A DNA stretch of 64,000 nucleotides, from positions 1 to 64,000 of the forward strand of contig RPFO01001017.1 in assembly GCA_009746045.1 (NCBI GenBank), given 5' to 3'. This DNA is from Mesostigma viride (Eukaryota; Streptophyta; Mesostigmatophyceae; Mesostigmatales; Mesostigmataceae). A model generated the notes under the pieces. It was given only the letters and a program-made list of their open reading frames with translations. It had not been told where the DNA came from and searched no databases. Below, one piece after another: positions 1 through 64,000 of this stretch. Within the stretch, counting starts at the first letter, position 1, and each line of letters starts with the position of its first letter. The translations under genes and the position numbers were made by a program.

Positions 1-1455
1 CCCCCCCCCCCGACGCCCCCGACCCCCGACCCCCGACCGCACCCGCACCCCCGACCCCGACCCCGCCCCGACCCCCCGACCCGACCCCGACCCCCCGACC
101 CCCGACCCCCCGACCCCCCGACCCCCGACCCCGACCCCGCCCCCCGACCCCCGACCCCGACCCCGAATCGCCGAACCCCCGCACCCCGCACCCCCGAACC
201 CCGCACCCCCGACCCCCCGACCCCCGAACCCCGACCCCCGACCCCGACCCCCCGACCCCCGACCCCCCGACCCCCGAGCCCCCGACCCCCGACCCCCGAC
301 CCCCCGACCCCCGACCCCCGAACCCCCGAACCCCCGAATCGCCGAACCCCCGCACCCCCGCACCCCCGAACCCCCGCACCCCCGAACCCCGAATCGCCGA
401 ACCCCCGCACCCCCGACCCCGAACCCCCGACCCCCGACCCCCCGACCCCCCGAGCCCCCGACCCCGACCCCCGACCCCCCGACCCCCCGACCCCCGACCC
501 CCCGACCCCCCCCGACCCCGAACCCCCGAACCCCCGAACCCCGAACCCTCGAACCCCCGACCCCCGAACCCCGAGCCCAGGAACCCCCGAATCGCCGAAC
601 CCCCGCACCCCCGAACCCCTGAACCCCCGAACCCCGAACCCCGAATCGCCGAACCCCCGCACCCCCGACCCCCCGAACCCCCGACCCCCCGACCCCCGAA
701 CCCGACCCCGACCCCCCGACCCCCGACCCCCCGACCCCCCGACCCCCGACCCCCGACCCGACCCCGACCCCCGACCCCCGACCCCCGACCCCCGACCCCC
801 CGACCCCCCGACCCCCGCCCCGACCCCCCGCCCCCCGACCCCCGACCCCCGAATCGCCGAACCCCCGAGCCCCCGACCCCCCGACCCCCGACCCCCCGAC
901 CCCGACCCCCCGACCCCCCGACCCCCGACCCCCCGACCCCCCGACCCCCGACCCCCGACCCCCCCCCCCCGCCCCCCCCCCCGACCCCCGACCCCCCGAC
1001 CCGAGCCCCGACCCCGACCCCCGACCCCCGAACCCCCGACCCCCCGACCCCCCGAACCCCCGACCCCCGACCCCCGACCCCCGACCCCCGACCCCCCGAC
1101 CCCCGACCCCCGAACCCCCGACCCCCCGACCCCCGAACCCCCGACCCCCCGACCCCCCGACCCCCGAACCCCCGTACCCCCCGACCCCCCGACCCCCCCC
1201 GAGCCCCGACCCCCGCCGAACCCCCGAACCCCCGAACCCCCGAACCCCCGACCCCCCGACCCCCGACCCCCGACCCCGACCCCCGACCCCCCGACCCCCC
1301 GACCCCCCGACCCCCGAACCCCCGAACCCCCGAACCCCCGAACCCCCGAACCCTCGAACCCCCGACCCCCGACCCCCCGAACCCCCGAACCCCCGAACCC
1401 CCGAACCCCCGAACCCTCGAACCCCCGACCCCCCGAACCCCCGAGCCCAGGAACC
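1..1455. repeat. C-rich satellite of (CCCCCGA)-like units
   Basis: About 1.45 kb of degenerate 6-7 bp units, mostly CCCCCGA and CCCCGA, with CCCCGAA and CCCCGCA variants. A higher-order motif reading GAATCGCCGAACCCCCGCAC recurs about every 150-250 bp in the first 700 bp. The strand composition is extremely skewed (C and A on this strand, almost no T), and no coding frame makes sense. It ends abruptly at about 1460, where AT-rich sequence with TAATCACC-like short repeats (1470-1575) begins. It could be a subtelomeric or other heterochromatic satellite; nothing in it matches the CCCTAAA telomere unit. Confidence 0.9.
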
Positions 1456-3953
1456 CTCGAATCGCCGAATCACATTATCAGCTAATCACATAGTCATATA
1501 ATAGCCTAACCACCTAATCACCTCATCACCTAATCAGCTAATCAAAGCTAGTCACCTAATCACCTAATCACATAATGACATCACACATGCAAATATCACG
1601 ACTACTCTCTATACACCCTAATCTCAACACCCCACACCCATCCCCAACACCCTGTCCCTGCGCAGGAATTATCAGCACATCTCCCCCAGCGGTCCATCCG
1701 CAGCACATGGCATGCACCCTGCCGCTGTATCCCTGGCTACTTCCTGACGCAGCAGGCGATCGGGGCGCAACAGTACTGCGTAGCAGTGCCACCTGGCCAT
1801 GGCCAACTGGGGCCCGGTGGAAAGCTTTGAAGGTTAAAGCTTCACCCTAAACATGCAGCAACCGGAGGACTTGAGGCCCAGAGTACTAGTGGACTACACA
1901 GGCACACGTACCAACCGCTTTGTTCGTTCGCCACCCCAAAGGGCAGGGACAGGCAACCAGGCGGTGGATACCATTTGACCATGGGGGCAACTGCAGGGGC
2001 CAGCAATGCCTCGCCAGGTGGCACATGCGCAGGCTGACGGGAGTCGGTGTCCTAGCCGAGAGAAAACCTAGGGCCCAGAAATGCCCGTTTGGCGGTCGTA
2101 AGCGCACCCCATCCAACCATGCGTCCTGAACCGAAGGACGGCAAGCACAGGCCCGATGGGGCCAATGAAAGCTGAGACTACTCATTGACCAGCCATGTCT
2201 GCTGGCGCTCACCTCGAACACCAATCTTTCTGGTCGACCGGGCTCAGTTTCCGGTAGCTGGGGAAGAGAAGGTACGAAAGGGAGCCCGCGAACTTGTATA
2301 TCTGCCGCGTGGTGCGCGCACAGAACGCGGAAAGGTAGGATGGATTAGATTTTCAGATGCATGTCCGCAAACGGCGAATCCACAACGTGTGAACCAGCAC
2401 GTCTAGCTGATGCCCAAACCAAGTTTGCCATGAGAGAGAATCCGATCAGCTGCAGTCATTTCAAGGAAAACCAGTATGCCCGTCAGGTATAGGCGTCTGC
2501 TGGGCTATTGACCCCAAGCGCTACAGAAATAAGACCTTCTAAGTGAATAGTAAACGCCATGATTAAACTTACGAGAAAGAACGTCAGGAAGGAAATGGAC
2601 GTGACACGTGCCACCACCTCTGCTGGCGTGAACGAAGAACCCTCCCAGCCTTCCGCTTCCCCATTCGCGTTGACAACTAGGCCATGAATTCCGTCGCTGC
2701 CTCCCACCCAGCGCATGGCTCAAGCTGTCTGGCATCCAAACACCGGCATGCAGGGCAATTCAACAGCACCGTGACAGGTTACGGATAAAGACAGCCAGCA
2801 CTCACGAGGCCCGAGACATGACTACGAGTCACAACGGGTTGCGAAACACAAAATGTTTCGCGCGTCTTGCTCACATTACACGCTCGCGTGATGTCCCTTC
2901 CTTAACCAGGCAAACAGGGAAATGGTCACCAATGCGTAATTCGAGATGTCAGGAGTTAAAATATGGCGCTAGCTCATCTTTGAGAATTATGTTATAGATT
3001 TATTCACGTTGGTGCCCTGGTAGTTGCGGTAGGTCGTGTTGTTACGCGAGTGCAGTCATTCACGCCTTAAGGTTCGAGGTTTTTGAGGGGTCAACCCAAC
3101 TTAAGGCGTGAACCTAACTAAGGCGTGAATGATTCTACTAAATTCTACCAATTTGAAATAAGGATACTAAAACATACTATTCTGAACTACTTTGAACTCG
3201 TAATGCCGAAACTCTATTCGACCCCAACTTAAGGCGTGAACACAACTACAGCCAACCCAACTTAAGGCGTGAATGACTGTACGCGTACCAGCCACGTTTT
3301 TCCCCAATCTGGCTTTGCCACGAGTCATCAACAAACTCCGGGCTGCAAAATATAAACAAGGGAATGCCAGCACTTATTGCAAACTGCACGCAAAATTTGT
3401 ATCTGGCACCAAGAACGATACGTTACGACCATGCATTCGCTGATACTTAATGGACCGCACAATCGTTCATGTTTGGACGCAAGAAATTCTTGCTCTCTGC
3501 TCAGTCTGCTGCTGACTGCGGCGTGGGACACAACAACAACAACAACAACAACCGTAATAAGATACTTGGGCTGCGCCCACTTGGACGCGTGGCGCGCGGG
3601 CGACTCGATTTCCGGATTTCGATCTTAAGTCGCCTGCGGTGGCGAATGCCATAGCTGTTGTGGAAGAATCAACGTTGCCAACGGCCGGGGAGCGCGGGCG
3701 AGTGCGTCACCAGCGCATCATCGCGTAGTTGCAGCCTGTCCGACCCCCATTACTGCCGGGAATAATAGCCATTCCTGTCAGTGCGTGACGTTGTGCACGA
3801 CAAGGCGTTTTGCACCAAAATTGAATTTGAATTTTGCGCCTTCCGGTTACACGCAAGTATTTAAACCGTTTGTGTGTTAGTGCTCGGTTCATTCAGCGAT
3901 ATCTCGACCTCGCCGACCAGTATCACGAGCTTGCAGCGGGGACACCCCTCGTT
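1456..3953. other. Intergenic sequence without a recognisable gene
   Basis: I see no convincing gene. It holds TAATCACC-like short repeats at 1470-1575, a candidate miniature inverted-repeat element at 3051-3281 and a short (CAA)n tract near 3531-3552. The 100-200 bp before 3954 presumably contain the promoter of the LYR gene, but no defined element is visible. Confidence 0.5.
3051..3281. mobile_element. Candidate MITE with 21-bp terminal inverted repeats
   Basis: The left end (3051-3071) reads TGCAGTCATTCACGCCTTAA plus one base. The right end (3261-3281) is its reverse complement with one mismatch (20/21). The sequence between is about 190 bp, non-coding, and repeats the inner motif CTTAAGGCGTGAA three more times in direct orientation. 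A related CTTAAGGCGTGAATG string occurs at about 20164. Size, terminal inverted repeats and lack of coding suit a non-autonomous DNA element; no clear target duplication was found. Confidence 0.5.
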
Positions 3954-5770
3954 ATGGACACGAGGGCGCGGGCTCTTTGTTTATTCCGAAGCTTATACAG
4001 AGTAAGTGTTCCTCCTCTACGTGCTTATCAATGTCCATGTAATTTTTTCGTCACCCTAATGCTATGCCTAACGATATTTTTTCGTTGCAATGGTTTGATG
4101 CCACCAATGCCGTGGTGATGGCGGGTCTTTGCAAGGGAATGCGGCGTGGCTATGTAATAACCCCCGCAACCCAGGGTTGTTGGCAGAGACATCCCTTTTG
4201 CCTTCTTGTTCACGAACTACCCTTCCGCGCATTCTGAAAACGTCGTTCTGTTCTTGCTGTTTCTCCCGTGCTCACCTGTCCATACTAACTGGTCATGCAC
4301 TTTCACTATGCCTTCGACGACTTGTTTGTGCAGCAAGCGGCTCGCATGCCCACGGAACGTCGACGGGAGTTCATCAGGTACATGTTGTACCACCGCCATG
4401 CCACGACCTTATCAACTTTCGTGCAAGCCCATGCCCTCACGCAATCATGACTTACCTAGTTGTCACCTCTGTAGCCAGAGCGGGTTCCGCAAGCGGGTTG
4501 CCGCGCTGCTTCGTGTTGGGCTTTCCAATCAAGCCCTTTCGTGTACAGAGGCCACCCGTGTTTCCGATGTCAAAACATCGGTGGCTTTCTTGTCGACAGG
4601 CATACCTCGTTTGGGTGGGGCGCACGATGCCTGTGTCCTGAAGACTTGAGCAGTAACGTGAAACTGTCCTTTCCCCTGTGGTTGCGTGGCCCGTGGCATG
4701 AGCAGAAAGAAGACACGTGCCGAGTTTGAGCAAGGGAGGCAGGAGCGTGACCCGGACAAGGTCCGTCGCCTCGCTGCCTGCCTGTCCCACCTGGGACATG
4801 TTGTCTGCATGTGGTGCTTGTGGTGGCTGCCCTTCCTCCGTTGCTGCGCTGCTGCGTTGCTGCCTGAACCATTCCTGACACGCCCTTTGTTTGAGGCATG
4901 AGATGCTGCGAGCGTATGCTCTGTTGTTTGGGTGGTGGAAGGAGATGGGTACCGTGTCTGCCCCTGATGGATGGTACACGGAAGTTGACACGGGAACGGA
5001 ACCTTTGAAATCGTAACTTAATCGTAACTTAACGCGGTAATGACCATATGCAATCATTCTTAGTCGTACTTGTCAAATTTGCCTAGTCAGCGCTGTGTTG
5101 CACCATGTGCATGTCTCCTTTGGTGCGCTTATGCTATCTCCTTTCACCCCTTCTTGCGAGGACATGTGTCGTGGCGCCTGCGCCGCTGGCATTGGGCTGC
5201 TGGTATCCACGTTTCCATGGTTTTACCTTTTCATCCAAACCGTGTGTCCGATCCGTCCGGTGTTGCGTCGGTCGACCCTGCTCCCCCTGTGCTGCCTGCC
5301 GCCACCTGCAGATCGAGTTCTTGTTACGCGTGGCAGAAGTGCAACTGGACAACATCACGATCATGGTGCGTGCCGTGCCCGCGATTTTCCTCGCAATGTG
5401 CCCCATATGTAACCTTGCTGCCACGTGACGTTGCATGGCATCAATTGTTCTCGTTCAGGCAGTATCGCTAGTCAGGTTCGGTCTTGTTTTTGCAGGCTGG
5501 TGCGGTAGGTGCAGAGTTGTTGCTTGCCCTCGCTGGCGCTTGGCCCGCACTTGATTGTGCCACCACCCATCCAATCCCTACCCCCCCACACACACACTTC
5601 CCACCCCACGGATAAAACCTGCCTGCCCCAGCCCTGTCCTCACGCTGCCTGTGCCTTCCTCGCCTCCTTGTGCCTTTTCTGGCCTTGGTGGCTCACAGGC
5701 GCGCCACCTGTCCGAGTTGGACCAGCTGGACATGACCTCCATCAAGGGCGTGCGCTCGTCCATCCTGTGA
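3954..5770 (+). CDS. LYR-motif family protein (Complex1_LYR), five exons
   Basis: Five small exons join in frame: 3954-4001, 4334-4377, 4706-4760, 5312-5365 and 5699-5770, all with GT-AG introns, giving a protein of about 90 aa. Exon 1 (MDTRARALCLFRSLYR) carries the LYR signature at its C-terminal end. Exon 2 gives AARMPTERRREFIR, exon 3 KKTRAEFEQGRQERDPDK, exon 4 IEFLLRVAEVQLDNI, and exon 5 the tail and stop. Length and the order LYR / R-rich helix / EF...DP / hydrophobic helix match the LYR superfamily: small mitochondrial proteins that bind acyl-carrier protein and serve as Fe-S cluster or respiratory-complex assembly factors. I cannot assign the member (an SDHAF1- or LYRM-type factor are options). 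The start is the first ATG in frame before the LYR helix. Codon phases agree at every junction, which supports the model strongly. Confidence 0.8.
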
Positions 5771-6047
5771 CCAAGACGCTGTGATCGGGATCCTGTGATC
5801 TATTTCAGGCTGCGGTAGGAGCCTAGGGCACTATTCACGATCGACGGCGCATCGAGGTTGAGGACTTTTGACTACATCAAGAAAGAGTGGCCAGCACACG
5901 CAGGAGAGGCTGTTTCTGTCTCAAGGAGCTCGTGAGACACTGGGCCATTCGCAAGCCCGCTCGCCACCCTTGACGTGCAAACCGCAAAAGAGTTTTGTTA
6001 GCAGGAGCGTCCTGCCATCCGCCCGCGCACGCAGCACCACCGGACGC

Positions 6048-9000
6048 ATGTATTCCGGATCGCTCAAGCGGGGCGCCACGCGCATCGCACAGTCGCTGAT
6101 CAGCAACCACCAGCGGCCGTTCACGTCGTCAGGCATCCCCTCGTCCTCCCACCAAGGGGGCCTCTCGCAGTGTCGCCAGCTGGCAAAGGGGCTCGCAGAG
6201 AACGGGACGGCTGCCAGCAAACAGGCCGGCAAGATGGCGCCGACAGCAGCGCCACCCACCACCGCGGGCGCGGTGCAGCAAGCCGCCCGGCGGGCGCCCC
6301 TCACACCGCTGGACGCCAACACCACGTGCCTCACGATGTCGGAACAAGACTTTCTGCTGGCGCCCGGGTCAGCGCGCGGACTATGCGGCGTCGCTGCCGC
6401 CGCGCCCGAGGCCGCCTCGCCACCGGCCCCCGCACAGAGCATCCCTGTGGACCTGCCCACCGACTACCAGCGGTTCATCCACCTGTCCAGGTGCGTGCGC
6501 CGCCTCCTTCCATGTGTTGCTCCTTTCTTCGCCACCTTTGATGCATTTGTATTTCGTTTCGCCAAACATGGGAGATGTGTGGGCAACATGATAGGGCGCT
6601 GCAACACCGCGGTTTCTGCATTCGCGTCTTCCATAGACTAAGGGGGTTGTTAATCCGCTTGCCCTTTGTCGTGCCCTTCTCGACCCTATCGCCCATCACC
6701 ATGCCTCATGGCATCCATCCATTGCGTTTGGCGCCAACTTGTCCTTCCCGCTCGCATCTCCTGCTCCCCTTGCTGCCCCTTCTTCTCCCCCTTGCGTCTA
6801 CCCCATGCCTCCCTACCCCAGGTACGCGCGGTGGGATTACCGCAAGCACCGCCGTGAGACGTGGGCGGAGACCGTGGAGCGCTACTTCCGCTTCTTCGAG
6901 GGCCACCTGGAGCGCATGTGTGGCTTTGAGCTGGACAAGCGCGTGCGGGCGCAGCTGGCGCACGCGGTCGGCACGCTGCAGGTCATGCCCTCCATGCGCG
7001 CGGTGATGACTGCGGGGCCTGCCCTGGAGAGGGAGAACGTGGCCGGGTGAGCCAGCGCACGGGTGGTAGTCGTTCGTGGTGACAGTTGTGGTGGTGGCTG
7101 CTGTCATTGTTTCCATGGTTGTGGTGGCGAATACTGGTGACAGTGGTGTGTGTGTGGGGGGGGGTTGGTGCAGGTGGTTGTTGTGGTTGTAGTGGTTGTT
7201 GTGGTTGTTGCGGTGGTTGCGGTGGTTGCGGTGGTTGCGGTGGTTGCGGTGGTTGCGGTGGTTGCGGTGGTTGCGGTGGTTGCGGTGGTTGCGGTGGTTG
7301 CGGTGGTTGCGGTGGTTGCGGTGGTTGCGGTGGTTGCGGTGGTTGCGGTGGTTGCGGTGGTTGCGGTGGTTGCGGTGGTTGCGGTGGTTGCGGTGGGGGG
7401 ATTGGGGGGTTGGGGGGGTTGGGGGGTTGGGGGGTTGGGGGGTTGGGGGTTTGGGGGGTTGGGGGGTTGGGGGGGGGGGTTGGGGGGTTGGGGGGTTGGG
7501 GGGTTGGGGTGGTTGGGCGGTTGGGCGGTTGGGGCGGTTGGGGCGGTTGGGGCGGTTGGGGCGGTTGGGGCGGTTGGGGCGGTTGGGGCGGTTGGGGCGG
7601 TTGGGGCGGTTGGGGCGGTTGGGGCGGTTGGGGCGGTTGGGGCGGTTGGGGCGGTTGGGGGGGTTGGGGCGGTTGGGGGGGTTGGGGGGGTGGCGGGGGG
7701 TGGCGGGGGTGGCGGGGGTGGCCGTGGTGGCGGGGGTGGCCGTGGTGGCCGTGGTGGCCGTGGTGGCCGTGGTGGCCGTGGTGGCCGTGGTGGCCGTGGT
7801 GGCCGTGGTGGCCCTGGTGGCCGTGGTGGCCCTGGTGGCCCTGGTGGCCCTGGTGGCCCTGGTGGCCCTGGTGGCCCTGGTGGCCCTGGTGGCCCTGGTG
7901 GCCCTGGTGGCCGTGGTGGCCCTGGTGGCCGTGGTGGCCGTGGTGGCCCTGGTGGCCGTGGTGGCCGTGGTGGCCGTGGTGGCCGTGGTGGCCGTGGTGG
8001 CCGTGGTGGCCGTGGTGGCCGTGGTGGCCGTGGTGGCCGTGGTGGCCGTGGTGGCCGTGGTGGCCGTGGTGGCCGTGGTGGCCGTGGTGGCCGTGGTGGC
8101 GGTGGTGGTGGTTGTTGTGGTTGTTGTGGTTGTTGTTGCAGTGGTGGTTTATGTGGGGTCTACATAGCAGAGGGAGAGCGTTGTGGGATGAGCCAGCATT
8201 GCCTTGTTCTGCCATCCTCCGCAGTCCCCCCCCCTCTCCCCTCCCTCCTTATCGCCATGTCCGCACCGTGACGACTTGGTTCGGTGCCTCCTCTTTCTCC
8301 CCATGCCACGCACGTGCAGCTACAACTGCGCCTACTGCCGCATCGACGGCGTCAGCCGCTTTGCCGAGGTGCTCTACATCCTCATGAACGGCACCGGTGT
8401 GGGCTACTCGGTGTGCCAGGACGCCATCTCCAAGCTCCCCCCTGTGCCCGCCTCCCTTGCCCATCCGCCCCTCGTGTCCGACCCCTCGTCCCCCGCCCCC
8501 GTCATCGTAGTGGAGGACAACAAGGAGGGCTGGTCTGAGGCCTTTGACCGCGTGGTCCGCACCCTGTTTGACGGCAAGGTCCCTGTGTGGGACATGTCGC
8601 ACGTGCGGCCCGCAGGCACGCCGCTGCGCACGTTCGGCGGGCGCGCGTCAGGGCCCGAGCCCCTCAACGAGCTGGTGAGCGTCAGGGCATGACCTTGATG
8701 TTTTTCACCATGTTCTCCTGATCCCTCACCCTAGTATCTGGCCCTAGCCCCCCTCAATGAGCTGATGGGCACCATGGCGTGGCCTACTTGCCCGGCTTAA
8801 TACTGGCCCTGTAGCTTACACTGTTGTCTGGCCATATTCCCCCCTTAACGAGCTGGTCAGCGTTGAGACTTGAACGTGATGGTCTTATTGCTCCACTTGC
8901 TGGCCCTATGGCTTGCCATATTGTCTGCCTTTATGACCAAGGATCTGGCACGCGCCAACCTCGTGGTGACCACCTCAAGGAGCGCCGACACGTGGGCAGT

Positions 9001-12000
9001 GGTACCCGCCCTAAGGCGCCTCTTACCCGCTGTTGTGACTCATCAGCCTCCTTTTAACACGCGCATCCCTGGCCCTAACACCCGTCCCCCCCCCCCCTAT
9101 TTCCCCCTACCCTACCCTAAACAGTTTGAGTTCACGGTACGCTCCTTCATCCGCGCGGCCGGCCGCCGCTTCACCAGCCTGGAGGTGCACGACATCATCT
9201 GCAAGGTGGCCGCGGTCATCGTGTCGGGTGGCGTGCGGCGGTCGGCGCTCATCTCGCTGTCGGACGTGGACGACCCGGACATGCGCGGGTGCAAGAGCGG
9301 CGCGTGGTGGGAGCACAGCCCCCACCGCGCGCTGGCCAACGTGTCGGCCATCTACAAGGGCAAGCCAAGCGCGCTCACGTTCATGCGCGAGTGGACCGCG
9401 CTCTGCGAGTCTGGTGAGGGCAAGATACCGTTGCTTACTAGTATGATATTGTATTGTAGTCATAGCACGCCTTAACAGGTGACGGCGGTGGCGTTGTTTC
9501 GTAGCATGCTCTATGGTAATCATTGCATGCGTCAACAGAGCGAGTCAGGTGTGCAGCATGGAGCATCATGCTTTTGCACACCAACCTCTGGGAGTCTGAC
9601 GGGGATGTAGACGTGCTCCTTCACATGTTGGTTGCGCTGGTAGTGTCAATCAGCGAGTCGGGTGGGAGGGGCCGGGCATCATAGCTGTGCCTCAGTGGGG
9701 GGCTGCACGGGGGGTGGGCACTGTCGTGGCATACTTGCACCAATGGGGCCAGGTGCCGGGCACGCTGGATGTTTCTGCGGACACACAGCCAGTCAATACG
9801 TGGGTCTTGTTGGTCACGTGTGGCTTGTGCTGTAGAGCCATGAAGCATCACTCATATTTTTAACTTGTTTTACCAGTCCTTAAACACACCCGTGTATCAA
9901 CCCTCTCCACTGTTGGTGGCCCCCCGCCACCACTACATCCACATTTATAACCACAACCGTCGCCACAACCATCGCCACCACAACCACGATCACAACAACC
10001 ACCACCACAACAACTACAATGACCATCCCCCCCCAGGCTCGGGCGAGCGCGGCATCTACAACACGGACGCGTGCCGCCGCATCTCCTCGCGCCACACGCA
10101 CGAGGACGGCACGCTGAGGCGGCAGCCGCGGGACGACTTCGGCACCAACCCGTGCTGCGAGGTCATCCTGCGCTCGTGCCAGTTCTGCAACCTGTCCGAG
10201 GTGAGCGGCCGAGTATCTACGTGTGGTGAGCGCCTGCCTGGGGTGGGGTGGGGGAAGGGGGGGCCTATGCGCCTGGGGGGGGGGTTGAAAGGGGCCACAA
10301 TGGTACTATTTGTTGGTGGGTCGCTTATTCATGGATTGCATCAGTGGCAATGCTAGGGGTGTAACGTAGGTATGACATCACCTTCCGGAGAGTGAGGCGA
10401 AGCAGCATGCCAAGGAACCCTTGCTCCTTGCTGCATGCCTGCCTGACCCACCAGGGCTGCCCCCTGCACCGTTGCCTGCCGCCCACCTCCCTGATACCCC
10501 TCCCCCCCAGGTGGTCATCCATCTAACTCATGGGCCTGCACGCAACATTTACCTGCTTCCCCTCTCCCCCATCCCTGTTGCCCCCCAGGTGGTCATCCGT
10601 GCTGATGACACGCGCGCATCGCTCGAGGCCAAGGTGCGCTCGGCCACCATCCTGGGCACGTGGCAGTCCACGCTCACCAAGTTTGGCCCGCGCCTGAGCC
10701 CCGAGTGGAAGAAGAACACGGTGGAGGAGCGGCTGCTGGGGGTGTCGCTGACGGGCATCATGGACAGCTCCCTGACCAACGGGACGGGGCCGGGGGGGCT
10801 GGACACGCTCGCGGAGCTGCTGCAGCACCTGCGCCAGGTGGCGTACGAGACCAACCTCGAGTGGTCGCGCAAGCTGGGCATCGAGCCCTCGGCCGCCATC
10901 ACTTGCATCAAGCCCAGCGGCACCGTCAGCCAGCTGTGCGACTGCTCCAGCGGCATCCACCCACGCCACTCCGCCTACTACATCCGCACCGTGCGCATGG
11001 ACAAGAACGTGAGTCTCCTGTATTTGCGCTTCTAGGGGCATATGTATAGATTGGCTTGCTGTGCATGATCTGTGGGAATGGACAAGATTGTGGGTGTCAC
11101 TGTCCTTAAGACCTTTACTAATCAGTCTGAGAATGTGTGGGCGGGTGGCACATGTAAGATATCCTTACGCAAATGTTGCACTGGATTACTGTCTGACTTG
11201 AGCAGAAGAACAAGCACCTTGTTCACAGCTAACGTAGATCCCCACCTGTCCTCCCCGTCCCCTCTCCCATATATCCCCCCCCACCCTCCACACTCCTTTC
11301 TGCCAAACCAAATTCTGGCCTCCCCCCCGCAGGACCCCCTGTGCCGCTTCATGCAGGAGCGCGGGTACCCCCACGAGGCGGACGCGATGAACCCCCTCCG
11401 CTCCGTCGTCTTCTCCTTCCCGGTGGCCGCGCCGGCCTCCTCTGTCTTCCGCAAGGACCAGAATGCGCTGCAGATGCTGGAGCTGTGGCGGCTGTACCAG
11501 ACGCACTGGTGCGAGCACAAGCCCAGCGTGACCGTGTCGGTGCGGGAGAGTGAGTGGATGGCCGTCGGCGCGTGGGTGTACGACCACTTTGATGAAGCCA
11601 GCGGCATCGCCTTCCTGCCCTACTCGGACCACGTGTACAAGCAGGTGAGCCTCGTTGTACCCCACCTGCGTAACGAATGCTTAATCAATTAATTGCATGT
11701 GACTGCTTGCTTCTGGCGGTGCTCCAGGAATTCCATCGGTAGTCTCTTGGTCTGTCCTGCACAGTCACTAACACATACTGTATTGAGACAGGCATCACGG
11801 CTTCCTTTATAAGAAAGCCCTGTTCAGCGCAGCCCTTAGCACGCATTGCCTGCTGGTCGTACTCCTTGCTACCCTTGCCTGTGTCCTTGCGTGACCCTTT
11901 GTGCTGGTTTCGGTTGCCTGTGTGCTGGTCCCCATATCCCTGGTTTCCGGTTTCTCCCGCAGGCGCCCTACCAGGAGGTTGGCGTGGAGGAGTACGAGGC

Positions 12001-12118
12001 GCTGCGTGCACGTATGCCCTCGACCGTGCAGTGGGAGGAGCTGGGCGAGTTTGAGAAGACGGACAACACCAATGTGACCTCGGAGTTTGCGTGCACGGGC
12101 ATAAACTGTGAGGCCTAG
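6048..12118 (+). CDS. Class II (adenosylcobalamin-dependent) ribonucleotide reductase, eight exons
   Basis: Exons 6048-6490, 6822-7046, 8320-8674, 9125-9413, 10037-10200, 10589-11008, 11333-11644 and 11963-12118 join in phase (2,364 bp, 787 aa). The protein resembles monomeric RTPR (the NrdJ class known from Lactobacillus leichmannii), which reduces ribonucleotides to deoxyribonucleotides using a cobalamin-derived thiyl radical. Visible landmarks: VMPSMRA in exon 2; first redox cysteine in GYNCAYC (C226); GGVRRSA in exon 4; NPCCE with C477 and E479 plus CNL with C488, at the same 11-residue spacing as the family's C408/C419; ITCIKPSGTVSQL in exon 6; and a C-terminal CTGINC pair (C780/C785, CX4C) that passes electrons from thioredoxin. 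The first ~145 residues before the SRYARW motif are longer than in bacteria and rich in R/S/A; the chosen ATG (MYSGSLKRGATR) could begin an organelle-targeting peptide, or an upstream start may be used. No catalytic residue is missing. Confidence 0.92.
7203..8110 (+). repeat. GC-rich 9-bp tandem array inside RNR intron 2
   Basis: Intron 2 of the reductase gene (7047-8319) is almost entirely tandem repeat. Blocks in order are GGTTGCGGT (about 7203-7395), GGTTGGGG-like G-runs (7396-7515), GGTTGGGGC (7516-7690), then GGTGGCCGT with GGTGGCCCT variants (7715-8100). Because the period is 9, no stop occurs in several frames on either strand, so long Gly/Trp/Val/His-Gly-type reading frames appear; they are artefacts. 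The G-runs at 7396-7700 on the coding strand fit G-quadruplex consensus (four or more G-runs with TT loops). Confidence 0.95.
8655..8895 (+). repeat. Three tandem decayed copies of RNR exon 3 end plus splice donor
   Basis: The exon 3 terminus (CCCTCAACGAGCTG followed by donor GTGAGCGTCAG) recurs downstream in intron 3 as CCCTCAATGAGCTGATGGGC (about 8751) and CCCTTAACGAGCTGGTCAGC (about 8842). Spacings are 90 and 91 bp. Flanking text such as TCTGGCC also repeats. The copies are too diverged to be exons. They look like old tandem duplications of an exon/donor junction. Confidence 0.75.
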
Positions 12119-12775
12119 AGCGAGCCAGTTTACAAAGCAGAGGGCATGGGGCACTCGGATGACTCCTTGCCAAAACTGCTGTGGCGTCAAACTGCTGATC
12201 GGCTACAATTTTGTTGACCCGTCCGGTCCACGCGTGGCGGTATTCCGCCTTCCCGCCACGAGTGTTTAGTGCGGTGTACATCTCCAGTATTTTTACCTTC
12301 AAAAATTGGGACAACCAATGTTGCCTTACTTTATGTCCACGTTTCTCATGGCGTTTCTGTATAGCTTAGGTGAGAACAGTGTAGAAGCAGCAGTCCATTC
12401 GAGGTAAACTTCAGGGGACCCTATGGCACTCTCCGCTTCTAGGGAGTGCATGCTGATGCAAGTGTTATTACTTTTTCCTGCTCATGGGTTTTACAAGGGC
12501 GATTGGGAATGGCCCAGTGCCGATCTAATAGGCAATAGAACCCAGATGGGCATTGCGGGCAGATCTGTAATCTTTTACTGGCTGCTTTTATTTATCTTCT
12601 TCTCTTTTTTTTTTTTAATGAAAATGCTTTCCTGTTGTTGACTTGGAGTAAAGCCGCCCCGTCGGAGTATCCTAGGCGTTGTCTCCGCCCAAGCTTGTCC
12701 CTCAAAGAGCAGCGTGGGCACGGGTGCAGGTGGGTGGGTGGGAGCTGCAAAAAGGCCTCCTTACATCCACATCAT
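12119..12775. other. RNR 3' flank
   Basis: Sequence after the reductase stop at 12116-12118. It presumably contains the 3' UTR. There is a T-rich stretch at 12590-12620 but no recognisable gene; repeats start at about 12776. Confidence 0.5.
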
Positions 12776-12931
12776 CATTCATTCATCATTCATGCATTCA
12801 TTCATTCATTCATTCATTCATTCATTCATTCATTCATTCATTCATTCATTCATTCATTCATTCATTCATTCATTCATTCATTCATTCATTCATTCATTCA
12901 TTCATTCATTCATTCATTCATTCATTCATTC
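12776..12931. repeat. (CATT)n microsatellite
   Basis: Nearly perfect tetranucleotide array of CATT, followed at 12933 by a truncated half-LINE ORF1. The same unit forms the 3' tail of that element at 13508-13697, so the two arrays bracket it. Confidence 0.95.
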
Positions 12932-12932
12932 A

Positions 12933-13507
12933 CAACGACGACGGGAGCTATGGCCGACCTACCTCCAGCTCCGGCAGACGGCGGGGCAGAAGCCGGTCTA
13001 CTGGAAGGGGGCGGACATCTACGTCGCCCACAAGCCCTGGCAGGCGACCCCTGCCGCCCCAGCCACCCCAACCACCCCAGCCTAGGGAATGTAGCAGTAG
13101 TGTAGACTAGAAAGCTTAGCTATGTGGCCATGTATGCCTACGTGATGGGCCCACACCAGCCCTTGCAACAGCCGTAGCAATTTCGAGTCATGCTTTGCCC
13201 ATGCAGGGAGTTACTCTCTGCTGAGAGGCCATGTGTACACCAGCTATAGCCTAGCCACATACCTTCCACCCCATATGTCATGCAGGCCTTCTAGGCCCTC
13301 TCCTCAAGCCGCCTTGTGTGCTTGTGCTTGTTTAGGAGGCATGAACCATCATGGTGGTGCAGGTGCACCTTGTGCACCCAGAGCAGGTGATAGTTGTCCA
13401 TCCTCCACCTGCAGGTTGTCGCCCTGATTGTACTACAAACCCACAGATGCCCCTTTCTCAGGGCTATGTGCATGTTACATGCATATGCCCCCCACGGAGC
13501 TATGATT
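12933..13507 (+). mobile_element. 5'-truncated half-LINE (ORF1 C-terminus and 3' UTR)
   Basis: Begins inside the C-terminal domain of the retroelement ORF1 ([14 protein letters not shown]... VYWKGADIYV... HKPWQ) and reaches the stop at about 13083. A ~400 bp 3' UTR follows, shared with copies at 18744-19140 (minus), 30950-31209 (minus) and 31353-31625 (plus). The UTR runs directly into a (CATT)n tail. No reverse transcriptase lies between ORF1 and the tail. Confidence 0.75.
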
Positions 13508-13697
13508 TTCATTCATTCATTCATTCATTCATTCATTCATTCATTCATTCATTCATTCATTCATTCATTCATTCATTCATTCATTCATTCATTCATTCAT
13601 TCATTCATTCATTCATTCATTCATTCATTCATTCATTCATTCATTCATTCATTCATTCATTCATTCATTCATTCATTCATTCATTCATTCATTCATA
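13508..13697 (+). repeat. (CATT)n 3' tail of half-LINE
   Basis: About 47 uninterrupted CATT units right after the shared half-LINE 3' UTR. Related copies end instead in AATT or CAATT runs, so the tail is a variable microsatellite. Confidence 0.9.
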
Positions 13698-14305
13698 ACA
13701 TATCTCCATGGGGAGCATGTGTAACACCTATCCCTGAGAGGGGGCTTATGGTTTTTTATACATTCTGGGCTACAACCTGCAGGTGGGGGATGTAAACTGC
13801 CACCTAGTACTCTGCCAGGTGCACATGCAAGGTGCACCTCCACCACCACGATGTATCAAACGTAAATTAAGGCCTGGCATGGGGACCCATGCCAGGGACC
13901 CATGGATGTTGCATTAAGAATTTAGCCATGCTATGCCATGCAGAGAGATGCTCTCTGTCGAGAAGCCATGCCCTAGCTCTTGTATAGCCATGATGATCTT
14001 CCCCCACATGACATACTCCCCCTTAGCTGGGCATAGTGTGAAGATCATGAGGGTGCCGGTGCCCTTGAGGCACCTAGAGCAAGTGCTGCTTACATTCCAC
14101 TCTTGCAGGAAGTAGCCTAGAATGTATTAAAAGCCATATGCCCCTTCTCAGGGATATGTGCTACATTGACTCCCAACGGAGTGATGTTGATAATTAATTA
14201 ATTAATTAATGGGGACGTACGTGTAATACATAGTGGTGCAGGTGCACTTCGTGCACCCAGAGCTGGTGTAGTTTACACCAGGCTACCCTTGCAGGAAGTA
14301 GCCCA
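13698..14305. mobile_element. Overlapping fragments of half-LINE 3' UTRs
   Basis: Contains several partial copies, in both orientations, of the dispersed 3' UTR module (CTCCGTGGGGAGC... CCCTGAGA... ACCTGCAGGTGG... and CATGCCCTAGCTCTTGTATAG). They are separated by TTAATTAATT tails at about 14190-14208 and 14305-14321. No coding capacity. Confidence 0.6.
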
Positions 14306-14402
14306 TTAATTAATTAATTAAGAACATAGCTCCGTGGGGAGCATATGTAACACATAGCCCTGAGAAAGGGGCATCTATGGGTTTGTCCCCCTCAAGCTTC
14401 TT

Positions 14403-15423
14403 ATGCGGCTCATCCTGAACCGCCTGCGCACGGCCCTGGACGGTCACCTCAGCGAGACTCAGCACGGCTTCCGTTCAGGTCGCAACACAGTACAGGCGCT
14501 CTTCGCTACTCGCCGCCTGGTGGAGGAACTGCAACGCCTTCAGCCTGGTGAGTCCCCTTTGCACCTTGTGCTGGTGGACTTCATCAAAGCCTTCGATTCG
14601 GTTTTCTGGCCTGCGCTTTGGGCGGACATCCTCGAGTTGTTCCGGATCCCCCGCCCCCTGATTGCTGTCATCCGCAACCTGTATGAAGGGTCCACCACTT
14701 CGGTGCGCACTTCTTACGGGACCACGCCCCCATGCCCTTTATAGAAGGGTGTGTGGCAGGGCTGCGTGCTGTCGCCCTACCTGTTTGATTATTGTTGTCG
14801 AATACGTAATGATTCAGGCGCGCAAGCGATTTGCCCGCATTGTGGGCAGGGAACCAGGAGTGCAGGTTGCTAACAAATTCTGGCATGGCGGTGCGGACAC
14901 GGAGATTCGGCTGGCAGACATCATCTACGCAGACGACACCACCCTCTTCGAGGACACTGGGCACGTGCAGACATGGCTTGACTGCCTGGCTCTCGAGGCC
15001 CGTGCAGTGGGGCTTGAGGTCAGCAAGAAGACAGAGGCCCTGGCGGTTGGGCTCACCAACTCACCGCCGCCCCTCTATCTCCTAGACGGCTCTCGAGTCC
15101 AGTATCGGGACCGCGTTAAGCTGCTAGGCAGCCTGCTCCCCAGCTGCGAGGCCGATGTGGACCATCGCATCTCCCTCGCCTGGCACGCTTTACGCCAGTA
15201 CCGGGCCCTGTGGCGCAAGCCCCTGGGCAAGATCGAGAAACAGGACCTGTTCAAGGTCCTCGTCCTTCCTGTTCTCACGTATGGACCCTCACCGCCGACC
15301 TGGCCCGCAAGCTGGACGGCGCGGTCACCAGCATGCTGCGTTCCATTTTCGTAGTAGGATATGCTGCTCACGTCCGCAATGAGGACCTGTACCAGGGCAT
15401 GCCCTATATCACCAGCACCATTA
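14403..15423 (+). pseudogene. LINE A reverse transcriptase (broken)
   Basis: Non-LTR reverse transcriptase. The finger/palm segment HGFRSGRNTVQAL... LVLVDFIKAFDSVFWPAL is followed by a stop after the ...TSYGTT segment near 14743; the frame then shifts to WQGCVLSPYL and the catalytic YADDTTLFED (about 14926-14955), then continues to VLVLPVLTYG. A second frameshift falls near 15285, and the domain is finally cut by the half-LINE inserted at 15428. The conserved FxxAFDS and YADD motifs remain, but the copy cannot encode a working enzyme. The missing C-terminal part is at 18223-18546 (RRLQLVGHLARTNQVD...). Confidence 0.85.
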
Positions 15424-15583
15424 AGCAACATGGCACGAGCCACGAGCCACGAGGTAGCCATGGCTGTCGGAGCTCATAACTTTCACGTTTGAGCACCGAA
15501 TTCAGCTGTGAATATCACAATCGCTTCGTCTTTCTTAGACGCACATGCTGATATAATTTTCCGAAGCTATAACGCACTATACG

Positions 15584-17781
15584 ATGAGCAAACGCCTCTC
15601 GACGCAACGCAGCCTGGCGGCTGCGCTCAGCAATGAAAATACGTCTGCAGCCCCGGCTGCAGCTTCGCCAACCGGCCCAGAAGGCAGCGGCGCCACTAGC
15701 CAAGCTCTAGTGGTCGCCCAGCCCCCTGCTGAGCCCGCCTCGCCCGCAGCGTCGCCTGAACCCAAGCGCAGTCGCTCTGCCGAGCCGAGTTGGATAGCGG
15801 CCGACTTTGTCGCCGAAGCCAGCCAGCCCGGCTTCCTTGACACGCTTACCACGGAACGCATCCTGGTCTGCGTGTTTCAGGGAACGCACGCCTCGCTTCT
15901 TGCACTATGCAAGCAGCTCTTCAACCAAGGTCGCCTCTTTGACCCTCGCTGGATTCGTATCTCCTGTTTCGACACCATTCCCAGCCTCCACCGCCCCTAC
16001 CTCCAGCATGTCGCTCTCTTTTCCCTCCTTGGACGCTCCATCGGGGAGCTTTGGCCCCCCAAGCCTCTCACCACCACCTTAACCGAATCCTCCATCCGCT
16101 CACTCCTTAAGGAGGCCCTCGAGGAGCACGTGGACCCCATTGCTGCAGATGTGGCGGCCATCGGCGGCACGCTGACTGCCGAGCTTCCCCTCCTTTCCAC
16201 CGCCACCTCCACCATCTCCACCGCCACCTCCACCCGATTACAATTCGTTCAAGTGGCCCGCCGGAGCGGCTGTACAATTTTTCCCAGTGAGCGCGCTGCC
16301 AAGTGTACTTGTGGGCAAATTTTTAGGTGCCCCGTCACTTCGAGGTACTAAAAATTAGGCTACGGTACGAATTCAGCGAATTTCAGCGAATTTTCAGTCG
16401 AACCAAAGGAAGTGACGCCAAGTACCAAAAAGTTTCCGTTACGAATTTTCAGCCCAACACTCGCGCAAAATGAAGTGACGGCAACTACCAAAACGTTTCC
16501 GTTACGAATTTTCACTCCCACACGTTTGCACAAAAGGAAGTGACGGCAACTACCAAAAAGTTTCCGTTACGAATTTTCAGTCCCACACTTCGCGCAAATT
16601 TTAGTAGGGCTGCACGCAAGCTACCTTTCAAAATTTTGCGCTAGTATGGAACGCATTTCATTCGTCTGGAGGAACGCTGCCCGCCAACTACCCCCGTTCA
16701 GAATGTTCCGCCGAAATTTACTTGAGATTTGGAAATCTGAACGTGCGCGCAAATTTTAGTAGGGCTGCACGCAAGCTACCTTTCAAAATTTTGCGCAAGT
16801 ATGGAACGCAATTCATTCGTCCGGAGGAATGCTGCTCGTCAACTGCCCCCGTTCAGAAAGTTGCGCCGAACTTTACTTGAGATTTGGAAATCTGAACGTG
16901 CGGTTGGAGTTTCGCGGGGAAACCCAAGTTCCCAAGTAATTCACCAATGACGCGCTTCGAACACTTGCCCGCTAAAACCTAAGCAGCCGCTCCGGCTGGC
17001 CACTTAAACGAAACTTGATTGGCTCCTCGCCTCCTCCACCGCCACCACCTCCACCTCCGACGCCATCACCGCCCAGCTCCGTGACATCGACCAGCGTCTT
17101 AAGGACAACGCCATCGCTATCGAGGTTCTGCAGAACACCGCAGGCCTCACCGCCCAGGCGGTGAAGGACATTGCCGCCAAGCCAGCCCCGGCTGGCCTGG
17201 CCGGCGATGCTCCTCCCATCACCACCTGGGCGGACATGCTTAAGCAACATACCACCTCCACCACCTCCGCCGTCGCAGCCCAGCTCCAGCGGCAGACGCT
17301 TGACCTCCGCGAGGAGGCCGAGCTCTCCAAGCGCAGCCTCAACGCCATCCTCAAGAACTTCGACCTGGTGGAAGGTGAGAATTCCGAGAAGCTTGCACGT
17401 GCGTTTGAGAGCAAAATCCTTGCACGCATGGGCCTCCTTGGTGAGATTAAGCTGACCGCCCACCGCCTCCCCCGCGCGCGGGGTAAGGCAGGGGCGCCTC
17501 CGCTTCTTCTCATCTTTAAGAGCCCAGCGGACAAGGTTTCGTTCCTCAGACGCCGCAAGCGGCTCGAGAACACTCCCTTCACCGTGGACGACGACTTGAC
17601 CCTGGCGCAGCAACAACGGCGACGGGAGCTATGGCCGACCTACCTCCATGCAGCTCCGGCAGACCAAGGCGGGCCAGCCGGTGTACTGGAAGGGGGCGGA
17701 CATCTACGTCGGCCACAAGCCCTGGCACGCGACCCCCTCAACCACCGCGGCCCCAGCGACTCCGGCAGCCCCAGCCTAGGG
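15584..17781 (+). pseudogene. Half-LINE ORF1 protein, interrupted by a DNA element
   Basis: The first part (from ATG 15584 to about 16240) begins MSKRLSTQRSLAAAL, then a Ala/Pro/Ser-rich stretch with KRSRSAEPSW and a helical middle (GELWPPKPLTTTLTESSIR). After the inserted element it resumes at about 17030 with a coiled-coil-like region (QLRDIDQRLKDNAIAIEVLQ), LPRARGKAGAPPLLLIFKS (RRM-like segment) and a terminal [20 protein letters not shown]. This order resembles LINE ORF1 RNA-binding proteins (coiled coil, RRM, C-terminal domain); the function is inferred. A small insertion near 17645 shifts the frame before the conserved VYWKGADIYV end, so the copy is dead. Confidence 0.75.
16240..17017. 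mobile_element. Non-autonomous DNA transposon inserted in half-LINE ORF1
   Basis: Inverted termini at 16246-16272 and 16984-17010 match at 25 of 27 positions (left arm CGTTCAAGTGGCCCGCCGGA...). Between them is non-coding DNA with two internal direct-repeat families: AAGTGACGGCAACTACCAAA...GTTTCCGTTACGAATTTTCA three times (about 16395-16600) and a ~95 bp unit starting CGCGCAAATTTTAGTAGGGC twice (about 16598-16690 and 16747-16840). It splits ORF1, and the related half-LINE copy 2 lacks it. GATT occurs on both sides and may be the target duplication. Confidence 0.7.
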
Positions 17782-18222
17782 GAATACAGCAGCAGTAGAA
17801 TAGATAGACAGTGGCCTTGTACATGCCCGCCTACTAAAGGCACTAACTATACCAGCTGATGCCTAGCATTTTTAGTCATGTACATGTGTGCCTATGATGA
17901 GCCAGGTGCCTCCAGATGATACCTAGCTTTATTTAATTATGCCGTGCCCATGCAGGGGGTCACTCCCTGCTGAGAAGCCATGCCCTAGCTCTTGTATAGC
18001 CATGTTGATCTTCCCCCACATGACATACTCCCCCTTAGCTGGGCATAGTGTGAAGATCATGAGGGTGTAGGTGCCCCTGGTGCACCTAGTAGAGCAAGTG
18101 TTGTTTACATTCCCACCCTTGCAGGAATTAGCTTAGAATGTATGATAGGCCATATGCCCCTTCTCTGGGCTATGTGCTACATATACTCCCAACGGAGTTA
18201 TGTTACAATTCAATTCAATTCA

Positions 18223-18733
18223 ATTAAGCAACGACGCCTGCAGCTAGTAGGGCACCTAGCTCGCACCAACCAGGTAGACACCTCACGTGGCCCCCCCGCA
18301 GGACTGCGATCGCCAGCCCAGCCTGGCCGGCACCTCCTGACGTGGGCTGGGCCCAGTGATGTTCGACGCCGCAAGGCCCGCACCTTCAAAGGACAGCTAG
18401 TAGAGGACATGGGGGGCCTAGGCCTCTCCGTGATTTGGAAGAAGATGATGGACAAGGCCAAGTGGGCCCAGGTCATAGAGGACAACGAGCCCCCCCCAGT
18501 GGGGAAGCGCCCGCGTGTGCAATCCCGTGGGAGGCACGCCAGATAGCTCCCCTAGGGCAGCGTGCGGCTGCCTAGATAGATGTTGTAGTTAGCATGCTGT
18601 TAGATAGATGTAGTATTTAGCCGATGTAGATAGATTAGACCGGTAGGACTGTTTGCACCCATCCATCCATCCATCCATCGGGGTTAATGCTCCGTGACTC
18701 CCCAACGGGAGCACAAGTCTAATTAATTAATTA
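18223..18733 (+). mobile_element. LINE A 3' part (ORF2 C-terminus, UTR, tail)
   Basis: Continues the element interrupted at 15428. It encodes QLVGHLARTNQVDTSRGPPA and GGLGLSVIWKKMMDKAKWAQ, with a basic end (GKRPRVQSRGRHAR) and stop at 18544-18546. The UTR has a (CCAT)n tract at 18660-18678, then the conserved 3' terminus and an (AATT)n tail. Confidence 0.8.
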
Positions 18734-19510
18734 ATGGGTTTGTAATACAATCAGGGCGACAACCTGCAGGTGGAGGATGTACAACTATCACCTGCTCTGG
18801 GTGCACAAGGTGCACCTGCACCGCCATGATGGTTCATGCCTCCTAATCGAGCCTCACACAAGGCGGCTTGAGGAGAGGGCCTAGAAGGCCTGCATGACAT
18901 ATCGGGTGGAAGGTATATATGGCTAGGCTATAGTTGGTGTACACATGGCATCTCAGCAGAGAGTAACTCCCTGCATGGGCAAAGCATGACTCGAAATTGC
19001 TACGGCTATTGCAAGGGCTGGTGTGGGCCCATCACGTAGGCATACATCAGGGATTCTCCCGATTTCTGGCCTGCGCTGGTTGTCTCCTTGATACATGGCC
19101 ACATCACTAAGCTTTCTAGTCTACTACACTACTGCTATATTCCCTAGGCTGGGGTGGCTGGGGTGGCTGGGGCGGCAGGGGTCGCCTGCCAGGGCTTGTG
19201 GGCGACGTAGATGTCCGCCCCCTTCCAGTAGACCGGCTTCTGCCCCGCCGTCTGCCGGAGCTGGAGGTAGGTCGGCCATAGCTCCCGTCGCCGTTGTTGC
19301 TGCGTCAAGGTCAAGTCGTCGTCCAGCGTGTAGGAGGTCCCCCCAAGCCGCTTGCGACGCTTGAGGAACTCCATCTTATCCGCCATGGTGTCAAAGGTGA
19401 GGAGCAAGGGGGAGGGGCCGGCCTTACCCCGCGAGCGGGGAAGGCGGGTCACCCCCCGCGGCTTGCCCTTACCAGTGAGAGCCATGGGGACAAGGATTTT
19501 GTTCTCAAAC

Positions 19511-20486
19511 GTACGCCACGTCACCGGCGGTGGACACGTGTGTAGTACTCCTACACACACAGATCTCGAATGATTTATCTAGTGCAAAATCCGAATGGCT
19601 TGCATCACTCCCCGGAAAGGAGAACTTTTGCCGCGGTTGGACTGTAGGGCCGTGTCAGCTGGCGATATGCCTTAGTTAGGATCCGACGGAGACGTCCGTC
19701 CTATATAGTCAGCAAAAGTTGGTGCGAGAGGTCCCCAGTTCGATTCCGACCGGCCTGGATACATTTGCAGATCGCGTTTTCCGCGGACCGGCACTGAACG
19801 CGGCAAATGGTCGAGTTCTACCGTCGCAGGCACGCATGCTAGATTATTCATCGCGGCCAAATCATTGCTGGATCATGTGACCCCCGTGCAAATCTGTACC
19901 AACAAAGGCAGCGAATTTGCAAATATTGCAGATCTTGCTATGAAACATCATAATAGAACATCACTTTTAACCATCGGCTTAATTTTTTCGCCTGTCGCCC
20001 GCCGGATTCAGTAGCCATATTTTAACGGAACGCACGTCGCCATGGCCACCTCCGCACGCCCGGTGCGCGCACTGTGCACCACAATTTCACGGTCCGTCGG
20101 TACCGTCCCGACTTTTTCAGTTTGGCGCCAAAAAAGTCCCGGCCGGGTGTCGGTCATGTCCCCTTAAGGCGTGAATGCTAATTATCGGCCGGGCGATACT
20201 CCCTTAACTTTGCAACCACCCGTCACGAAGTTCGCTTTATTTAGGGGAAAGGACTCGTCTTCCATGGAGCGTTGGATTCAAGGTCCAAAGCTCCACCGAC
20301 TAGATCCCACCCCTTTTTGGATGGTCGGTCCCGTCGTTCCAGTTTCTTGCTACATATCAAGCAAGGAGACAACCAGCGCCGGCAGGCCAGAAATCGGGAG
20401 AATCCGGACCATGGTAGCTCGTAAGCTCGAGCCTGCCGTTATCTTGTCCGCGTGATCGAGTCGCTCATGATGAATATATATCTTGA
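19511..20486. other. Unassigned sequence
   Basis: No gene recognised. It includes a CTTAAGGCGTGAATG string at about 20164 shared with the candidate MITE at 3051-3281, and a tRNA B-box-like AGTTCGATTCC near 19738 without a credible tRNA fold around it. Confidence 0.4.
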
Positions 20487-20763
20487 CCTGGAGGGCCAGC
20501 GGGCCCCATGGTCGGCGCGGACCTGGACGTCATATTGGCGTCAGCGCTTGTCGGTGGCGCTGACTCGGGCCATGGCTGACATCATGCTCCGCCGTACGCG
20601 GGCTGATTTTGCGGTGCAGCAGGGCTATTAGGTTCCTCCCGTTAGGCGTTTCCATTGGTCTTATCGTAGTATAGAGCTTTGACATGGCTCTGTATATAGG
20701 TTTATAGCTGGGCGTTTGCTTTGGTTTGAGTGATTTCACTCTGCTGTAAGTAATTATATTTTT
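20487..20763 (+). mobile_element. 5'-truncated LINE C 3' end
   Basis: A 277-bp fragment encoding the end of the LINE C protein (RTWTSYWRQRLSVALTRAMA... RRTRADFAVQQGY, stop at about 20628), then a 3' UTR ending in ATTATATTTTTAATATA. It is flanked by a 14-bp duplication, AATATATATCTTGA (20473-20486, 20764-20777), as expected for target-primed insertion. Confidence 0.85.
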
Positions 20764-21236
20764 AATATATATCTTGATACATCTACCCACTTACCCGAAA
20801 TACTGAACTGTCGTTGTTGTTGTTGGATCGCACGCGGGTATGCCCAGCCAGACTTCAGTATGGCGTATATAGATCAGGTATAGATATGCATAATTTCGTC
20901 ATGTAACAGTTCAGCTCAGTTCACCGTATCATTTTAGAATCTATATCGTAACTTGATCGTATCGTAATCTGGAGTTGGTTAGTTAGTTGAATCCCACGCC
21001 GCACATGGGCAGCAGAGTCGAAAAGAGTAGGGGGGACATCCAGGATAAACAGCACACTCGGTCACCGGTCCGGCGCGGCACCTCGGGACGTCGAGCGAGC
21101 TCCCGACTGAAAGGAAGATACAGCGAAAACTCGATTGGCGGGAATCCGGTACATAATTGGCCAGAAAATAAATGATTCGCCAGAAGGTACGGCGGGACGG
21201 TTTCTCGTCAATAGCCGTCAGGCGTCATGATTGTGC

Positions 21237-21315
21237 ATACACCGCCAGCTTGTTCCAAAATCCAAGTCTCAAGATCTTACACCTGGGCTTCTTAAACCTC
21301 AAGCTGGCGGTGTAT
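21237..21315. repeat. Perfect 16-bp inverted repeat
   Basis: ATACACCGCCAGCTTG at 21237-21252 and its exact reverse complement at 21300-21315 enclose 47 bp. It could be a small foldback element; function unknown. Confidence 0.6.
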
Positions 21316-21419
21316 AACGATTGCGCACGTGACCACTGACCACGTGTTGTTAGGAGAGTAATTGTAAACAGCAGAATCCTGAGTTGTTGTTGTTGTTGGA
21401 AACTGACCACGTGTAGATA

Positions 21420-21545
21420 ACAAATATTGGGTCAAGTCAAGTCAAGTCGAGTCAAGTATCTTTCCTCACCTCTTTGGTCCATAATTGGCTAATAAAAATA
21501 TACCCGTTTCCCCGAAAGTCAAGTCAAGTCAAGTATCTAATTACC
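21420..21545 (+). mobile_element. Remnant of LINE E 3' end with (GTCAA)n runs
   Basis: The 50-bp core at about 21467-21518 (CTCACCTCTTTGGTCCATAA, then TTGGCTAATAAAA...CCCGTTTCCCCGAAA) is the same sequence as the 3' end of the minus-strand LINE at 62650-62702. GTCAA repeats flank it on both sides. Confidence 0.6.
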
Positions 21546-21867
21546 CAGACAGATATTGTATAGCGGCCGAGGGCCGAAATATTTTTGTATATCGGATGGC
21601 ATAACTATCTATATCTAAGACGTGTAGGTATAACGGCTGTCAAAATCATGCAAATAATTTAATAACCACGTGCTCGGAGGCAAAAGTGGGGCGGACGTGC
21701 AAATTTGCTGGCATGGCTTGCGACGTCGTCAATGCGACTGCCCACGCGCGCTCCCAATAGTGAGACGTTGGCAAGCCACGCGCTGAAGCATTGTTGCGTA
21801 ATTACTACTAGCTGCGGTGGCCGACATATATGCACTGACTTGATCAGTGCAGGAAGCAGGAAACGAG

Positions 21868-23001
21868 ATGCCGCCGCTTCCTGTCTCTCCACCTGATCAT
21901 GATCCTTCCGTTTCCTTGTTCCGCTCGGCATCTGCACCGTGGGTTTATCTCAGGAAAAAACTTTTTGGACGTCCAAAAGACGCCTTAGACGCGTACCTCG
22001 ATGGCCGGCCGGAGTTGAAATTGAAAAAGCTGCTAGACCGATTGCGACGTCGGAGTTGGTCTGGCAGCTCGTGTCACGAGCTGAAATCGACCAAGCCGCA
22101 CGAGCTGGAAACAAGAACTGCTCGGCAATGTTTCTCGCTGGACGCCCCATCGTCGACCGAGGAGTGCAGCTCTATCCCGCCTCAGAACCTCGACTCCCAT
22201 GGCTCCCGGGCTTGGATTATTATGCAGCAGTCAACCAGAAACTTCATGCAAATTGAGGAGGCCGGCGCGTGCGCCTCCGCCACTGAACCAGCGGATTCCC
22301 TCGACAGCACCCTAGCTGCTCCGGAGGGTGAACACGTCTGGTGCACTACCTTCGACGGCGAGACTTCCACGACGCCTCCTGCGCCGTTACCGCCCGCGCT
22401 TGTCCGGCGCGTTTGGACCATTAGTTGTCCTCGCGCCCACCTCGTTGACCAGTGCCGGGACGAGCCGGCGGAATGCGCATCTCCGCTTTATTTCCCAGGC
22501 GACGAGCGCAGGGCGTCGGCTGGCATAGGCCCCTTCAGCCAGCGCGCGCGGAGCAGCTCGGATATTCGGCCTCCATTCTCGCCTGTGGCCTCCAGCCCCT
22601 CCTCGGTCTCTCGACAGCCGTCCCTGCACCTGGAGCGCATGCTTCCTCACAGTCTTGCGAAGCTATTCCCGGCCCAATGCGACGACCACAGCTCGCTGGA
22701 GGGCAGCTACGCGTACCAGCTGCCTTCACCCCACAGCCCGGGCACCAAACGCGAGTGGTGGGAAGTCAAGAACGACATGCTGCGCTCGGTAGTGCTTTTC
22801 GCAGGTGGAGCTGGTGCAGGGCGGTCAGAACAGTCACTGGACATGCCCGAGGGGTCATCCTGTAGGCTCGTGATGAGTGGGCCCGCGCTGTCGCTCAATC
22901 GACCGCGGCGGCGGTACACGGGCGAATTTCCCCGCAGTCCCAAGCCCCCAGCTATTCCACGTTGCCAGTCCGTTGGCAGCAAGCTTGATGCCAGCACCTA
23001 A
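21868..23001 (+). CDS. Hypothetical Ser/Pro-rich protein, intronless
   Basis: A single open frame of 377 codons from ATG at 21868 (MPPLPVSPPDHDPS) to the stop at 22999-23001. The frame is also open for a few codons upstream of the ATG. I recognise no domain. The protein is rich in Ser, Pro and Arg, with basic patches (KLKKLLDRLRRRSW), several SP/SS motifs (e.g. FSPVASSPSSVS) typical of disordered phosphorylated proteins, and no membrane segment. GC-rich third positions resemble the host genes around it more than the LINE fragments. It has no introns, unlike most genes here, and sits inside a retroelement region, so a retrogene or an unrecognised mobile-element protein are alternatives. Confidence 0.5.
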   Translation: MPPLPVSPPDHDPSVSLFRSASAPWVYLRKKLFGRPKDALDAYLDGRPELKLKKLLDRLRRRSWSGSSCHELKSTKPHELETRTARQCFSLDAPSSTEECSSIPPQNLDSHGSRAWIIMQQSTRNFMQIEEAGACASATEPADSLDSTLAAPEGEHVWCTTFDGETSTTPPAPLPPALVRRVWTISCPRAHLVDQCRDEPAECASPLYFPGDERRASAGIGPFSQRARSSSDIRPPFSPVASSPSSVSRQPSLHLERMLPHSLAKLFPAQCDDHSSLEGSYAYQLPSPHSPGTKREWWEVKNDMLRSVVLFAGGAGAGRSEQSLDMPEGSSCRLVMSGPALSLNRPRRRYTGEFPRSPKPPAIPRCQSVGSKLDAST

Positions 23002-23684
23002 GTTTCATGTGGGTGACCTCAACCTATGGGTTCAGCTTGCTTGGGCGTTGAAGTACGGCACCAGCAGGCTTGATGCTTGTGACTACGGCGAGCTCAACAA
23101 AGCCAGCGAGCTTGATTCCGGCAAGGTTGGCACTGGCACCTGGCCTCTCTCACAGAGTGATGTGCCAGTCCTCCAACGCTCGCGTCGGCCAGGCGTCCAT
23201 TCATCAACTGGCCGTGCTGGTGTGATGTATATTATAGTCGCTGGCGTCATCTATGATTCCTGATAACAAGTGCGTTCACTTTGGGACGACTGGCCGCACC
23301 ATGCAAGGCACTCCAGACAACCCCCCAGGCAGGATTTTGAAGCGTCGCGGTCTCATGTAGGCATGGTGGTGTGCTGACACATATAGCAGCACATCGCCAT
23401 CACGTTGGAGGGTCGCCCCCAGCAAGGGCGCTGCCAGAGCGCGGGGGCATCACTGAACAGTTGTCCATTTACTTACATGGCACACTGCCTAGTAACTTCA
23501 AGCAGATTGCATTGTGCATGAGTAGTGTAATTTATGTACACATAGTTTGGTTATGACGACCCGTGGCTCCTCGTATTAGTTTTCCAAAGCCGGCGAGGGC
23601 GCTTTAGCCTAAATGGTTTTAAAACCCTGTACAGTATTAATTTTTCCTAGCATATTGTATAGTCAGTTTAATGTTGTTGCCTTT

Positions 23685-23966
23685 AATTAATTAATTAGAC
23701 TCGTGCTCCCGCTGGGGAGTCACGGAGCATTAACCCCGATGGATGGATGGGTGGGTGCAAACAGTCCTACCGGTCTAAGCTATCTACATCAGCTACCTAC
23801 GACATCTATCTAACAGCATTACTAACTACAACATCTATCTATACAGCACTGGCGTGCCTCCCACGGGCTCGCACACGCGGGCGCTTCCCCACAGGGGGGT
23901 CGTTGTCCTCTATGACCTGGGCCCACTTGGCCTTGTCCATCATCTTCTTCCAAATTAATCACGTGT
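23685..23966 (-). mobile_element. 5'-truncated LINE A 3' end (minus)
   Basis: 282 bp flanked by the 11-bp duplication TTGTTGCCTTT (23674-23684, 23967-23977). On the minus strand it reads the last ~40 codons of LINE A ORF2 (WKKMMDKAKWAQVIEDN...), the UTR with (CATC)n, the conserved GACTCCCCAGCGGGAGCAC end and an AATT tail. Confidence 0.85.
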
Positions 23967-24054
23967 TTGTTGCCTTTGATATTCCCAATTATGTAAGTAC
24001 CTGCGTGCCATGCAAGGCATGACCAGTTGTCTCATTGGTATATCATGCATGCTG

Positions 24055-25210
24055 AATATATTTAAAATTATATTAAAACTTACATCGATCAGAGTGAAGG
24101 CACCCAATTAAAACATAACAAAAGCAAACGCTTACAAGAGATACCACGACTAAGTTACTACAAGCCGGCCTGGGACACTTCACACCGTGGATTGAAGTAA
24201 AACAGCCTAATAACCGTGCTGCGCCGTAAAGTAAGCCCGCGTGCGGCGGAACAAGATGTCAGCCACGGTAGCCTGGGTAAGCGCTACCGAAAGGCGTTGG
24301 TGCCAGTACGACGTCCAGGTCCGTGCCGACCAAGCCAGGGGTCTGCTGATCCTCCAGGGCCAGGCGGTCCTCCCGGAGCCGGCAGCACTCCTTAAGGTCA
24401 GGTTTACGTCCCCATGGCCTCTAAGACAAAGGGCACCACACGATGGTGCCCGACGTCGCCATAGGCCGTGAGCTTGGCCCGCTCAGCCCGATCCGCCGTG
24501 TAGCCCGCCGCCTGGGAGGCACCAACCACATGGCTAAGAGCTGCAGGGGGCGACGGCCACAGAGACGTCAATGAGCAAGTGCCGGCCGCCTCCCGGTCAA
24601 AGTCCAGAATCACGATGTCAGCTTGGTTGGTGGTTGAATCAAATTAAATTAAATTAAATTAAATTATAACATGCCTCCGTGGGGAGGTCATGTAGCACAT
24701 ATTCCATGATGGATGGGGTGGAGGGAGCCGCGTGATCGAACTATCCTAACTTTAAGCGATCTAGAAAATCCTAACTACACTACTCATCAAAACGCCTCCG
24801 CCGCTTGGGGGGAGGTGGCTTGCCCACAGGGTCGGGCGTGACAATCTTCAGTGCGCCTTGACAATCTTCTTCCACCGCGTCTTGTCCTGCATGGCAGTCC
24901 AAAGACGGGAGAGAGAGTGGATGCGGTGCTCAAACTGGTGGGCTGGGACCACTAGGTCGTCCAGCAACATCTGAACGTAGTTCGTGACAGGTTTCCCTAC
25001 CCTTTTGGTGTTGGGGAACCCTACCCAGGTTGGTGGTTGGGGGAGTAGAAAGCCGCGCAGCACCGCATCCTCAGACTAGATGTTTGCGTGGGGGAAAACC
25101 GGCACCGGACCATATGGCGAGCACCACTGTCAGGACTCAGCAGGAGGACAGTGTGCAAGCACAATTAGTACCAATTCTGATTCTGTTGGCATGGTGGCGT
25201 GGCTTTGCTG
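24055..25210 (-). mobile_element. LINE C copy (minus), split by a LINE D fragment
   Basis: Minus-strand 3' UTR (24055-24240) and C-terminal coding remnants (RAERAKLTAYGDVGHHRVVPFVL; LDFDREAAG) continue beyond 25030 into the region that reads SPTLANIRS in better copies. The split is caused by an insertion at 24638-25029 with duplicated TTGGTGGTTG. Frameshifts make it a pseudogene. The copy at 51325-52030 shows the uninterrupted order. Confidence 0.75.
24638..25029 (-). mobile_element. 5'-truncated LINE D inserted in LINE C
   Basis: 392 bp flanked by TTGGTGGTTG (24628-24637 and 25030-25039). On the minus strand it encodes KRVGKPVTNYVQMLLDDLVV... RLWTAMQDKTRWKKIVKAH, then a UTR and an (AATTT)n tail at the left end. 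The related plus-strand copy is 29413-30185. Confidence 0.85.
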
Positions 25211-25344
25211 ACGTACAGTAGCTAGGATTTCAGTAGATTGGCTTAGAGTTAGCTTAGTTAGGTTTTGCGGCTTCGCTCATGCACCCCCACCCATCAGCAA
25301 GGGAATACGTGCTACATGTTCTCCCAATGGAGCCATGTTATAAT

Positions 25345-25640
25345 TTAATTTAATGGTGGCGTGGACCCGTACCAAGTGGGCACCGGAGGTGGTGGCCCCT
25401 TCTTACAGGTTGCGAATGACAGCAATGAGGGGAAGGGGGATCCGGAACAGGGCGAGGATGTGCCACAGTGCAGGCCAGAAAAACGAGTCAAAAGCTTTGA
25501 TGAAGTCCACCAGCACGAGGTGGCGGCAGAGGGGACTCTCCAGGTACGTTGGAGACGATGCATTTCGTCTGCACGAGGCGGGGAGAAGCGAAGAGCGCGT
25601 GTACTGCCGGTGTTGCAACTGAGGCGGACGCTTAGCTGAG
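25345..25640 (-). pseudogene. LINE reverse transcriptase fragment (minus)
   Basis: Minus-strand pieces in two frames resemble the LINE A finger/palm region: LVLVDFIKAFDSFFWPAL and FRIPLPLIAVIRNL. Frameshifts separate them, so it is a dead fragment. An (AATT)-type tail lies at its left. Confidence 0.7.
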
Positions 25641-26034
25641 TCTCGCTAAGTTCATATGTGCACAATTGCTTCATGTATCAGCACACAATAGATAAAGAGT
25701 AGGATTGTTTTTGTACCTAGATAGAATAGTCCGGTAATTAATTAATTAATTAATTGATTAGGAACATAACTCCGTTGGGAGTACATGTAGCACATATCCC
25801 TGAGAAGGGGCAATATATGGCTTTTAATACATTCTGGGCTACTTCCTGCAAGGGTAGGATGTAAACTACACCTGCTCTGGGTGCACAAAGTACAACTGCA
25901 CCACTATGTATTCCAGCACCTACCTAAAGGTGCAGACATAGGGGGGAAGATCATCATGGCTATACAAAAGCTTGGATGGACGAGCCACGAGCCACGAGCC
26001 ACGAGGTAGCCATGGCTGACGGCGGAGCTCATTA

Positions 26035-27250
26035 ATGAATTAATTAATTAATTAGACTCGTGCTCCCGTTGGGGAGTCACGGAGCATGAACCCCGATGGA
26101 TGGATGGATGGGTGCAACATTCCTACCGGTCTAATCTATCTACATTGGCTATATACTACATCTATCTAACAGCATTCTAACTACAACATCTATCTAGGCA
26201 GCCGCACGCTGCCCGAGGGGGAGCTATCTGGCGTGCCTCCCGCGGGATTGCACACGCGGGCGCTTCCCCACTGGGGGGGGCTCATTGTCCTCTATGACCT
26301 GGGCCCACTTGGCAGTTGTCCATCATCTTCTTCCAAATCACGGAGAGGCCGAGGCCCCCCATGTCCTCTACTAGCTGTTCCTTGAAGGTGCGGGCCTTGC
26401 GGCGTCTAACATCACTAGGCCCAGCCCACGTCAGGAGGTGCCGGCCAGGCTGCATGGGCTGGTCGCAGTCCTGCGGGGGGGCCACGTGAGGTGTCTACCT
26501 GGTTGGTGCGAGCTAGGTGCCCTACAAGCTGCAGGCGGCGTTGCTTAATGGTGCTGGTGATATAGGGCATGCCCTGGTACAGATCCTCATTGCGGACATG
26601 AGCAGCATATCCTACTCTGAAAATGGAACGCAGCATGCTGGTGACCGCGCCGTCCAGCTTGCGGGCCAGGTCGGCGGTGAGGGTCCACGCCTCGGCGCCA
26701 TACGTACGTGAGAACAGGAAGGACGAGGACCTTGAACAGGTCCTGTTTCTCGATCTTGCCCAGGGGCTTGCGCCACAGGGCCCGGTACTGACGTAAAGCG
26801 TGCCAGGCGAGGGAGATGCGATGGTCCACATCAGCCTCGCAGCTGGGGAGCAGGCTGCCCAGCAGCTTAACGCGGTCCCGATACGGGACTCGAGAGCCGT
26901 CTAGGAGATAGAGGGGCGGCGCTGGGTTGGTGAGCCCAACCGCCAGGGCCTCTGTCTTCTTGCTGACCTCAAGCCCCACTGCACGGGCCTCGAGAGCCAG
27001 GCAGTCAAGCCATGTCTGCACGTGCTCAGTGTCCTCGAAGAGGGTGGTGTCGTCTGCGTAAATGATGTCTGCTAGCCGAATCTCCGTGTCCGCACCGCCA
27101 TGCCAGAATTTGTTAGCAACCTGCACTCCTGGTTCCCTGCCCACGATGCGGGCAAATCGCTTGCGCGCCTGAATCATTACGTATTCGACAACAATAATGA
27201 ACAGGTAGGGCGACAGCACGCAGCCCTGCCACACACCCTTCTGTAAAGGG
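26035..27250 (-). mobile_element. LINE A copy (minus) inside half-LINE copy 2
   Basis: 1,216 bp, 5'-truncated just upstream of WQGCVLSPYLFIIVVEYVMI. On the minus strand it encodes the catalytic YADDTTLFEDTEHVQ, the thumb-like region (KLLGSLLPSCEADVDHRISL), VLVLPVLTYVWR/YGAEAWTLTADL (frameshift near 26700) and QRRLQLVGHLARTNQVD, followed by the C-terminus, UTR and tail at 26035. At least two frameshifts show it is inactive. It has the best-preserved RT core of the family in this window. Confidence 0.85.
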
Positions 27251-27363
27251 CGGAGCTCATTACTTTCACGTTTGGGCACCAAATTCGGCCGTGAATATCA
27301 CAATCGCTTCGTCTTTCTAAGACGCACACGCTGATATAATTTCCCGAAGCTATTACGCAATAT

Positions 27364-28790
27364 ATGGCGAGCAAACGCTCCTCCGCGCAACGCAGCCTGG
27401 CGGCTGCGCTCGGCCCTGAAAATACGTCTGCAGCTCCGGCTGCAGCTTAGCCCACCGACCCAGAAGGCAGCGGCGCCACTAGCCAAGCTCTAGCTAGTGG
27501 TCGCCCAGCCCGGCCCCCGCGGGCTCACCTCGCCCGCAGCGGCGCCAGAACCCAAGCGCAGTCGCCCTGCCGAGCCGAGCTGGGAAGCGTTCGACTTTGA
27601 CGCCAGCCAGCCCGGCTTTTTTGACAAGCTCAACCACGACCTGATCCTGAGCTAGGTGTTCTGGGGATCGCACGCCTCGCTTCTTGAACCGTGCAAGCAA
27701 CTCTTCCACCAGGGTCGCCTCATCGATGCTTTCCAGAGGCGCACCTACAACTTCGACCCCATCCTCACCCTCCGCCGCCCCCACCTTCAGCAACGCGCCC
27801 TTTTCTCCCTCCTTCAATGGACCCTCCATTGAGGAGCTTTGGCCCCCCAAGCCCCTCACCACCACCTTAACCGAATCCTCCATCCGCTCACCCCTTAATG
27901 AGGCCCTCGAGCAGCACGTGGCTCCCATCGCTGCAGATGTGGCGGCCATGGGCGGCACGCTGCATGACTGCCGAGCTCCCCCTCCTCGATCTCCACCATC
28001 TCCACTGCCACCTCCACCCTCCTTGCCTCCTCCACCGCCATGCACCACCCCCTCCTCGATCCGCCGCCATCACCGCCCAGCTCCGCAACATCGACCAGCG
28101 CCTCAAGGACAATGCCATCGCCATCGAGGTCCTGCAAAACACCGCAGGCCTCACCGCCCAGGCAGTGAAGGACATTGCCGCCAAGCCTGAGCCCTTGCTG
28201 GCCCGGCTGGCGATGCTCCTCCCACCCAGACCTGGGCGGACATGCTTAAGCAACACACCACCTCCACCACCTCCGCCGTTGCAGCACAGCTCCAGCAGCA
28301 GAAACTCGACCTCCGCGAGGAGGCCGAGCTCGCAAAGCGCAGCCATACTCAAGCCATACTCAAGAACTTCAACATGGAGGAATGTGAGAATCCGAGAAGC
28401 TTGCACGTGCGTTTGAGAGCAAAATCCTTTAGTTGATCGCATGGGCCTTCTTGGTGAGATTAAGCTGGTCGCCCACCGCCTTCCCCGCGCGCGGGGTAAG
28501 GCAGGGGCGCCCCCGCTTCTTCTCATCTTTAATTAGAGCCCAGCGGACAAGATTTCGTTTCTCAGACGCCGCAAGTGGCTCGAGAAACTCCCTTCACCGT
28601 GGACGACGACTTGACCCTGGCGCAGATTCAACGGCGACGGGAGCTATGGCCGACCTACCTCCAGATCCGGCAGACCAAGGCGGGACAGACGGTGTACTGG
28701 AAGGGGGCGGCCATCTACGTCGGCCACAAGCCCCGGCACGCGACCCCAGCAACCACCGCGGCCCCAGCGACTCCGGACGCCCCAGCTTAG
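27364..28790 (+). pseudogene. Half-LINE ORF1 (degraded, copy 2)
   Basis: Starts with ATGGCGAGCAAACGCTCCTC (compare MSKRLST in copy 1), with early in-frame stops (for example near 27446). It continues through GELWPPKPLTT-like, QLRNIDQRLKDNAIAIEVLQ-like and LPRARG segments to [20 protein letters not shown] and the final VYWKGAAIYVGHKPRHA, with stop at 28788. Several frameshifts. It shows the uninterrupted ORF1 order and so marks where the DNA element entered copy 1. Confidence 0.75.
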
Positions 28791-29412
28791 GGGAATACAG
28801 CAGTAGTAGTGTAGAATAGTTACACAGTGGCCTTGTACATGCACGCCTACTACAGGCACTATACCAGCTGACTTATGAACATTAATTAGTCATGTACATG
28901 TGTGCCCATGACGCGCCACACACCAGATGATGCCTAGCTTTATTATTTAGTTATGCTGTGACTACGCCGAGAGCCACTCTCTGCTGAGAAGCCATGCCTT
29001 AGCTTTTGTATAGCCATGCTGATCTCCCCCCCCATGACAGGCTCCCCTTAGCTGGGTTGAGCTTCATGAATCAACCCACGATCAATTATAGATCGTGGGG
29101 GCCGTGCAGGTGCCCTGGTGCACCCCGAGCAAGTGTCGTTTACATTCCCACCCTTGCAGGAAGTAGCTTAGAATGTATGCCATACGCCCCTTCTCTGGGA
29201 TATGTGCTACATTTACTCCCAATGACGGAGTTATGTTCCTAATTAATTAATTAATTAATTAATTAATTAATTAACTAGTAGTAATTAATTAATTAATTAA
29301 TTAGTTAATTAATTAATTAATTAATCAATACAAAAGCTAGGGCATGCATGGCTTCTCATCAGAGAGTGACTCTCTGCATAGGCAGAGCTTGGCTAAATTC
29401 TTAATGCATCAT

Positions 29413-30185
29413 CCATGGTGAGTCTCAGGCTCCGTTCGCTCAACACCTACTGGCGCTCGAAGGGCCTAGGCGAGCACCGCAAGCGCATGCTCTTCAAGGT
29501 CCTCGTCCTCACGGTGCTCACGTATGGCGCCGAGGCGTGGACACTCACACCCACACTGGCAGCTAGGCTCAACGGCACGGTTTTCCAGATGCTCCGACAG
29601 GTCCTTAACGTAGGGTTTTCCAAGCGCCCGTCATTAGAGTCTTTGTATCATGGTATGCCTCGTATTTCGGACGAGATTAGGCAGCGTAGGATTGCATTTG
29701 TAGGACACCTTGCTCGCACCAGCCAGGTCGACACCGCCCTTGGTCTGGCAGGCCCCCAGCGGCTTGGCCAGCCAGGGCCGGGCACATTCTGACCTGGCCT
29801 GGCCCCCAGGGCATTCCCAAAAGGGTATGGAAACCTGTCACGAACTACACCCAGATGTTGCTGGACGACCTAGTGGTCCCAGCCCAGTTTGAACACCGCA
29901 TCCACTCTCTCTCCCTTCTTTGGACTGCCATGCAGATCAACAAGACGCGGTGGCAGCAGATTGTCAAGGCTCACACTCCAGACCCTGTGGGCAAGCCACC
30001 TCCCCCCAAGAGGAGGAGGCGTTTTGACTGATGAGTAGTGTAGTTAGGCTTTTTCTAGACTAGATAGCTTAGAGTTAGGTTAGTTCGATTACGCGGCTTC
30101 CTCCACTCCACCCATCCATCATGGAATATGTGCTACATGATCTCCCAACGGAGGCATGTTATAATTTATTTTTTAATTTAATGGT
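29413..30185 (+). mobile_element. LINE D copy, 5'-truncated (RT C-terminal part)
   Basis: Encodes RSLNTYWRSKGLGEHRKRML, VLVLTVLTYGAEAWTLTPTL and RQRRIAFVGHLARTSQVDTA up to a frameshift near 29790, then PKRVWKPVTNYTQMLLDDLV and PPPKRRRRFD with stop at about 30030. The 3' UTR ends in an (AATTT)n tail. Related to but distinct from LINE A (HLARTSQVD versus HLARTNQVD). The nearby start codon is just the truncation point, not a real start. Confidence 0.75.
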
Positions 30186-30191
30186 GAGTCC

Positions 30192-30310
30192 CATTATAGG
30201 CAGAGCTTGGCTAAATTCTTAAGGCATCATCCATGGGGGGCCATTATGGGCGCACATGCGCGTGGGCCACGTGCTAGGATAAGCCTTACTGATCTACACT
30301 ACTGCTATAT
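30192..30310 (-). mobile_element. Minus-strand half-LINE 3' UTR scrap
   Basis: Reverse-complement match to the UTR after ORF1 at 30865-30935 and its extension (GCCCATAATGGCCCCCATGG region near 31214). Ends at TCCCTAGATAGTCCGGTAGG, where a LINE A UTR piece with a (CCAT)n tract (30341-30393) follows. Confidence 0.55.
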
Positions 30311-30399
30311 TCCCTAGATAGTCCGGTAGGATTGCGTTTACCCATCCATCCATCCATCCATCCATCCATCCATCCATCCATCCATCCATCCATCAGGCA

Positions 30400-30940
30400 A
30401 GCAAGCAACAAGCCCTCGACCTTCGCTAGGAGGCCGAGCTCGACAAGCGCAGCCACAATGTCATCGTCAAGCACTTCGACCAGCCGGCAGGTGAGACCCC
30501 GACGAGCCTTCTCACGGCATTTAAGCGCGACATTCTTGCCCCCATGCAACTCACTGGTGATGAGCTGCAGATGTCGGCTGTCCGCCTCCCCCGCACGCGG
30601 GGTAAGGCTGGCCCGGCACCTGTGCTCCTCACCTTTAAGTACATGGCGGACAAGCTGGCGTTCCTTAAATGCCGCAAGAAGCTCTCGGAGACTCGCTTCA
30701 CGCTGGACGACGAATTGACCCTGGCCCAGCAACAGCGGCGACGCGAGCTATGGCCGACCTACCTTCAGCTCCGGCAGCGCGCAGGGGGGAAGCCGGTCTA
30801 CTGGAGGGGGGCGGTCATCCACGTTGACCACAAGCCCTGGCAGGCACTTCCTGCCACCTCAGACTAGGGAACATATACCAGTAGTGTAGATTAGTCAGGC
30901 TAGCATGCGGCCCACGCGCATGTGCGCCCATTAATTAATT
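30400..30940 (+). mobile_element. 5'-truncated half-LINE variant (ORF1 C-terminal half)
   Basis: Encodes ORF1 from LDF-like and [17 protein letters not shown]-like segments (frame 30422 onwards) through [40 protein letters not shown] and VYWRGAVIHVDHKPWQ to a stop at 30865-30867. No frameshift is visible in this part. It is about 80% like the other ORF1 copies by eye, so it is another subfamily. Confidence 0.65.
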
Positions 30941-31641
30941 AATTAATTAAAATCATAGCTCCGTGGGGAGCATATGTAACACATAGCCCTGAGATGGGGG
31001 CATCTATGGGTTTGTAATACAATCAGGGCGACAACCTGCAGGTGGAGGATGTACAACTGTCACCTGCTCTGGGTGCACAAGGTGCACCTGCACCGCCATG
31101 ATGGTTCATGCCTCCTAAACAAGCACAGGCACACAAGGCGGCGTGAGGAGAGGGCCTGGAAGGCCGGCATGACATATGGGGTGGAAGGTATGTGGCTAGG
31201 CTATAGCTGTGCGCCCATAATGGCCCCCATGGATGATGCCTTCAGTATTTAGCTACGCCATGCCTACAATGGGACCTCCCATGGATGTTGCAGTCAGAAT
31301 TTAATTAGCCATGCTATGCCTATGCAGGGAGTTACTCTCTGCTGAGATGCCATGTGTACACCAGCTATAGCCTAGCCACATACCTTCCACCCCATATGTC
31401 ATGCAGGCCTTCTAGGCCCTCTCCTCAAGCCGCCCTGTGTGCCTGTGCTTGTTTAGGAGGCATGAACCATCATGGCGGTGCAGGTGCACCTTGTGCACCC
31501 AGAGCAGGTGACAGTTGTACATCCTCCACCTGCAGGTTGTCGCCCTGATTGTATTACAAACCCATAGATGCCCCTTTCTCAGGGCTATGTGTTACATATG
31601 ATCCCCACGGAGCTATGATTTTAATTAATTAATTGATTAAT
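30931..31641. repeat. Large inverted repeat (two half-LINE UTRs head to head)
   Basis: The left arm (about 30931-31209) and right arm (about 31353-31641) are nearly perfect reverse complements over roughly 280 bp. Each begins or ends at a TTAATTAATTAA run and includes the shared 3' UTR (ACCTGCAGGTGGAGGATGTA, GGTGCACAAGGTGCACCTGC). About 140 bp separates the arms. Either two UTR copies inserted in opposite orientations or a foldback-like duplication. Confidence 0.75.
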
Positions 31642-31642
31642 C

Positions 31643-31913
31643 CATCCATCCATCCATCCACCCACCCACCCACCCACCCACCCACCCACCCACCCACCCA
31701 CCCACCCACCCACCCACCCACCCACCCACCCACCCACCCACCCACCCACCCACCCACCCACCCACCCACCCACCCACCCACCCACCCACCCACCCACCCA
31801 CCCACCCACCCACCCACCCACCCACCCACCCACCCACCCACCCATCCATCCATCCATCCATCCGGGTTGACGCTCCGTGACTCCCCAACGGGAGCACGAG
31901 TATATTTAGTAAA
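31643..31913 (+). repeat. (CCCA)n expansion in a LINE A 3' end
   Basis: CCAT units (31643-31658) pass into about 46 CCCA units (to 31842), then CCAT again. The LINE A terminal motif (GACTCCCCAACGGGAGCACG) follows at 31879-31898. LINE A UTRs elsewhere hold a short CCCATCCATCC at the same place, so this is an expanded internal tract of a severely truncated LINE A. Confidence 0.8.
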
Positions 31914-32494
31914 TTAATTTATCAGCACACAGCATTTATTGCATATCGAGACCATAGGTGCTGTCCCCTGATCGACCACCGGCCCAGGCCATATACACGG
32001 AAAAAGCACAGCCGTTGTCAATATACTAGCTGTTGCAATTTGATATGGAATACTATCTCCAACTACTGATGGGAAGCAGTCGCATTGCTGTTGGTTGTTC
32101 CCAAACAAGGTTATAAATTGCCATAATGCCAGAACGCAGTCAAGTGCTTATTAACTAATTAATTAATTAATTAATAGTGCCAGGAGGATGGCCATGATAG
32201 GGTTCAACCGACAGGCTCCACGGATGGAAACTGGGAAGCTTTTTTGGCACATGCTCCGCCAACATTAACCAAAGCCTTCCACACCCCCTATGTGGTAGCT
32301 AGAGACCTGATGCCGACGCATCCTGTCCTCGCGCCTCGTTCCAGCCCCGTGTCAGATCCTCCGCAGAGGGGATCGAAATATAAGCAGGCGAAACTGCATA
32401 AGCAGTCCAAAATCACATGTACCTAGACCTGCTGCGCTTGCGCATAAACCTTCTCAAGGGAGGCACATCTCTTGATGTGCATCGTTCACTTCAA
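31914..32494. other. Downstream flank of the DnaJ gene
   Basis: No gene seen. It contains a TTAATTAATT run at 32150-32175. The 3' UTR of the minus-strand DnaJ gene should lie in its right part. Confidence 0.4.
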
Positions 32495-47085
<14,591 letters not shown>

Positions 47086-48144
47086 TGTAACCGGATGTCA
47101 CCAGGGTAAGCCTTCCAGTTCATAACGCGGCCGGCGGCGAGCGACCATCCGAAAGTAAGCTCGTTCCTTACCACTAATCTGCCAAATTATTGCATGGTGC
47201 GAAGACAGCTGACCACAGCGCGCCCAAATGATCGGATAATTCCAAGATGCAGCTGTAGGTCAGCGCGCGGGTGAATACCGAAATCACTGCAGTGCCAGGA
47301 TCCGCCATAGAACCACGTCCAAAACCATCTGTTGTGTGGCACAAACTGCCAGCTCGTCGCGTCGCCCATCGCCCAGCAAGGTTCCATAATGAGCTCGCCT
47401 GGTCATAGAAATTCAGGGAGCTTCCGAATGGCCGGAACTACTTCTTGAAGAATACGTCGTACACAAAAACGGGGAGCGAAGTGTTCGGAAGTAAAGCGAC
47501 GCTTCACACCGAATCGCGGAATGATCCATTCTGCCATAAAGGAATGATCTGGCAGGCTCTCCGCGTCCGGGTGCGACAGTTTTACGCCACGTGTCCGGAC
47601 TCGCGCACCCACCATGCAATGCCAATTTTATTTAGGACCCAGTCCGTTCGCGCAACCAGCATTGCTAGCTACCGGTATAGTTAGAGCCTCGGGGTGTGCG
47701 CAGATTGATCGTAGCTGCTGCTGCCCGATATTGTCGGTACGAATATGGTCGCTTATTAGGTTTCTGGGGGCGGCGAGGATGGTTTTGAGACGAAAAATGG
47801 GTGGCATGGCTCACCATGTTTTCCACTAATCGGCAACAGGTGAATTGTGTTCTGTGCATGAGGGGATCTTGCCATCCAGAGCTGGCAGGGCGAGCTTGGG
47901 CGAGTTTCTCACAAGGATCGGAGGCCAAAGTGTCGAGACGTGCCTTTCTGAGCATGCACGGCCCTGCTAGCGTGGCGAGCCGGGAAATTCCTGGCCTTTC
48001 CAGCATGATGTCGCATGAGCGTCAGAGACGGGAAATGGATAAGCCGGCAGGATGAGACTGGAGTAATTACATTTTCCTATTGGTCCTAGTAAAGCTGGAG
48101 CAGTTATCAAACATCGGCTTGGTATCCACGCCGCGCCGGTCCCC
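47086..48144. promoter_or_regulatory. Shared upstream region between DnaJ (-) and HIR-like gene (+)
   Basis: The 1,059 bp separating two divergent start codons must contain both promoters. I could not identify specific elements. A small minus-strand frame at 47403-47615 (WIIPRFGVKRRFTSEHFAP) has no recognised similarity. Confidence 0.4.
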
Positions 48145-49836
48145 ATGGGCCTATGCTGCAGCATCGTCCAGCAAGGCAACCTGGGCGTGGTCACCCGCTG
48201 CGGCCGCTTCTCGCGCACAATCGGCCCAGGCCTGCACCCGACCTGCATCTGCCTGGGCGACGTGCTCGCCGGCACGCTCAACCTGCGCATCTGCGACAGC
48301 ACGTTCCACGGCTCCTTTAAGACCCTCGACAACGTGTTTGTGGCGGTGACCCTGTCCGTCCAGTACCACGTCCAGCAGGAGGGCGCGTACCAGGCCTTCT
48401 TCCGCCTGGCCTGCCCCGAGGAACAGATGCACGCTTTAATCCGCGACGCGATGCGTTCCGCGGTCGCCAGGCTAACGCTGGATGAGCTCTTTTCGGCCAA
48501 GGACTCGTTGGCACGCCAGGTGGCATCCTCAGTGGCCACCCCCCTGGACGTGTACGGCTACACCATGGACAAGCTGCTAATTTTAGAGATCGAGCCGCCG
48601 CCCGGCGTGCGCGACGCCATGAACGAGATCCAGCGGTGTGCGCGCCTGGCAAGTGTGGCCAGGGAGCAGGCAGAGGCCGAGCGGCTGACAGCTGTCAAGG
48701 CGGCGGAGGGCTGCTGTGAGAGCATGGCGCTCAACGGCCGGGGCACCGCGCGGCGCCAAGTGGCGGTCACGCAGGGCTTGTGCCTGGCGGCGCGCAACCT
48801 GCTCAAGCACGTGGAGGGGGTGACGTTTGACAGCGCGGCCGCCACGCTCATGCTGGGGTACCACTGCGATGTGCTGGCGGCGATCAGCCACCGCCAGGAC
48901 AATACGGATGGGCATGGCGCCGCGAGCGAGGGAGGGGGGGGGCGGGACCGACCCGAAACAGGGGCAGCCATGGCCGAGGCGGGAGGGATTATAATGGGAG
49001 GGGGGGGGGCGGGGGGAGGACTGTATTGGGGTGCGGAAGGGATGGTGGCGTCGACTGGGGCTGGGCTAACGCACGGCACTATCATCGGCGGCATGGGGCA
49101 CCACCCAGGGTCGGGGGCGGCGGGCGGTGGGCAGCTGTGGAGAATGCAGGGGGGCTCACAATGGCCAGCGGATGGGCTCCACCGGAGTGGTGGTGGTGGT
49201 GGTGGTGGTGGTGGTGGTGGTGGTGGTGGTGGTGGTGGTGGTGCGGCGGCGGCCAGTCCCCACCCGCCAGGTGGCAGGTCCACATTGCTTGTCCCCTTTG
49301 GCGCGTCACCCGTGCCGTCGATGATGGAGCAATACCGGCGCACGGCACTCGAGTTCCGCACCACGCGCGAGCTGTCCCTGCGCCACGCCACGCACTGCCA
49401 GCTGGAGGCATTGCGCGTGCCGTCCACCAAGAGCAGGAAGGCGCCGCAAGAAGGAAGGAAGCCCTCAGCGCGACAGGGAGCATCCCTGGGGGGTTCCGGC
49501 ACACTCTCATCGGAGCGTGCATCCGTGCCGTTACTGCCGTCAGCATCAGGGGCTGTCTCTGCGCCCTTGCTACCATCCTCCTCCACCCACCCATCCACCA
49601 GCCCATCCTTCCCTGCAGCCTTTGGCCCCCGGCCACCCTCCTTCGGGGCGCACCCTGTGGCAGCACCCCTGCAGCATGGCTCAACTATGGCGTCGCCGGG
49701 TGCGGTCGCGATGGCTCGTCCTTTATCGGGTGGGGGTGCTGCAGTCGCGCGTCCTGGGCAGGGTGGTGCGTGGGACCCGAGGGCGCTCTCCAGGGTGCAC
49801 CCGGACCGCAACGTGGACCTGGACGCCGTCGTGTGA
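48145..49836 (+). CDS. HIR-like SPFH/band 7 protein with long Gly-rich C-terminal extension, intronless
   Basis: One open frame of 563 codons. The N-terminus MGLCCSIVQQG has Gly2 followed by Cys4-Cys5, a classic N-myristoylation plus palmitoylation signal as in plant hypersensitive-induced-reaction proteins. The SPFH domain (about 5-210) shows the family's landmarks: DNVFVAVTLSVQYHV, LTLDELFSAKDSLA, YGYTMDKLLILEIEPP, VRDAMNEIQRCARLASVARE and AEAERLTAVKAAEG. Such proteins oligomerise as scaffolds on the inner face of the plasma membrane. HIR proteins usually end near 285 residues; here a low-complexity extension of about 270 residues follows, with a (GGT)n-encoded Gly run (~349-367), a short conserved-looking helix (MMEQYRRTALEFRTTREL) and the end RNVDLDAVV. 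Unlike all annotated neighbours with introns, it is uninterrupted. The extension is unusual; a missed intron could in principle remove part of it. Confidence 0.8.
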   Translation: MGLCCSIVQQGNLGVVTRCGRFSRTIGPGLHPTCICLGDVLAGTLNLRICDSTFHGSFKTLDNVFVAVTLSVQYHVQQEGAYQAFFRLACPEEQMHALIRDAMRSAVARLTLDELFSAKDSLARQVASSVATPLDVYGYTMDKLLILEIEPPPGVRDAMNEIQRCARLASVAREQAEAERLTAVKAAEGCCESMALNGRGTARRQVAVTQGLCLAARNLLKHVEGVTFDSAAATLMLGYHCDVLAAISHRQDNTDGHGAASEGGGGRDRPETGAAMAEAGGIIMGGGGAGGGLYWGAEGMVASTGAGLTHGTIIGGMGHHPGSGAAGGGQLWRMQGGSQWPADGLHRSGGGGGGGGGGGGGGGGGGAAAASPHPPGGRSTLLVPFGASPVPSMMEQYRRTALEFRTTRELSLRHATHCQLEALRVPSTKSRKAPQEGRKPSARQGASLGGSGTLSSERASVPLLPSASGAVSAPLLPSSSTHPSTSPSFPAAFGPRPPSFGAHPVAAPLQHGSTMASPGAVAMARPLSGGGAAVARPGQGGAWDPRALSRVHPDRNVDLDAVV

Positions 49837-50000
49837 CGGGTGGTTGGAGGCGTGGTGAGAGAGGAGTATTGAGCAGTGGTGGGAATAGGGCGCCGTTGTT
49901 TGAGGCAACGCCGTCGTGTGAGGGGGCAAATGTAGGCGTCGTGCGAGGGTGAGTTAGACGTGTCAGGGGTGGACCTGGACGCCGCCCTGTTAGAGGTGGG
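49790..50000 (+). repeat. Decayed copies of the HIR gene 3' end
   Basis: The terminal coding sequence GTGGACCTGGACGCCGTCGT followed by GTGA recurs as ACGCCGTCGTGTGAGGGG (about 49908) and GTGGACCTGGACGCCGCCCT (about 49970). It resembles the exon-end duplications in other genes. Confidence 0.6.
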
Positions 50001-50455
50001 ATGGAGGAGTGCAAGAAATCATGGTGCGTGAATGCTGGCAGCCGTTGTGTGCGCATGCTGGCAGCCGCCCCGTGGGACGTGGCAGATGCGGGTGTGTGAG
50101 GGGGCGTGGTGGCAGATGGCAGCCGCCTGCTACTGAGACCTCTGCTGTGAGAATGCATGTGGATGGATGCATCGCGCGCCACGCATCCGGAGCACGGCGC
50201 GTTGCTGCCGCACCCACGAAGACCTTCAGGGCGGCTGCAGGGCGTGCGGGTGCCAGCAGCCACAGGCATTGTAGGGCTCTGCTGGGGTCTGCGTGCCGGT
50301 CGTTCAGGCCAAAATGGAGACGCCCGAATAAGGTCACCCGAGTAACGCCCAAACATGGACCACCGAATGGGGACGCCATTGGACTTGATGAATCGGGCTC
50401 TTGGGCCGTGCTTCGACGGTGGGCGCGTGGCGTTCTCATGATGAGCAATGACAGT

Positions 50456-50850
50456 ACACTGTAGCGCCATCCAATACACTGTAGCGCCATCCTATACACT
50501 GTAGCGCCATCCTATACACTGTAGTGCCATCCTATACACTGTAGCGCCATCCTATACACTGTAGCGCCATCCTATACACTGTAGCGCCATCCTATACACT
50601 GTAGCGCCATCCTATACACTGTAGCGCCATCCTATACACTGTAGCGCGTGGCGTTCTCCTGATGAGCACCATTCTATTCACTGTAGCGCCATCCTATACA
50701 CTGTAGCGCGTGGCGTTCTCCTGATGAGCACCATCCTATTCACTGTAGCGCCATCCTATACACTGTAGCGCGTGGCGTTCTCCTGATGAGCACCATCCTA
50801 TTCACTGTAGTGCCATCCTATTCACTGTAGCGCGTGGCGTTCTCCTGATG
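50456..50850. repeat. 20-bp minisatellite with higher-order units
   Basis: Units of CCATCCTATACACTGTAGCG (about 10 consecutive, 50465-50645), then blocks where GCGTGGCGTTCTCCTGATGA GCA alternates with one or two such units (50640-50845). The same 20-bp unit forms an array at 56147-56390. Confidence 0.9.
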
Positions 50851-51309
50851 AGCAATGACAGCGTTGCAACGTATCATTTTGACGATGATGTCACAAAGTT
50901 TTAATTGACGACGGTGCTGCCGTGTGGTGTTGATGATGGTGTGACATGGGGGTCACGAACACTTTGGCCGCGTGGCATCTGCCCGATCTGCTTGGCCATG
51001 GGAACGCATCACCGTCCGCCAGTGACATAATTACGCGCATAAGTGAATCTACTAGGTTGGGCCACGATCGAGCTTCGTAGCCGCTACCACATTCACTGCG
51101 TTGCAGACCCTGCGCAGACATCGATGGCTCATGAGTGCAGCGTGTGCATATGCATGATGGTATTTTTGTGCATATATAACGGTATCTTGTTTATGACGGC
51201 ACGGTTTGGCCCTCGAGGTCGAGCCAGTCCTCGCGGAGCTGGCAGCACTCGTGGAAGGATTCTGCGGTCTTGGGGCCCAAGGCACGAACTCTTCAAGAAC
51301 AAAGGGGAT

Positions 51310-52110
51310 GACCCCATACATGTTAAAAATTATAATTACTTACATCATAGTGAAGGCACCCAAACATTACCAAAGCCAACGCCAACAAGAGATACCGGCC
51401 ACTACGAAATAACTACAAGCCGGCATGGGACACTCCACACCGTGGAATGAAGTAAAACAGCCTAATAACCGTGCTGCGCCACAAAGTCAGCCCGCGTGCG
51501 GCAGAGCAAGATGTCAGCCATAGCCTGGGTAAGCGCTACCCAAAGGCCCGTTGGCGCCAGTACGACGTCCAGGTCTGCGCCGACCAAGGGGCCCGCTGGC
51601 CCTCCAGGTCCAGGCGGTCCTCCCAGAGCCGGCCGGCAACACTTCTTAAATAAGCCGGCGGTCAGGGTCCCCATGGCCCCGAACTCCTCCTAGACAAAGG
51701 GCACCACACGATGGTGCCCAACGTTGCCATAGGCCGTGAGCTTGGCCCGCTCAGCCCGATCCGCCGTGTAGCCCGCCGCCTGGTATGCACCAGCTATTTG
51801 GCTAAGAGCCAAGGGGCGAGCCACAGAAACGTCAATGAGCAAGTGCCGGCCGCCTCCCTCAAAGTCCAGAACCACGACGTCAGGTCAGTGGGGGGGGAGT
51901 AGAGCCGCGCCGTCCGCATCCTCAGACCGGATGTTCGCCAGCGTGGGAGAAAACGGACCGGACCATGGCGAGCACCACCGTTCGTCAGGAGGACAGTGTG
52001 CAAGTACAAGTACCAATGCAATTCTGGTTTTGTTAGCCACCCATGCATGATAGGTAGTGGGTCCCAGTACGTGGGGTCCAAGGCCTGCCCGCAGCGCTAC
52101 CACACTGAGG
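51310..52110 (-). mobile_element. LINE C 3' portion (minus), pseudogenic
   Basis: Minus strand: NIRSEDADGAALLPPH, then VVLDFEGGGRHLLIDVSVAR, RAERAKLTAYGNVGHHRVVP and MADILLCRTRADFVAQHGY, broken by frameshifts and a stop, and a 3' UTR to about 51325. The conserved LIDVSVA...ERAKL...FVLEEFG pattern resembles the C-terminal region found in some LINE-like polyproteins; its activity is unknown to me. Confidence 0.7.
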
Positions 52111-52116
52111 CCGCCC

Positions 52117-52372
52117 TGCATAATAAATATATATTCATTGAGAATGATAAATTACGGAGGTGAGATTGGCATGCAACACAAGGAAAACCCCGAAAAGAAG
52201 AAGAACCCTGAAGAAATTAATAGTCATCTGACACGGACATCCAAGGACATCCTAACATATATTCGTTAAGAATGATAGATTACGGTGGTGAGATTGGCAT
52301 GCAACCTAAGGAAAACCCCGAAAAGAAGAAGAACCCTGAAGAAATAGTAATCTGACACGGACATCCAAGGAT
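52117..52372. repeat. Two tandem ~125-bp units (LINE C subfamily 3' UTR)
   Basis: The unit from about 52128 (ATATTCATTGAGAATGATAA...GGACATCCAAGGA) is repeated from about 52258 with few changes, directly 3' (minus strand) of the next LINE C coding fragment. Confidence 0.8.
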
Positions 52373-52399
52373 CACGCCAGCTGCACAAGGTACAACTAA

Positions 52400-53274
52400 C
52401 TACATCACAAAACTACGACACGCAGCAACATCGCTGCCGGCCCACCAATGATGCAGGCCTGGGAGGGATCTAGACTGCATGGGTCGCGACAAAGTCGGCC
52501 CGGGTGCGGCGGAATAACACATCAGCCACGGTGTGAGTGAGGGCGAGTGACAGGCGCTGCCGCCAATACGAGGACCACGTGCGGGCAGACCACGGGGCGG
52601 TCTGACCCTCGAGGTCGAGGCGGTCTTCACGGCGCTGGCAGCACTCGTGGAAAAACTCCGCTGTCTTTGGGCCCATGGCCCCGAACTCCTCAAGGACAAA
52701 GGGGATGACCCGGTGGGGCCCCACATTGCCGTAGGAGGCAAACTTGTCGCGCTCAGCCACAGCGGCAGCAGCGCGCCGGCATCCACAGCCGCCCGGAGGA
52801 TGTGGCGACCGGAGAGCGGCCGAGCCACGGAGACATCGATGAGCAGGTGGCAACCCTGCCCGTCGTAGTCAAGCACGGTAATGTCGGGGCGGTGGGTGGG
52901 TGAGTAGAGGGCGGCCCCATCCATGTCCTCGCACTTGATGGTGGAGTGGGGAAAGACCGACCGAACAATGGCACACACCACCCGGAGGAGAGCGGTATGG
53001 AGATAGAGGAACCAGTTCTGGTTCTGCTGGCCACCCATGCACGCGATGCAGTGCGTCCCTGTAGTATCGAGAGCAAGCCCGCAGCTGCCGCGGGACGCAC
53101 CTGCCGTGATGAGAGGCCGGGTTGCGGGGCAAACAGCTGGTGGCGGAGAGCGATGGCGTACAGGGCCGGCACCAGCGTGAACAGAGGGCTCATGGGGAGG
53201 GCGCGCAGGAATGCGGACCCCACGCTCCCCTCAAGGGAAACTGAGTGAAACCAAGCCTTCCCCTGATCGTTCAA
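52400..53274 (-). mobile_element. LINE C subfamily copy (minus), C-terminal coding part
   Basis: Minus strand, three frames in succession: MNDQGKAWFHSVSLEGSVGS; HRPDITVLDYDGQGCHLLID; DKFASYGNVGPHRVIPFVLE through RTRADFVATHAV with stop at about 52470. Two or more frameshifts. It is the most 5'-extended LINE C copy in the window. Confidence 0.7.
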
Positions 53275-53280
53275 GCTCGC

Positions 53281-54262
53281 ACCCTAATATATATTTTAAA
53301 AATATAATTACTTACAGCAGAGTGAAACCACTCAAACCAAAGCAAACGCCCAGCTATAAACCTATATACAGAGCCATGTCAAAGCTCTATACTACGATAA
53401 GACCAATGGAAACTCCTACCGGGAGGAACCTAATAGCCCTGCTGCAACGCAAAATCAGCCCGCGTACGGCGGAGCATGATGTCAGCCATGGCCCGAGTCA
53501 GCGCCACCCTAATATATATTAAAAATATAATTACTTACAGCAGAGTGAAATCACTCAAACCAAAGCAAACGCCCAGCTATAAACCTATATACAGAGCCAT
53601 GTCAAAGCTCTATACTACGATAAGACCAATGGAAACGCCTAACGGGAGGAACCTAATAGCCCTGCTGCACCGCAAAATCAGCCCGCGTACGGCGGAGCAT
53701 GATGTCAGCCATGGCCCGAGTCAGCGCCACCGACAAGCGCTGACGCCAATATGACGTCCAGGTCCGCGCCGACCATGGGGCCCGCTGGCCCTCCAGGTCC
53801 AGCCGGTCCTCCCGGAGCCGGCAACACTCCTTGAAGAAGGCGGAGGTCAGGGGCCCCATGGCCCCAAACTCCTCCAGGACAAAGGGCACCACACGATGGT
53901 GCCCGACGTCGCCGTAGGCCAGGAGCTTGGCCCGCTCCGCCCGGTCCGCCGTGTAACCTGCCGTGAGGGAGGCCCCAGCCACGTGGCTAAGAGCCAAGGG
54001 CCGCGCCACCGAAACGTCAATAAGCAGATGCCGGCCACCCCCCTCAAAGTCCAGCACCACGATGTCAGGCCGGTGGTTGGGGGAATATATACTACTAATA
54101 TATATTAAAAATATAATTACTTACAGCAGAGTGAAATCACTCAAACCAAAGCAAACGCCCAGCTATAAACCTATATACAGAGCCATGTCAAAGCTCTATA
54201 CTACGATAAGACCAATGGAAACGCCTAACGGGAGGAACCTAATAGCCCTGCAATGAATATAT
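53281..54262 (-). mobile_element. Cluster of LINE C 3' ends (minus), partly nested
   Basis: Three copies of the same UTR (AATATATATT...AATATAATTACTTACAGCAG, ...CTAATAGCCCTGC) start at about 53286, 53511 and 54098. The middle one extends to about 54085 and encodes an unbroken 135-codon C-terminal segment (VLDFEGGGRHLLIDVSVARP to RRTRADFAVQQGY). The first copy is bracketed by the 15-bp match ACCCTAATATATATT (53281-53295, 53506-53520). Successive insertions appear to have used the AT-rich tail of earlier copies as target. Confidence 0.8.
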
Positions 54263-54701
54263 ATACTACTATATCGTGATAATGTTTAGCGTACAGGGCC
54301 ACACATTTCCATATCCATCCATTTATCTCGACGTCGATCCTGAGTTATTGCATGCATGCAAATTGAATTTAGGAGGCCAAGGCTAAGTTTTTCTGATTTC
54401 TAGGTTAAAATTCATGCATGAAGTGGTGGCAGTGATTACCGACAAGTCTTCGATCGCTCTATATTCACCGGTTTGAGTACGTCACTCTCCTAAATAATAT
54501 GACCGACCGCGTGAGTGTCAAGCATGCAAAAACTATCCCACATGCTAGCTGCACATGTATCAACGAGACGAACAGAGAAGGCCTAAATTAATCTGGATCA
54601 AGGTAGATGGCCCACATAAGCTCAATATCATCTGTGCACATTGTGGGGAGTGATCCTGTCTGTCTCCCTGAGCGCGCTCTGCACAAACTTTCGCACATCA
54701 C
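54263..54701. other. Intergenic sequence
   Basis: No gene or element recognised; several GCATGCATGCA palindromic strings. Confidence 0.4.
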
Positions 54702-54860
<159 letters not shown>

Positions 54861-56146
54861 CAGTGGTAGTACCTAGCATGTATATATGAGACAACACCCT
54901 TGCGCATGCGAGTAACATGGACTGCCCTAATTGAACTGACATGTATTAACCACTTTCTTGCCAGGCTCAAATGATTGCCAGGCCGGGTGCCAGCTGGCCG
55001 GAGGGCACGTCAAGTACATGGTCCTAGATCCTCCTCGTTGAGGGCAGATTGCTATGATACATGCATACAGGATACGTCCTGGTGGTTGTGGGTGAAGTGT
55101 GAACCCTGGGTATGAGCCCCTAAAGTTCTCCCCTGGCCTTACCCTTCAGGCCGGTCCGGGATAGGCAGGCCTAGTTATATTCTCCCGCACCGGTGCCTCT
55201 CAATGAGTACCCACATGACGCAGTCATGTGCTTTCATGTCCTGATGGCCAAAACGCTACCGGCCTTGGCTTCCCGCCTCTACTCAAACTAGAATACAAGT
55301 CGGTGAGGTAGCTCTAGAACAGAGGGAAGCGCTTGATGATGACAGATCTAGGATACGGGTCCTCCCGATGTCAAGCCTCTGCTTATTCATGTCAATTGAT
55401 AGCATGGTCACTATCTATGCTATATAGTAATGTTGGTTGTCTCATTGATACCGGCGACCGCCCAAAGTTTGCAAGCAATGACTAGATGATCACATGCATG
55501 CAGCAAGAAGGATCATAATTGATCACCCGAAAATGGCCTTGGTCGCTTTCCCCCACGTGGAGGTGAGGTGGCCCACCATGGCCGCCGTCGCCGTGCTTCC
55601 TGCAACACCCACATGGGTGGCAGCAGCGATATTAACATACAAGACGTAGAAAGCCGTGTTATGATCCGTCGGTAGAGAACCGTTGAGTATCATGCACATG
55701 AAAGAATAGATTTCGAAATGGGTGGCTCCCACTATCCCTTTGGTTGATTGTGTTTCGACATGCACACAGCAGGAGGGACAGGATATACAGCCACATGGTC
55801 ACTGATGCCATATATATACTGATATGCTATAGGCGCATGGTGCTTCATTCAAGAGGCGGCTAGCTTCATGCTGGTAATGGGTACAGTACAGCATTCTCAT
55901 GCCACAGGCTAGTGCTGTGCTGCATCTCTAACAAAAGCATAGCAACAAAGCCACATACTGGCATGTGAAGCAGCTATCACTGTTTCCAGCTAAGTTACCA
56001 ATATTAGACGAGAGCTAATGAATTGTTGTTCACGCTTGGCTTCATGACGCCAAAAGGGTGCGGCTAGACTTGTTGAAATGGCAGGACATTGCAAATAGGA
56101 GTAGCCAGGCAGAGATGGCCACCGCTCGTACTTCCGTAGACATTCC
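54861..56146. other. Intergenic sequence
   Basis: No gene recognised. Short minus-strand frame 55523-55765 has no family resemblance. Confidence 0.4.
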
Positions 56147-56393
56147 ATAATATCCTATGCACTGTAGTGCCATCCTATACACTGTAGTGCCATCCTATAC
56201 ACTGTAGTGCCATCCTATACACTGTAGTGCCATCCTATACACTGTAGTGCCATCCTATACACTGTAGTGCCATCCTATACACTGTAGTGCCATCCTATAC
56301 ACTGTAGTGCCATCCTATACACTGTAGTGCCATCCTATACACTGTAGTGGCATCCTATACACTGTAGTGCCATCCTATACACTGTAGTGTCAT
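56147..56393. repeat. 20-bp minisatellite, same family as 50.5 kb
   Basis: About 12 units of CCATCCTATACACTGTAGTG, differing from the array at 50.5 kb mainly by GTAGTG for GTAGCG. Confidence 0.95.
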
Positions 56394-56458
56394 CCTCCCT
56401 GGATACATAGGGGTGGCAAGTGTGGGCTACTTCCTGCACTTTTCGAGGGCAGCTGTAA

Positions 56459-56672
56459 TTGGGCGACAAGCGTGTGGGCATCTCTCCTCTAGAAGCACGA
56501 GGATGGATGATTGGGAAGGGCGACAAGCGTGTGGGCATCTCTCCTCTAGAAGCACGAGGATGGATGATTGGGAAGGGAGACAAGCGCGTGGGCATCTCTC
56601 CTCTAGAAGCACGAGGATGGATGATTGGGAAGGGCGACAAGCGTGTGGGCATCTCTCCTCTAGAAGCACAAC
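56459..56672. repeat. 57-bp minisatellite
   Basis: Nearly four copies of a 57-bp unit (GGGCGACAAGCGTGTGGGCA, TCTCTCCTCTAGAAGCACGA, GGATGGATGATTGGGAA). Lies just downstream of the EFCAB9-like gene's last recognised exon. Confidence 0.9.
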
Positions 56673-56830
56673 CCTGATGTCCAGATGAATCTTGTTAATT
56701 GATATATCAGGGCTCCCCTTGTTGCCATCCCTGGCATGTGCCACCCCACGTGTTAGTTGGGATACTTCCAACAGAAGTGTCTTGATTACAATCTTCAGCC
56801 CAGGTCGCTCTTAGAGCGTTGTGGAGGCTA

Positions 56831-59800
56831 TCACACCTGTAATTTTAACCACGTCAAGTACCACAGGCCAGGCCACTCACTGCGCTTCTTGGTCGCTGTC
56901 GCTTGCTGCTGCGCCTCTAGGCATGCGAGTGTGAACATGCGAAATTCTTCATAGTCCAGCTCCTGCACCATGCAGCCATGCATGCATGGGGGCCAGAGAT
57001 AATCAACGCCGGCCACGTTACTGCAGAGGTGGTGAACTGCCTCCCGCATGCGCAAGCATGGCAATGTCACAGGCATGACGCACCACAAAATGATAAACCA
57101 TAATTATGGAAACTACATCCAACATGTGGCAGGGAGGTAGGGCAAGATGGAAGGGGGGGAGGTTGTCGTAGGGGAGGTGAAAGCAGGCGCCTTGAAGCAC
57201 GCACGGCATCCTCATCGCCCGGCCATGGATGCCATGCAACATGCTGAAGCCCATGCGTACGGATGACAGCAGATACATCAGCAGAGAGCAGCGCAAGCAG
57301 TTCAACAGCTTGGTGATTTGGCCACAGAGGGGACGGGGGGCAGCATGCCATTTATCGGAGAGCAGGATGAAGGAGCATATCCGAGGAGCACAATGAAGGC
57401 ATGTGTGTGGAATTGTGAGGTGACATTGTCACAAGTGCCGGGTCAAGGTTGTGCGGTATCTATTGTGCGAAATCTATTCTGGGAAGGTGAAGCGAAGCCA
57501 GGTGGCCGCACGCAGAGCTCCTGTGGAAGCATGGCAGCGCAACGCGCAATCTTTTTTATTTCACTGTGGGTCTTTGCGAAAGAGTGACTGGATGCCCTAG
57601 GCAAGGGTGGAGGCTCACCGCTAAGGGGCAACTCCCAGCACCAAAGGAGGCCTCCACTAGAACTGCTACGGCACGCGGTGGGTATCCCACGGCATGTAGT
57701 GGGGTACTGCCATGGGAGGAGACATGCACTGCTAAGAGGAAGTAAAGAGACTGAATTGAACATGTACGTTTCAAGGCGAAAATCGATAGTAAGGCCCCAA
57801 CATGCCCCCCAGGGGTACCGCCCGCGCGCACCTGGCTGCCGTCGATGTCGAACTGCTTGAAAATCTTGCGCGCGCTATCCATGGAGATGTTGAAGACAAA
57901 GCCAAACCGCTCAAACTCCTGCACTTGGCGTGTCCAGACGCGCCAGCATGGCATGGCAGGGGGAGTCACCGAGCGGGAACAGGAACAAACAAAACCAGAA
58001 AAGAAGGGGTAAAAAAAGATTGGGAACGCCTGGTAGAACCCCCTCCGTGCGCCAAGAAGTGCAGTGGAGTACAATGGGGTGAGCGTGTTCAACATGCATG
58101 GACAACAGCTACAAGGCTGGCACGACATCAAAGCGCACACTAGCAGTTGCAGCCACGCCCTCAGCCAATGAATGCTGTTACAACGGGTTGCGCCTGCTGT
58201 AGTGCTACTATTAGTGTCAGATAACTTGGAATTGGCGCACACGGTTGGCGCTTATTAAACAGGGATTCACCCTCGAAAGACTCCTCACATGAGCTAGCGG
58301 TTACTCTTACGCGCTAGCGCTGGCTAATCACCCTCCTCAACCATGCAACCATACTGCTACCCTGAGGCCAACTCAGGTATCATGTTTTCCCGCTTTCGGC
58401 ATCAGATCCGCAAACACGCAAATGCCAGCCATGCGTCCGCTCCGTGTAACAAGCTGCCATCCACCGGCACCAGAGGCGGCGACCCGAGGGACGGCATGTA
58501 GATGTTCTCCCCTGCTGCCACCTGGCGCATGTGGGGCCAGCGACCGACCGCGTTTACAAGGGACCGCCACGCCCTACCTGCTCCCACCAGCGGTGATATG
58601 TTCATGGCCCCACCAGTACCCGGCGAGTGGAGCTATTTTTAGCGCCGCAGCCGCCCACCTGCAGCGTGATGGTGCCGCCCCCGTCCTCGTCCAGCAGCGC
58701 AAAGCACGTGCGCGAGTGGATGCTCAGGAAGACCCGCTCGTTGTGGTGCTGGCAGAGGGCACAAGGGTGAGGGGCGGAGGGCCGAGGCAACATGAGGGCA
58801 AGGGCCGAGGGCGCACCATGGTGACGATAGCCAGCAAGGGCAGAAGGCAGAGGGATCATGAGGGCGAGGGCAGAGGGGGCGTGGGGGCGTAATTTCAGCA
58901 TTGGGACCATCGGGAGAGATCGAGTCCATACAGGACAACATCATCCGGGGGGGGGCAGCCTTGGCGAATCCGTAGGATGAGAACACACCGGGCGTGCCAC
59001 CGCCCGGTGTGAGCAAGGTAAGGGTCGTTCCAGGCCAAGCCATCCAGGCAAGCATCTCAAAAATCCACGAGCACTTACTGTTACCCATTTTGTTCTAATT
59101 ATTGTGAATCACAGACGCATAAGCAGTATGACTACAGGGCTAGCCATCCAGGCAAGCGTCATTAACATCTACAACTATCTAGTATTACTCAAGTTATTCG
59201 AACAATGAGCAATTATGAACATGAGGAGTATAAATATGTCGTGTCATAGTAGGCGAAGAAGCATAGGGCTAGCATCGTACCGTCCTCCAAAGATATGTCT
59301 CACTAACTGCACATGACACTGCCCCTGGCCGCCTTGTCCTTATGATAGTAATAACGATAATAAAATGGCGATTGACAATCACAATACCCAATGAACAAGA
59401 TGTTAGCCTCCCCTGAGCCCACTGAAAGATCATGGAAAGCAGGCAGGCAACGCTTTCAAGCCCTGAAGCAACCGCTGAGATGAAGTGTGGGGCAGTGGGC
59501 TATGCGCACAATGGGACCCTGTGGGCAGCAGAGTATTCTTCAGCTAGCCCTATACTTGCCAGCCGGCAATCCTACCTTGACGGCCACACACATGCACACG
59601 AGCAGGTAGCACGCATCACCACGGCGGCTTGCTGGCGGACTCACCTTGACGGCCACACACATGCACACGAGCAGGCAGCACGCATCACCACGGCGGCTTG
59701 CTGGCGGACTCACCTTGACGGCCACACACATGCACACGAGCAGGCAGCACGCATCACCACGGCGGCTTGCTGGCGGACTCACCTTGACGGCCACACACAT

Positions 59801-62043
59801 GCACACGAGCAGGCAGCACGCATCACCACGGCGGCTTGCTGGCGGACTCACCTTGACGGCCACACACATGCACACGAGCAGGCAGCACGCATCACCACGG
59901 CGGCTTGCTGGCGGACTCACCTTGACAGCCACACACATGCACACGAGCAGGCAGCACGCATCACCACGGCGGCTTGCTGGCGGACTCACCTTGACGGCCA
60001 CACACATGCACACGAGCAGGTAGCACGCATCACCATGGCGGCTTGCTGGCGGACCCACCTTGACGGCCACACACATGCACACGAGCAGGTAGCACGCATC
60101 ACCACGGCGGCTTGCTGGCGGACTCACCTTGACGGCCACACACATGCACGCGAGCAGGTAGCACGCATCACCATGGCGGCTTGCTGGCGGACCCACCTTG
60201 ACGGCCACACACATGCACACGAGCAGGCAGCACGCATCACCACGGCGGCTTGCTGGCGGACCCACCTTGACGGCCACACACATGCACACGAGCAGGCAGC
60301 ACGCATCACCATGGCGGCTTGCTGGCGGACCCACCTTGACGGCCACACACATGCACACGAGCAGGCAGCACGCATCACCATGGCGGCTTGCTGGCGGACT
60401 CACCTTGACGGCCACACACATGCACACGAGCAGGCAGCACGCATCACCACGGCGGCTTGCTGGCGGACCCACCTTGACGGCCACACACATGCACACGAGC
60501 AGGCAGCACGCATCACCACGGCGGCTTGCTGGCGGACTCACCTTGACGGCCACACACATGCACACGAGCAGGTAGCACGCATCACCATGGCGGCTTGCTG
60601 GCGGACTCACCTTGACGGCCACACACATGCACACGAGCAGGCAGCACGCATCACCACGGCGGCTTGCTGGCGGACCCACCTTGACGGCCACACACATGCA
60701 CACGAGCAGGCAGCACGCATCACCACGGCGGCTTGCTGGCGGACCCACCTTGATGGCCACTAGCATGCACACGAGCAGGTAGAATTCGTCGAAGTCGATG
60801 AAACCATTGCCGTCCACGTCGAACATCTCAAACACGTGGTTGATCTTGGCTTCGGACAGGTCGGTCGCGCAGCACATGAACGACCTGATGATGCCATGGA
60901 AACAGGACAGTCGAGTAGGGGAGAATTTGTCAGGTATGGAAGCATTGGTAACAGGTCCGTCGCTCACCACATGACCTGGCATAGTGAGGTACGGGGTGGA
61001 TAATAATTGAATAGGAAACAGCCGTCAAACAGGGGCTAAAGGGGATGACAGGTCGGCGGCGCAAAGCATGACCGACCTGATGGCGTCATGTTACAAACAG
61101 CCACAGTATAGGCAGCAACAGTCCATGTGTTTCTGGTGCTACGCGTCAGTCGTGCCCCGCACTAAGCATAGAAGCATAGTGAGGTAGCATGGGGGAGCGG
61201 GTGCTAGTCAAAGGAGCGGTTGGGCCCGATCCTGGACACCACGATTCCAAAGGAGCGGTCGGCATTCCCTGTGGGTGCTAGGGACAGGTGCGTTAGTCAC
61301 GCAACGCGTGAAGGACCCGACGATCGAATGGGACAGATGACAATCCCAAGGGTGGGTGTGATACCATGGGACATACAAAAATCAGATAGAATGATGGCTA
61401 GGAATGCATAGCTCTATCTGCATTCCTAACAGGTTGGTTGATAGACACCAAACGAGAGGTAGAGCAGTTATGCTAGAGGATCGCGGTAACGTCAGCTAGC
61501 CGAGCGGTGTGGGTAACAGCGCATGAAGGGGGCTACAAGCTTGCAGGACAACCGTGGGTCACGAGCAAGACTGTTGCGCGACAAGGATATTGGATAACGA
61601 TTAAGGCTGAGTAGACAGGCGAGCGCGCCAGTGCAGACGGCATCTAGTGAAGGCGCCAAGGTAACACGCTCACATAGACATGGTTGGCAGCTTACACAGG
61701 CGCACCAGCTGACTGCGCCGTCTACAGATGCCATGTCGGTCAGGCAACCATACAATTATGCCAGGCCCCACTGCGATGACAGAAATGGGTGACGTCTTTG
61801 TACGACGTGGATGCGCCGCGTGGAATAGACCGACATGCCAGCGTCGTACCACAAGAAAACATCGAACTGCAACTCGATGGTTACGACGAGAGGGTACCTG
61901 AAAGCGATGTCGTCCATGCGGGCGTGCTTGCGTACGTCCAAGGCATCGAAGAGGGCCTGAATGTATTGCAACCCCCTCGCGCTAAGCAGCTGGTGCGTCC
62001 GTTCCAGGTGCAATCGCTCCAACAAGGGAAGTCGAACCTTCAT
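56831..62043 (-). CDS. EFCAB9-like EF-hand calcium-binding protein, at least five exons
   Basis: Minus-strand exons 62043-61898, 60884-60749, 58748-58659, 57918-57832 and 56962-56881 join in phase (GT-AG), giving about 180 residues; the end may run to a stop at 56831 or into an unseen last exon. It starts MKVRLPLLERLHLERTHQLL. Three canonical calcium loops are intact: D71-V-D-G-N-G-F-I-D-F-D-E82; D114-E-D-G-G-G-T-I-T-L-Q-E125; D148-I-D-G-S-Q-E-L-D-Y-E-E159, the last two split by introns. The order and wording (LLSARGL, KINHVFEMFDVD, FDEFYLLVCMLVA, FERFGFVFNI, LDYEEFRMFT) match EFCAB9, the calcium sensor of the CatSper channel complex in sperm flagella. Other EF-hand proteins are possible but fit less well. 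Exon 2's donor heads an 18-copy 69-bp array in the intron. Confidence 0.8.
59575..60770 (-). repeat. 69-bp array duplicating the EFCAB9 exon 2 end and splice donor
   Basis: Seventeen further copies (period 69 bp = 23 codons) follow the true exon 2 end. Each contains LLVCMCVAVK-type codons (compare the exon's LLVCMLVAIK), then AAG|GTGAGTC or AAG|GTGGGTC and about 36 bp of former intron (PPASRRGDACC if translated). The frame of exon 2 stays open across the whole array to about 59540. An opposite-strand frame across it is an artefact of the repeat. Confidence 0.95.
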
Positions 62044-62645
62044 TCCTTCCTGCAAATCAGGTCGCGCAAGCTTTCGGTGGTCTTGCTCGACATCCCTTAA
62101 GTTAGACCTACAATGAGCATGGTGGGGCAGCAGAGGCGGACATCCCGCCGGCTATCAAAGTTTACTTCGGCCGGGACTTTCTACCAGTTTTAAGATGGCG
62201 CACCATGGCTAGGCGCAAACTAGCACAGTTATGGGAAATGGGCAGACTAATTGCGTGAACAGGATCGTTTACAGAATTTGATATTTACGATTTGGTACTC
62301 GCAATGGTCACCGCTTGACATCGAAATGGCGAACGTGCAAATAGCCTGGCAAGACGTGTGTGACGACACTAATTGTGACGAAGTGTGGTGCCCGGCGTCA
62401 CGTGCCTCTTCGATTCCCGGCAAATTGGCAACTCGCGCCAGGGTGACAGCAGCCCGAATATACTGTAAGACGGGCCGGGTGCGGTTTCTCGGCGCGCGCG
62501 GTGGCTGCGAGTTGAGAATCCTGCAACCTGGTGAGTTTCCCGCCATCCTGATCTAATCTCTAGGGAGAGAAGTAGTAGCCCCCATGCTGACACAGGATCA
62601 AGATTGCCCTGTCGGTTCACCGGCGCGGGAATAAACTCAACTCAA
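62044..62645. other. Upstream flank of the EFCAB9-like gene
   Basis: No gene recognised. The promoter of the minus-strand EFCAB9-like gene should be at its left end. Confidence 0.4.
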
Positions 62646-64000
62646 CTTTTTTCGGGGAAATGGGTATATTTTATTAGCCAATTATGGACCAAAGAGGTGA
62701 GAGGGGAAATGAGTATCAGCGAATCCTAATGAAGGTGGGCACGCACACGTGTGGCGGTGACAGGTGAAAGGCTAATAGGGCGCGTTATTAGACCAGGGAA
62801 GCCATTGGACCTGAGTGATGTCGCCATGAGGCATACTGGTGAATACCTGATTACGGCCCAGTAGATCATGAAAAAGCTGGAGCGGGCTGGGCTTGTCGTT
62901 ATTGGGCCCTGGGTCCCACACCCTGTGTTGTTCCTGAGCTAACAGCCAGTAGCGGCGCATAGCCGCATTCCATAGGTATATAAAGCGCCGGACTACGCCG
63001 CCGCGGGTATACTCCTCGCGGACCTTAAAGACTGTCTCGTTGCGTATGGTCCAGATCGCGTATAGCATAGTAGTGCGTAGCCATATCCATTCTGCTTGGG
63101 AAACTGAAAGCTCGGACCCTGGTGTGCCAGCAATACCGAAAATGATGGTACGCACGCTGATTGGGAGAGTGGGTGGCGATGCCGTCCATGCGGCCCAGAT
63201 GTTAATGAGCCACGTCCAAACCCCAGGGAGATTACAGTAAAGAAACCTGTGCTCAATGGTTTCACTAGGGTGCGTGCACAGGCATGATGCATCATGACCA
63301 AAACGCTCGTGGAGCATGGCGCAGACCCCTATCGCCCTATGCATCAAAAGGTGTTGTACATCAGTGGCCCTGCGGTCCACGAGAGGGTGGTCTACCGCCA
63401 GGGTAATCATCTTAACCCAAGTGTAGCCCGGCCAATGTATTCCCCAGCGGGCTCGGCCCGGGTGGGGCTGATGGTACATATGCAACAAGATATCATAACC
63501 CCAATCTGCGGTGTACTCAAAGATACATTTGCTGGTTCTGATGTCCCCCTTGGTTAAGACCCATCCAAATTCAACCGGGTCCAGATGTAGTAGATCGAGC
63601 CGTGTGTTGCCCACGTGTAGCCATGTAATGCTCTCAACCGGGGATAATGGGTCCGGCTGGATCATGCAGATCTTGGCACAGACCATGGGACTACGCGTAT
63701 GCGGTGACACTGGGAAGCTGGCGTGTACGCATATAAGGTGGATAGTTGATACAGACACCCATTGTGGCCAGAAATAGCGTCCAGCAGTTGTAGTTGGAGC
63801 CCCTCAGGTGGCAGAACCGTCACGACTAAACCCTTGCACGCAGGCGTGACTCCGTCGGCGTAGAAGCTAACCCAGTCGCCGGTTATAATTGGCTTGCGTG
63901 GGGCAGTCATCAATGCATGCCACGCCGCTGGTATCGCACTTATAAGAGTTTGCCACGCTTGCAGGGAGGGCATGTGGGAGACCCAAGTGCTGACCTCGTC
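62646..64000 (-). mobile_element. LINE E C-terminal part (minus), runs off the window
   Basis: Minus strand from the window edge: WQTLISAIPAAWHALM...GDWVSFYADGVTPACKGLVV (to about 63700), a frameshift, then a 328-codon frame ending at 62772 with ADWGYDILLHMYHQPHPG, RATDVQHLLMHRAIGVCAML and ERFGHDASCLCTHPSETIEH RFLYC. The last is the zinc-binding zf-RVT module found downstream of plant-type LINE reverse transcriptases. The 3' UTR reaches about 62646, and its last 50 bp match 21467-21518. The reverse transcriptase itself must lie beyond position 64000. Confidence 0.8.

Follow-up and report, generated by a model that had tools for sequence, protein, structure and literature searches.

A 69-bp minisatellite across a splice donor of an EFCAB9-related gene in Mesostigma viride

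Intron gain through the tandem duplication of AGGT segments is a subject for which the 2007 work of Zhuo et al. is reportedly cited. Two introns of fission yeasts are reported to have originated from tandem units that carry proto-splice sites, the unit motif being given as AGGC in the passages available from PMC3629103 and as AGGT in those from PMC4974935, and the former source states that for one of these two introns splicing in vivo needs further study. In humans, internal tandem repeats occur at exon-intron boundaries, and most of the associated changes in introns are accompanied by transcripts that retain the repeat in the exon, according to the portions of PMC2812944 drawn on here.

The array described in this article lies in the window, that is, the whole stretch of 64,000 nucleotides of Mesostigma viride DNA that was analyzed. 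It shares with the human repeats the expansion of a minisatellite at an exon-intron boundary, whereas those repeats are described in the same portions of PMC2812944 as lying in recent primate gene duplicates with a mean of 4 copies of 30 bp, and the present array has a 69-bp unit in 17 copies and lies in a gene for which a single locus was found. With the fission yeast repeats, as far as the PMC3629103 passages describe them, it has in common tandem units with a splice-site motif and introns that span units, and with the Rogers-type intron gain outlined in parts of PMC4974935 it has in common AG/GT at each unit boundary (the slash marks the junction). In fission yeasts the new introns lie among the repeats, whereas the array here opens an intron that has ends consistent with a conserved protein; moreover, the locus appears to carry no sign of a new intron, and its ancestral junction is probably still usable, which sets it apart from Rogers-type gain. 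The array is a real minisatellite over the splice donor of an EFCAB9 relative, belongs to a kind known from earlier work on exon-intron boundaries, and is most likely near-neutral. It is unusual in how many copies it has, in the near identity of its donors and in a period that is neutral for the frame, and no 18-donor array was found among the open-licence papers surveyed.

The host gene consists of six exons that join into one open frame encoding a protein of 205 residues (Table 1). The best match of this protein among PDB chains is EFCAB9 in 7eeb, the mouse CatSper channel (7eeb_I, E = 9e-32, residues 10-186 of 205), followed by 9ubw_I, also EFCAB9 (3.8e-30), and then by a calmodulin-calcineurin fusion (1.1e-13). 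Judged by these alignments, the gene is a relative of EFCAB9, nearer to it than to calmodulin or other EF-hand proteins among PDB chains, and the label EFCAB9-like given by an earlier, sequence-only reading of this DNA is confirmed by the identity of the two best PDB sequences. Three Pfam models, PF00036, PF13499 and PF13405, exceed their cut-offs; the matches are mainly to general EF-hand families. Exon 6 lies beyond the end of the PDB alignment (residue 186 of 205), and the genome search refinds only the window's own sequence for it. A search of the 440-Mb assembly at E <= 0.001, with 13 candidates scored, matched only these six exons and no second gene or haplotype; calmodulin was not among the matches, so that a diverged paralogue could escape this search. 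CATSPERD (PF15020) gave no match in this genome, nor in any of 14 control genomes.

With the first donor, exon 2 terminates in ...LLVCMLVAIK at 60749. The alignment with 7eeb_I contains zero gaps over query residues 10-111, and the junction between exon 2 and exon 3 falls after residue 94; since the alignment is gap-free across that junction, the first donor would yield the conserved protein; n x 23 residues would be inserted if a downstream donor were used, at a point where the EFCAB9 of 7eeb has none. EF hands and the gap-free stretch are thus what the host protein has in common with the EFCAB9 of CatSper (7eeb chain I; parts of PMC8147001), and the donor array is what distinguishes the host gene from it.

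Table 1. Coordinates of the host gene and its donor array in the window
Feature	Position	Strand	Evidence
Exon 1, 146 nt from ATG	61898..62043	-	translation, genome match, PDB alignment
Exon 2, 136 nt if the first donor is used; the exon-like part of the repeat derives from its final 33-34 nt	60749..60884	-	
First donor, GTGGGT; would yield the conserved EFCAB9 protein	60743..60748	-	translation, PDB alignment
Array of 17 units of 69 bp in tandem, each with about 36 nt of former intron and 33 nt of exon-like sequence	59576..60748	-	TRF, frame
Last donor, GTAGGA; intron sequence outside the repeat lies beyond it, with TGA in frame after 33 nt	59570..59575	-	
Intron 2, 2000 nt with the first donor (827 nt with the last donor)	58749..60748	-	
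Exon 3, HHNERVFLSIHSR..., judged by eye to be the following canonical EF-hand loop; its acceptor is TGCCAG	58659..58748	-	
Exon 4	57832..57918	-	PDB alignment, genome match
Exon 5	56881..56962	-	PDB alignment, genome match
Exon 6 to the stop; least-supported exon	55526..55599	-	frame and splice phases agree

On the minus strand from 60748 to 59576, 17 copies of the exon 2/intron 2 junction, each of 69 bp, are arranged head to tail, as tandem units of tens of base pairs that extend from the end of a coding exon into the adjoining intron. The array is reported by TRF at 59574-60779 with a period of 69, 17.5 copies, 97% matches, 0% indels and a score of 2251, and the first donor (60748) and the last (59575) are separated by exactly 17 steps of 69 bp, giving 18 junctions, at all of which AAG/GT is present. 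A 20-nt piece of the former intron finds 17 matches with at most three mismatches, compared with a mean of 0.01 in 100 shuffles, so the array is not a product of chance. Both TRF and the step count bear out the splice-donor minisatellite with 18 junctions and a 69-bp period that the sequence-only reading had proposed. The same reading had described every donor as GTGAGT or GTGGGT, which is correct for 17 junctions (GTGGGT at seven, GTGAGT at ten) and incorrect for the final one, GTAGGA; its figure of 36 bp of former intron per copy is corrected to 35-36 nt, and the exon-like part, put at about ten codons, measures 33-34 nt or 11 codons. Every unit closes on GTCAAG, which is followed by the next donor, and one copy carries a silent change near its GTCAAG. 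Translation likewise agrees with the claim that the period equals 23 codons and that the exon frame runs through the array free of stops: the frame of exon 2 is open across all 17 copies, which contain no frame-breaking indel, and ends at a TGA that lies 33 nt beyond the first base of the last donor. The further claim, that the use of any downstream donor would preserve the frame and add n x 23 residues, is supported by this open frame. The sequence after the last donor was also considered as a decayed copy of the former intron, a suggestion left unsupported by 3866 of 5000 shuffles that score as high.

It is probable, in our assessment, that the array is a near-neutral minisatellite produced by a duplication spanning the donor, with a functional first donor, downstream donors that amount to minor noise, and a period in multiples of three that is not an adaptation. 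A 69-bp segment across the exon 2/intron 2 junction would have been tandemly duplicated and subsequently expanded through unequal exchange or slippage. The functional mRNA would then use the first donor at 60748, giving an exon 2 of 136 nt, and the downstream donors would contribute at most minor in-frame noise, which the 3n period would allow the gene to tolerate. Five sites vary within the array, all by transitions, and four of these changes are nonsynonymous (S/G, R/H, C/Y, V/A) and one is silent, compared with 46 nonsynonymous changes among the 69 possible transitions of the unit. The variation of the insert is about as expected without coding constraint, although five sites make this weak evidence.

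Minisatellites cover 7,233 of the 64,000 bases of the window (11%) and 10,885 of 151,779 readable bases (about 7%) in a genome sample of 20 stretches of 10 kb, all from contig C1, of which four consisted entirely of N and one mostly of N. At this coverage, some arrays would be expected to lie over donors. When overlapping TRF rows are merged by best score and arrays with a period below 10 or fewer than 2.9 copies are excluded, 56 arrays are obtained, 22 in the window and 34 in the sampled stretches, and the donor consensus MAGGTRRGT is found in the unit of only the EFCAB9 array (1/56); donor-bearing arrays are therefore not common. Genome-wide, triples of AGGTRAGT with gaps of 51-81 nt occur at 710 places (534 + 176) as against 571 (65 + 506) for the reversed motif; these are places rather than arrays, and of roughly the first 100 of the 710, which together with none of the control's were the ones listed, most come from two arrays, on contigs C91 and C1010. 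No excess of donor-bearing arrays is deduced from these totals. Four other arrays, read directly, contain 4, 15, 4 and 7 AGGTRAGT motifs; their periods are 25, 27, 59 and 89, and a frame is open through the whole array in one of the four. Donor-like arrays are thus not confined to the EFCAB9 gene, with the qualification that the motifs elsewhere appear donor-like in sequence and do not imply placement at an exon end.

The open frame and the 3n period are in themselves weak evidence for a coding role. The period is divisible by 3 in 26 of the 56 minisatellites, and 65% of the 36-nt stretches of the gene's intron sequence outside the array (n = 4549) are open in a given frame, so that an open 3n array would arise by chance with a probability of roughly 0.3, the product of the two fractions. 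Of the six frames in which the unit can be read, three are free of stops. Fourteen arrays have a period of at least 20 that is divisible by 3, and of the 12 whose consensus length is likewise a multiple of three, 11 have at least one open frame, the EFCAB9 array included. None of the 69 transitions of the consensus unit creates a stop in the exon frame, and all variable sites are transitions; 17 stop-free copies consequently need no selection.

The choice among the donors can be approached through their complementarity to U1, the 5' end of which is the standard ATACTTACCTG at both U1 loci found in this genome. The predicted pairing energies are -9.9 kcal/mol for GTGGGT, -10.7 for GTGAGT and -9.2 for GTAGGA, compared with -7.1, -10.3, -6.8 and -6.8 kcal/mol for the four other donors of the gene. 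All 18 donors therefore match or exceed most of the other donors in U1 pairing, none of the copies gives the impression of being inactive, and by this measure the GTGAGT copies surpass the first donor (-10.7 against -9.9). Exon 2 would have a length of 136 nt if it ended at the first donor and of 1309 nt if it ended at the last, whereas the other exons range from 74 to 146 nt, which favors the first donor if exons are recognized as units. The other introns are 740-1281 nt long, a range similar to the 827 nt that intron 2 would have from the last donor. Where donors compete, the relevant passages of PMC5585400 state that SRSF1 activates the site proximal to the intron and hnRNP A1 the site distal to it; the intron-proximal side of the present array is its far end. 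Taken together, the U1 energies, the report on SRSF1 and the 827-nt intron mean that downstream donors may be used, and in-frame mis-splicing from them is plausible on the available sequence. The earlier notion of 18 donors competing for one acceptor accordingly keeps its first part, in that all are donor-like with similar U1 complementarity, with the first donor as the putative one in use.

Such mis-splicing could be more than tolerated noise. Under a costly or regulatory form of it, the donors would compete, some transcripts would keep part or all of the array, and the array length would set the amount of normal EFCAB9. This proposal draws on the similar U1 complementarity of the copies and on the competition between neighboring donors described in those portions of PMC5585400, but it has to accommodate the swelling of exon 2 far beyond the size of the other exons, and it is considered unlikely.

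A length-variable calcium sensor, as the sequence-only reading had suggested, would require donors to be chosen purposely, with the n x 23 residues between two canonical EF hands tuning the protein, and the channel as well if the protein belongs to a CatSper-like channel. Eighteen donors of similar strength in one frame and 17 copies without a frame-breaking change are what such a sensor would show; however, the PDB EFCAB9 is gap-free at the insertion point, the variation at the five sites looks unconstrained, and 3n arrays in this genome usually have open frames. The predicted fold of the insert does not alter this picture. For exon 2 plus the array, AlphaFold2 run without an alignment predicted a repeat made up entirely of strands (mean pLDDT 76.4 and pTM 0.82 in the best of five models), in which residues 1-32 of the EF-hand part remained below 50, and the antisense open frame of the array modeled comparably (mean pLDDT 79.5, pTM 0.69). 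The folded strand repeat is accordingly taken as an artefact and is uninformative on the insert, and the same type of artefact is reported for repeats of random sequence (PMC11795689). The proposal of a sensor thus receives no positive support and is regarded as improbable; that the 18-donor cluster would produce a graded series of proteins carrying from 0 to 391 additional residues between the EF hands, its range set by the array length and variable among strains, is judged about as improbable.

The birth of introns within the array after the Rogers model, in which AAG/GT would provide both a 3' AG and a 5' GT and make introns of n x 69 nt removable, has in its favor the presence of that motif at every unit boundary and the fission yeast introns mentioned above, but it is exceedingly unlikely, because all five acceptors of the gene end in CAG and the unit boundaries supply only AAG, and because no new intron is needed where an intron is already present.

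Returning to the near-neutral minisatellite, its significance would depend on the fate of the downstream donors. If they are used, near-identical 5' splice sites would stand in a natural row at 69-nt intervals before a single acceptor, the locus could serve directly to test the spliceosome's choice among equal donors, and a minisatellite would be able to alter a protein with its frame intact; if they are unused, it would be a clean case of exon ends tolerating repeat expansion.

Some differences among the copies bear on the history of the array. Compared with the array consensus, the copy that belongs to the exon itself shows differences at 5 of 33 sites and reads MLVAIK, with L as in 7eeb, while all 17 later copies read MCVAVK. 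TAC is present in the exon and in five of the 17 copies, which suggests that TAC is the ancestral state and TGC the derived one. Additionally, four adjacent units from 59920 to 59713 are identical and look like the result of local homogenization.

A possible second donor minisatellite, besides the 69-bp array at the exon 2/intron 2 junction of the EFCAB9-like gene, is suggested by the sequence of a 27-bp array on contig C887 of the assembly, which contains seven AGGTAAGT motifs and through which an open frame runs.

Within intron 5 of the EFCAB9-like gene, two further minisatellites are found, of which the 20-bp one shares, as judged by eye, a common motif with an array located approximately 6 kb away. 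By exact matching, the 14-nt core of this motif was present in three of 29 loci, all three belonging to the contig of the window.

Coordinates of repeat arrays, open frames and mobile-element-like sequence
Feature	Location	Strand	Remarks
20-bp minisatellite, unit ATCCTATACACTGTAGTGCC	56152-56396		intron 5, EFCAB9-like gene
Array sharing a motif with the 20-bp minisatellite	50455-50854		motif compared by eye
57-bp minisatellite	56461-56669		intron 5, EFCAB9-like gene; 3.7 copies, 97% alike
CCCCCGA-type array	6-1448		fills the initial 1.4 kb of the contig
7-bp CCCTAAA-type repeat	42751-42779		four copies; internal to the contig
62-bp x 17 array	42823-43862		adjoins the CCCTAAA-type repeat
65-bp repeat	16405-16598		three copies
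65-bp repeat	L020:3115-3308		three copies
685-aa open frame	33959-36013	+	DDE_Tnp_1_7 transposase domain, E = 1.3e-45
Open frame	48067-49833	+	Band 7/SPFH domain, E = 2.8e-26
Several related open stretches	51465-54120	-	by eye
27-bp x 8 array	L033 = G000:C887:4173400-4174500	-	read directly
Locations without a prefix are window positions; L020 and L033 are other loci of the assembly.

Among the remaining arrays, the CCCTAAA-type repeat carries the plant-type telomere motif. The 65-bp repeats of the window and of L020 have, by eye, an apparently identical consensus on opposite strands, and this repeat forms a tie between contigs C1151 and C1. The related open stretches on the minus strand look, by eye, like repeated retroelement pieces, and the Band 7/SPFH open frame includes a (GTG)19 run (49187-49243).
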